The position numbers were made by a program, and so were the translations under genes. A stretch of DNA of 64,000 nt from contig NC_061082.1 in NCBI RefSeq assembly GCF_021917145.1, positions 16,719,682-16,783,681 on the forward strand, given 5' to 3'. The first letter of the stretch is position 1, and every line of letters starts with the position of its first letter. Shown here one piece after another: positions 1 to 64,000 of this stretch. This DNA comes from Hypomesus transpacificus. Lineage: Eukaryota > Chordata > Actinopteri > Osmeriformes > Osmeridae. The notes below the pieces were generated by a model. The model saw only the letters and a list, made by a program, of their open reading frames with translations, made no database searches and was not told where the DNA came from.

Positions 1-3000
1 CTACAATCTTCTGCCTCAGCTTGGCAGGTACTAGGTGCTGGTCACTATTGTCTGCCAGTTCCAGAAGCAGCAAGGCCAGTGCTTCTACTTCCTCCAATCC
101 TGGCAGATGCATATGACTCTGTTTCATCAGGACATCCTGCAGTGCAGGGCTATCCTCTTCCTCCACCTGCTCTACTTGTGTGAGGCTGACATGTGCCCTA
201 CTGATGGTGTCCATGTGATCTTCCCCTGAATCTGACCACAAGTCAACACCCTCATCTTCTGACTCCTCTTTGCTCTGTTCAGCCGACTCCTCACGATCAC
301 CTTCACGAGACTCCTCAACGTCACGAGACTGCTCTTCTTCAACTGCAAATATGTAACGTATAAACAACAAATGTGTCAGGACAGTTAAAACAGTGTTGAC
401 AGAAAGGAGTGGGTATGGAAACATGAGTAACATCATTGCTTTATAAGTAAGTGCTGTACTGTGTGACTTTACTCTTTTCTGCATAGTAATCCCCGGCAGT
501 GAAGTCGGTGGACTGGCATGCGGCATATTCCACGCCGAGAAGTTCCTCCTCCTCTGGGCTGTCGTACTTCTCTGGGTAGGGCAGAGGAGCAAAGAAGTTG
601 GGCTCCAGCACGTGGTCTTTGCCGAAGAGCAGTTCAGCCTGCCGGTTCATGCGCTGGATCTGCCTAGCATCCATACAGGTCGTCTGCCGCCCCTTGCCAC
701 CAGCAACACGGAGTGATTCCATACGGCTGTTCCACTGCACAGCAAATGTGATAAGATACACCTGAAACACATGACCATGTATATGTGTTACAGAAAATAT
801 ATACAATTAGGAGGGATGATGTATCAAAGCTATGGAAAACATGTATAATGGATTATAAATAGAACATTTGCTATGAAGGAGTGTTTATATTTCATAATTT
901 ACTTGGAATGGCAGAATTCCACATCTCTTTGAAGGAACGGCATTGTACAGGTGTGCATGCAACCCCTCCAAAGAGTTACTGCCTCGTCGGCACCTGTACT
1001 TGTTCAACCGAACACCGTTCAGCACCACTTCCTTCACGGACACATAGAGCTGTATACCAGGAGGATCCTGTAGAACACATCACATTGCCAAGCATGTCAA
1101 GATGATTTTACAATGTCTAGATAAAGAAAGAACTTTAGGGATTAACTACAAAGTCATAAACTCACCTGCATACAACTGAGATGCTTGCTTGCGTTTGTCC
1201 AGTGAGCATCGACTGCCTCTGCTGACTTAAAGAGGTGGATTCCATCAATATCAAGGCCAGCTGGTCCCTTGAACTCGGCAATGATGGCCTCCACCACAGA
1301 CGCAGTCTCCTGTAACATTCAATCCCATTTCAATAATTCAAAATCACATTTCAAAAATTGAAGTTTTGTTGTGCTCATTTCTAATGATTGTATATGTATC
1401 TTTCATGATTAGATTTGATCGTAATTCAGTACAGTAAAAAATATTTTAACAAAAGGTGACAGATGCTTCATACTTATGTTACTCATGCATAGATTTCTTT
1501 AAAACATACCTCAACACCTCGGGTGATGCGTCTGACGTAGGCCTTCACCTGGTGAGGCTTGAGGAAATGGATCATTTCCTCTTCAGCATGGTTGGTATAC
1601 AGGTCAGGGTTACCATTCCTGACTGCCTGGACCAGCAGCATCATGTCATCCCGGTTGTAGGCCATCACTGCCCCTGCCAAGGCACTCATGAAGACGCCGT
1701 ACTTTGCATGGCTCTGTTTGATGACGACTGCTTCCCAGCGGTGCAGCCAGTGTCGGACATCCAGTCTGACCATGGTGCCCTCCTGAACCCAGTCATGGAA
1801 CAGGGTCTCAAGAAACGATGACCCACTGTCACTGAAATGATATCAACGTTTGTTGCATCACATGTACAAAAAGGTCAATGAATTTAAATATCAATTTCCT
1901 CATTAGTGTTATCATTATAAATAATTGTTGTTTAATTTACCGACAGCAGTTGTTGTCTGCATAGATTATTTTGGGCGCTGGGGCCTTGGCACGCCGAAAC
2001 CTGGCAATCAGGCCTCTTGCCATACGCCTGTAGCACCCCTCAGACTCTGCTGCCACGACCACTGTTGTCACAAACTGGCCCCACTCGTTTAATACACTGG
2101 TGACATACTGCATGGTGTCCTGGCCATCACCGTATATCTTCTTGAGGATCTAAAAAACACATTGTTTCTTTATAAATCATAATGCACAATTCAATCATCA
2201 AGAACTAGTGAGTTCATGAGTATGACAGAATACTGATCGAAGTGATATTATATACAAACCTTTTTTGTGCCATCGATGCAGAGTATTTCTCCAGTTGTGC
2301 TGAGGATGGAGGCCCTGTACACTGGAATCATCTCCATCTCTGCAATGAGGTGTGCGCGCCTCAAGACAGCAGGACATGGCAGGGGGGACATGGGGAGAGG
2401 AGGGGTGTAGCTGCCAGCAGCTTTAACATAGGGCAGAATTCCTGAAGTGTGTGCCTCATACAGGAGGGTCTGGTATAGGTCGCGGCGCTCCACATACCAC
2501 TCGTCATGGCCCTGCTGCAAGAGTCTTTGCACCTTACTCATGGACGTGGAGTTTAGCCGGTCGCCTAGCAGGGTGACCACGCCTCTGTCAATGGCACGCT
2601 TACCACACAGAATGGCAGGGAACATGCACCTGATGGCTGGGGCAAGCTTCATCAATATTTTGGGACTGTATGCCATCCACAGGTACTGTTGTGCATCTCC
2701 TCTATCTGGCTGCCTAACCTTTTCACAAAATGGACACTTCAGCTTCTCGGTCAACAGGGTGTAGTAGTTCTTCATCCCGCACACTTGCCGAGCATAGCTG
2801 CCAAAGCCCTTCAACTCCAGGTATTCCCCTGGCGGTGCACAGCAGTCTGTGTTGGGACAGCGGATCTTGGCTTGCATGACGCCGACTGGTCTCCAGAAGA
2901 AGGTATGAGTTGTGAAAAAAGCCAGCATGTTGGGCACCGCTCCCTTGACAGATGTAGGTAGAGGAGGTGGGTGGAACTCCATCTTTTTCTTCAACAGCTT

Positions 3001-4469
3001 TCTCTCCACTGTCTCTCCGCTGGCGTTCCTGTACGTGGTTGAGCGTTCAAAAAGACCGTAAGTCTCGTCTTGTTTAAGCCACTTGACATTCGGAGCTGCC
3101 ATACCAAGGGCTTGAGCAGATGCAGGTGGTTGGTCCCAGTATCTCTGCCATCCCTCCAGCACTACGCCCCCGGAGTCTGAGGAAAAGGCCTCTGCTTGAG
3201 ATGTGCTGGGTCTGTTTTCCCCTGGTTTGAGCTTTCCCCAGGTGGTAAGCTGTGTGGAGACAGGCACCTCGGACTCGTGAAGGAGTTTTTCTGAAGAGAC
3301 ACACAAAAATTGCAATTAGTGCTTTATAATAATACATTTCATTTAGTAGATACATGTCATTAGACCAAAACACTTTTGGCATCAATTTTGTTCGAATAAT
3401 AGAAGAACACAATGTATAAATATGTACATGAATTACAGTATGTAATATTGTATAAGGGACTTGTTTGACTGTTGCCTCTTTTACGGTATCAGTGCACTGA
3501 CCTCTGAGACCCTTTAAGGAAACGATTCTGTGCATTTTATATATGTACTGTCCACCTACTGTATTTCAGCATGTCATGAGAGACAGGGTATTCATTCATG
3601 CTCTCAGTTTGTCCTGAACTGATGATTTGATCCGGCCATCCTTTGTTGTGACTCTTTTCAGCCTGCCTTCATACTGAGAATTCACCTAACAATTACCCAC
3701 CTGCAGCAGTCAACAGTTCAGCATCAGTTGCATAGTTGGGATCCTGCTCTAACCTGGAGGCCGTGCACTCAGCCTTCTTTCTTTCTACCTTCTCTGTTTT
3801 CTGTTTCTACAAGAAATGTATAGTAAATGCCTTTGTGATGACGGTGATGATAGGTGCTAATTCTATTCATCAACAAAACAGTAATTGATTGTGAAAGCAT
3901 CTAAAGACAAGACATTCACTCAGTCATCTTACCTCCAACCTCTTCTCAAGATGACAAGTCACCGAAGGGAACTCCTTGACAAATTCAAGCAGCCGTGTCT
4001 TTTCCCACTTGAGAAAGTCGTTCTGCTCCCCCTTCAAGCAGTACTCGGCGAGCAACCACACAACCCATCCTATGTCGTTTTCAAGTAACCATTTGAAGGA
4101 TTGCCCGGCGTACCTTCCAAATGTACAGACCAACTGGGCTGTCCACATCTCCCCTCCAGATTTCTTCGCCTCCGCCTCTGCCGTTTCAGGATTCAGCCAT
4201 GTGGGGTCTATTGCTGCGCAGGGTGCATTGGCCACATGGTCAGCCACGCTCTTGGCTTCCTCCGTACAGTGCAGCCTTGCCTCTCCCGGCCTGTACAAAG
4301 GGATCTTCGGGTACTGGTGTTGCTTGAGGTGGGAGTGTAACTGATGCTTGGAAGTGAATTCTTTCCCACAAACATCACACTTGTTTTCCTTGGCGAAATG
4401 GGTCTTCATGTGTCGTGTCAAATTTGATTTTAAAGTGAAACTTTTGCTACACACGTTACACTTCTCCAT
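1..4469 (-). CDS. Transposase-like gene, copy A (3' part outside window)
   Basis: This is the 5' part of the gene described in full at 7350-12939. Coding exons, in order of transcription: 3933-4469 (ATG, two C2H2 fingers), 3701-3806, 2260-3290, 1941-2149, 1510-1831, 1166-1309, 903-1067, 473-761, then 1-342, which runs off the window. All internal exons have GT-AG borders on the minus strand and the joined frame stays open to position 1. The sequence appears identical to copies B and C, so there is no sign of decay. The acceptor before the start-codon exon is near 4493. The last part of the acidic exon and the final exon lie outside the window. Confidence 0.8.
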
Positions 4470-4729
4470 GTTTCAAGCAGGAAACTTGGGACCTGTGGAA
4501 ACAGGAATAGAAAACTTAAACTTCTCCCTATCCAAAATCAGCAGTTACATGTACACAAACAATATAAATCCATGCTACAATTCCGTTTCAAACTGCACAG
4601 CAGACAAGTCACACACCCAAAACACGTACCTCATACCTAAATATTGCAGCAAAGCTACCAGATTATCGATCAGTGAAAAACTGGCTCATATTTAATGACA
4701 AGAGGAACATGTATAATCCGCATGTGTAA

Positions 4730-5950
4730 ACAATGGCGTTTTTGCCGTTTTTTAGAGAATCAATCAACACAGCAAAACTGACACCTAGGTAGCTAGCTAG
4801 CTAGATGCACCCCCGAATTACCTACAAAATGAGCCAAGAATTAAGAAATTTGAACGAAAATTAGAGAAACGAGAGCATTAAATGTAGCTGGATCTCCGGT
4901 TCATATGTAGCTTAAACAATAGCGTTTTTGCCATTTTTCAGAGAATGAATCAACAAAGCAAAACTGACACCTAACTAGTTACATACACCACCGAATTACT
5001 TACAGAAAGAGCCAAGAATTAAGAAATGTGAATTTAAATGAGAGAAACGAGAGGATTAAATGTAGCTGGAAACTCCGGTTCATATGTTGCTAGCTAGCTT
5101 AAACAATGGCGTTGTTGCCGTTTTTCAGAGAATAATTCAACACAGCAAAACTGACACCTTGGTAGTTACATGCACCCCCGAATTACCTACAAAATGAGCT
5201 AAGAATTAAGAAATTTGAACGAAAATTAGAGAAACGAGAGCATTAAATGTAGCTGGATCTCCGGTTCATATGTAGCTTAAACAATAGCGTTTTTGCCATT
5301 TTTCAGAGAATGAATCAACAAAGCAAAACTGACACCTAACTAGTTACATACACCACCGAATTACTTACAGAAAGAGCCAAGAATTTAGAAATGTGAATTT
5401 AAATGAGAGAAACGAGAGGATTAAATGTAGCTGGAAACTCCGGTTCATATGTTGCTAGCTAGCTTAAACAATGGCGTTGTTGCCGTTTTTCAGAGAATAA
5501 TTCAACACAGCAAAACTGACACCTTGGTAGTTACATGCACCCCCGAATTACCTACAAAATGAGCCAAGAATTAAGAAATTTGAACGAAAATTAGAGAAAC
5601 GAGAGCATTAAATGTAGCTGGATCTCCGGTTCATATGTAGCTTAAACAATAGCGTTTTTGCCATTTTTCAGAGAATGAATCAACAAAGCAAAACTGACAC
5701 CTAACTAGTTACATACACCACCGAATTACTTACAGAAAGAGCCAAGAATTAAGAAATGTGAATTTAAATGAGAGAAACGAGAGGATTAAATGTAGCTGGA
5801 AACTCCGGTTCATATGTTGCTAGCTAGCTTAAACAATGGCGTTGTTGCCGTTTTTCAGAGAATAATTCAGCACAACAAAACTGACACCTAGCTAGTTACA
5901 TGCACCCCCGAATTACTTACAAAAAGAGCCAAGAATTAAGAAATTAGAAC
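4730..5950. repeat. Dimeric minisatellite in intron 1, copy A
   Basis: Seven subunits, each opening with acaatggcg or acaatagcg (near 4730, 4915, 5101, 5280, 5466, 5645 and 5831), alternate in two types of about 179 and 186 bp, giving a 365-bp higher-order unit. They lie between the untranslated first exon and the start-codon exon. A and C have seven subunits and B has five; this accounts for the 365-bp difference between units. Confidence 0.9.
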
Positions 5951-5954
5951 TTAC

Positions 5955-6207
5955 CTCGGAAAAACGAGAGCATTGACTGTATATTACTGTATTCGCATGT
6001 TACTAGCAGCCGCCATTGTTTTTAAAATACAGACGAACCTAGTTTGACGTCACGGACAAACATGAGCCTGATTGGTCTGTTGAGCAAAGGGCTCGCTCAA
6101 CATGGCTCAATGATTGGCTAATTTCTGCTCAACTCTGCTCAGCTCTGCTCAGCTCTGCTCAACCATTGGCCGCTAGTAGGGACTTGTCTGTTCGACCGCC
6201 TGGGAAT
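5955..6207 (-). promoter_or_regulatory. Promoter and untranslated exon 1, copy A
   Basis: On the minus strand a splice donor (CGAG then GTAAGT) borders 5955. Upstream of it is an ACAATGGCGGC motif resembling a YY1 site, then a perfect CRE palindrome TGACGTCA at 6045-6052. Beyond that are several CCAAT boxes and a cluster of GCTGAGCAGA-type repeats up to about 6175. The layout fits a TATA-less promoter with a short noncoding first exon. Positions 6194-6207 match 14 bases of the 5S rRNA C-box region. Confidence 0.6.
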
Positions 6208-6389
6208 GGCTCACCTCCCCCCCAAGTCCCTATTGCTCATCCTGGGATCACGATCACTTCCTGGGATCTCGTGATGGCGCTTTATTACACATTGTAGTTA
6301 TTATATATGAATACATGAATTAAAACTCTCCCAAATCTTTTTAATTAATTGAAAAACAACCGAGATTAATCTTATTTGTCAGACAGGTT

Positions 6390-7015
6390 GGATTTAGTAA
6401 AAAACAACATCCCCTGCACCAAAGAATTATATTTCTACATGAACCATGCAAGGAAAGTACCACAAAATATTCTATTAGAATTGACAGAAAGGTTGGATTT
6501 AGTAAGAAACAACAGCTCCTGCACCAAAGAATGATATTTCTACATGAACCATGCAAGGAAAGTACCACAAAATATTCTATTAGAATTGACAGAAAGGTTG
6601 GATTTAGTAAGAAACAACAGCTCCTGCACCAAAGAATGATATTTCTACATGAACCATGCAAGGAAAGTACCACAAAATATTCTATTAGAATTGACAGAAA
6701 GGTTGGATTTAGTAAGAAACAATAGCTCCTGCACCAAAGAATGATATTTCTACATGAACCATGCAAGGAAAGTACCACAAAATATTCTATTAGAATTGAC
6801 AGAAAGGTTGGATTTAGTAAGAAACAACAGCTCCTGCACCAAAGAAGGATATTTCTACATGAACCATGCAAGGAAAGTACCACAAAATATTCTATTAGAA
6901 TTGACAGAAAGGTTGGATTTAGTAAGAAACAACAGCTCCTGCACCAAAGACTGATATTTCTACATGAACCATGCAAGGAAAGTACCACAAAATATTCTAT
7001 TAGAATTGAGTTAAT
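6390..7015. repeat. 105-bp minisatellite between units A and B
   Basis: About six copies of a 105-bp unit with few differences, downstream of gene B and upstream of the promoter of A. Because 105 is a multiple of three and the unit lacks stops in some frames, long open frames appear on both strands; these are an artefact of the repeat. The same array recurs at 14495-15120. Confidence 0.9.
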
Positions 7016-7134
7016 CATGAGGAGCTGAACAAGATGCAGAGAGTTCGGGTCCTGAGGCACGTGGAAATGCCAGCTACCTTTCAGGCAGCCCCCCTTGGTC
7101 AGAACTTGGAACCTCTGGCTATCTTTGTCCAGTA

Positions 7135-7140
7135 TTTATT
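7135..7140 (-). terminator. Probable polyadenylation signal, gene B
   Basis: AATAAA on the minus strand about 210 bp after the stop codon of gene B, and the first good hexamer downstream. Transcript ends were not tested. Confidence 0.5.
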
Positions 7141-7184
7141 ACAGTATTCAGTAACTTTGATATATAAACTTTGGTATAAACATA

Positions 7185-7300
7185 TAAAACATATATAAAC
7201 ATAAAATATAAACATATTGAACATATCAAACATATCAAACATATCAAACATATCAAACATATCAAACATATAAACAAATTGAACATATCAAACATAATAA
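7185..7300. repeat. Microsatellite, 9-bp unit aaacatatc
   Basis: Imperfect run of aaacatatc in the 3' flank of gene B. The identical run is found in unit C near 15290-15405. Confidence 0.8.
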
Positions 7301-7349
7301 AATATAAACCATATAAAATATACAAACTAAAACTGAAATCACAAGTGCA

Positions 7350-10300
7350 CTAAGGTGCTTTCCTTTTTTCTAATACATCATTAACCACCCTTTTGAAATG
7401 CTCAAAACTTTCATACACCACACCTTCAAAACCCAAAGTGGTGGCCTTTCTGGTTACAGGGCAGAACGTAAAGATTTTCTGGTTGCTTCCAGAAACCGTA
7501 TCTTTTGAGGGTGTGTATCTCTTACGCTGCCCCCCACAATTGGGTACCTGGCACGCCCCGCATGGCCTCAAGGATCTATGAGGCTTGGCTGGTTTGGACA
7601 CAGGTACAGGTGGCGGTGCTGCTGGAATAAAGCCAGCACTGCCCTGACTGCAGGATGTCCCCAGCAGCATCATGGATGGAGCCCGTGGCTGTGCCGGGAC
7701 CACCAGCAGTACTGGCGCTGCAGACACTTGAGGCGGGATGTACGTGGCAGGCTTGGGCTGGATGGGCTTGTTCCCCTGCTCTGCTGGTTTCTTCATTTCT
7801 AGCCTGCAATAACATGCGGGGAGTGACAGGATAGTGTAAGCATTCAACTATGTAAATTGGTGGTTAAGTTTACTTGTGAAAGAATGTACTTACCTTCGCT
7901 TTGCACCACGCCTTTCCCCAGCCAGGTGATCCAGGTTTTCGTACTGTACCTGAGCTCGAGCTGGAACCGGTAGGGTTGTTGGCAGATTAGGTGCCTCTGG
8001 CATGGGGTCATAAGACAGTACTCTCTTGTGGACTTTCACCTTGGGCACAACTGTCGCCCAGTAGTTGGCCTTTTTCTCTTCCTTTCTGATGAAGTTGGAG
8101 ATTGACTTGGCGTTAAGATTTGGCAGGGGAATGGACAGGTTGCTCAGAATGGGATCGTCCCTAACTTGATCCACAATCCTTTTGTACTGCGCCTTTATAG
8201 CAGTATTCACTTTACTGGGGCTGGATTGGAGACTGGCTGGTGGACGGTTTTTCAGCATCTTTATGACCAGGTACAAGAGTCGGGTGTCTTCGGTCACCTG
8301 TGCTGCCTGAGGGTAACGCATCCAGCTGAACTTGGTCTTCTGAGCTGCCCTGTTCTCAGGTGTGTCTGCCCCCAGACACCGTCCAAACAGGGTGAAGCCC
8401 CATCTGGACTCGTACTTTTTAACAAAGCTCGAAGCGGTCTTGTCGTGGTCTAGAAGGGAACCAGCAGCAGCTACAATCTTCTGCCTCAGCTTGGCAGGTA
8501 CTAGGTGCTGGTCACTATTGTCTGCCAGTTCCAGAAGCAGCAAGGCCAGTGCTTCTACTTCCTCCAATCCTGGCAGATGCATATGACTCTGTTTCATCAG
8601 GACATCCTGCAGTGCAGGGCTATCCTCTTCCTCCACCTGCTCTACTTGTGTGAGGCTGACATGTGCCCTACTGATGGTGTCCATGTGATCTTCCCCTGAA
8701 TCTGACCACAAGTCAACACCCTCATCTTCTGACTCCTCTTTGCTCTGTTCAGCCGACTCCTCACGATCACCTTCACGAGACTCCTCAACGTCACGAGACT
8801 GCTCTTCTTCAACTGCAAATATGTAACGTATAAACAACAAATGTGTCAGGACAGTTAAAACAGTGTTGACAGAAAGGAGTGGGTATGGAAACATGAGTAA
8901 CATCATTGCTTTATAAGTAAGTGCTGTACTGTGTGACTTTACTCTTTTCTGCATAGTAATCCCCGGCAGTGAAGTCGGTGGACTGGCATGCGGCATATTC
9001 CACGCCGAGAAGTTCCTCCTCCTCTGGGCTGTCGTACTTCTCTGGGTAGGGCAGAGGAGCAAAGAAGTTGGGCTCCAGCACGTGGTCTTTGCCGAAGAGC
9101 AGTTCAGCCTGCCGGTTCATGCGCTGGATCTGCCTAGCATCCATACAGGTCGTCTGCCGCCCCTTGCCACCAGCAACACGGAGTGATTCCATACGGCTGT
9201 TCCACTGCACAGCAAATGTGATAAGATACACCTGAAACACATGACCATGTATATGTGTTACAGAAAATATATACAATTAGGAGGGATGATGTATCAAAGC
9301 TATGGAAAACATGTATAATGGATTATAAATAGAACATTTGCTATGAAGGAGTGTTTATATTTCATAATTTACTTGGAATGGCAGAATTCCACATCTCTTT
9401 GAAGGAACGGCATTGTACAGGTGTGCATGCAACCCCTCCAAAGAGTTACTGCCTCGTCGGCACCTGTACTTGTTCAACCGAACACCGTTCAGCACCACTT
9501 CCTTCACGGACACATAGAGCTGTATACCAGGAGGATCCTGTAGAACACATCACATTGCCAAGCATGTCAAGATGATTTTACAATGTCTAGATAAAGAAAG
9601 AACTTTAGGGATTAACTACAAAGTCATAAACTCACCTGCATACAACTGAGATGCTTGCTTGCGTTTGTCCAGTGAGCATCGACTGCCTCTGCTGACTTAA
9701 AGAGGTGGATTCCATCAATATCAAGGCCAGCTGGTCCCTTGAACTCGGCAATGATGGCCTCCACCACAGACGCAGTCTCCTGTAACATTCAATCCCATTT
9801 CAATAATTCAAAATCACATTTCAAAAATTGAAGTTTTGTTGTGCTCATTTCTAATGATTGTATATGTATCTTTCATGATTAGATTTGATCGTAATTCAGT
9901 ACAGTAAAAAATATTTTAACAAAAGGTGACAGATGCTTCATACTTATGTTACTCATGCATAGATTTCTTTAAAACATACCTCAACACCTCGGGTGATGCG
10001 TCTGACGTAGGCCTTCACCTGGTGAGGCTTGAGGAAATGGATCATTTCCTCTTCAGCATGGTTGGTATACAGGTCAGGGTTACCATTCCTGACTGCCTGG
10101 ACCAGCAGCATCATGTCATCCCGGTTGTAGGCCATCACTGCCCCTGCCAAGGCACTCATGAAGACGCCGTACTTTGCATGGCTCTGTTTGATGACGACTG
10201 CTTCCCAGCGGTGCAGCCAGTGTCGGACATCCAGTCTGACCATGGTGCCCTCCTGAACCCAGTCATGGAACAGGGTCTCAAGAAACGATGACCCACTGTC

Positions 10301-12939
10301 ACTGAAATGATATCAACGTTTGTTGCATCACATGTACAAAAAGGTCAATGAATTTAAATATCAATTTCCTCATTAGTGTTATCATTATAAATAATTGTTG
10401 TTTAATTTACCGACAGCAGTTGTTGTCTGCATAGATTATTTTGGGCGCTGGGGCCTTGGCACGCCGAAACCTGGCAATCAGGCCTCTTGCCATACGCCTG
10501 TAGCACCCCTCAGACTCTGCTGCCACGACCACTGTTGTCACAAACTGGCCCCACTCGTTTAATACACTGGTGACATACTGCATGGTGTCCTGGCCATCAC
10601 CGTATATCTTCTTGAGGATCTAAAAAACACATTGTTTCTTTATAAATCATAATGCACAATTCAATCATCAAGAACTAGTGAGTTCATGAGTATGACAGAA
10701 TACTGATCGAAGTGATATTATATACAAACCTTTTTTGTGCCATCGATGCAGAGTATTTCTCCAGTTGTGCTGAGGATGGAGGCCCTGTACACTGGAATCA
10801 TCTCCATCTCTGCAATGAGGTGTGCGCGCCTCAAGACAGCAGGACATGGCAGGGGGGACATGGGGAGAGGAGGGGTGTAGCTGCCAGCAGCTTTAACATA
10901 GGGCAGAATTCCTGAAGTGTGTGCCTCATACAGGAGGGTCTGGTATAGGTCGCGGCGCTCCACATACCACTCGTCATGGCCCTGCTGCAAGAGTCTTTGC
11001 ACCTTACTCATGGACGTGGAGTTTAGCCGGTCGCCTAGCAGGGTGACCACGCCTCTGTCAATGGCACGCTTACCACACAGAATGGCAGGGAACATGCACC
11101 TGATGGCTGGGGCAAGCTTCATCAATATTTTGGGACTGTATGCCATCCACAGGTACTGTTGTGCATCTCCTCTATCTGGCTGCCTAACCTTTTCACAAAA
11201 TGGACACTTCAGCTTCTCGGTCAACAGGGTGTAGTAGTTCTTCATCCCGCACACTTGCCGAGCATAGCTGCCAAAGCCCTTCAACTCCAGGTATTCCCCT
11301 GGCGGTGCACAGCAGTCTGTGTTGGGACAGCGGATCTTGGCTTGCATGACGCCGACTGGTCTCCAGAAGAAGGTATGAGTTGTGAAAAAAGCCAGCATGT
11401 TGGGCACCGCTCCCTTGACAGATGTAGGTAGAGGAGGTGGGTGGAACTCCATCTTTTTCTTCAACAGCTTTCTCTCCACTGTCTCTCCGCTGGCGTTCCT
11501 GTACGTGGTTGAGCGTTCAAAAAGACCGTAAGTCTCGTCTTGTTTAAGCCACTTGACATTCGGAGCTGCCATACCAAGGGCTTGAGCAGATGCAGGTGGT
11601 TGGTCCCAGTATCTCTGCCATCCCTCCAGCACTACGCCCCCGGAGTCTGAGGAAAAGGCCTCTGCTTGAGATGTGCTGGGTCTGTTTTCCCCTGGTTTGA
11701 GCTTTCCCCAGGTGGTAAGCTGTGTGGAGACAGGCACCTCGGACTCGTGAAGGAGTTTTTCTGAAGAGACACACAAAAATTGCAATTAGTGCTTTATAAT
11801 AATACATTTCATTTAGTAGATACATGTCATTAGACCAAAACACTTTTGGCATCAATTTTGTTCGAATAATAGAAGAACACAATGTATAAATATGTACATG
11901 AATTACAGTATGTAATATTGTATAAGGGACTTGTTTGACTGTTGCCTCTTTTACGGTATCAGTGCACTGACCTCTGAGACCCTTTAAGGAAACGATTCTG
12001 TGCATTTTATATATGTACTGTCCACCTACTGTATTTCAGCATGTCATGAGAGACAGGGTATTCATTCATGCTCTCAGTTTGTCCTGAACTGATGATTTGA
12101 TCCGGCCATCCTTTGTTGTGACTCTTTTCAGCCTGCCTTCATACTGAGAATTCACCTAACAATTACCCACCTGCAGCAGTCAACAGTTCAGCATCAGTTG
12201 CATAGTTGGGATCCTGCTCTAACCTGGAGGCCGTGCACTCAGCCTTCTTTCTTTCTACCTTCTCTGTTTTCTGTTTCTACAAGAAATGTATAGTAAATGC
12301 CTTTGTGATGACGGTGATGATAGGTGCTAATTCTATTCATCAACAAAACAGTAATTGATTGTGAAAGCATCTAAAGACAAGACATTCACTCAGTCATCTT
12401 ACCTCCAACCTCTTCTCAAGATGACAAGTCACCGAAGGGAACTCCTTGACAAATTCAAGCAGCCGTGTCTTTTCCCACTTGAGAAAGTCGTTCTGCTCCC
12501 CCTTCAAGCAGTACTCGGCGAGCAACCACACAACCCATCCTATGTCGTTTTCAAGTAACCATTTGAAGGATTGCCCGGCGTACCTTCCAAATGTACAGAC
12601 CAACTGGGCTGTCCACATCTCCCCTCCAGATTTCTTCGCCTCCGCCTCTGCCGTTTCAGGATTCAGCCATGTGGGGTCTATTGCTGCGCAGGGTGCATTG
12701 GCCACATGGTCAGCCACGCTCTTGGCTTCCTCCGTACAGTGCAGCCTTGCCTCTCCCGGCCTGTACAAAGGGATCTTCGGGTACTGGTGTTGCTTGAGGT
12801 GGGAGTGTAACTGATGCTTGGAAGTGAATTCTTTCCCACAAACATCACACTTGTTTTCCTTGGCGAAATGGGTCTTCATGTGTCGTGTCAAATTTGATTT
12901 TAAAGTGAAACTTTTGCTACACACGTTACACTTCTCCAT
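7350..12939 (-). CDS. Intact transposase-like gene, copy B (1391 aa, 10 coding exons)
   Basis: Coding exons: 12403-12939, 12171-12276, 10730-11760, 10411-10619, 9980-10301, 9636-9779, 9373-9537, 8943-9231, 7894-8812, 7350-7803. All borders are GT-AG; the lengths sum to 4176 bp, a stop-free frame plus terminator. Domains: C2H2 fingers at residues 4-24 and 31-51; an FGRYAGQSFKWLLENDIGW motif at 117-135; a Cys-rich DUF6729-like domain (FFWRP at 345-349, Cys 359, 364, 365, 385, 400, 403); an RNase H-like core with Asp554 (CIDGTKK), Asp623 (YADNNCC), LDVRHW at 651-656 and Glu817 (NSLEGLH); an acidic stretch near 935-985; and C-terminal Cys 1322, 1325, 1330, 1355. By recall, related proteins are numerous in fish genomes. 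DNA binding and cleavage are inferred; a domesticated gene is the alternative. Confidence 0.85.
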
Positions 12940-13199
12940 GTTTCAAGCAGGAAACTTGGGACCTGTGGAAACAGGAATAGAAAACTTAAACTTCTCCCTA
13001 TCCAAAATCAGCAGTTACATGTACACAAACAATATAAATCCATGCTACAATTCCGTTTCAAACTGCACAGCAGACAAGTCACACACCCAAAACACGTACC
13101 TCATACCTAAATATTGCAGCAAAGCTACCAGATTATCGATCAGTGAAAAACTGGCTCATATTTAATGACAAGAGGAACATGTATAATCCGCATGTGTAA

Positions 13200-14050
13200 A
13201 CAATGGCGTTTTTGCCGTTTTTTAGAGAATCAATCAACACAGCAAAACTGACACCTAGGTAGCTAGCTAGCTAGATGCACCCCCGAATTACCTACAAAAT
13301 GAGCCAAGAATTAAGAAATTTGAACGAAAATTAGAGAAACGAGAGCATTAAATGTAGCTGGATCTCCGGTTCATATGTAGCTTAAACAATAGCGTTTTTG
13401 CCATTTTTCAGAGAATGAATCAACAAAGCAAAACTGACACCTAACTAGTTACATACACCACCGAATTACTTACAGAAAGAGCCAAGAATTAAGAAATGTG
13501 AATTTAAATGAGAGAAACGAGAGGATTAAATGTAGCTGGAAACTCCGGTTCATATGTTGCTAGCTAGCTTAAACAATGGCGTTGTTGCCGTTTTTCAGAG
13601 AATAATTCAACACAGCAAAACTGACACCTTGGTAGTTACATGCACCCCCGAATTACCTACAAAATGAGCCAAGAATTAAGAAATTTGAACGAAAATTAGA
13701 GAAACGAGAGCATTAAATGTAGCTGGATCTCCGGTTCATATGTAGCTTAAACAATAGCGTTTTTGCCATTTTTCAGAGAATGAATCAACAAAGCAAAACT
13801 GACACCTAACTAGTTACATACACCACCGAATTACTTACAGAAAGAGCCAAGAATTAAGAAATGTGAATTTAAATGAGAGAAACGAGAGGATTAAATGTAG
13901 CTGGAAACTCCGGTTCATATGTTGCTAGCTAGCTTAAACAATGGCGTTGTTGCCGTTTTTCAGAGAATAATTCAGCACAACAAAACTGACACCTAGCTAG
14001 TTACATGCACCCCCGAATTACTTACAAAAAGAGCCAAGAATTAAGAAATT
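13200..14050. repeat. Dimeric minisatellite in intron 1, copy B
   Basis: Five subunits, at about 13200, 13385, 13571, 13750 and 13936, of the same two alternating types as in A. One 365-bp dimer fewer than in A and C. Confidence 0.9.
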
Positions 14051-14059
14051 AGAACTTAC

Positions 14060-14312
14060 CTCGGAAAAACGAGAGCATTGACTGTATATTACTGTATTCG
14101 CATGTTACTAGCAGCCGCCATTGTTTTTAAAATACAGACGAACCTAGTTTGACGTCACGGACAAACATGAGCCTGATTGGTCTGTTGAGCAAAGGGCTCG
14201 CTCAACATGGCTCAATGATTGGCTAATTTCTGCTCAACTCTGCTCAGCTCTGCTCAGCTCTGCTCAACCATTGGCCGCTAGTAGGGACTTGTCTGTTCGA
14301 CCGCCTGGGAAT
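14060..14312 (-). promoter_or_regulatory. Promoter and untranslated exon 1, copy B
   Basis: Same elements as in copy A: donor bordering 14060, YY1-like ACAATGGCGGC, CRE TGACGTCA at 14150-14157, CCAAT boxes, GCTGAGCAGA-type repeats, and the 14-base 5S C-box match at 14299-14312. Confidence 0.6.
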
Positions 14313-14494
14313 GGCTCACCTCCCCCCCAAGTCCCTATTGCTCATCCTGGGATCACGATCACTTCCTGGGATCTCGTGATGGCGCTTTATTACACATTGT
14401 AGTTATTATATATGAATACATGAATTAAAACTCTCCCAAATCTTTTTAATTAATTGAAAAACAACCGAGATTAATCTTATTTGTCAGACAGGTT

Positions 14495-15120
14495 GGATTT
14501 AGTAAAAAACAACATCCCCTGCACCAAAGAATTATATTTCTACATGAACCATGCAAGGAAAGTACCACAAAATATTCTATTAGAATTGACAGAAAGGTTG
14601 GATTTAGTAAGAAACAACAGCTCCTGCACCAAAGAATGATATTTCTACATGAACCATGCAAGGAAAGTACCACAAAATATTCTATTAGAATTGACAGAAA
14701 GGTTGGATTTAGTAAGAAACAACAGCTCCTGCACCAAAGAATGATATTTCTACATGAACCATGCAAGGAAAGTACCACAAAATATTCTATTAGAATTGAC
14801 AGAAAGGTTGGATTTAGTAAGAAACAATAGCTCCTGCACCAAAGAATGATATTTCTACATGAACCATGCAAGGAAAGTACCACAAAATATTCTATTAGAA
14901 TTGACAGAAAGGTTGGATTTAGTAAGAAACAACAGCTCCTGCACCAAAGAAGGATATTTCTACATGAACCATGCAAGGAAAGTACCACAAAATATTCTAT
15001 TAGAATTGACAGAAAGGTTGGATTTAGTAAGAAACAACAGCTCCTGCACCAAAGACTGATATTTCTACATGAACCATGCAAGGAAAGTACCACAAAATAT
15101 TCTATTAGAATTGAGTTAAT
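14495..15120. repeat. 105-bp minisatellite between units B and C
   Basis: Same array as at 6390-7015, offset by 8105 bp, with the same variant positions. It was therefore duplicated together with the unit. Confidence 0.9.
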
Positions 15121-15239
15121 CATGAGGAGCTGAACAAGATGCAGAGAGTTCGGGTCCTGAGGCACGTGGAAATGCCAGCTACCTTTCAGGCAGCCCCCCT
15201 TGGTCAGAACTTGGAACCTCTGGCTATCTTTGTCCAGTA

Positions 15240-15245
15240 TTTATT
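15240..15245 (-). terminator. Probable polyadenylation signal, gene C
   Basis: AATAAA on the minus strand about 210 bp past the stop codon, as in gene B. Confidence 0.5.
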
Positions 15246-15454
15246 ACAGTATTCAGTAACTTTGATATATAAACTTTGGTATAAACATATAAAACATATA
15301 TAAACATAAAATATAAACATATTGAACATATCAAACATATCAAACATATCAAACATATCAAACATATCAAACATATAAACAAATTGAACATATCAAACAT
15401 AATAAAATATAAACCATATAAAATATACAAACTAAAACTGAAATCACAAGTGCA

Positions 15455-18400
15455 CTAAGGTGCTTTCCTTTTTTCTAATACATCATTAACCACCCTTTTG
15501 AAATGCTCAAAACTTTCATACACCACACCTTCAAAACCCAAAGTGGTGGCCTTTCTGGTTACAGGGCAGAACGTAAAGATTTTCTGGTTGCTTCCAGAAA
15601 CCGTATCTTTTGAGGGTGTGTATCTCTTACGCTGCCCCCCACAATTGGGTACCTGGCACGCCCCGCATGGCCTCAAGGATCTATGAGGCTTGGCTGGTTT
15701 GGACACAGGTACAGGTGGCGGTGCTGCTGGAATAAAGCCAGCACTGCCCTGACTGCAGGATGTCCCCAGCAGCATCATGGATGGAGCCCGTGGCTGTGCC
15801 GGGACCACCAGCAGTACTGGCGCTGCAGACACTTGAGGCGGGATGTACGTGGCAGGCTTGGGCTGGATGGGCTTGTTCCCCTGCTCTGCTGGTTTCTTCA
15901 TTTCTAGCCTGCAATAACATGCGGGGAGTGACAGGATAGTGTAAGCATTCAACTATGTAAATTGGTGGTTAAGTTTACTTGTGAAAGAATGTACTTACCT
16001 TCGCTTTGCACCACGCCTTTCCCCAGCCAGGTGATCCAGGTTTTCGTACTGTACCTGAGCTCGAGCTGGAACCGGTAGGGTTGTTGGCAGATTAGGTGCC
16101 TCTGGCATGGGGTCATAAGACAGTACTCTCTTGTGGACTTTCACCTTGGGCACAACTGTCGCCCAGTAGTTGGCCTTTTTCTCTTCCTTTCTGATGAAGT
16201 TGGAGATTGACTTGGCGTTAAGATTTGGCAGGGGAATGGACAGGTTGCTCAGAATGGGATCGTCCCTAACTTGATCCACAATCCTTTTGTACTGCGCCTT
16301 TATAGCAGTATTCACTTTACTGGGGCTGGATTGGAGACTGGCTGGTGGACGGTTTTTCAGCATCTTTATGACCAGGTACAAGAGTCGGGTGTCTTCGGTC
16401 ACCTGTGCTGCCTGAGGGTAACGCATCCAGCTGAACTTGGTCTTCTGAGCTGCCCTGTTCTCAGGTGTGTCTGCCCCCAGACACCGTCCAAACAGGGTGA
16501 AGCCCCATCTGGACTCGTACTTTTTAACAAAGCTCGAAGCGGTCTTGTCGTGGTCTAGAAGGGAACCAGCAGCAGCTACAATCTTCTGCCTCAGCTTGGC
16601 AGGTACTAGGTGCTGGTCACTATTGTCTGCCAGTTCCAGAAGCAGCAAGGCCAGTGCTTCTACTTCCTCCAATCCTGGCAGATGCATATGACTCTGTTTC
16701 ATCAGGACATCCTGCAGTGCAGGGCTATCCTCTTCCTCCACCTGCTCTACTTGTGTGAGGCTGACATGTGCCCTACTGATGGTGTCCATGTGATCTTCCC
16801 CTGAATCTGACCACAAGTCAACACCCTCATCTTCTGACTCCTCTTTGCTCTGTTCAGCCGACTCCTCACGATCACCTTCACGAGACTCCTCAACGTCACG
16901 AGACTGCTCTTCTTCAACTGCAAATATGTAACGTATAAACAACAAATGTGTCAGGACAGTTAAAACAGTGTTGACAGAAAGGAGTGGGTATGGAAACATG
17001 AGTAACATCATTGCTTTATAAGTAAGTGCTGTACTGTGTGACTTTACTCTTTTCTGCATAGTAATCCCCGGCAGTGAAGTCGGTGGACTGGCATGCGGCA
17101 TATTCCACGCCGAGAAGTTCCTCCTCCTCTGGGCTGTCGTACTTCTCTGGGTAGGGCAGAGGAGCAAAGAAGTTGGGCTCCAGCACGTGGTCTTTGCCGA
17201 AGAGCAGTTCAGCCTGCCGGTTCATGCGCTGGATCTGCCTAGCATCCATACAGGTCGTCTGCCGCCCCTTGCCACCAGCAACACGGAGTGATTCCATACG
17301 GCTGTTCCACTGCACAGCAAATGTGATAAGATACACCTGAAACACATGACCATGTATATGTGTTACAGAAAATATATACAATTAGGAGGGATGATGTATC
17401 AAAGCTATGGAAAACATGTATAATGGATTATAAATAGAACATTTGCTATGAAGGAGTGTTTATATTTCATAATTTACTTGGAATGGCAGAATTCCACATC
17501 TCTTTGAAGGAACGGCATTGTACAGGTGTGCATGCAACCCCTCCAAAGAGTTACTGCCTCGTCGGCACCTGTACTTGTTCAACCGAACACCGTTCAGCAC
17601 CACTTCCTTCACGGACACATAGAGCTGTATACCAGGAGGATCCTGTAGAACACATCACATTGCCAAGCATGTCAAGATGATTTTACAATGTCTAGATAAA
17701 GAAAGAACTTTAGGGATTAACTACAAAGTCATAAACTCACCTGCATACAACTGAGATGCTTGCTTGCGTTTGTCCAGTGAGCATCGACTGCCTCTGCTGA
17801 CTTAAAGAGGTGGATTCCATCAATATCAAGGCCAGCTGGTCCCTTGAACTCGGCAATGATGGCCTCCACCACAGACGCAGTCTCCTGTAACATTCAATCC
17901 CATTTCAATAATTCAAAATCACATTTCAAAAATTGAAGTTTTGTTGTGCTCATTTCTAATGATTGTATATGTATCTTTCATGATTAGATTTGATCGTAAT
18001 TCAGTACAGTAAAAAATATTTTAACAAAAGGTGACAGATGCTTCATACTTATGTTACTCATGCATAGATTTCTTTAAAACATACCTCAACACCTCGGGTG
18101 ATGCGTCTGACGTAGGCCTTCACCTGGTGAGGCTTGAGGAAATGGATCATTTCCTCTTCAGCATGGTTGGTATACAGGTCAGGGTTACCATTCCTGACTG
18201 CCTGGACCAGCAGCATCATGTCATCCCGGTTGTAGGCCATCACTGCCCCTGCCAAGGCACTCATGAAGACGCCGTACTTTGCATGGCTCTGTTTGATGAC
18301 GACTGCTTCCCAGCGGTGCAGCCAGTGTCGGACATCCAGTCTGACCATGGTGCCCTCCTGAACCCAGTCATGGAACAGGGTCTCAAGAAACGATGACCCA

Positions 18401-21044
18401 CTGTCACTGAAATGATATCAACGTTTGTTGCATCACATGTACAAAAAGGTCAATGAATTTAAATATCAATTTCCTCATTAGTGTTATCATTATAAATAAT
18501 TGTTGTTTAATTTACCGACAGCAGTTGTTGTCTGCATAGATTATTTTGGGCGCTGGGGCCTTGGCACGCCGAAACCTGGCAATCAGGCCTCTTGCCATAC
18601 GCCTGTAGCACCCCTCAGACTCTGCTGCCACGACCACTGTTGTCACAAACTGGCCCCACTCGTTTAATACACTGGTGACATACTGCATGGTGTCCTGGCC
18701 ATCACCGTATATCTTCTTGAGGATCTAAAAAACACATTGTTTCTTTATAAATCATAATGCACAATTCAATCATCAAGAACTAGTGAGTTCATGAGTATGA
18801 CAGAATACTGATCGAAGTGATATTATATACAAACCTTTTTTGTGCCATCGATGCAGAGTATTTCTCCAGTTGTGCTGAGGATGGAGGCCCTGTACACTGG
18901 AATCATCTCCATCTCTGCAATGAGGTGTGCGCGCCTCAAGACAGCAGGACATGGCAGGGGGGACATGGGGAGAGGAGGGGTGTAGCTGCCAGCAGCTTTA
19001 ACATAGGGCAGAATTCCTGAAGTGTGTGCCTCATACAGGAGGGTCTGGTATAGGTCGCGGCGCTCCACATACCACTCGTCATGGCCCTGCTGCAAGAGTC
19101 TTTGCACCTTACTCATGGACGTGGAGTTTAGCCGGTCGCCTAGCAGGGTGACCACGCCTCTGTCAATGGCACGCTTACCACACAGAATGGCAGGGAACAT
19201 GCACCTGATGGCTGGGGCAAGCTTCATCAATATTTTGGGACTGTATGCCATCCACAGGTACTGTTGTGCATCTCCTCTATCTGGCTGCCTAACCTTTTCA
19301 CAAAATGGACACTTCAGCTTCTCGGTCAACAGGGTGTAGTAGTTCTTCATCCCGCACACTTGCCGAGCATAGCTGCCAAAGCCCTTCAACTCCAGGTATT
19401 CCCCTGGCGGTGCACAGCAGTCTGTGTTGGGACAGCGGATCTTGGCTTGCATGACGCCGACTGGTCTCCAGAAGAAGGTATGAGTTGTGAAAAAAGCCAG
19501 CATGTTGGGCACCGCTCCCTTGACAGATGTAGGTAGAGGAGGTGGGTGGAACTCCATCTTTTTCTTCAACAGCTTTCTCTCCACTGTCTCTCCGCTGGCG
19601 TTCCTGTACGTGGTTGAGCGTTCAAAAAGACCGTAAGTCTCGTCTTGTTTAAGCCACTTGACATTCGGAGCTGCCATACCAAGGGCTTGAGCAGATGCAG
19701 GTGGTTGGTCCCAGTATCTCTGCCATCCCTCCAGCACTACGCCCCCGGAGTCTGAGGAAAAGGCCTCTGCTTGAGATGTGCTGGGTCTGTTTTCCCCTGG
19801 TTTGAGCTTTCCCCAGGTGGTAAGCTGTGTGGAGACAGGCACCTCGGACTCGTGAAGGAGTTTTTCTGAAGAGACACACAAAAATTGCAATTAGTGCTTT
19901 ATAATAATACATTTCATTTAGTAGATACATGTCATTAGACCAAAACACTTTTGGCATCAATTTTGTTCGAATAATAGAAGAACACAATGTATAAATATGT
20001 ACATGAATTACAGTATGTAATATTGTATAAGGGACTTGTTTGACTGTTGCCTCTTTTACGGTATCAGTGCACTGACCTCTGAGACCCTTTAAGGAAACGA
20101 TTCTGTGCATTTTATATATGTACTGTCCACCTACTGTATTTCAGCATGTCATGAGAGACAGGGTATTCATTCATGCTCTCAGTTTGTCCTGAACTGATGA
20201 TTTGATCCGGCCATCCTTTGTTGTGACTCTTTTCAGCCTGCCTTCATACTGAGAATTCACCTAACAATTACCCACCTGCAGCAGTCAACAGTTCAGCATC
20301 AGTTGCATAGTTGGGATCCTGCTCTAACCTGGAGGCCGTGCACTCAGCCTTCTTTCTTTCTACCTTCTCTGTTTTCTGTTTCTACAAGAAATGTATAGTA
20401 AATGCCTTTGTGATGACGGTGATGATAGGTGCTAATTCTATTCATCAACAAAACAGTAATTGATTGTGAAAGCATCTAAAGACAAGACATTCACTCAGTC
20501 ATCTTACCTCCAACCTCTTCTCAAGATGACAAGTCACCGAAGGGAACTCCTTGACAAATTCAAGCAGCCGTGTCTTTTCCCACTTGAGAAAGTCGTTCTG
20601 CTCCCCCTTCAAGCAGTACTCGGCGAGCAACCACACAACCCATCCTATGTCGTTTTCAAGTAACCATTTGAAGGATTGCCCGGCGTACCTTCCAAATGTA
20701 CAGACCAACTGGGCTGTCCACATCTCCCCTCCAGATTTCTTCGCCTCCGCCTCTGCCGTTTCAGGATTCAGCCATGTGGGGTCTATTGCTGCGCAGGGTG
20801 CATTGGCCACATGGTCAGCCACGCTCTTGGCTTCCTCCGTACAGTGCAGCCTTGCCTCTCCCGGCCTGTACAAAGGGATCTTCGGGTACTGGTGTTGCTT
20901 GAGGTGGGAGTGTAACTGATGCTTGGAAGTGAATTCTTTCCCACAAACATCACACTTGTTTTCCTTGGCGAAATGGGTCTTCATGTGTCGTGTCAAATTT
21001 GATTTTAAAGTGAAACTTTTGCTACACACGTTACACTTCTCCAT
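15455..21044 (-). CDS. Intact transposase-like gene, copy C (1391 aa, 10 coding exons)
   Basis: Exons: 20508-21044, 20276-20381, 18835-19865, 18516-18724, 18085-18406, 17741-17884, 17478-17642, 17048-17336, 15999-16917, 15455-15908. Translation and splice sites are the same as in copy B (domains described there), so the proteins should be identical. Introns match B as well. Keeping a 4.2-kb coding frame intact in two copies means either very recent duplication, ongoing homogenisation, or selection; identical introns favour the first two. Confidence 0.85.
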
Positions 21045-21304
21045 GTTTCAAGCAGGAAACTTGGGACCTGTGGAAACAGGAATAGAAAACTTAAACTTCT
21101 CCCTATCCAAAATCAGCAGTTACATGTACACAAACAATATAAATCCATGCTACAATTCCGTTTCAAACTGCACAGCAGACAAGTCACACACCCAAAACAC
21201 GTACCTCATACCTAAATATTGCAGCAAAGCTACCAGATTATCGATCAGTGAAAAACTGGCTCATATTTAATGACAAGAGGAACATGTATAATCCGCATGT
21301 GTAA

Positions 21305-22520
21305 ACAATGGCGTTTTTGCCGTTTTTTAGAGAATCAATCAACACAGCAAAACTGACACCTAGGTAGCTAGCTAGCTAGATGCACCCCCGAATTACCTAC
21401 AAAATGAGCCAAGAATTAAGAAATTTGAACGAAAATTAGAGAAACGAGAGCATTAAATGTAGCTGGATCTCCGGTTCATATGTAGCTTAAACAATAGCGT
21501 TTTTGCCATTTTTCAGAGAATGAATCAACAAAGCAAAACTGACACCTAACTAGTTACATACACCACCGAATTACTTACAGAAAGAGCCAAGAATTAAGAA
21601 ATGTGAATTTAAATGAGAGAAACGAGAGGATTAAATGTAGCTGGAAACTCCGGTTCATATGTTGCTAGCTAGCTTAAACAATGGCGTTGTTGCCGTTTTT
21701 CAGAGAATAATTCAACACAGCAAAACTGACACCTTGGTAGTTACATGCACCCCCGAATTACCTACAAAATGAGCTAAGAATTAAGAAATTTGAACGAAAA
21801 TTAGAGAAACGAGAGCATTAAATGTAGCTGGATCTCCGGTTCATATGTAGCTTAAACAATAGCGTTTTTGCCATTTTTCAGAGAATGAATCAACAAAGCA
21901 AAACTGACACCTAACTAGTTACATACACCACCGAATTACTTACAGAAAGAGCCAAGAATTTAGAAATGTGAATTTAAATGAGAGAAACGAGAGGATTAAA
22001 TGTAGCTGGAAACTCCGGTTCATATGTTGCTAGCTAGCTTAAACAATGGCGTTGTTGCCGTTTTTCAGAGAATAATTCAACACAGCAAAACTGACACCTT
22101 GGTAGTTACATGCACCCCCGAATTACCTACAAAATGAGCCAAGAATTAAGAAATTTGAACGAAAATTAGAGAAACGAGAGCATTAAATGTAGCTGGATCT
22201 CCGGTTCATATGTAGCTTAAACAATAGCGTTTTTGCCATTTTTCAGAGAATGAATCAACAAAGCAAAACTGACACCTAACTAGTTACATACACCACCGAA
22301 TTACTTACAGAAAGAGCCAAGAATTAAGAAATGTGAATTTAAATGAGAGAAACGAGAGGATTAAATGTAGCTGGAAACTCCGGTTCATATGTTGCTAGCT
22401 AGCTTAAACAATGGCGTTGTTGCCGTTTTTCAGAGAATAATTCAGCACAACAAAACTGACACCTAGCTAGTTACATGCACCCCCGAATTACTTACAAAAA
22501 GAGCCAAGAATTAAGAAATT
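21305..22520. repeat. Dimeric minisatellite in intron 1, copy C
   Basis: Seven subunits, as in A. It shares with A two private variants: gagctaagaatt near 21772 (5199 in A), and an extra T-for-A change in gaatttagaaatg near 21957 (5383 in A). These sit in the dimer missing from B. Confidence 0.88.
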
Positions 22521-22529
22521 AGAACTTAC

Positions 22530-22782
22530 CTCGGAAAAACGAGAGCATTGACTGTATATTACTGTATTCGCATGTTACTAGCAGCCGCCATTGTTTTTAA
22601 AATACAGACGAACCTAGTTTGACGTCACGGACAAACATGAGCCTGATTGGTCTGTTGAGCAAAGGGCTCGCTCAACATGGCTCAATGATTGGCTAATTTC
22701 TGCTCAACTCTGCTCAGCTCTGCTCAGCTCTGCTCAACCATTGGCCGCTAGTAGGGACTTGTCTGTTCGACCGCCTGGGAAT
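22530..22782 (-). promoter_or_regulatory. Promoter and untranslated exon 1, copy C
   Basis: Same elements as in A and B: donor bordering 22530, CRE at 22620-22627, CCAAT and GCTGAGCAGA repeats, and the 5S C-box 14-mer at 22769-22782. Confidence 0.6.
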
Positions 22783-22824
22783 GGCTCATGACCCCCCCAA
22801 GTACATATTGCTCAACCCTGGGAT

Positions 22825-24211
22825 CGATCGAAAATGATCAAAAAGGATGGTTCCATCTGGTGGTCAGTGTTATTTACAGAAATTGTCATATACAAGGCCT
22901 GGTTTATTGAAATCTACTAGTCTGCTGAATGTTTTGTTTATTATTTTCATAGTTACCTTTTTGTAATGTATCAGTACATTCTCACTTTGTCTGGAAGACA
23001 TCAAAGCCCTTCACAGAACTCGTGACCACACAGGGGGTACAGCCAGCGCACAGTGGGGTGTATTCACACCTGTGGTAGTGGCGGAGAAGAAACAAGGACT
23101 TCTAATTGCTTTGATGTGTCTTTTTTTACACTATCCCACCCCTTCTGAAACCCAAGCATACAGAGACTCCAAAATACTTTTACAACTTTTATTTTTCACC
23201 CAGAATGTGTTTCATTTAAAAGGCAATGAATGAAAACACAAGTAAACAAGATCTGTTTGGTTTAAAGCTCGCTCACCACGACAAGGTACAGATCTACGAG
23301 CGAGAACACGAGACAAACATGTGAACAATAGTTAAACATGACAGACATACAAACATCACAAGGACACGCGCACATAAATAACATTGATAATAATTAAAAA
23401 CACAAACTTGTACTTAAGATAAAAATTAACAATTAGTTTGTACAGGCCAAAGCCCAATAAAGAACAGGATTATCCAAAGACTCAGGTCACTAATCAACAA
23501 ATAAAGGCTCAAGCCTGTTACATTTTTTTGTGTGTTTTCTTTGGCAAACTTTTGTTAAACACGAACCAAACAAAGACATGCAAACATTACAAAGACATGA
23601 AGCTGACAAAGACAAACAAACAAACACACACACACACATGACAAAAACACATATTATCAGAACATGAACAACCACTAAAGGGTATGTAAACTGTTTGTGT
23701 TAGATAGGAACTGATTAAGGTTAAAATGATTGAGGTTAGATTGGCCTTGATATTGTAGATAGGCCAGAAGATGTTTGTATAAAAAAAAGAGATACTACAA
23801 AGTGCATTTTAACAGCAACGTAAATAATACATATTATCAGAACATGAACAACCACTAAAGGGTATGTAAACTGTTTGTGTTAGATAGGAACTGATTAAGG
23901 TTAAAATGATTGAGGTTAGATTGGCCTTGATATTGTAGATAGGCCAGAAGATGTTTGTATAAAAAAAAGAGATACTACAAAGTGCATTTTAACAGCAACG
24001 TAAATAATAATAAAAAACTAACACAAGAACATTCTTAAGTAAAACTGTAAAGTGCATTATTTTGAACTTCTGAACTATATAAATAAATAGATAATTTTGT
24101 TTGTGTTTCAAAGTGCTTCAGCAAGTGCAAGCACACAAACAAACAAACAAGCCTCTTTCTCTTTCTTACAGATGGCAAGTGGCATCACACAGGTAAAATA
24201 TTTACAGTTAT
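22825..24211. other. Array edge to paralogue D; no gene recognised
   Basis: AT-rich sequence with a short CA run near 23628-23640 and the exact 180-bp tandem duplication listed separately. It probably includes the 3' untranslated region of paralogue D, but no clear polyadenylation signal could be assigned. Confidence 0.5.
23649..24008. repeat. Exact 180-bp direct duplication
   Basis: Positions 23649-23828 recur at 23829-24008 without visible difference. No coding content. Confidence 0.92.
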
Positions 24212-26200
24212 TTACACACTCTTTTCCAACTCCACATCCACCACACTTTTAAAGTGTTCAAAGCTGTCATACACCACTTTGTCAAACCCAGAGGTGGTGG
24301 ATTTCCTAGTGGATGGACAGTAGGAGAATATCTTCTGGGTGCTTCCAGCCACTTTGTCCTTGGAAGGTGTGTACCTCTTCCGCTGTCCACCACAATTAGG
24401 CACGTGGCAAGCCCCACATGGCCGCAAGGACTTGTTTGGCATGAATGCCTTGACTGTTGGTGCAGGAGGTACAAAGCTCTGGCTGCACGATGGCCCACGA
24501 AACAGGACGGAGGGAGCCTGTGGCTGTGCGGGGAGAACCAGCAGTATGGGTGCTGCCGACACAGGGGGTGGTCCATAGATGGACGCAGCAGGCTTTGGCT
24601 GGAGGTGGGTGGACGCAGTAGGCCTCGGCAGAATGAGGGTGGGCTCAGCAGGCTTTGGCCGAGTGAAGGAGGATGACGCCGTGGGCTGAACGGGCCGGTT
24701 CACAGGAGGCACAGGCTGTGACAGCTGACAGCACTTTCAGGTGAGGCGTCACCTTCGGCACTACAGTCGCCCCGTAGTTGGCCTTTTTCTCCTCCCTGGC
24801 AGTGAAGGTCGAGATGGACTTGGCGTTCAAGTTGGGCAGTGGAATGGCGAGACTGCCGAGGATGGGGTCGTCTCGGACTCGGTCTGCAATCCTCTTATAC
24901 TGTCCCTTCAAAGAAGCCGTGATCTTGCTGGGGGAGGTGAGCTGATTGGTCGGCGCTCGGTTCTTCAGCATCTTGAGGAGGAGGTAGAGCAGGCGACTGT
25001 CCTCGGTCACCTGTGCCGCCTGAGCGTACCTCATGCAGCCAAACTTTGTTTTCTGGGCTGCTCTGGTCTCGGGAGAGTCCGCCCCAAGGCACCGACCGAA
25101 CAAAGTGTAGCCCCACCTGGACTCGTATCGCTTGACGAAGCGGGCGGCGGTCTTGTCGTGGTCGTGGAGAGAGCTGGCGGCGGCGGCGATCTTCTGCCTG
25201 AGGTCAGCCGGCACTAGGTGGTGGTCGCTGTTGTCGGCCAGTTCCAGGAGGAGCAAGGCCAGTGCTTCGACTTCCTCTATACCTGGCAGATGCAGATGTC
25301 GATGGCTCATCAGCACGTCTTGTAGGGCAGGACTGTCCTTCTCTTCCGCCTGTTCTGCCTGGGTGAGGACGACGTGCTTCCCACAGACTCTGTCTATCGG
25401 GTCCTCCTCTGGATCAGAAGACATGCCGAGACCCTCGTCCGCCGTCTCGTCGTCTCCCTGCTCTGTTGACTCTTCCTCCTCCTCCTCTTCCTCACGCGAC
25501 TGCTCTTCCTCAACTGCAAATATGTAATTGTACTAATCACAAACATGTCTACACAACAATAGGTTTTTTTTGCACCAGGTTCATTGTTTAAGTATGTGAT
25601 CAAGTACTGTACCTTTCTGCACGTAGTAGTCCCTCGGAGTGAAGCTGGTGGACTGGCACATGGCGTACTCGACACCAAGGAGCTCCTCCTCGTCGGGGTG
25701 CTCGTACACTTCGGGGACCGGCATCGGTGCAGCAAAGTTGGGCTCCAGGACGTGCTCCTTGCCGAAGAGAACCTCGGCTTGCTGGTTGACGCGCTGGATC
25801 TGCTGCGCGTCCAAGCACGACGTCTGCCGGCCATGACCACCAGCGACACGGAGCGATGCCATGCGGTGGTTCCACTGCATGGCAAAGGACACCAAGTATA
25901 CCTGAAACACATTTTCATTTTGACTGTTATTGTGTACAATGTTTACAAGTGATGACTGGAGCTGTGAAATAAAATGTATCATTGAAACTATCATTGACAC
26001 TTTTCTTTTTAAAAGATACTGTATGATGTGCTATATGAACATGTGTCTGCAATAAAGCTTTATATATATATATTATGTTTTAATCACTCACTTGGAATGG
26101 CATAATCCCACATCGCTGTGAAGGGACGGCATTGAACAGGTGGGCGTGCAACCCCTCCAGAGAGTTGCTGCCTCGCCGGCACTTGTGTTTAGGCTTCTCA
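24212..26200 (-). pseudogene. Paralogue D of the transposase-like gene, 5'-truncated
   Basis: Equivalents of exons 8 to 11 only. 26093-26195 keeps the RRGSNSLEGLH motif with the presumed catalytic Glu but is broken upstream. 25614-25901 matches exon 9, about 25515-24730 the acidic exon 10, and 24712-24212 the final exon with Cys residues in the same spacing (CGAC, NCGG, YCPS). Protein similarity to B is high but clearly diverged. The intron between exons 10 and 11 and the end of exon 10 are missing, which puts the final exon out of frame. The zinc fingers, DUF6729-like domain and both presumed catalytic Asp residues are absent, so this cannot encode a working enzyme. Confidence 0.85.
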
Positions 26201-26224
26201 ATGTTTCATCTGGTACAGTAAACA

Positions 26225-27000
26225 GCCCATTCATTCATCACTTTGTTTTTAGCATGCAAATAGCGTTGACATGTTTACATTTCTAAAGCATATTTATACA
26301 TCGAATTTCAACTCCACACTGTTGTAACACTATCTCTATGGTCTTAAGAAGTGAGCTAAAGTGTCTGATCACGTTTTTGAAGAATTTCCAGGGATCACCT
26401 TCACCATGTTTCATCTGGTACAGTAAAACATGAATAAATTAGTAAAACTAAAAGCTGATGAGTGCTTAAATACATTTTTAGAGACCCAGCAGCCCTCGTA
26501 AAAGTAGTAACCAAAAACAGCCCATTCATTCATCACTTTGTTTTAACATGCAAATCGCGGTTGACATGTTTACACTTTTAAGGCATATTTAGACATCGAA
26601 TTTCAACTCCACACTGTTGTAACACCATCTCTTTGGTCTTAAGAAATGAGCTAGAGTGTCAGATCACGTTTTTGAAAAATTTCCAGGGATTTTCAGGTCA
26701 CTACAGCGGTGATTCGTAGCTCATTCATTCATTTTCAATGCATTTAGCATGCTAATCGCGATTGACATGTTTACACTTTTAAAGCATATTTACACATCGA
26801 ATTTCAACTCCACACTGTTGTAACACCATCTCTATGGTATTAAGAAGTGAGCTAGAGTGTCAGATCACGTTTTTGAAAAATTTCCAGGGATCGTTAATTC
26901 ATTACAGCGGTGATTCCTAGCTCAGTCATTCATTTTCAATGCATTTAGCATGCTAATCGCGATTGAAATTGTAACGCATCTAAAGCATATTTAAGCTTTA
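26225..27000. repeat. Degenerate tandem repeat upstream of paralogue D
   Basis: About four copies of a 200-295 bp unit, recognised by ttcaactccacactgttg and gatcacgttttt near 26308, 26602, 26802 and (weak) 26990. They lie between the coding remnant and the promoter module, the same relative place as the intron 1 minisatellite of A-C but with unrelated sequence. Confidence 0.75.
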
Positions 27001-27339
27001 CATTTAGAGTCCACACAGTAGTAGTACATTCTTCAAGGTCTCAACATGTAAAATCAATAGTCTGGTCGCATTTTAAACGCATTTCAGAGAGTTCAAAACC
27101 TAGCGGCTAGCTATTTCAATGTCAACAAGCGGAGCTAGAAAAGTAGTGTCAGTACGGCGCTGACAAGATATTATGATCATGTAAAACCTTGAATATCAGG
27201 CAAATTATCCACAAATATATCGAGTTTCATTCATTACTTAGCACATAATTATACCAAACGTACCTGAGAGTATATAAAACAATCCAATCGGTCAACGGAC
27301 AATCCATCAATGGCCACCAGTATTTTTTGCACAGCTCAC

Positions 27340-27466
27340 ACAGCTAGATGACGTATTCCGATCCTCGCTCAATGATTGGTCTGTTGAGCGTGAGCTTTGC
27401 TCAGCATTGCTCAACCATTGGCTGATTGCTGCTCAGCTCTGCTCAGCTCTGCTCAACCATTGGACG
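27340..27466 (-). promoter_or_regulatory. Promoter module of paralogue D
   Basis: The GCTGAGCAGA-type repeats and CCAAT boxes of the A-C promoters recur here almost unchanged, although the rest of D has diverged strongly. A half CRE (gacgta) lies near 27350. The module ends directly against a 5S rRNA pseudogene. Confidence 0.6.
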
Positions 27467-27526
27467 GCTTACGATCTCTTATGTACTTGGAAGGGAATTT
27501 GCTTGGGAATACCAGGTGCTGTAAGC
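27467..27526 (+). pseudogene. 5S rRNA pseudogene with internal deletions
   Basis: Starts with the 5S 5' end (gcttac), continues with gatctc, then jumps to the 3' end ending gggaataccaggtgctgtaagc (in two parts here). Compared with the intact gene at 35219, two internal blocks are deleted and the C-box region has several substitutions. The T-rich terminator and the following spacer to about 27567 match those after the intact gene. Confidence 0.85.
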
Positions 27527-27619
27527 TTTTTTTCTTTTTTTTCTCTTCTCTCACCAGCAGGGGGTACTGTTTCCCCGCTCCTCAACCGCTTGGCTTGACC
27601 GGTCTCAAGTTTGCCAGAT

Positions 27620-27636
27620 TATTATTTTTCACAAAC
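27620..27636 (-). promoter_or_regulatory. Possible snRNA 3' box of the split U1 gene
   Basis: On the minus strand GTTTGTGAAAAATAATA lies a few bases past the U1 3' end and roughly fits the vertebrate snRNA 3'-box consensus (GTTT, spacer, AAA-rich). This suggests the U1 gene was once a proper transcription unit. Confidence 0.5.
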
Positions 27637-27640
27637 ATGT

Positions 27641-27766
27641 TCGGGGGAGAGCGCGTACGCAGTCCCCCACTACCAGAAATTATGCAGTCGAGATTCCCGC
27701 ATTTGGGGAATTCGCAAAGGTCAGCACAGCCGAAGTGCAATGGCCGAGCCTCGCCCTGGGTGAACC
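27641..27766 (-). pseudogene. U1 snRNA gene, 3' portion (nt about 40 to end)
   Basis: The minus strand reads as U1 snRNA from GGTTCACCCAGG through the stem-loop II region (CCATTGCACTTCGGCTGTG), the Sm site (AATTTCTGG) and the final stem-loop (GGGGGACTGCGTACGCGC). A few substitutions relative to the vertebrate consensus are visible. It is cut at about nucleotide 40 by the LINE; the 5' portion lies 7 kb away at 34728-34763. Confidence 0.93.
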
Positions 27767-28679
27767 TTTAAGCTTTTATTGGTTTTACCAAAATTAAAAA
27801 CAGTTATTTACAGTATTGGTAAAAACTTCCACCACATTTCACCCAGTGACAATATGTCAATCACAATCACCCCTTACCTCAAAACGAAACACACAAAATC
27901 AACAGTGTGGGCCCTCCCTGCGCCAACCTAAAACCCTCCAGGAAAGCGAGGAAATACTCCTCACAAAAAACTCTTTGAGAAAATTTAGAAGAAACCTCGG
28001 AAGGAGCCATTCGAGGGGGTATCCCCTCCTCCAGGGATGGTTGGGGGTGCTGTAGGTCGGGCCGAGTCCAAGTGCCGTGCAAAAGATGTGTGTCTGAGAT
28101 GAGAGTTCCGGTAAGTGGGGTGGGGTGTGTGGGTGGGGAGGGTTGGAGGGGCCAGACGTCTTGATGAGTGGGGGGGGGGGGGGGGGTTCTTGTGTCGGGG
28201 GGGTGTATTGTCCTTTTCGGGGGCCCAGGGAGAGGGGTTCCTGGTGCTGCAGCTGGTGTGCCGGGAAGGGGTGATAGCTGGTCCTTTGGGGGGGGGGGGG
28301 TCAAGTGGAGGGTGCTGCTGCTGGGACGGTGTTTGGCAAACTGGAACCCTGTGAGGTGATAGGGGAGAGGGTGGAGAGGGGGGGAAAGGAGGGGGTGAGC
28401 AAACGTACTGGGGTGCAGGTGTAGTGTGCTGGTGTACTTCCCTTGTGGCCTGGTGGGTTTCTCCTCTCCGGACCCTCGTACTGGGGACAGATGTTGATGT
28501 CCCCGGGTCTTCGGGCTTGGTGCCGGAACGGGTGAAGTGGTGAAGTGAGTGGAGTGGTGGCTGCCAGGGCAGTGGTGGTGGGGGTGGTAGGGGCGATGAG
28601 GGTGTTGGGTGGAAACGCCGTCGGCGTTCGGGGACGGAGCGTGGAGTGCAGAGATGGTGTGATGGCATGGGGGGAGGAG

Positions 28680-31600
28680 CTAGATGGACACGTCCTTCCA
28701 CCTCTCCACCCCCCATGTGTCTCTGGCGGTGTCCGGATTATTTTTGAAGTCCAGAATGGCGTAGTCCCTGAGGAGGAGCGTGATTCTCCTCCTCTGGACG
28801 ATGAAGGGTTGATCCTGTTGATGATAGACCCTGCTGTTTCTTGTCTCCCATATCACCTGCTTGACGGTGCTGACGATCCTCCACTGATGTTGTAGGCGGG
28901 GGGTCGTACAACCCCCCGGAGGACCGAACAGGATGTCGTCCGCCGTCAAGCGAGGCAAGGCGTTGTTCCTGTAGAGGGAGACAGAGGGAACAAACAGGGC
29001 CCAGACCCGCCTGGCCACGGTGCACTTGACGAACAGGTGGTAAATGTTTTCAGTGTCAGTGCAACCGTGGGGGCAGAGCTCGGTACGGGCCATGCGCCGT
29101 CTATACATGAATTCTCTGGTGGGGAGACAGCCGTGAGCAGTTGACCAATTCAGATCCTTTTGTTTATTGTTGATGCATTTATGGTTGATGTTTTTCCATA
29201 CCTGTTGGATGTCCAGGGCCGGCCTGGCCTTGGGTGGTGTGATGGTGTCCTTCCCTCTGATGTGTGCCATGATGTCCTTGTATTTCCAGGAGGCCAGGCC
29301 GGCTGTGGGCAGACCCGTCCTGAAGGCAAAGTTCTTCCACTCCCTGTATACTTGTGGGGGGTCCCAGCAGTAGGGCGCAGTGTGGTTAATGGCAGTGTTG
29401 GTGAAACGGAGTGCTCTGAGTGTGGGTGTGGCGAAGTACCTCTCAAAGGTTCCTGCCTTCCTGTCCGGTTTATGGATGTTTGTGACCAGTTGGGAGAGGC
29501 CCTGTGCCCTGATGATGTTGAGGATGTCTGGGACCCCCTTCCCCCCCTTCTCCTCGGCGCTGAACATGATGGTCCTTTTCAAGCGCTCCATGGTGCTCCC
29601 CCAGACAAAGGTGAACATCAGGCGCTCGATGGTTTTGCTCGTCACCCTGTCCGGGGGAAACACCCTCCCGACGTAGAGGAGAATGGGGAGGATTATTGCC
29701 TTCAGGATCAAGATCTTACCCGTTATTGTGAGGGACCGTGCACTCCATTGGCCGATCTTTTGCTTGGCATGTTTGATGGTGTTGGCCCAGGTCAGGGTCC
29801 CTTTCCCGTTGTTTTGGTAGGTGACTCCGAGCAGCTTGATGTTGTCTGTCTTTACAGGGAAAGAGGTGGCTATGTCTTCTTTCCAGTATTGCGACAGGTA
29901 CAGTTCGCTCTTACCTCGATTGACCAGGGCGCCGGTGGCTGCACAGTAGTCGTCCACCACCCTCGTTGCCGCGGCGATGGAACGACTATCTGTGCCGACG
30001 ATGGTGATGTCGTCCATGTACGCCACCACCTGGAGCCTCTCTCCCTGGGCCCCCGGGAGGTGATAACCCTGGATGTTCTGTGTCGCTCTTATTTTACGGA
30101 GGAAAGGCTCCAGGTAAATGACATACAGCAGGGGTGCTAGGGGGCATCCTTGTCTGACCCCAGACCGGATGGGAAAGGGGTCTGTCAGCTGTGAATTGAC
30201 CAGGACTCTGCTCGTGATGTTGTTATAGCAGAGCCTGGTCCAGTGGATGAGGTGTTTTGGGAAGTTCATCCTCCCTAGCACCTCCTGCAGGAAGCCATGG
30301 CTTACCCGGTCGAAGGCCTTCTCTTGGTCGAGGCAGAGGAGTGCGAAGGGGGACCTCCGCTCCTGGGAGTGAAGGATGAGGTCTCTCACCAGGAGCAGGT
30401 TGTCATTAATGGACCTTCCGGGGACGCCGCAGGTCTGGTCCGGGTTGATGATTGCGGGGAGGTGTTTTTGGAAGCGCCACATGAGGGCCTTCGTGAGTAT
30501 TTTATAATCGGAACAGAGGAGGTTGATGGGGCGCCAATTCCGGAGGTCCTTGAGGTCCCCCTTCTTGGGTATTAGTGTTACTGTACTCTGTCGCATCGAT
30601 TCTCCTAGCCTCCTTTCCCTGTAGACCGCTCGGAGGACCTGAGCCAGATCGCCCTTGATGAGTTCCCAGAAGGCCTGATAGAATTCTGCCGGGATCCCGT
30701 CCGGTCCCGGGGCCTTCTGGGTGTTCATGGCGTGCACGGCCCGGGTGAGCTCCTCCAGACTCAGCTCTGGTTCCTCGCCCTCGCCCCCCTCTTTGATTTG
30801 GTCCAGACCGTCGAGGAAGGTTTCCGCCAGCGTCCCGTCCGCCGGCTTGGTGTCAAACAGCCGGCCGTAGAACTCCTCGGTCACCCTCCTGATGTCGTCG
30901 CTGTCCGTGACGGTCTGGCCGCTGGTGTCGTAGAGGGACAGGATGCCTTGTTGTTTAGACCGTGCCCTGCGGAAAAAGTGTTTGGTACATTTCTCTTCCT
31001 CCTCCAGGCCCTGGAGTTTATCCCTGAAAGTCTTCCTCTCCTGTTCTTCCCGATAGAGTGTGGCCAGGTGTTCCTTGGTCTCTGACAGCTCCCGGGTCAC
31101 ATCAAATCCTCTGAGTTGGAGGAGGCTCAGGCGTTGCAGGGCCCCGTTGTGGTGGTGGAAGCGGGCCCTCTGTTCCCGAGCCTTCCTCCTCCCCACCCCC
31201 CCGAAGAACCCCTTGACCCGGGACTTTACCATTTCCCACCACTCTATCGGGGATGTAAATAGTTCCTTCAGGGTCCTCCACTCCAGGTAGCGCCTGGAGA
31301 AGGAGTGGCTGATAGAGGGGTCCTGGAGTACAGATGTGTTCATCCTCCAGGGCCCCCTCGTTGGTCTGGCTGGCCCCTCCCATCGCAGGGTCACGGTCAG
31401 CATCCTGTGGTCTGAGAAGTGCGTCGCCTGGGTCTTGAATGAACACACTCCCAGACCTGGCGAGAGCAAGAACATGTCGATCATTGAAGAGGCAGAGCCA
31501 GAGGGTCTCACCCACGTGTGTGTTGGGGGGGAGGTGCCGCCGACGTCCGTCAGGGAGAAGTCATTGATGATGTCCTGTAGTGCGCTTTGGTGGATCTGTC

Positions 31601-32071
31601 CTTCCAGGGTTTGCTCCGATCCTCATCCCTCAGGGCGCAGTTGAAATCACCCCCTACCACTACTGGCATGGGGGTCATCAGGAGAGGTCGGAGCTTCGCG
31701 TAGAGGGAGACTCTCTCTGTGGCGTTGGAGGGGCCGTAGACGTTGATGACCCTGAGCGGGGAACCCCGGACCTCCAGGTCGACGGCCAGGATCCGCCCGC
31801 TCTCGACGATTCGGTGGCTGGTTTGTCGAAGGAATGGATTGGCCACCAACATCCCGACCCCATCCACCTTATTGGTGTTGGAACCTGACCAGAGAGAGTC
31901 TCCTCGAGTCCACTCCCTCTCCAGAATTGCATCCATCCCCATGTAGGGGATGGCACACTCCTGGAGGAGGTAGATGTCGGCCGGTTGTGTTGAGAGGTGT
32001 CTGAATACGGTTGCCCTCTTCTCCAGTCGTAACATACTGCGGGTGTTGAGTGATGTTATTGTGATGGTCAT
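28680..32071 (-). pseudogene. LINE ORF2: APE endonuclease and reverse transcriptase (one frameshift)
   Basis: ATG at 32071, overlapping the ORF1 stop. The first frame (to about 31600) encodes the endonuclease: SLNTRS near the start, LLQEC, VYGPSN and GGDFNC motifs. A single-base shift near 31615 moves the rest, including the terminal SDHR of the endonuclease, to the frame ending at 28680. The reverse transcriptase shows KAPGPDGIP, LIPKKGD, RPINLL, AFDRVSHGF, GVRQGCPLAP and the catalytic AYMDD. A Cys-His motif (CPHGCTDTENIYHLF) near the C-terminus is typical of L1-type proteins. In the element it would nick DNA and copy the RNA at the target site. Confidence 0.9.
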
Positions 32072-33784
32072 GGTGATTGTGATGGTTTGACGGGTCCGGC
32101 GATTCCTGTGGCGATGATTTGGAGGTTCCTGATGGCCTCCTGTGCATATTCCGGGTCGGGCACCTCCCCCTGGTTGCTCACGGCTTCGTCGTCCCCCCAC
32201 CGTCTGCCTGGTGGTGGAGATTCGGCTGGCACGGAGGGTCCTTGGGTGGGCCGGGGCCGGCCGGTCTGATCCTGTGTGGGCTCAGAGACTGCTGTGGGGG
32301 GTTGGTGTCTGGACTTGGGAACCGGGCGAGGTCGGGGGGGAAGGGGGGGAGAGGGAGGGGGAGGGGGGCCTGGAGGCTTTGGTGGTGGTTTCGGGGGAGA
32401 TGGAGAGTCAGAAGTCGGGGTGGAGTCGTCTTCGGAGGTGGCAGTAGTGGGTTGGCGCTTCCTCTTCAGAACGACCATGTTCCAGTCCGTGAGTGGTGAG
32501 TCCTCGTTGTAAAGTGACTGGGAGTGTGGGGGTAAATCGTGGGAGGGAATGATCCCTACCAGAGCCGGCTCCCTCACGTTCACCGGCCTGGCAGGGGTGG
32601 ATGTACGTATCGCAAGATACACTGGGGAGGTCATGTCGGTGGAGTCAGAGTCCGGTCGTGTTGTCCCAGGTGGATTCGCTGTGGTGGGGGTCGGCTGGAG
32701 AGGGGTTGGTAGGTCTGTCTGGGAGTCCGGTAGGTCAGGTTGTGTCGTCGGGGATGAGACTGCCCCCGGGAATGGGGAGAGGGGGTGGATGTCGGTCGGG
32801 GGTTCGGTGGAGGGGGCCGGTACCGGGTCGGGGTCCGATACCGGGTCGGGGTCAGTAATAATGAATAGGGGGGGTGTGGAAGAGTCTGAGGGGGGGGAGG
32901 GGGAAGGGGGGGGGGAGGGGGGAGGGGGGTCGGCCTGCTCCGTCCGATGTTGTGCTCCGGGCGGTGCCGTAGGGGGGGGGGTTGGCCGGCCTCCTCGTCT
33001 TGTTGGCGTAGGAATGGGGGCAGTCTCTGTATAGGTGTCCCTGAAGCCCACACAGGTTGCAGGGGCGTGTGTTAGTGCATTCCGCCGTGGGGTGTTCCCC
33101 TCGGCAGATGCGGCAGATGATCTTTGTGCAGGCCGCGGCCAGATGTCCAAGGTGGCCGCAGGTCCTGCACAATTTGGGCATACCATAGTAGTGGACGGTG
33201 CCCCTGTGGTTCCCCAGGTTGATGGTACTGGGGATGTGTTGGACACCGCCCACCGCTGAAGGATCCGGTGTGAGCTGGACCAGCCATTTCCGTGCCCCGG
33301 TCCACACTCCATCCTCGTCCAGGACCCTCCTCGCTCCAGAGTTGACGCGGGCATAGCGGCGCAGCCAAACCTCCACGTCGTACTCCTGTACAGCTTCATT
33401 GTGAAATTGGATAGTGACTACTTTATTTTCCCTGTCTGAAAGTGGTTCTGTGTGGAGATGGCTGAAAGGCGGGTTATTTTTGTTCTGGCGGTACATGGTC
33501 CAAAATTGCTCTAACAGTTGTGGTGTTTTGAAACTGACCTCAAAGGTGTTGGGGGTTGAGGGTGGTTTCACCAGGCAGTTGAGATTGAGCGGCACAAAGC
33601 CCATACCTCGTTGGAGTACGGCTCTGCTGAATTCCAGGCGGGTCATTTCGGTTGTGGTGTCTCTCTGTCCTGTCGTGGGTGTGAATCCTTTGGTGGCTCC
33701 GTCCCCGGCAGCCTCATCGGATTTCACTGTCACTCTGACGGCGTTCACCCGTCTCATCGCCCCAGGGTTCATCCTGGCAGCCAT
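32068..33784 (-). pseudogene. LINE ORF1: nucleic-acid-binding protein with CCHC knuckles (one frameshift)
   Basis: Starts at ATG 33784. The N-terminal part resembles an RNA-recognition-like region (FVPLNLNCLVKPPS, FEVSFKTPQLLEQFW), followed by three knuckles: CRTCGHLGHLAAAC, CRICRGEHPTAEC and CNLCGLQGHLYRDC. The frame breaks at a run of ten G (32972-32981) and continues in another frame as a Pro/Ser/Thr-rich tail to the stop at 32068-32070. A homopolymer error in the assembly could explain the break. It probably packages the element RNA (family knowledge). Confidence 0.85.
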
Positions 33785-34727
33785 AGTGGTGGTGGTGGTG
33801 CGTGTCCCTGAACCTGCAAGGATGGGGGGAGAGAAGAAGACTCAAGAGCCGGCGGGACCACTCGGTAGACCGTCCCCAAGGGACGGTACTCTCCTGTGGC
33901 CCGCCTGCTCCTAGAGGTGTTGTTGGGGCTCCTGGCCCTCCTCCCGTCTGGTCTGGGTGGACAGTCTTCCTGTGGAGGGCAGAGGAAGACCTGAGAGCAG
34001 GGCAGAGCCACAAGAGTGCTTGGCCCTAGGCGTGCCACTCTCCTGTGGCCTGCCTGCTCTCGGCGTAGGTGGTGGGGCTCTCTCCCGTCCTTCCCTCCTT
34101 CCTCCGGGTCTGGTCTGGCCTCCTGGTCCCGACACGTCAAGCGGTCTGGCCAGCCGCAAGGGGGGGGGGGGGTATGGGGATCCGGGAGATGCGGGGGTAC
34201 TGGGAGTCGAGGGGGGGTGCCGGTCTGCACCGACCGAGCACCTCCCTCCGTTCCTCTGCCTCCCGCCTCTCACCGGGGCCAGCAGGCACCGGAGGATTCC
34301 GGCCCTGTCCTGGGTGTTCCGCAGCTGGTCGGGTCTGGGAGTCGGCGGGGTACCGGGAAAGCCTGAAAGGTCAGGGCTGGTCTTCCACGACCTAGCACCC
34401 GCCTCCTGCCTCCCTGCCTCCCGCCCCTCACCAGGCCCTGTGGCACCGGAGGGTTCCAGGCCTGTTCGAGGTGATCCGCAGCTGGGTGGTTGGGCCGGAG
34501 ATTTTTGGCAGAACCGCGGGCAAGCCACGTATTCTGCCTCTGTCTCCAGCCAAGTGGTGAGAAAAGGGGGGGAAAGAATGAGAGAGAGAGGGGAATCGGA
34601 AACTGGCCTCCACCGTAGAGCCAACAAAGCAATCGCAAGCCGTGTCACATACACCGCAAGACAACGGACTTTCGATTTCTTTCCCGACCACCACGGCTTA
34701 ACGGAAACCAGAGTGCCGATTGGATAC
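33785..34727 (-). promoter_or_regulatory. LINE 5' UTR with internal repeats
   Basis: GC-rich, with poly-G/C runs and two pairs of imperfect repeats: ctcctgtggcc-ctgcctgct at about 33891 and 34041, and ctcaccagg/ggccagcagg-type blocks at about 34262 and 34428. The part to about 34170 is also present in the second LINE copy (44100-44516). It probably holds the internal promoter. Confidence 0.6.
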
Positions 34728-34763
34728 TTCCTGATCAAGGTGTCTCCCCTGCCAGGTAAGTAT
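34728..34763 (-). pseudogene. U1 snRNA gene, 5' portion (nt 1-36)
   Basis: The minus strand begins ATACTTACCTGGCAGGGGAG, the exact 5' end of U1 including the 5' splice-site recognition sequence. It continues through stem-loop I to about nucleotide 36, with one difference from the consensus, where LINE sequence begins. Together with 27641-27766 it makes nearly a whole U1. Confidence 0.93.
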
Positions 34764-34962
34764 GAGTTGGAAGGGAGACGGGTCCTCTGACCCTCGTGCC
34801 AAGGCTGCCGCAGGCACCCGCGGTACGCAGACAGGCTGAAAAAGCTGCCAATGGAAGGGGCGGGCTGAAGGGAGCAAGCCCCACCTCCCACTCACCCCCA
34901 TCCCCCCACTCACCCCCATCCCCCCACTCACCCCCATCCCCCCATCCCCCCATCCCACCCCC

Positions 34963-35095
34963 ATGGGTCACCCCTCCTCTCCTCTGCCCTGCCCCTTGAA
35001 AGCCCACCTCTGATATTAGAATAGTCCAATGACACCAAGAGAAAGCAGCATATATACGTTCAATGATCACGAGAGAGGGAGAGAGAGAGAGAGAC
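34963..35095. repeat. 5S rDNA spacer, copy 1
   Basis: From gggtcacccctcctc to a GA-rich run. It shares about 95% identity by eye with 35404-35532 (ctgatattagaatagtccaa versus ctgatattacaatagtccaa). It leads into the intact 5S gene. A short C-rich tandem repeat (cactcacccccatcccc) precedes it at 34890-34955. Confidence 0.85.
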
Positions 35096-35218
35096 GATAA
35101 CAACACTAAGAATGAAGTCAAACTGACCACAAAAAACTAAGGAGGAATCCCAAGGCAAACTGAGCTACTGGGCAGAGCGCTGTCATGTATAAGTAGCCTA
35201 TGACCCACTCCTTCCTTC

Positions 35219-35338
35219 GCTTACGGCCATACCACCCTGAACACGCCCGATCTCGTCCGATCTCGGAAGCTAAGCAAGGTCGGGCCTGGTTAGTACTTGG
35301 ATGGGAGACCGCCTGGGAATACCAGGTGCTGTAAGCTT
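35219..35338 (+). rRNA. 5S ribosomal RNA
   Basis: The sequence reads as a canonical vertebrate 5S gene from gcttacggccatacc to gtgctgtaagctt, with the internal A box (agctaagcaaggtcg), intermediate element and C box (gatgggagaccgcctgg). A T-run terminator follows at once, and a TATA-like tataag lies at 35188-35193, about 31 bp upstream, as usual for fish 5S genes. It is transcribed by RNA polymerase III and appears intact. Confidence 0.95.
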
Positions 35339-35403
35339 TTTTTCTTTTTTTTCTCTTCTCTCACCGGGTCCTCTCTCCCACTCAGACCCATCCCCCCACC
35401 CCC

Positions 35404-35532
35404 GTGGGTCACCCCTCCTCTCCACTGCCCTGCCCTGCCCCTTGAAAGCCCACCTCTGATATTACAATAGTCCAATGACACCAAGAGAAAGCAACATATA
35501 AACGTTCAATGATCACGAGAGAGAGAGAGACT
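35404..35532. repeat. 5S rDNA spacer, copy 2
   Basis: Second copy of the spacer seen at 34963-35095, starting 66 bp after the 5S gene. The U1 gene expected between 5S and this spacer is deleted. No further 5S gene follows, so the array ends here. Confidence 0.85.
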
Positions 35533-37192
35533 TGAGACTGTGCCGAGGATACGTCATTGTGACATCCCATCAAAGTACAGTGAGATCGACTCGATAAGTG
35601 CCGGCTGTGTAGCCTAGCGCATTATCTCAGGAGCAACTGCACGGGAAATGTATTAGCTATATTTCTGTAGACAGGTACAGTAGAGCTAGCTACTGTAAAG
35701 TACAGTAAAGTAAAGTAGCACATCTCCGTTAAATCCCCTCACTCACTCCATCCTAACAGAGATCGTATTACATTTTTAAGATCGTATTTACCAAGTGACA
35801 GCGCTGAGCCATCCCTATTGACCCTACTATTGTAATTCTGGTAAGTCATGTTTATACAAAGTTTCAAAACATTGTAAATAGCAGTGGCGAACCGTGAGTA
35901 CTACAGCTGGGCCATCACCTCCGAGAAAAAAATCTTCGCGGAAAAAAGCAACAATACGATTAATTGAATGGGTTAAACAAGTGCAATCCTTTAACTAGCT
36001 AACGACGACACGGATGTAAACAAATAGACCATAACGTCAATAACATCTGTTCAGGGACACCGAGTACAACGCTCACCTTCTGCGTAGGAGTAACGCATAT
36101 CTATTAAGTGATAGTACCTGTATCTGAAGTAGTACACTAACTAAACTGGTAAATACATTATAGAGATGGAGCAGCATATTTCTTTCACCTTCCATGTTCA
36201 TCTTGACATAAGCTATAGCTAAAGAGCGCAAGCTAACCCCAGTGTCATTGCAACTGAACGTCATCGTATCTGAAAAGCTCCGTGGACCCCGTCCACACTT
36301 CTACGCGAACCCGGCGTTTTCAAAAGTCTCCGGCTAGGGGAGCGTATTCGAAAAGCTCAGTTTTCAGTCCGAATACGCCGTATTAGTGTGGACGGGAGGT
36401 GCAAACGCAGACATATGTATGCGTTTCTAAATGTACCTGGGCTAGTGTGGACGGTGCCTCTGTCTCTCAGCCGCTTTCACCACTCTGCAAGAGATTCGGA
36501 CTTCATGAAGGCATACAATGTTTTGTTTTGTTCACGCCCACTTGAAATCAAAGCATGATTGGTCGATTTGCCCGTCACTCTTCACACCAGAACACATAGC
36601 TTGGCCTTCCCCAGGATTTGCAAAGTCCTAACCAATGAATGAGCCAGCTAACTGGCCCTTAATAGAGACGGACGATTCTGATTGGATAACATGTTTTCAG
36701 GACATGAACTGGACAGTAAGCTTAACTATAGAACATATATGAGAAAATGTATTTAATGTATTGTATTAAAATAAATTGGATATAATTTTTGTTTAAATTA
36801 TTATTTCGTACTTTTTACATATTTATTTAAGATCGTATTTGTTATGCCATCTACACAAAACGTCTGTAATTTTTTGGGGGGGTGTCTAAATAGTATTATT
36901 GGGTTTATATTATATACTATAATACTATATTCAAGGCTAAAAGTTGTTAAACTGGTAAATCTCCAGTGCACCTCCGGAGTACTGATTACTGATTCCACTC
37001 ACCTGTTCTCCCTCTGCCACTTACTGCCACTACTTTAACTGTTTATTCACACCCAGTCCTTTTGGAAGTACTGTTTGCTGTTTGCCACCATACCAAATCT
37101 ACGAAGCGGTCTGCAAGTATTGTCCCATTTGGAAACACTTCAATCCTATTCTTTTGTATCTGGACCTGTACCTGATTTGATTTTGGTTTTCA
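35533..37192. other. Intergenic, no gene; contains one short MITE-like element
   Basis: AT-rich sequence without a recognisable coding region. At 36289-36454 a 166-bp segment is bounded by the perfect 11-bp inverted repeat ccgtccacact/agtgtggacgg. Confidence 0.5.
36289..36454. mobile_element. Short MITE-like element
   Basis: 166 bp bounded by ccgtccacact and its exact reverse complement, with an additional internal agtgtggacggg near 36395. No target duplication could be fixed. Confidence 0.45.
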
Positions 37193-37200
37193 ATTTATAC

Positions 37201-37765
37201 CAGGGGCGTCGTTAGACAATTTTTACTGGGGCACGTGCCCCAGTATAAATTTGGTGTGCCCCAGTAAAATCGAAAGTTTAAGTTTTAACAATTTACTTTG
37301 TCAGTGCATTAATTTAGGTTGATAATCCCGGAAAAAATAAACGCAGTATCCCAATCAACGCTTGTATAATCAAAGCAGTTTAACTGAAAACACAAACCTA
37401 TGCGTGCTCTTCTGAGATTGCCAAATAGCCACTGCAGCACGCACACAGAAGTCCAGGTGTCGGACTCGGCACAAGTCAGAATTGAGGTAGGCTAAGAAAA
37501 CATTACAAAACTAAAGAAAGTTTCTAAATGATAGGCCTACCGATCTTATTTTGACTAAAACAAAATGTGTGCGCTTGCATTAACTATAGATGTTCCTGCC
37601 AAAGCTGATATCGAACTTGCGTCCCTGAACTGTTGTATAGTGGGTTAAGCAAGGGGAGTTTCTATAGCCTAGTAGTGTTTTGAGCGCAACAAGCTTGGAA
37701 GAAAAAAAAGGGATATGAATAGGGGCCTGTGCCCCCGTACAATTTTATCTCTAACAACGCCACTG
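37201..37765. mobile_element. hAT-type MITE with 8-bp target duplication
   Basis: 565 bp. The termini CAGGGGCGTCGTTAG and (reverse complement) CAGTGGCGTTGTTAG are inverted repeats, flanked on both sides by the 8-bp duplication atttatac (37193-37200 and 37766-37773). Both features are hallmarks of hAT elements. Just inside the left end is a perfect 18-bp palindrome, ctggggcacgtgccccag. A fragment of the same family is at 60850-60931. Confidence 0.85.
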
Positions 37766-38024
37766 ATTTATACCCCTGCGCTCTGCGCTTGGATTCAGCC
37801 ACTCCATTACACCATTACAGAATCATTGGTAGCACACTAACACTGATCTGCAACAGTCACACAAAAGCATACACCTTCTCAGTTTGTGTATTTTACATGA
37901 CTTGAATTCATTCAGGTGGAAATGATTTGGCAAATTGGTGTAAATCTAAATAATAATGTTGTTTCGTTATTGTACCTTGGTGTATTTCAGAAGCGTCTGT
38001 AGAGCTGTATTTCTACCACTGAAG

Positions 38025-40937
38025 ATGGCAACCCCAGTCATACGAGTGGTCAACCCCGAGGCCCCAGCAAGTCGTCAACAGGCTGTGTTGGCGGCCAGCA
38101 AGGAGTCCCGTACCTATCGGGGGAAAAAAAGCTCTCCTTCCCCAGTCCTCCCCAGGAGCTGATGAACCAGGCCACTGCCCTGGCCCATGCACAGAAGCTC
38201 CTTCGAGCAGAGGGCATCCCTGCGCCATCACGCCATATGTGCCTGGGAAAGCTGGTGGTGCCGTTTGGGCAGTACATGAACGCACCACTCCACTGGATTG
38301 TGGAAAATGATGTGGGCTACATGAAGTAGTAAGTAAAACTGTTGTGGGCTTTGCATATCAAATGGCATTTATTTTCAACATAAACTGTGGCTACCATCAG
38401 GGTTTATAATTCATCTTTGCAACGTTTCTTTACTCCTCCTCATACTCAGTGATATTAATGATGACGATCTAAGTTGATGTCCAACCCTCACCGTAAGGGA
38501 GTGCCTGGCAGAGTATGCAGAGAGCTTCCCACAGATCTCAAATCTTCTTGAGGCCAACAGACAGGTGTATTTATTGTCAGAGTGGGTTTGAGAGTCACAC
38601 CTTCCAAGAGATGTGGGAACTCTATAGACAATACCAGACACAAAAGGACAGGCCAGAAAAGTACACAGCTGAGCAGAGGAAGGGCATTACGGATGCTTAC
38701 GGTTCTGTGAGGAGGTGGTTGCACACACCAGTGACTCGTATAACCAGCATTCAAATGAAGAGGTTCAGAAAATACATTGACAGAGACAAGCAAACAAGTA
38801 AGTGTTATAAAACAGGAAGAGTAGCATAGTAATATGTTCTGGTAATTAAAAAAAGGATATCATACAATCTAGAGTACCAATAGATTTGTTGTCCAGCAAC
38901 TGCAGGCCACCACTTTTAAATGTGATGCTCCTGAATGGCCAGGCAATGAGGTGGAACTTGTGGTTGCAAGCCAGTCTGTGAAAGGTAAGTGAGATAGAGT
39001 AAACGCACATTAAACTGTATATGTTTTTATAATTCATATTACAAAACAACTACTTTATTCTGTTCATTTTTAGAGTCGGTCAAGTCACAAGACTTCAAGG
39101 GCTTATTCAGTCAGCCTCTGCGGTCCCAAGTGAACCTACTGTCCGACCCAAGAAGCCAGCCACCTCTGTCCGACCCGAGAAGCCAGCCACCTCTGTCCGG
39201 TCTCTGCAGCCTGCCACCTCTGTCCGGTCTGAGCAGCCAGCCACCTCTGTCCGGTCTCAGCAGCCTGCCATCTCTGCCCGGTCTCTACAGCCTGCCACCT
39301 CTGTCCGGTCTCTGCAGCCAGCCACCTCTGTCCGGTCTCTGCAGCCAGCCACTTCTGTCCGGTCTCTGCAGCCAGCCACCTCTGTCCGGTCTCTGCAGCC
39401 AGCCACTTCTGTCCGGTCTCTGCAGCCAGCCACCTCTGACCGGTCTCAGCAGCCAGCCACCTCTGTCCGGTCTCAGCAGCCTGCCACCTCTGTCCGGTCT
39501 CAGCAGCCTGCCACCTCTGTCCGGTCTCAGCAGCCAGCCACCGTGTCCCAGGGTCACACAACACCTGTGATCGACTCCCCTGTAAGTGATATTGACATTA
39601 CATGCAAAGAATTGTAAGTGATGATTTGAAAGCTTTTGAAATGGTTATTTGCATATGGTCTGACATTACACAACCAGATGTTTTGTATGCGTTTGTACAT
39701 GTTGCAGGTAGAGCTGGAGGATTGGGTGCGTTTCTGCGAAGACCCCAATGGCATCCCATCTGCCGACATCTCCTGGGTGAAGGAGGATGCCGAGAGATGG
39801 TTTTTCAGACCTTCAAGGACATCACCGGTCTCCCGAAAAAGCGGCATGTGTTGAAATCCGACAGGAAGTGGTTTTACCCACCTGAACCTCCCGGCTTTGT
39901 CAGCGGTGGTGTGCCAAGTCCACAGTTCTTTTTTAGGAGCCGTGTCTTCCTTTGGCGCCCAGTGTGGAGGTACTCCCTGAAGTGTCCTCATGGGGATGGT
40001 TGCGTGGGGGCCGGACGAAACGTGCACCTGTACAAGTCTGGCTACCACACCCGGGTATAACTAACTTCACCCGTCTGACGAGTTATAACATGACAGTTGA
40101 CAATATGTATTACCATGCGGAAAACGCACAGCACAGAAAGTCATACCGGTCTTCATTTGATTCGATTTGTTTCCCCCATATTTACTTTAGGTGCGTCACA
40201 TCTGTGACATGTCAGACTGGTACTCCATGCTGACCGAGGTCCTGTGCTGCAGACCCTGCACAAAGGCAGCCAGGAGTGGAGAAGGTGGCACAGTGGTACG
40301 GTGGCTTTCGTGGGACTGCTATTTTAACGCAACTTAGCGAGGCTCACCAAGCCATGTTCCCTGCCATCCGTACCAGCAAGTAAGTACACCAAACATAATG
40401 TCCGCATTGAACAAACTTAGCAGTGGTCACACAAATCAATATCAAATGATTGTGACTCTACTTACAGACGTGGCGTGGATAGAAATGTTGTGCTGCTCTT
40501 GAGGGACCGGACCGAATGGGAACACCATGGTCAAGGTGTGGCGTCAGGTACAGGACAGTCACGTTGAGGAGTACCTTCACCGTAAAGACCTGTACATCAC
40601 ACTCCTCATGACCTTGGTAGAACCCGGAGGAATAGTCGCTGCATTGGGGCACACGTTTCAGGCTCCACCGCCTCAGAGAGCTTCCCTCCGCACGGCTCCT
40701 GCGTCACGCCTTCCTGCTGGCGGAGGCAAGCAACGTGGAGGACTACAGGAGCCAGATCCTCTCCACTTTTGGCAATGTGCTGAAAATGGATTCCACCAAG
40801 AAAGTAGGCTGATCAAAATCTAATGCAACACTGTATGATGCAAAGCTAATTTCATAATGTTTTTTGCTGAGGAGGGCAAAGGCTCAGCCGAGTGGTTCAC
40901 CAGCATTGGCAACGAGCACTCCCAAATTGTGACCTAT
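38025..40937 (+). pseudogene. Gene E: broken member of a sister DUF6729-like/DDE-like subfamily
   Basis: Fragments in order: ATG 38025 (MATPVIRVV), a frameshift at the run of G and A near 38118, then VVPFGQYMNAPLHWIVENDVG, which parallels the FGRYAGQSFKWLLENDIGW motif of genes A-C. Next come exon-like pieces at about 38491-38795, 38873-38989 and 39074-39582 (27-bp repeats), then 39708-40055 with FLWRPV and a CPHGDGC cysteine pair, 40192-40380 (WYSMLTEVL, CCRPC), about 40467-40799 and 40870-40937. Near 40785 MDSTKK parallels the first catalytic motif CIDGTKK of gene B. Several frameshifts are present, and the LINE at 40938 removes everything after it, including the second Asp and the Glu. Confidence 0.75.
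39128..39541 (+). repeat. 27-bp coding-type minisatellite in gene E
   Basis: About fifteen copies of a 27-bp unit (ctctgtccggtctctgcagc and seven more bases), giving a nine-residue repeat in any frame (PATSVRSLQ or PPLSGLCSQ). It lies within a probable exon of gene E between its N-terminal and DUF6729-like parts. The flanking donor and upstream exon favour different frames, so an indel has occurred inside it. Confidence 0.85.
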
Positions 40938-43900
40938 TTTATGCTTTTATTGGTTTTACCTAAATTAAAACAAATATTTACAGTGCATGGTAAACCTTCC
41001 ACCACATTTCACTCAGTGTCAATCAGTCAAACACAATGACCCAATACAACCCCCCCTCAATCCGCCGTCAAGCGAGGCAAGGTGTTGTTCCTGTAGAGGG
41101 AGACAGAGGGAACAAACAGGGCCCAGACCCGCCTGGCCACGGTGCACTTGACGAACAGGTGGTAAATGTTTTCAGTGTCAGTGCAACCGTGGGGGCTGAG
41201 CTCGGTACGGGCCATGCGCCATCTATACATTAATTCTCTGGTGGGGAGACAGCCGTGAGCAGTTGACCAATTCAAATCCTTTTGCTTATTGCTGATGCAT
41301 TTATGGCTGACGTTTTTCCATACCTGTTGGATGTTCCAGGCCGGCCTTGGGTGGTGTGATGATGTCCTTCCCTCTGATGTGTGCCATGATGTCCTTGTAT
41401 TTCCAGGAGGCCAGGCCGGCTGCGGGCAGACCCGTCCTGATGGCAAAGTTCTTCCACTCCTTGTGTACTTGTGGTGGGTCCCAGCAGTAGGGCACAGTGT
41501 GGTTGATGGCGGTGTTGTTTATATGGAGTGCTCTGAGTACGGGTGTGGCGAAGTACCTCTCAAAGGCTCCTGCCTTCCTGTCCGGTTTATGGATGTTTGT
41601 GACCAGTTGGGAGAGGCCCTGTGCCCTGATGATGTTGAGGATGTCTGGGACCTCCCCCCCTTCTCCTCTGCGCTAAACATGATGGTCCTTTTCAAGCGCT
41701 CCACGGTGCTCCCCCAGACAAAGGTGAACATCAGGCGCGCGATGGTTTTGCTCGTCACCCTGTCCGGGGGAAACACCCTCCCGACGTAGAGGAGAATGGG
41801 GAGGATTATTGCCTTCAGGATCAAGATCTTACCCGTTATTGTGAGGGACCGTGCACTCCATTGGGAGATCTTTTGCTTGGCATGTTTGATGGTGTTGGCC
41901 CAGGTCAGGGTCCCTTTCCCGTTGTTTTGATAGGTGACTCCGAGCAGCTTGATGTTGTCTGTCTTTACAGGGAAAGAGGTGGTTATGTCTTCTTTCCAGT
42001 ATTAAGACAGGTACAGTTCGCTCTTACCTCGATTGACCAGTGGCTGCACAGTAGTCGTCCACCACCTTCGTTGCCACGGCGATGGACCGACTATCCGTGC
42101 CAACGATGGTGATGTCGTCCATATACGCTCCACCTGGATTCTCTCTCCCTGGGCCCCCGGGAGGTGATAACCCTGGATGTTCTGTCTAGCTCTGAGTTTA
42201 CGGAGGAAAGGCTCCAGGTAGATGACGTACAGCAGGGGTGCCAGGGAGCATCCTTGTGTGACCCCAGACCGGATGGGAAAGGGGTCTGTTAGCTGTCTGT
42301 TGACCAGGACTCTGCTCGTGATGTTGTTGTAGTAGAGCCTGGTCCAGTGGATGAGGTGTTTTGGGAAGTTCATCCTCCCTAGCACCTCCTGCAGGAAGCC
42401 ATGGCTTACCCGGTCGAAGGCTTTCTCTTGGTCGAGGCGAAGGGGGACCTCCGCTCCTGGGAGTGAAAGATGAGGTCTCTCCAGGAGCAGGTTGTCGTTA
42501 ATGGTCCTTCCGGGGACGCCGCAGGTCTGGGTTGATGATTGCGGGGAGGTGTTTTTGGAAGCGCCACATGAGGGCCTTCGTGAGGATTTTGTAGTTGGAA
42601 CGGGGGAGGTTGATGGGGCGCCAATTCCGGAGGTCCTTTAGGTCCCCCTTCTTAGGTAGACCGCTCAGAGGACCTGAGCCAGATCGCCCTTGATGAGTTC
42701 CCAGAAGGCCTGATAGAATTCCGCCGGGATCCCGTCTGGTCCCAGGGCCTTCTGGGTGTTCACGGCGTGCCTCGCCCGGGTGAGCTCCTCCTTGATCACG
42801 AAGTGGAGGCTTTGGTGGTGGTTTCGGGGGGGAGGGAGAGTCAGAAGTCGGGGTGGAGTCGTCTTCGGAGTGGCAGTATTGGGTTTGCGCTTCCTCTTTA
42901 GAACAACCATGTTCCAGTCAGTGAGTAGTGAGTCCTCGTTGTAAAGTGACTGGGAGTGTGGGGGTAAATCATGGGAGGGAATGATCCCTACCAGAGCCGG
43001 CTCCCTCACATTCACCGGCCTGGCAGGGGTGGATGTACGTATCGGAAGATACACTGGGGAGGTCTGTCTGGGAGTCCGGTAGGTCTGGTTGTGTCGTCGG
43101 GGATGAGAGTGCCCCCGGGAGTGGGGAGAGGATGTCGGTCGGGGTTCGATAGAGGGGGCCGGTACCGGGTCGGGGTCCGATACCGGGTCGGGGTCGGTAA
43201 TTATGAATAGGGGGGGTGTGGAAGAGTCTGAAGGGGGGGAGGGGGAAGTCGGTGGAGGGGGAGTCGGTCTGCTCCGTCTGTTGTTGAGCTCCGGGCGGTG
43301 CCGTAGGGGGGGCATTGGCCGGCTTCCTCGTCTTGTTGGCGTAGGAGTGGGGGCAGTCTCTGTAGAGGTGTCCCTGAAGCCCACACAGGTTGCAGGGGCG
43401 TGTGTTGGTGCATTCCACCGTGGGGTGTTCCCCTCGGCAGATCTTTGTGCAGGCCGCGGCCAAATGTCCAAGGTGGCCGCAGGTCCTGCACAATTTGGGC
43501 ATACCGTAGTAGTAGACGGTGCCCCTGTGGTTTCCCAGGTTGATGGTACTGGGGATGTGTTGGACCCTGCCCACCGTTGAAGGATCCGGTGTGAGCTGGA
43601 CCAGCCATTTCCGTGCCCCGGTCCACACTCCATCCTCGTCCAGGACCCTCCTCGCTCCAACGCGGGCATAGCGGCGCAGCCAAACCTCCACGTCGTATTC
43701 CTGCACAGATTCGTTGTGAAATTGAATGGTGACTACTTTGTTTTCCCTGTCTGAAAGTGGTTCTGTGGAGATGGCTGAAAGGCGGGTTATTTTTGTTCTG
43801 GCGGTACATGGTCCAAAATTGCTCTAACAGTTGTGGTGTTTTGAAACTGACCTCAAAGGTGTTTGGGGTTGAGGGTGGTTTCACCAGGCAGTTGAGATCC

Positions 43901-44786
43901 AGCGGCACAAAGCCCACACCTCGTTGGAGTATGGCTCTGCTGAATTCCAGGCGGGTCATTCCGGTTGGGTGTCTCTCTGTCCTGTCGTGGTTGTGGATCC
44001 TTTGGTGGCTCCGTTCCCGGCAGCCTCATCAGATTTCACTGTCACTCTGATGGCGTTCACCCGTCTCATCGCCCCAGGGTTCATCCTGGCAGCCATGGTG
44101 ATGGTGGTGGTGCGTGTCCCCCGAACCTGCCAGGGTGGGGGGAGAGAAGAAGACTCAAGAGCCGGCTGGGACCACTCGGTAGACCGTCCCCAAGGGACGG
44201 TACTCTCCTGTGGCCCGCCTGCTCCTAGAGGTGTTGTTGGGGCTCCTGGCCCTCCTCCCGTCTGGTCTGAGGTGGACAGTCTTCCTGTGGAGGGCAGAGG
44301 AAGACCTGAGAGCAAGGCAGAGCCACCAGAGTGCTTGGCCCTAGGCGTGCCACTCTCCTGTGGCCTGCTTGCTCTCGGCGTAGGTGGTGGGGCTCTCTCC
44401 CGTCCGTTCCTCCTTCCTCCGGGTCTGGTCTGGCCTCTTGGTCTCCTCCTGGTCTCCTGATCCCGACTCGTCGAGCGGTCTGGCCAGCCGCAAGGGGGGG
44501 GGGGGGGGGGGGGGGGGTTGTTTAGACCGTGCCCGGCTGATGAAGTGTTTGGTCCTTATTTTTGCTTGTCACCCTGTCCCGGGGAAACACCCTACCGACA
44601 GAGGAGATCTTACCCGTTATTGTCCGTATATAATATTGGACCGTGCACTCCATTGGGCGATCTTTTGCTTGTCTTGGCTGATGGCATTGGCCCAGGTCAA
44701 GGTCCCTTTCCCCTTGTTTTGGTAGGTAACTCCGAGCAGCTTGATGTTGTCTGTCTTTACAGGGAAAGAGGTGGTTATTGCTTCTT
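40938..44786 (-). mobile_element. Second, rearranged copy of the Tx1-like LINE
   Basis: Begins with the same 3' end (GGTAAAACCAATAAAAGC on the minus strand). It lacks the ORF2 C-terminus, covers ORF2 positions matching 28938-30725 (41057-42780), then jumps to ORF1 (about 42800-44095) and the 5' UTR (to 44516), so the endonuclease region is deleted. A further scrap of ORF2 in the same orientation follows a G-run at 44517-44786. Many small indels break the frames. It is inserted in gene E, not in a U1 gene. Confidence 0.85.
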
Positions 44787-45430
44787 ACCAGTGAAGAACT
44801 CTATTGGTATGGAAAGCTAATCGAACTAGAATATAGCTCCTTGGTCAGCTGGGTCTCTCAAAAAGGGAGCTGCCATGTTATTTTCCGGGGGTGTGGCAAG
44901 CTTATCCAGCTACACTTACGTTAGCCTGCTCTGGAGCAGGTTAGTGCTAATTGATATGTTACTATGGTGACTTATCGAAAGTTGCTTTTTTACGAACCAA
45001 AAAGAGGGGCGTTTATCTTTTTTAAACCGCTTGGCGAGCTACGACAAATACCCCCCTCGATTAGCTTAGCTTCCATAAGATTTCATTTATTTCATTATTA
45101 TTATTCATATTTCAATATTATTTCATATTTCAATATCATTTATTTATTTCTTTATTTCACACGGATGAGTTCTTGTTTGAGCGATATTGATTCAGCCGAC
45201 AAGGACTAATTTATTGGCAAGACCTTCTCACGCCGCAGCAAGCTTTATGCTTTATGAGCTTATGCCTCTGTATGTGAATATGTAATGCTATATTTTAGGA
45301 AATGTCTCATCTTATCTGTTGTGCCTGTTCTTTTTATGTTTCACTGTGGGAGAGTGGGAAACGTCATATCGATTTAATTTTTATGTCTTGACGTGAAGAA
45401 ATTGACAATAAAGCTACTTGAAACTTTAAC
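44787..45430. other. Repeat-derived sequence, no gene
   Basis: Contains a short palindrome, cctgctctggagcagg, near 44926, AT-rich repeats near 45100 and, at about 45385-45425, aaattgacaataaagctacttgaaact, which looks like the 3' tail of a LINE. Confidence 0.4.
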
Positions 45431-45439
45431 TGTGCTTCA

Positions 45440-45636
45440 GACTCCCCATAGCCTTGAGGTTTTTTGCATCAGGTACATTTTCATACAGTATAGGCGATGC
45501 AGAAAACATTGGCAAAGCCACAGCATACGTTTCTGTAAGAAAAGTGCACTTGGCGCTTATCCAGCTGATGAATCAAGTCATATTCCTTGGCCATGTCCCA
45601 GTCAATGAAATCAAAGAGGGATTTACACAGGCCTAC
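45440..45636 (+). pseudogene. Harbinger (HARBI1-like) transposase fragment
   Basis: The translation includes RFFASGTFSYSIGDAENIGKA and VRKVHLAL, then IKEGF, matching the helix-turn-helix region of Harbinger transposases by recall. Only about 60 residues remain and no catalytic motif is present. It runs straight into the left arm of the inverted repeat at 45640. Confidence 0.65.
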
Positions 45637-45639
45637 ATG

Positions 45640-46935
45640 CATGGGCGTCAGCAGCATTTCGAGAGTGGGGCGGACACATTTTAACGGGGGGTCTGGGTCT
45701 ACCAATTCTTTTAAAGATGTAGATGCAATTTCCCACATTTTGGTGCATTTACCACAACTATTTACCATAGTTGCATATACTGAGAGACTGGACATTACAA
45801 TGGGACATCTTTTGTTGATTTCTTAATCTGGGTCTGAAACATATTGTGCTTTTGGCCGTGTTCAGACCTAGGCGTCTGTTACAGGCAGAAAGAGATGACA
45901 AGGATATTTTTTCCAAGTAGCTACAAAAGAAATTGCTGGGTTATTTTTATTGCTATAACCGTGAGCTAATCTGGAGTTAACCTTAGGCAACATGCTAGTT
46001 TTTCTAACGACTGGAAAAAAAAGAAAGAAAAAAACCTTTATTTCAGAATTGTCTTCCAAATTAAACAATGTTGCTCAACTTGTAATTTTGGCAATTCGTA
46101 GCATATCTTTACTACATGTTAGTCTGTAACATGAAGGCAAAACTGATTCAACCATTAAAACCATATATCCTCTGAAAGCTTATACCCTCAGGATGTTATC
46201 TAATGAGACAAGAGACACGTCCTTCTCTCCATGTTAGTTTGATGCCCATGCATAATAAATTCGGTATTGGTAAATGGAGTAAATGGCTGACACTTTTTGG
46301 GCTGTGCCATTTAGGGAAACTGATTCAACCACCTAACCCATGTTTTTTCTGAAAGCTTACATTCTAAGGATGTGATCTGTGGAAAAGACTAGAGGTTTGA
46401 ACACACATTTGACCATTTCTGAACTGTCCAGTCATGCTTAAGGGAGATGTAAATGTTTAATGTAGCCTACATAATTATTAGGCTTCTAAACCTATACCAA
46501 TTTTGAATATGATACGCTGATAACATGATTTACATCTCAAATCTTCATATGAACAATCTACATTAAGCTTTTGTCAATTATCAATATGAAAGAATGCTCA
46601 ATGCATCTCCATGTCTCCTGATATAGCCTACATGGTTGAGATTGAGAGTGAGTCAGAGGCAGGGGCAGCGGAGAAAGCTCTGTTGCTGAGGTGAGTGCTG
46701 AAAGGTAACAGGTAGTTGAAGATGTCCCATTGCTGGGAAGTTTAGTTTTTAATATTGAAATGTCCAGCCCCTCAGTATATGTATAACAACTATGGTAGTA
46801 ATAGTTGCGGTAAATGCACCAAAATGCGGGAAATTGCATCTACATCTTTAACAAAGATTCTGGGGGAGAAACCCCCAGACCCCCTGGCAAAATGTGTCCC
46901 CCCCCCACTTTCAAAATGCTGCTGACACCCATGGC
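45640..46935. repeat. Long inverted repeat pair around a 0.9-kb core
   Basis: The left arm (about 45640-45815) reappears reverse-complemented at about 46725-46935, sharing gtagatgcaatttcc, attttggtgcatttacc, ctggacatt and aatgggacatct blocks, with roughly 70-75% identity by eye. The arms carry cgtcagcagcatt near their outer ends. The core (45816-46724) has no recognised gene. It could be a foldback transposon or two inverted insertions of one repeat. Confidence 0.65.
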
Positions 46936-47282
46936 CATGGGACATTTGCATGCCTTTGTTTTAACCAATGACAGTCAAGTGCGGTTCTGTTTGAATACCT
47001 TGCACGATGACGTGTTATGTTAACTTGTTCACCGACTAACTGTGCAATGCTTGATATATTATTATTTCTGACATAATGATCCTTCGAGAGTGATTTCAAC
47101 ATCCTTTCCATCTCCCAGAACCAAGAACTGAAATCATGCAGACGTGCAAGACAATGGAGAACCTTGCAGCAAATATGGCTGTTTAAAAAGAGGCCAGGTT
47201 TTTTTCTGGGCGTGGATGGTGACGAAATTCTGGACTAGCTATGTGAGACAGCTTTTGATTGGACACGGTAGGAACAAAATTG

Positions 47283-47317
<35 letters not shown>
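46936..47317. repeat. Intergenic with (TA)n microsatellite
   Basis: No gene recognised. A (TA)n run of about 30 bp lies at 47284-47314, directly before the hAT-derived segment. Confidence 0.7.
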
Positions 47318-48005
47318 TACGCGTTATTAACGGCGTTAACGCAAACCCATTTTAACAGCGTCAATTTTTTATCGTGCGATTTACGTTCTTTTCGGCCAAG
47401 CAAACTTTGTAGTTGCTTTCACATGCTATTGCAGCAACTACTAACGTTAGAAAAACTACAACACCACACCGGATTTAGCTAGACCGGAAACAAAACAACA
47501 GGCACGCCGCACACACTTGTTTGGGCTTGCGAGCCGGCTAAAGAGTAGTAGGCTAACGTTACGTTTTGAGTGGATGGCGAGCGCGAGACGCCGAAATGGA
47601 TGCTAATGAGATTCTGAATGGAAGTTTTACTTTTAAAAAGTTGCCAAATGGTTCCATTCAGAAGACCAAAGTGATCTGTGTTTTTTCATTGTGAACTAAG
47701 CTATCATCGCAGCACGTCCAGTCTGAAATACCACTTTATGGCCAAGCACACAGCTGATGCGAATTCTCCGCCCCCTCGTCAAAGCCAGGCAATTACAATG
47801 TTGTTTTCAATTTAAAAAAAACATTTGCACCAAGCAATCCAATCCACTTCTCCATGTTGATAAGAGCATTAAAATTTGAAAAAATAATTAGACAAAAAGA
47901 AATCAAGTGACATTTAGAATAGAAAAAAAATCGATTAATTGCAATTAATCGCGAGTTAACTATGACATCAATATGATTAATCACAATTAAATATTTTAAT
48001 CGTTT
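47318..48005 (+). mobile_element. hAT-derived element with BED-finger remnant
   Basis: The left end (ttaacggcgttaacgc, atcgtgcgatt) and right end (attaatcgcgagttaact) are short imperfect inverted sequences. Inside, about 47596-47790, the plus strand translates as MDANEILNGSFTFKKLPNG followed by a degenerate Cys/His region (YGQAHS after a frame change). This is like the N-terminal BED zinc finger of hAT transposases. It appears to be an internally deleted copy. Confidence 0.55.
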
Positions 48006-48790
48006 GACTCACTATTGCGAACACAAGAGCACAGGTAGAATGTGTGATGATTTAGCCTACACTGGAGAAAAAAAACTGTAAAAAAACAGGAACAATCTGG
48101 CAGCTAGGACGCCAGATTATACCCATTAAAAATTGAAATAATCAATAAAGCCTAACCGTGCGTGTCCGATGCAGCGACGCAATGCGAGCGACAACATGTT
48201 TAGAATAACCACAATTTGTATGATTAGATCACCTACTTGTGTTACTGTTCAATCAACCTATATTTTTTCTACATCGCGATTCACAATTGCCTGATCTGAC
48301 TGTATGAGGCTAGTGTAGTCACTTACCCACCTTGCTTGGAGCTATTGTGATCGTTGCAAGTGTAACCACTTAGCCCCCGAAGTTACTTGGGATAACCATT
48401 TTTCTGTGACTATCTTAGCACACGTTATTGACTTGTTAAGGCTATTAAAAGGCTGTAACATATTCTGTTAAAAATAAAGACAGTTTTTAACTTTCCAATT
48501 AAACTTTGTGACTGATCTTGTAATAGATTCCACCTTAGAGCTTTCTTTTGGGGCTCATTTGCATAGTGTTGTTTAAATCAATCACTTATTTTGTTTGAGT
48601 AATATATTTTTGGGAAAAGTGTTGGCATACTTGTTTTCTATATCCGACTACTTTAGGTATTTACATCTTTATTTTGGACCATTATATAGGTAATTATTAC
48701 ATGGGGTGAGTGTAGTTACCTCTGGTAAAAAAAAAAAAACATTTTAAACTAAGCTTCTGTAGGCTGAATTCCAATCAACTACATTATATT
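48006..48790. other. Intergenic, no gene recognised
   Basis: AT-rich, with a poly-A run near 48727-48741. An acceptor-like ttatag before 48838 suggests the following transposase had an upstream exon here, which could not be identified. Confidence 0.4.
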
Positions 48791-50451
48791 AATAAATTGA
48801 GAAATAAGATTACAACAAGCCATATGTGTTCTTATAGGTTACCCAAACAGGCAGGACAGAGGGACATGACCAAAGAGCATCAGAACAAGCCTCTAGCTTT
48901 GACACGCAGCTACATGAGGAAGAGCAGGGAGCATCAGAGCAGACAAACACAGAGTAGTATGGTGTCTGTTGGCAGTCAGACTGACCCAGTAGAACAGTGC
49001 CAATGTCTACAGAGCTTTGCTAAACATGACACAAAATCCACATTGATACATGACATTATTGTTGAAAATGTAATTAGGAATGACCACTGCTACAGTGCAT
49101 TAATGAGAAAGGAACTGTCATACAGCACGCCAGTGACAACATTCTCAACGGCATCAACATCAAAACTTGACCTGGAACCTCCTGGTGTTGACGGCAGTGA
49201 AGAGGACCTCTTATCTGAGGGGCAGGAAGACTTATCTGAGGGGCAGGAAGACTTATCTGAGGGGCCGGAAGACACAAATGACTTAGATGTCCTACCAAGT
49301 GATGAGGAGCAACACAACACGACACCTGAAGAGGACGAACAAGTAATAACAGCTGACTCAACAAAAGAAACCAAGCACATAATATCTGCAAAAGCACTTT
49401 GCCAGTTATTTACAATTTGTCATCATGAGAATTGTGGTAAATGTCTGTTAGAACCAGCACAACTTGTGAAAAGAGGATTTGGGCTTACCATTAAGACCGA
49501 GTGCTTGGATGGTCACAGCTATGTCTGGCATTCCCAGCCTCTAATCAGAGGGGTTATGGAGTGCAACATATTGATTCCCTCAGCAGTCTTCATTACTGGC
49601 AATGAATGTGCTCCATTTTTGGAAATGTGTTAATGTCTTGAGTTGGAGACCTTATCAGAAAGGGAATGGTACAAAATACAAAAAGCATACGTCATCCCTG
49701 AAGTAAATCGCCAGTGGACCCTCCATAATGAAAGTATCATGGCAGCGGTCGGGGTTGAGCAGCTTATCCTCTCTGGAGATGCCAGGTATGATAGCCCAGG
49801 TCACAATGCTACTTTTGGCACATACACATTGCTTGATACAAAATCAAAGCTGGTAGTAGCTCAGGAAACCGTCAAGGTGACTGAAGTAAAGAACAGCTAC
49901 TGGCTTGAGACAGCAGGCATTGAGAGGTGCCTCACCAGGCTTGCAGACCATGGTGTCTCAATTTCCATCCTGGCCACAGACTGCCACCCATCAGTTCAGA
50001 AGATCATGAAGGAACAGCATAGCACAGTACAGCATGAGTATGACCTGTGGCACATAGTGAAGAACATGAAAAAATGACTACTAAAAATCAAGTCACCAGA
50101 TTTGATGGAATGGGTTAAGTGCATATCCGATCATCTGTAGTTCTCTGTGGCAACATGCAATGGGGTTAAGACAAAACTGAGAAAAAGTGGACCTCTATAC
50201 TGCATCATATCACCAATGTGCACGAGTGGCTGTCCAGTGAAACATTCTCCAGGTGTGAACACCCTCCATATACACCTGAAGAAGAAAGGTGCCGTCCCTG
50301 GATCCAGGAGAAGTCAACAGGATTTGATGGTCTGCAAAAGGTTGTTCTGGATAAGTTGTTGCTAAAGAAGCTAGAGAAAACCACTGCAGGCATCCACACA
50401 GGAGAGCTAGAGAGTGTACATTCTCTTTACACGAAATACGCTACAAAAAGA

Positions 50452-52831
50452 ACACTACAGCTCTGCATTCAACACCATCATCCCCTCCAGACTGGTCTCC
50501 AAGCTTGTGGACCTGGGACTAAGCACCTCCCTCTGCAAGTGGATCTTCCACTTCCTGACGGGGAGTGGAAGGAGCTCCAACCTCCTTAAGTTTGCTGACG
50601 ACACAACCATCGTGGGCCTCATCTCTGACAGTGACGAGTCAGCCTACAGAGAGGAGGTTCAATAACCTCTCTCTTAACATTAGCAAGACCAAGGAGATGA
50701 TTGTGGACTATAGGAGGCGGCAGGAGGAGGAGCATGCACCCCTACTCATCAATGGATCGGAAGTGGAGAAGGTCAGCTGCTTCAAGTTCCTCGGGGTGAA
50801 CATCAGCAATGACCTCACCTGGTCTGTTCACACGGACAAGGTGGTCAAAGCGGCCCGTAAGCGCCTCTTCTTCCTGAAGAGATTAAAGAAGTTTGGTATG
50901 GACTCAGTCATCCTCACTAACTTTTACAGATGCACTATCGAGAGCATTCTGACTGGTTGTATTACAGTGTGGTATGGGAGCTGCACAGACAGGGACTGCA
51001 AGGCCCTACGAAGTGTGGTCCGTGTTGCTCAGTTCATCATCGGAAGGAAGCTCCCAGCCCTACAGGACACCTACCACACACGTTGCCTAAGGAAAGCCAG
51101 CAGGATTCTAAGAGACTGTTTCCACCCATCCTTCAGTCTCTTTACCCCGTTGCCTTCTGGCAGGCGTTACCGCAGCATCCGGTCGCGCACACGCAGACTG
51201 GACAACAGTTTCTACCCAAGGGCCATCAGGCTTTTGAATGGACACTAATAAGGACATTGATTTACTGCACACTAGTCGCTTACGGTGCGTTCACACTGCA
51301 GACTTTTTTACCGCTCAGCACCGCCGGCCTTCCCACAGTGCACCACGCTAGGGGGCGTGTCAGACAGATTCATTCAGAGCTGTAGTTCTCTTAAATCACT
51401 GTTTTAGTTTGTATAATGTCATGGCAAATGTGCAGACAAAATACAACTTTTACACAGATTAAGCAAAAATCCGACACGCATTCTAGATCTGACATGATCT
51501 TATCTACAGCACACAATAGGTTATCTTTTTCCACACTTTTTTTAGGCCGAGTGAAAGATTAAATGCCACCCGCACTCTATGGAACGGGTTTTGTTCCGGC
51601 TGGAAAGAAAAATGCATACATAAACGTTGACATGTGTAACCTTTTATTATATTACTCAAAATCTCTGCAAATCAATCGCTAGATTATGACTTGCCACTAC
51701 ACATTCACTGTATGGATAGCGAGTGGCTGCCAGCCAACATTTCAGCGTTGAATGTCAATCGTGTGCCGGGTGAGCTAGCTAGACTATGCAGCTAGCACAG
51801 AAGAAAGTTACGTAATGTGAAGAAACTGAATTAAAGTACAAAATACAACACACCAGGGACGCCGACAACCTCAGCAACCCTGCGTCAGGCATCATTTTTT
51901 TGTTTATGTCTCTATAATCGAACATAGTCGTATCATACAATACTGGGTATGAAGACACACATACGATGAGTTGCTCTTCCATCTTGAAATTGTCAAACCT
52001 AGAAATGTTTACCATGACCAACAGTTGCTACGTTACTAGAAACAAGAAACCAACTCGATTGGCCATCGCTGGCGTTTTCACGCTCGTCATTTACATAAAG
52101 TTGAGAAAAATCCAACTTTCGCCGCCCCGCTCGCCTTCCCACAATACCCTACTCGAGCGTCGACGCCCCGCTCGCCTTCCCACAATACCCTACGCGACGC
52201 CCCGCTCGCCTTCCCACAATACCCTACGCGAGCGTCGACGCCCCGCTCGTCTTCCCACAATGCCCTACGCGGGCGTCAACGCCTGGTTACATTGAAAATG
52301 AATTGGAAACCGACGCCCCGCTCTGCCCGCCCCGCTGCAGTGTGAACGCATCGTTATACTCTGTCACTTTCAGCTACTGGTCGCACTATCAGTAACATTG
52401 CACTACTGTACCTCACTGTACCTCGCCACCAGGCTCCTGTATGGTCATTGACTTGGTCACTGATCTGCAAATTTGCACTATTGTAATGCACTCCACTTAG
52501 GTTAGAATAGGTTATAGGGTTGAAATAGGTTTTATGTACATTTAGGGTTAGTATAGTGTACTACTTATTGTTATCTGTAATTTAGGAAGTTTTAGTTTTA
52601 GTTTAGTTTTAGAATTAGTTTTAGGGTTAGTATAGTCGATTATTTATTGCTATCTATATATTTAGGAGGTTTACTTACTTAAGCTCAGCATAGATGTAAA
52701 TTATGTTCTGTGTACTTATATGTTATGTTATGCCAGGTGCTTGCGTTGTCTTGTCTTAAGAATTTCAGTGCCCAGTCTAACCTTGTGTTGTTCTGTGTAC
52801 CTGACAAATAAAAGACTTGAACTTGATCAGT
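50452..52831 (+). mobile_element. L2/CR1-group LINE fragment inserted in the Kolobok-like gene
   Basis: 5'-truncated and internally deleted. It starts at [10 protein letters not shown], jumps to the FADDTT catalytic motif (about 50590), and continues as NISKTKEMIVDYRR, FLGVNISNDLTWS, KRLFFLKRL and LPSGRRYRSIRSRTRRLDNSF to the stop at 51248. The 3' UTR is split by a MITE (51283-52353) and ends ctgacaaataaaagacttga. Host transposase sequence resumes at once. The tail of a related copy is at 61083-61190. Confidence 0.8.
51283..52353. mobile_element. 1071-bp MITE, Harbinger-type (TTA duplication)
   Basis: The termini cggtgcgttcacactgcag and ctgcagtgtgaacgcatcg are inverted repeats with 18 of 19 bases matching. 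They are flanked by TTA at 51280-51282 and 52354-52356. A 3-bp TWA duplication fits PIF/Harbinger. Near the right end (52118-52275) is a GC-rich tandem repeat with cgccccgctcgccttcccac units. No transposase is encoded. Confidence 0.85.
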
Positions 52832-53069
52832 TCTCCAAGGCAGCAAAGCAGTACGTTGCTGTCCAACAGAGGAAAGAGAAGGCATACAACTTCAGGCAGG
52901 AGATCATGGTTGGAATAGCTAACCGGTGCAGAGAGAAGACCATCCAGGAAGTGCTGAGGGAAAATGAAAACTCCCAGAGAATTACACTAGGTCAACACAG
53001 AGGGATTGAGAAACCAGACAAGGGCTCATCTATTGCTAAGCATCTCAGTCGCTTCCACAAGTAAATGGC

Positions 53070-54138
53070 TACAGTTTGGACTCTTGATCAATAATACTTC
53101 ATTAAAAAAATGTTTTAATAATTACTTACAGCCTATTTTAACAACAACAACCATCATTCAAAAAATGCATTTCAAAGCCGTTGTATGTCTCAGAGGGAAA
53201 CTTGGACCGGATTGCATGGACCACACAAGTTGGTATGGGCACTCTGTTCCTTTTTCCCCAAGTACCCCCTGACCCACAAGGTGAATTGCCTATAGGCAGT
53301 CAACCTGTAAAGACTGAAAAATAATATTGATTAGTGTGGAACACTTGTTCATTTGTGATATGTTCAGTTGTGAATTTAGTCTTGACATGAATTAACAGTA
53401 GAGTACAGTAACTTAAAAATTCGAATAAACTGAGATCCAGCCTCGATTCTAATACATGTCGTTGTGTACTATCTACAGTTAGCCTATTTAACAGCACAAT
53501 TACTCAATTCTAATGTAAAATAAACATAACCACCAGAGTTGCCAACTCTCTCGGTTTTGCCGTTTGACACGCATTTCAACAATTTCTCACGCTCTCACGC
53601 CACACCTTGTATATCTCACGCTGAAAAGGCAACGCCAAACAAGTAGCCTATCTAACGTAGTAAACAGAAGACGCGCAGGTTAACGGAGTGAAGCAACATG
53701 ACGCGCAAACAGCCGTGTAAACTCGCCTTCTCTCCCTCCTCTCCATGGCGAATTTTACATTGAGGGGGGGGGCTCGCCCCTCGCACCAAAGCTCGCCCCT
53801 CGCACAAAATCTCACGCCAAGGTTTTTGAAAAAGTTGGCAGCCCTGTAACCTCACACACACAGCAGCTAACGTTAGCCTAGTAACAGACATTTAGCGTTA
53901 GCTGTTACGAAGTACCAGCTCTAAAAACATTAACGCTACATAAACGATGGCGTTTTTAAAATAGCTAGCTAGCTCTGTCTCTAGCGTAATAGCACCTAAA
54001 TTCAGATTTGATCACAAAGCTAGCAAGCTCCTTAACGTTAGCTCTACCTACACTGATTAACCTAGTCTAATTAACAAGTTGTCAACTCAACCAACTTGAA
54101 GGTAACACAGTACTAGCTAGCTAGTAGCTGAAACTTAC
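53070..54138. other. Intergenic, repeat-derived; no gene
   Basis: Includes a segment at about 53535-53850 rich in ctcacgc motifs (agttgccaactctctcgg to gaaaaagttggcagccct), whose ends are roughly inverted and which resembles a dispersed fish repeat. No exon of the P2X7-C pseudogene could be found here. Confidence 0.4.
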
Positions 54139-54568
54139 CAGCTATTTATAGGGCGCCCCAAACTTTCCGCACTAACAATAACATCTTTCAGGGAAAGCAT
54201 GGCCACCTCTAAAAGGTCTTTCTCTTGACACAACATGGGAAAAAAGCCTGTGCTCAATGATGCACGATCATTTTCCTGGACCGCCAACACCCAGGTCATG
54301 CAGGTCTGCCTCTTTGCAACAGATGGATTCCGTCTCTGTTGGCATTGCCGTGCAGTTATCACAAGTACATCACTCGGTGTTGTTCAACCTGTCAGAACTG
54401 TCAACTATATTTGTATCTTCCGACACAACCACATCATCTGGAACAACTGCTGGAACATAATTAAGTATTGGTTCGTAAGCATAGGCCATGGGATGAACAG
54501 GGATAGGTGTGATAGGTCGATCTTCTTTCATTTTCAATGTAGTTTGGCGGGTTGAAATTGAGCTCAAC
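54139..54568 (-). pseudogene. P2X7 C-terminal-domain-like exon with two nonsense codons
   Basis: The minus strand starts MSSISTRQTTLKMKED and reads through AYAYEPILNYVP and DSSDRLNNTE, then a stop (TGA where this family usually has Trp), then CTCDNCTAMPTETESICCKE, a second stop, SCIIEHRLF, and ESLGRPINSW before a GTAAGT donor near 54138. The CxCxxC and CC pattern matches the zinc-binding cytoplasmic domain of P2X7 receptors, which by recall is also found in many short fish proteins. Downstream exons are not evident. Probably a dead exon, unless the stops are sequence errors. Confidence 0.65.
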
Positions 54569-54573
54569 CATTC

Positions 54574-54620
54574 TCGTGACGTCAGCTGTATACGTCATTT
54601 AAAGATGGCGGCGCCGTGTT
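54574..54620. promoter_or_regulatory. CRE and YY1-like promoter elements
   Basis: gtgacgtcagc (about 54576-54586), a second tacgtca and aagatggcggcgcc (about 54602-54615) lie directly upstream of the minus-strand P2X7-C-like exon. They resemble the CRE plus ATGGCGGC layout at the promoters of genes A-C. Confidence 0.45.
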
Positions 54621-55318
54621 ATTTTTAAGTACATAATTTACACACTAGACATGTCTATTATTTATATAATGTGGCATTACATTTTATATTATATATTTTT
54701 TGTGTGATTAAATGTATAAAGTATTATAATATCACTGTGTCTAATCACAGTTCAGTCACTGGTAAGTTCGTCAGCACGTTTGTTGCAATAAATTGAAAAA
54801 CTTGAAATTGTTTTTTTTTTTTATCAATATATTATGTGCTGATTTCTGGATGTTATTATTCTGTCCCTGATGTTAACGTATATTTGATGAAACCTGCGAT
54901 GACCTTCATTTAAAACTGCATCAGCACTTTATGTTGACATTTGTTAGCGAATATTAGCTAACGTTACCTAGAGCAATTTATGGTTGCAGACTTTGATGGT
55001 TTCTTTTTGTGATTTTCCTTAAGGTACACATCAGTGTCTTTAAAAAAAGAACACACCGCCGGTGACAAAATGCACGGTGTGCTGTACCGACCATCATTGT
55101 CCCCAAACCATCGTGGTTGTGTCTAACCTTAACCTCGACCTCTGCTATGACTCTTGGCCTTAAACTAATCCTAACCTCAACCGTCGTTGTGACGCCTAAA
55201 CTCAACCGGGCCTCCCAGGCTGCAGCCGTAGAATGGATTTTAGTTTGTAGTCTAGCTAAAAAAAAAACACGTACACCAAAGTAGGAAGGAGAAATAGCGG
55301 ACCAGACAAGCTTTTATT
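54621..55318. other. Intergenic, no gene recognised
   Basis: AT-rich. A short run of cctaacct-like words near 55120-55205 is low complexity. Confidence 0.4.
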
Positions 55319-55324
55319 TTGAAA

Positions 55325-55535
55325 AGTAGAGGCATGAGACGGGAGGGCATGAGACGGGAGGGCATGAGACGGGAAGGCATGAGACGGGAGGGCATGAGAC
55401 GGGAGGGCATGAGACGGGAGGGCATGAGACGGGAGGGCATGAGACGGGAGGTTATGAGGCGGGAGGTTATGAGGCGGGAGGTTATGAGACGGGAGGTTAT
55501 GAGGCGGGAGGTTATGAGGCGGGTGGCTGCAGGCT
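55325..55535. repeat. 15-bp minisatellite
   Basis: About fourteen copies of atgagacgggagggc, shifting to atgaggcgggaggtt in the right third. The 15-bp period leaves both strands open, so the frames across it are not evidence of a gene. Confidence 0.92.
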
Positions 55536-55539
55536 GCAG

Positions 55540-56344
55540 CCATACACTCTTGGGTAAACAGGTAAATGATAAGGTAATTCCACCACTGGAGAACCAAGCA
55601 GGAGAAGCACCAGAGTGGTTGAGGGAGAACCCTTCTTTCTCAGTGCAGGAGTCTTTTGTCAAAAATCCAATAATCTGACCTAAGTTTTGGTGCTTCACTT
55701 ATTATGATCATGGAAACAGAAGTAGTAGTCAGCTAATAATGACATTGCTATCACTACTATGATTTCATAAAGTCATGATTTACAAAACTGTTAAATAACA
55801 TCCCAATTATTCACACACTTTGCATTTAGTACATTTGAAAGATAGTTTACCTACAAAGCTTTGGTACCTACAGTGTTATGTGAGAGGGATAGAATACAAA
55901 GACTGGAACAATAAAACACAACAAAGACAGAACACTCACAAATACAGGACAGGGAACGCAACGGTCAGTAACTACGCCTGTGACAATATTGACTTAAGGA
56001 GTTGTCTCCTCCCTTTCTCAAAGTTGAGTACTAGCTGAGTACCACAAATGACATTGCGTGGATTGTAGTTCCAGTTCCTACTGTGGCGATACGCCTGAAC
56101 CCTACAAAAGGAGGAAGCCAAATATATAAATAATCAAATAAATAGACGAGCCACTGGATGAAGTATGTCTTCTCTTGGACAGATACTTTTCTACAGGTGT
56201 GGTTGTGGTTTATGACTCGGTTTCCCTAATGGCAAAGTTCAAGTTTAGTGGCTACTGTGTACAGATTGTTTGTCAAGCAGGATAAGTTAAGTGAGTCAAG
56301 TAGTATGTACTTGTTTTGATATGACATTTCTCTCATTTTTCAGT
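55540..56344. other. Upstream region of vtcn1
   Basis: No coding region recognised. It probably holds the vtcn1 promoter and 5' untranslated exon; a consensus acceptor (tcatttttcag) ends at 56343, just before the ATG. Confidence 0.4.
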
Positions 56345-57650
56345 ATGGTTGTGCTCATCATCGTCTTTTCTGCACTCATCATCATCTTTCTATCTATAGC
56401 AGGGGTAAGGGGTAAGTAAGAGATATGGACCATCACATGAGCTTCATCCTCACAATTTGGCATTTGATTATTTTAAAAAGCATGTTTGTGTTTGGTCTTG
56501 TACAATAACTGTGCTATCCATTAGGCACCCAGGGAAGTGTGGAGAGCAATGATACCTCACCAGTGGGCAACTTGGGCGAGGATGTGGTCCTGAGCTGCTC
56601 CCTGACCTTGGCTTCAGCTAGCGATGTGGCCATCACCTGGACAAAGAAGGGCCTGAGTGGGGTGGTGTACCAATATGCTAATGGTGCTGCACAGCTGGAG
56701 GAGCAAAATGCCCAGTTCAGAAACAGAACACAGCTCTTTAGAAGTGCAGCAGCAACAGGAAGTGCATCTCTGTTGCTGAGCAGTGTGCGAGTGAGTGATG
56801 AAGGGCAGTACATCTGCAGTGCGAGTGCCTCCAGAGGCAGGGGCATGGTCACAATACACTTACGAGTAGCAGGTAAGAGACTCTCTTTTCCAATGCATTC
56901 TGTATATGCTTTTATTTTCTTTGAGTAACAGTTACATTTCTCTGAATGATAATATTAGCAGTAAAACAGTGTAGGTTAATTACATTTCACCATCAGCTTT
57001 TTCAGCTCCAACTTTTTTGATAGAGGGGAGGGATATTTTGACTGCAAAAGCACAAAAATGGTCCCCAAAGCCAAATGTAACCTGGATGGAATTTAATGGT
57101 AAGATACTGAACGGGAACACCAGCTTCAGCAAAAACTCGGCTGGGATTTACAGTCTCGTCAGCTCTCTGCAGCCAGTCACTGATTCCACCTACTCATGCC
57201 TCATCCAAAACTCTCTTGTGAAGGCCTTCTCTGAAGCAACTATTAAAGGTAAATATGTTCAGCAGTTTACAGAGCAGAACTTGTCTTACATTGTAACACT
57301 CAATTGATACGTGTTGTCCAAAAGGTTACAGGCACTCAGTAAAACAAAATTAACACATGGCATTCAGGAAGTGTTATGAGACCTGTACATCCTATTTGTA
57401 CAATACAAGCGGTAACAGGTAATCACCAAACCAGACCAATAAAGAAAGAATATCTAGGGCAGAAATGAAAAGAATTAATATAAACCCAAATCAAGATACT
57501 AGTTTGATAAGTGACATTGAATCTGTATTCCCAGGTACGGAGATATTTGAGAGGACCGCCTTCGTCTACACCTCCAGATCAACCTCACTGAGGCCTGAAC
57601 TACTGTTCGTTACAGCTACTTTCATTCTCTGTATTTGTCAGCGAGGCTAA
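56345..57650 (+). CDS. vtcn1: V-set domain-containing T-cell activation inhibitor 1-like (B7-H4), 257 aa
   Basis: Exons 56345-56411, 56525-56872, 57006-57248 and 57535-57650, all GT-AG, sum to 774 bp in one frame. Residues 1-22 are a hydrophobic leader. Exon 2 is a V-set Ig domain (GNLGEDVVLSC, ITWTKKG, DEGQYICSA). Exon 3 is a C-type Ig domain (WSPKPNVTW, STYSCLIQN). Exon 4 ends in a short hydrophobic segment (LLFVTATFILCI) that may anchor the protein. It should act at the cell surface as an inhibitory ligand for T cells (family knowledge). The first Cys expected in the C-type domain (ILTxKAQKW) is Ala here. The neighbour trim45 supports the call, since TRIM45 and VTCN1 are adjacent in human. 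Confidence 0.82.
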
Positions 57651-57689
57651 ATACATTTAACGGCAGATACAGTTGAACATACACGGATC

Positions 57690-57932
57690 AGTCATAACAT
57701 TATGACCACCTGCCTAATATAGGTGCCCCTTTTGCCGCTAAGACAACGCTTTCCCGATGAAGCGTGGACTCCAGTAGACATCTGAAGATGTGTTGTGGTT
57801 TCTGGCACCAAGACGTTAGCAATAGATCCTTTAAGTCCTGTAAATTGCGGGGGCCTCCTTAAATCGGACTTGTTTGTCCAGCACACCCCACAGATGCTCG
57901 GTTGGACTGAGATTGGAAACCAAGCCAACACC
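57690..57932 (-). pseudogene. Tc1-like transposase C-terminal fragment
   Basis: The minus strand reads SPTEHLWGVLDKQVRFKEAP, the region after the last catalytic residue of Tc1/mariner transposases, followed by stops and frameshifts and a degraded RQKGHLY (normally AKGGxxxY). It ends near ggtggtcataatg, the start of a terminal repeat familiar from fish genomes. Confidence 0.65.
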
Positions 57933-58154
57933 TTCACCTATTTGAGTTTCTACTTTATTCAACACCCATCATGTGAAAGAAAGCATTCAGTTGCGTAAAA
58001 TGCCACCACTCCTCCATATCAATTGTTTTTGACACCAATACATTTAGAATAATTTTAAATAACAAAGTATTATTTGGGCTTATTTGTATTTTTAAACATC
58101 ACAACCAACATTCTCAATCCAGCCACCGGCCAGTCAGTCCTTGCTCCTTAAGAG

Positions 58155-58252
58155 TTATTTGGAAAGAAATATTAGCATGTCAGCCTTCTCTGGGCTAAGG
58201 CATTCTCTTTCCCGGCTGATTGTGCCTCCAGCAGCTGAGAAAATTCTCCCCG
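58155..58252 (-). pseudogene. hAT transposase C-terminal fragment
   Basis: The minus strand translates as RIFSAAGGTISRERECLSPE followed by KADMLIFLSK and a stop, matching the end of the hAT dimerisation domain. Sequence on its 5' side (58260-58460) may be further hAT remnant but is too degraded to assign. Confidence 0.65.
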
Positions 58253-58459
58253 CTTTATCATGTCACTCATATTCACAGTCTTCCCTGAAATAATCTTGCC
58301 GCATTTTATGCATTTATTATTAACAGACGCCACACGCGTGAACTATAGCCATACTTTCGAAAGTTCCGGCGACATCTCAGCTATATAAGACAAAACATTT
58401 CTCTTCATCAGAGGATTCGAGGAGCTTCGCTATTCGTTTGGCCTTCTTTTCCCCTTCTC

Positions 58460-59136
58460 CACACTAGTGGGGAGCTGAAAATGTTTCTGCGTAGTGGCTT
58501 TCTGCCGCCTAAGGTCACATCCTTCACTGGCGTGTCTGTTAATATTGCAGTTTTCCTCTTTCTCCTTTGTGGAGCCATTATCCTTGGTCCAGCTTTGGGA
58601 TGAGGGGGGATTTCTTCAGGGCAGAGCAGTGACGGACTGGGGGGAAAAAGTGGCCCGGGAGTTACTGTCAGACCGGCCCACTCAATACACGGCCCACTCA
58701 GTACACGGCACGTTGCCTACTCAATGCATCGCATGTATCGTTCTTTTTCTCCCTTAGCTTTTCAGCTCCACCTTTACGTTGTGGTGCTGATGACATGCTC
58801 TAACTCTCAAAAACAACTTTGTCTGCTAGCGAGTGATGCAAATGTTGAGTAGGCAAGGCAAGTTTATATATTATACGTTATATGTATTCAAGCTGTGTAA
58901 TATGGAAAATAGTTGGAGGTGCCGGCGATGTCAGAGGGAGGGTCAGTTGGTGATGGAAGTCGGACGGTATTTTGGACCATCCCGACCCCGATGGTGATTT
59001 CTCACCATCCACGCATCACTAGCTGAGTTGATGTGCTTTTTGAAAGGCCCATATACTGTCCGGTCAAGTGGCTGCAGTTTATGGGAACCGTGAGGTTGGA
59101 AGGACAGCATTACTAAGCCATTTGTTTAGGCGTAGT
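58460..59136. other. Intergenic, no gene recognised
   Basis: A short repeated motif (cggcccactcaatacac/cggcccactcagtacac) lies at about 58675-58705. No coding region could be supported. Confidence 0.4.
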
Positions 59137-59889
59137 CTAGACCAATAATTGACAAGTGTGAACAATGAAACATCCCATTCGTTTGTGTCCTCTTTGAGCC
59201 ACTACCTTCTCTGATTTGTGAACAGTAGTCACTGTTTCATCCATGTTCCAGATATAATCTGGTCCAAAACTATGTCTTCTCATTACCTCTGCCAGCTTAT
59301 TAAACAAAGACTCAATGTTCTGTTTGTTGAAGCTGGTTGCTCGTTCAAAGCTTGTAGGCTGTGGGCCACGAATAAAGAGATGTGGGTGGTGTTTCAAAAA
59401 GTCTAAAAATCTATCTGCACTCACTCCATGGCTGTGGTATGTGAATGTTCTGAGTAACTGCATACTGATATGCAAGTTTTCAAACTTCCCTTGGTCAGAA
59501 TCCGAATCAACTTTAATCGCCAAGTGAGTTTGCACAAACAAGGAATTTAATATCGCAGGAAGGTGCATACGGTAAACATGAGTTTTAAATATAAAATGTA
59601 GAGAAAGTCAGAAGTACCATAATATATTTCAGATGCCCTTGCTGCTCTGGTGTTCTGTGAATATCTGGAGATTTTTAAGGTAACCAACATGAACAAATGA
59701 CTTGTCATGCCTCCCTTCTGTGTCGTCACTGCTCATGTTTTTACAGTATCGAGCCAGCGTCCTATAGTTAATATCAAAGACTGCTGCTGTACTTCTGATA
59801 CTCTTTCCCTGCAGCTTCACCTGTCTCACTGCCTGCAGAATGACATCTGGGTGAGTCGCCCCTCTCGTGGTCTTTTTCTTTACCTCCAC
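59137..59889 (-). pseudogene. pogo/Tigger-like DDE transposase, degenerate
   Basis: The N-terminal piece (59889 to about 59630) has a Psq-type DNA-binding motif: DVILQAVRQVKLQGKSIRST, then INYRTLARYC and VGYLKNLQIF. After a frameshift comes ASEIYYGTS, then a gap, then 59568-59137 with SADRFLDFLKHHP, ERATSFNKQN and IWNMDET, the first catalytic Asp. The piece downstream (AQRGHKRMG) is typical of this family. The rest of the catalytic domain is missing. Confidence 0.75.
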
Positions 59890-61082
59890 AACATTTTCCT
59901 CCCATCAAAAATTAAGCAAAGCATGACTATTCTTTCAAAACCTTCCATTGATATACCTCCATTCCAGTGTGACAACCTGCCCCATCTGAACTCTTGTGGT
60001 AAATGTTTAGCTAGCAACCAAATGACTTGACCTAGCATCTGATACATTTACTGAAACTCTATTTATGCCCTTCCATTCTTAAACTAAAGTTTCAGAATAC
60101 AGATAAGCTAAATGTACTTGTAATTTACAGAAGACAGTTTATACCAAAGTAAATGAATACTATTACCCATTAGCCTACAATGGTAAATTGTCATTTTGAT
60201 GTATGTGGCTCGTGGTTGGAGGCTTTCTCATAGGTTGAGCCTGGCTGATACAATAACTGTCTGGCATGTGATTGGATGTTTGGCTTCGAAAACACTTGCT
60301 GATTGTATTTTCTTCTGTTATTCTTATCCATGAATATCTTGGCCATGAATTTCTTATTAAAATAGAGTCTCGGAGAGACTTAGAAGCAGACCATTTCCAA
60401 GTATTTGCTATTTTTTGTTCTGGTGTCGTAAACTTTTATCTTGGCATTTCTCCCTCTGACAGATGAATGTGAATGAATTCCAAAAGCCACACCACTTAAG
60501 ACAGATAACTTTTTCTGCCACAGAATTAAAAAAAATCTATATCAGAGACCTAACTTATGTATTGTGTTGATGTGCATTTTCTGTTAAATAGGATATCCTA
60601 AACATTCTATCATATAAATACGCCCTGCTTCTCAAATCATACTTTTTGTATTAGCACGTATGCTGCTGCCCTAAGTAAGTAACGTTGCATGCAATCTGCA
60701 TACAATTGGGACATACTACTTTATAATAACTTTACGCCTTGAACTTTAACCCTCTTGCTCATACATTTGTCACATATTTTAGCACAAAATGGTTGGTGCC
60801 ACATTTTTTACTGCTTTCTCTGCTGACCAGATTAAAAGTAAATTGTAAAAACTCAAACTTTAGATTTTACTGGGGTTCAGAAGATTTATACTGGGGCACG
60901 TGCCCCAGTAAAGGATCTAACGACGCCCCTGGTCTTAACTGATGTCAAAACTGCCTGCACACTGCAAATGTGCACAAACTCTTAACATCAACTACACATT
61001 ATAATCACCACTGATATGGTAACTATTCCTACCACTTTAGCCTCCTTGGTCAGCAGAACTGTAGACTACATGCAAGCGCTGG
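59890..61082. other. Intergenic, no gene; contains a hAT MITE end
   Basis: AT-rich. 60850-60931 is the end fragment of the hAT MITE family found at 37201, in reverse orientation, with the same cacgtg-centred palindrome and the cgacgcccctgg terminus. Confidence 0.5.
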
Positions 61083-61190
61083 CTTATATGTTATGTTATG
61101 CCAGGTTCCTTTGCGATGTTTTGTCCCAAGAATTTCAGTGCCCAGTCTGACCTTGTGTTGTTCTGAGCACCTGACAGTAAAAACTTGAAA
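61083..61190 (+). mobile_element. L2/CR1-group LINE 3' end fragment
   Basis: Matches the 3' tail at 52710-52825 (atgttatgttatgccaggt, agaatttcagtgcccagtct, cttgtgttgttctg, acctgaca) with a few differences, ending in aaaaacttgaaac. Only the tail is present, as expected of a 5'-truncated insertion. Confidence 0.85.
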
Positions 61191-62118
61191 CTGTGAACCA
61201 TTGTGCATGTAATGACTTGTGGTGGTAAGACAATTTAACAGAGAACCAATAGGCTATAATACATTTGATCAACGTAACATAAGCAATTGATAACATAAAC
61301 AGACGATACATGAAGGCTACGTAATCATTTCCATGAATGTAGGCTACCACAGCATTGGTATTTTGACTAGAATAGGTGGAGGTTGAATATGTACTTAAGA
61401 GATGACAGATAATTTAATTTGGGATAGAAGAAATATAGGTACCAAGACTACAGAGAAGAACTGTCATCATCAGCTGCATCATGGGCACTGCACTATCTAG
61501 CATAATACCAGAAATCTGTGTGTGTCACCAATAACATTGCAGGCACTGTGCTGTAACTATAATTTCAGAAATGTGTGTGTGTGCCACAAATTGTATCACG
61601 GGCACTATGCACTATCTGTAGTTCAAGTAATCTGTATTTGTGTAGTTTAATCACCGACTGCATCACGGACACAGTGCACTAATACTGTATAACCGTAGGA
61701 TGGTTCCCGAAAGTGTGTGCGGCCCTTTCTTTCGTATGCCCTATAATCCTGGAGGCCACGCCCGGCAAAACCTTTCGTGGGTTTCTATTGGTCTGCAGAA
61801 TGCCAATGTAATTGAGGTGTCAAATTTGCTGTTGTGGGAGTCGTGTTCCTGAGGAAAAGTTGTGGGGCGTCTTTACGTTGTTCTTAACATTCAAACATTT
61901 GTCAAATGCATATATTTAGGAGACGGTGGTTTGGCAGGCTTTAGATTTTTTTTAAGTGAACATATGTTTTAAACTGTAGTTATCGGTTTGAGCTTAAGTT
62001 GCAGTTTGCCAGGTTGGAGATATTCTTTCGCATTTTCTGGATGAATTTCTTATAGAAAGGTACAGTTGTTTGCAGTAAAGCACCGCTGCCCACTTAATGT
62101 GACATAGCAAGGCACGAA
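61191..62118. other. Upstream region of trim45
   Basis: No coding region. A loose tandem repeat of about 70-80 bp (catcacgggcactatgcactatct and variants, each shorter than this in exact match) lies at about 61470-61690. The segment 61700-62118 probably carries the trim45 promoter and 5' UTR; no TATA box is obvious. Confidence 0.4.
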
Positions 62119-63789
62119 ATGTCACATTCCAGCCAAAAGCCGTCGGAGAAAGCCCTTCTAGACCAAGTGGCCACCCCGACAAACTTGAGTTCAAGTGAAG
62201 AAAACGAAGCGGTAATGGGTAATGCAAGGGTGGTATGCCGTGTGTGCAAACGATTATATCGGGAACCAAAAATACTACCATGTCTACACACATTTTGCGC
62301 AGACTGCATTCGTCAATTAGAACCATTTACTGCGTCTGTGAATAGCAAATCATTAGCGGTGGTGAGAGATTCCCACTCGCGTGACCAGCCCTCCGTGACC
62401 GTACTTTGCCCTCAATGTGACTCGGAAGTCGACATTCCATTTTCGGGAGTTGACGGTTTGACCACTGACCATTTGGCCCTGGACGAAGTGTTTCTGGAAA
62501 CTCTAAACAGCAACAAGTGTGTAGTGTGCGACTTGTGCACCGACGGAGAAGCAGAGAAGCGCTGTGAACTGTGCTGTGTCAACCTTTGTGAGTTCTGCTG
62601 CCAAGCACACAGGTCAGTATGCATAAACGAATCAGGAATCTGAATGATGTGTTTTCAAATCAAATCACAACAAACAAGCTTTATAAGTTGTCAATCAGCA
62701 GTTGATGTAGCGTTTGTTTTCAGTAATATTGCTTCATATTTTCCAAATTGCATTAGAACTTTCATTAGATTTTTCATGCGTTTAGCTCCTTTTGATGATG
62801 TACTTTATGACAACGAAGTCTTTCATACAATTATCTCTACACTTGGTTAGACCAGGGGCGAAGGTTTCATTATGGCCGAATCCCAATACTCCCCCCCCCC
62901 CCCCCACACACACACACACACACACACTTTGTATCTATTATAATTATATTTAGACGGATAAGCAAGCACCGTGTGTGTAGGGTGTGGCATGCACATTTAA
63001 TTAAACATCATCGAGGTATGACTTTGTTCCTCTTTAGACGCCAGAAGCGGACAGCGTCTCATTCCGTCCAGAGTCTGCAGGATCTGAAGGCGCAGGGTCT
63101 CATCTCTCGCCCTGTCCTGTGCTCCCTCCACCCCGGCCAGGAACTTAGGCTCTTCTGTGAGCCTTGTGACCTTCCTGTCTGCCTGGAATGTGCCGCCACC
63201 TTCCACCGTGACCATCGCTGTAGCTCAACACGAGATGTCATTGACCACCATGGCGACCGTATCCGGGAGCTAGTTACCGGGTGCCTGCGGCCTCGTCTAG
63301 GGCGGCTGGAGGAGTCGCTGAGGAGGGTGGAGCTTTCCCAGGAGGCCTTGCAGGCGAGAGTGGAGACGGCGGCGGAGGAGGTGCGTGCATTTGCGCGGGG
63401 CTATGCTAGTGCAGTGGAGGCCCACTGTGTGTCTTTACTGCGCCGGCTGGAGGAGCTCCGTGTCCAGCGCAGAAACCAGCTCCACCTGCAGAGGGCACAG
63501 CTGCTACAGGCCCTTGCTGACGCCCGCGGGGGAGTAGAGTTTGCGGAGAGGCTGCTTACATGCGGCTCCGAGGCTGAGATCCTCAGTGTTAAAGGGGTGA
63601 CCATCAGGAGGCTGGCCTGCCTGGCAGAGAGTGGTTACGATCCCCAGCCAGCCACCGTCAGTCCTGACAATGGAAGCAGCATCTGCTTCATGCCCCAGGA
63701 GAGCGCAGGGGAGTTGGAGGGCTACCCGGTGGTGGGAGTGATCCACGCCAAGACCATTGAGATAAGCAAGTGCACCATCGAAGGGGAAG
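62119..63789 (+). CDS. trim45: Tripartite motif protein 45, first two coding exons
   Basis: Exon 1 is 62119-62612 and exon 2 is 63038-63789, with GT-AG borders in matching phase; further exons lie outside the window. Exon 1 encodes a RING finger (CRVCKRLYREPKILPCLHTF to CPQC) and a first B-box (CDLCTDGEAEKRC, CEFCCQAH). Exon 2 encodes a second B-box (CSLHPGQELRLFCEPC, CLECAATFHRDH), a coiled coil rich in Arg/Glu/Leu, and the start of the filamin-type region (TIEISKCTIEGE). This order and the long RING-to-B-box linker match TRIM45, a RING-type ubiquitin ligase. Its position next to vtcn1 fits the human neighbourhood. No breaks were seen. Confidence 0.92.
62887..62928. repeat. C-run and CA microsatellite in trim45 intron 1
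   Basis: A run of about 17 C followed by (CA)n, about 42 bp in all. Confidence 0.9.
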
Positions 63790-64000
63790 GTAAGATTTTT
63801 GTGTGCACCAGTAATATTACACATGAAATGAATACAGCTCAACAAAACAAATTGTGGTGGGAACTTTGGGTTTGACATTTTTATTGAAAATGCCCTGGAT
63901 CTGAAATCTGTACTGTTAGGGTTAGATTTATGCTCTGCACACACTCAAGCACACACTCAAGCACATACACCTGAACAGACACCTGAGGCAATAAGATGAA
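63790..64000. other. trim45 intron 2, start
   Basis: Begins with a GTAAGA donor. Nothing else is recognised to the window end, apart from a short cacacactcaagca repeat near 63940-63965. Confidence 0.6.

Follow-up and report, generated by a model that had tools for sequence, protein, structure and literature searches.

A U1 snRNA gene belonging to a 5S/U1 tandem array is interrupted by a 6,960-bp LINE (34726-27767, minus strand) in the window, i.e. the whole stretch of 64,000 nucleotides that was analysed. Features of the locus are, in order of their coordinates:

27483..27530, plus strand: 5S rRNA 3′ remnant, separated by the split U1 from the 5S gene at 35219
27642..27766, minus strand: U1 snRNA gene, 3′ part, nt 40-164; A39 is common to the LINE end; same sequence as in uninterrupted array genes
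27767..34726, minus strand: LINE, 6,960 bp, 59% GC; apparently full length; it ends in ..CCAATAAAAGCTTAA(A) and has no poly(A) tail
28680..32071, minus strand: ORF2, with an APE-type endonuclease (in 32281-31550) followed by RT and zf-RVT (31622-28680), and one frame change near 31.6 kb
32068..33841, minus strand: ORF1, ZCCHC3-type RNA-binding domains and a CCHC knuckle, with one break; overlapping frames 33841-32852 and 33417-32068
34219..34485, minus strand: imperfect direct duplication in the LINE 5′ UTR (34219-34328 and 34376-34485, 79% alike)
34727..34763, minus strand: U1 snRNA gene, 5′ part, nt 1-37, with C33G relative to 26 uninterrupted array genes
35219..35337, plus strand: 5S rRNA gene belonging to the 5S/U1 array unit and lying upstream of the split U1
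40938..44792, minus strand: second copy of the LINE family, rearranged, decayed and not in U1; 3′ end 85% and larger body pieces ~91-92% identical

The two halves of U1 share one strand and are collinear, and array spacer adjoins each of them on its outer side. This confirms the original prediction of a U1 gene split on the same strand, its 5′ and 3′ halves lying at the LINE ends, and the predicted coordinates were right within one base. Cut at 27766, the 3′ half matches the Rfam U1 model with 100.8 bits (E 2.1e-26, model positions 40-166); when the LINE end is included, the score falls to 91.5 bits. The match of the 5′ half alone is weak (14.1 bits, E 0.18), and its start is the exact U1 5′ end. 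Joined, the halves are identical to human U1 at 143/164 positions, and nt 38-39 alone are absent. At the junction site, uninterrupted array genes read GATCACGAAGGAGGTTCACCC, as seen in 27 rows from the overlapping loci L004-L010; distinct sites number 26. In the window copy, GATCAGGAAG precedes the LINE and (A)GGTTCACCC follows it, which corresponds to C33G and the loss of G38, with A39 common to U1 and the LINE end. There is no target duplication, and the 5′ join lies at U1 nt 37; the position of the LINE 5′ end is taken from this single copy.

A run of N, found in loci L020/L026, marks an assembly gap near the array. Given this gap and the repetitive nature of the array, a split U1 could be mimicked by an assembly chimera or a template-switch artefact. 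We consider this very improbable, because the halves are collinear with array spacer on both outer sides, and because the same 3′ junction is found again in another locus, L021, which is free of N.

In the LINE, the ATG of ORF2, at 32071, shares letters with the stop of ORF1 (ATGA). Among solved proteins in PDB, the best match of the RT is LINE-1 ORF2p (E 1.3e-63, 218 bits), and R2 is matched with 97 bits (3.9e-27). The endonuclease domain matches Exo_endo_phos (E 5.3e-07), and the PDB search with the endonuclease piece gave no match at E 0.001. Judged by its predicted proteins, a LINE-1-like RT together with an APE-type endonuclease in ORF2, the element is a member of the L1 group. The L1 clade proper (mammalian type) is marked by ORF1 of the Transposase_22 type and by a poly(A) tail. 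In the LINE described here, ORF1 matches only ZCCHC3 RNA-binding domains and CCHC, and the 3′ end, AATAAAAGCTTAAA(GGT), is without poly(A). A scan of viral contigs with the LINE RT found no relative.

In the survey of U1 genes, 40 of 43 candidates were scored. Array sites are uninterrupted at the junction point in 26 of 28 cases, and the remaining two hold the LINE at the identical nucleotide and in the same orientation; none of the 12 U1 matches outside the array contains the LINE. A U1 pattern scan yielded two contigs, L001 and L002, in which no LINE, U1 or 5S match was detected at E 1e-8. RNA folding of the array U1 stretch, which began 8 nt before the gene, gave a z of 0.20.

The second interrupted site, L021, is located ~156 kb from the window copy in another unit of the same array. 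Its copy is truncated at the 5′ side, at LINE nt 3473, and is accompanied by a candidate 16-17 bp target duplication that comprises U1 nt 39-55. Ahead of the piece with U1 nt 38-55 stands array spacer instead of U1 nt 1-37, so the duplication is either incomplete or was rearranged later. The RTs of the window and L021 copies differ by 14 synonymous changes in 592 sites and 7 nonsynonymous changes in 1,979 (dN/dS 0.148; binomial P 2.5e-5), and the sole stop in the compared L021 frame is the terminal one. Of the 21 differences in the ORF, six fall in a CpG context. The 3′ UTR differs at 14/815 positions, compared with 7/1,979 nonsynonymous (Fisher P 3.9e-4). Synonymous-biased RT differences and the faster 3′ UTR imply that each copy comes from a lineage under protein selection, and not from one dead insertion duplicated with the array.

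A different origin of this pair would be a single U1 insertion, by chance or weak preference, copied afterwards by unequal exchange or gene conversion in the 5S/U1 array, with the second copy as its shortened descendant. Both copies are indeed in the same array, their spacers and 3′ U1 flanks are near-identical, arrays homogenise, and L021 is situated at a rearranged array edge beside another broken U1 piece. The substitution pattern described above is, however, unexpected for a dead duplicate; the 5′ end of L021 is a different one, next to U1 nt 38-55, and the U1 3′ pieces and spacers differ too (a 23-bp deletion in L021, a 15-bp gap in the window). We therefore regard copying within the array as unlikely. 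With its own 5′ truncation, candidate duplication and RT substitutions, L021 looks like a separate insertion rather than a product of array recombination, and the window and L021 copies are apparently two independent insertions at the same U1 nucleotide. Independent copies at one nucleotide of one gene family characterize target-specific LINEs; here n = 2, with an identical 3′ junction, and it is the substitutions and the 5′ ends that point to separate histories. Junctions may, however, have been altered or spread by gene conversion in the array. The U1 insertions found are only two, both inside one array.

Genome-wide, 11 LINE 3′ ends were collected, and their flanks bear on the original prediction that the family may target U1 near nt 36-40. 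U1 is the location of two of them, the window and L021 copies, which are also the closest pair. The other nine are outside U1: in four the 3′ ends are 85-89% identical, and the remaining five are more distant. Two of the nine are located in one dispersed repeat, and the C128 copy is 97-98% identical across three sampled ORF stretches. Specificity is thus not absolute. The prediction is partly supported: a second copy with separate substitutions joins U1 at the same position, which speaks for targeting near nt 38, but nine flanks are without U1. Location of all or most family copies at the target holds for the closest pair only, and U1 targeting is to be attributed, as a property or a preference, to the youngest subfamily instead of being a rule for the whole family.

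The copy at 40938 had been noted before as lying in non-U1 sequence, correctly, and it is rearranged as well. Compared with the window RT, it shows dN/dS of 0.40, two in-frame stops and gaps. Being rearranged and ~9% diverged, it is not a full test of random insertion, but it is still a genuine non-U1 member. Rfam found no U1 in eight fetched 3′ flanks (L047-L054); the L051 flank contains a UnaL2-type LINE tail that, at 52.5 bits, stays under its gathering score (55), and a single weak match to a miRNA in this set was attributed to chance.

AGGT, which equals U1 nt 39-42, is present at the 3′ junction in 6/6 members whose 3′ ends are at least 85% identical. These letters are missing from the five empty repeats examined for the C128 target; AGGT is therefore probably contributed by the element itself, as a 3′ end that pairs with the target. 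The proposal that the LINE 3′ end may reflect priming on U1 is partly borne out. Resemblance to U1 was also considered at two non-U1 junctions, AGGTCAC of the 40938 copy vs. U1 AGGTTCAC (0.15% of window positions match as well, within three offsets) and AAGGTAGATCACC of the C16 copy vs. U1 AAGGAGGTTCACC. This comparison was post hoc, is weakened by C128, where AGGT is seemingly the element's own end, and was not relied on.

The same data could be taken to mean that there is no U1 preference, that the family needs no more than a loose match (AGGT/GGTT at the nick), and that it reached U1 by luck. Such a reading would accommodate the nine 3′ ends outside U1, the two relatives sharing a dispersed repeat, the C33 copy located at GCGGTTTAAG, and AGGT at the junctions of the 40938 and C16 copies. 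Under uniform random insertion in a 437-Mb genome, however, two independent insertions among 11 at one given U1 nucleotide have P ~1e-13, a value that assumes 40 U1 genes and independence and rises about 160-fold when a coincidence at any U1 nucleotide is allowed to count. A preference for 4-6 nt alone would also leave very many other sites. Luck is, in our estimate, an improbable explanation, even more so than copying within the array.

The explanation we favour, and hold to be probable, is that of an L1-group, APE-type LINE whose youngest subfamily prefers U1 snRNA genes at nt 38/39 and primes with 3′ microhomology (AGGT). The endonuclease would open U1 between about nt 38 and 39 (GAAGG^AGGTTCACC), and the nicked bottom strand would prime reverse transcription of LINE RNA ending ..GCUUAAAGGU, the last letters of which may pair with the U1 primer (AGGT, U1 nt 39-42). 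A second cut ~17 nt downstream would give the 5′-truncated L021 copy its duplication of U1 nt 39-55; a similar duplication, up to 16 bp in a different target, accompanies the C33 copy. For the full-length window copy, analogy with R2 suggests RNA that began in U1, with the U1 leader guiding the 5′ join.

Extended further, and only as a tentative and rather doubtful proposal, the APE-type LINE subfamily would be specific for U1 genes and use the U1 promoter for its transcription, with a U1 nt 1-37 leader and an AGGU 3′ guide; the L1 group would then have arrived at an R2-like strategy on its own. With both ends of the RNA homologous to U1, full-length insertion would be nearly scarless, and relatives without U1 guidance would go to other sites, C33 being an example. 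A U1-preferring LINE with close relatives elsewhere would, if confirmed, mean that specificity had arisen or disappeared inside a single young family, and would provide a naturally occurring pair of endonuclease and RT for a DNA site that is short and highly conserved.

Known LINE targets include rRNA, U2 and tRNA-linked sequences; Keno and Mutsu belong to the Tx1 group. R2 and R1 insert in sense orientation into multicopy 28S rRNA genes with an exact 3′ junction, possibly by way of a host-gene-led transcript. Sense insertion in a multicopy RNA gene and the exact 3′ junction are the working likeness to the window LINE, while R2 differs in its 28S target and its endonuclease, and the window RT is LINE-1-like (218 vs 97 bits). 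Our literature searches found no U1-targeting LINE. In a 2015 list, snRNA-gene targeters are Keno, Utopia, Dada-U1 and Dada-U6, and U1 genes are targeted by a DNA transposon only (PMC4640811). For elements of this kind, U1 thus seems to be a new target.

Zebrafish Keno (U2 snRNA genes) and Mutsu (5S rRNA genes) are likewise fish LINEs in small multicopy RNA genes (PMC3706591, PMC4640811), and Keno has an APE-type endonuclease, as does the window LINE (PMC4640811). The latter is set apart from both through its target, U1 near nt 38/39 instead of U2 or 5S genes. Utopia resembles it in an snRNA-gene target, a precise 3′ junction, variable 5′ junctions and some partially specific families (PMC4640811), but has a restriction-like endonuclease (RLE-type) and a U2 target, in contrast to APE-like and U1. 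Dada-U1 shares the use of one fixed site in zebrafish U1 genes (PMC3706591); it is a DNA transposon that encodes a DDE transposase, and the 6-bp duplication proposed for it, GCGAAT/GCGAAC, lies at another place in U1, whereas the window LINE has RT and APE and occupies a different U1 position.

The original prediction that a LINE splits a U1 snRNA gene in the window holds: the interruption is real, with U1 nt 1-37 and nt 39/40-164 flanking the element on the same strand.

Window features of the split U1 gene
34763-34727, minus strand: U1 snRNA nt 1-37, 5' half of the split gene
34726-27767, minus strand: LINE of 6,960 bp, between the U1 halves
27766-27642, minus strand: U1 nt 39/40-164, 3' half of the split gene

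When joined, the halves are identical to human U1 at 143 of 164 positions. Immediately before the window (C23:16719682-16783681), 5S and U1 genes form a tandem array whose unit is ~860 bp; such a 5S/U1 arrangement may point to a bony fish. U1 genes were searched throughout the assembly (437 Mb, 376 contigs), and 40 of the 43 candidates were scored. In the stretches taken from C23, the contig of the window, an exact U1 word located 28 U1 sites, equal to the number of C23 matches in the genome search. U1 nt 1-38 are found directly upstream in 26 of them, one of these uninterrupted sites reaching into an assembly gap, while the LINE occupies this position in the remaining two (only the junction being scored). 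None of the 12 U1 matches outside C23 carries the LINE. A second, smaller U1 cluster was observed at C89:179000-190800 (stretches L013, L015, and L016), with six matches spaced ~1.7-2.5 kb apart; its target reads AAGGTGG, not AAGGAGG, and no split gene was found among the six.

The second interrupted site, ~156 kb from the window copy, is located in L021 (C23:16590700-16596300) and holds a 5'-truncated LINE copy (LINE nt 3473-6960), 98.8% identical in the main body and 96.6% in the 3' stretch. Its 3' end meets U1 at the same nucleotide as the window copy. U1 nt 38-55, followed by array spacer, lie on the 5' side, and nt 39-55 recur on the 3' side, which may be a target duplication of 17 bp, or of 16 bp should its final A belong to the LINE. 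Near this LINE (L021 242-284), a U1 fragment ends at nt 43 and continues into array spacer, thus placing several array breaks within U1 nt 37-43, which are possible cleavage scars.

Could one dead copy have multiplied along with the array? RT sequences of the two U1 copies differ at 14 of 592 synonymous and 7 of 1,979 nonsynonymous sites (dN/dS 0.148; binomial P 2.5e-5), the single stop counted in L021 being the terminal one. Six of these 21 ORF differences fall within CpG context. In the 3' UTR, 14 of 815 sites differ, a higher rate than at nonsynonymous sites (Fisher P 3.9e-4). Such selection on the protein speaks against a dead copy, and the substitution pattern, together with the differing 5' ends, favours two separate U1 insertions. 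Assuming independence, randomness, and 40 U1 genes, the chance of 2 of 11 insertions at one given U1 nucleotide is ~1e-13.

The LINE has two ORFs, each with one break, the ORF1 stop overlapping the ORF2 start in ATGA. ORF1 encodes RNA-binding domains of the ZCCHC3 type in addition to a CCHC knuckle, and the ORF2 product comprises an APE-type endonuclease, RT, and zf-RVT; among solved proteins, the RT is nearest to LINE-1 ORF2p. In ORF1 (window 32852-33841, minus strand), both ZCCHC3 Pfam RNA-binding domains were matched (1.6e-24 and 1.8e-14). LINE-1 suppression is reported for the human protein ZCCHC3 (PMC10351740). As a guess, ZCCHC3 may descend from such a LINE ORF1 or share its origin. The 5' UTR contains an imperfect direct duplication (window 34219-34328 and 34376-34485).

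A genome search with the LINE 3' end gave 11 matches, all of which were scored. Inspection of their 3' flanks disclosed U1 at the same position in two, while the other nine lie outside U1. Four of these nine have 3' ends that are 85-89% identical (on contigs C128, C33, and C16, and the rearranged window copy at 40938, correctly placed outside U1 beforehand); five are more distant (69-80%). The proposed targeting of U1 by the family is thus retained in part: a U1 preference of the youngest pair, based on two insertions at an identical nucleotide in one array, is well supported, but the family as a whole does not keep to it. The C128 copy is long, extending to LINE nt 568, with 97-98% identity across three sampled ORF stretches and 86% in a 5' UTR stretch; this near-identity outside U1 indicates recent activity at other sites as well. 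The C128 copy and the copy at 40938-44792 both cease to resemble the LINE around its nt 555-568, where a poly(C) tract lies. The latter has its pieces out of order and adjoins a stretch resembling, by eye, protein-coding sequence. The C128 and C33 copies share one host, a dispersed repeat for which 40 of 207 first-look candidates were scored; in it (L075-L079; C128:3959380, C33:138345), the two LINE-family insertions are roughly 55 bp apart. No additional LINE copies were found in the neighbouring stretches examined at E 1e-8.

AGGT stands at the 3' junction of all six members with 3' ends of 85% or better, and is absent in the four distant members with a readable end; in the fifth, L051, the LINE end could not be placed. 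Next to the decayed family member in L051, an UnaL2-type LINE tail was observed (89-142; 52.5 bits, just below the gathering score). Since five empty repeats compared lack AAAGGT at the C128 insertion place, AGGT is probably the LINE's own 3' end. U1 nt 39-42 also read AGGT, so LINE RNA could pair there with the nicked U1 strand. Truncated copies with a 5' end comparable to the target (L021 and C33) show duplications of 16-17 bp, up to 16 bp in C33 (GGTTTAAGCCATCTTT); none was seen at the truncated C16 copy, and C128 shows a target loss of ~80 bp, measured against the five empty repeats. The full-length U1 copy, joined on its 5' side at U1 nt 37, has no duplication. By analogy with R2, its transcript may have begun in U1, the U1 leader then serving the 5' join.

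No U1-targeting LINE was found among the matches listed from open-access literature. For snRNA genes, the targeters named to 2015 in PMC4640811 are only Keno and Utopia (U2), Dada-U1 (U1), and Dada-U6 (U6), and PMC8869645 describes further Dada transposons. For zebrafish, PMC3706591 assigns Mutsu to 5S, Keno to U2, and Dewa to a tRNA-Leu spacer.
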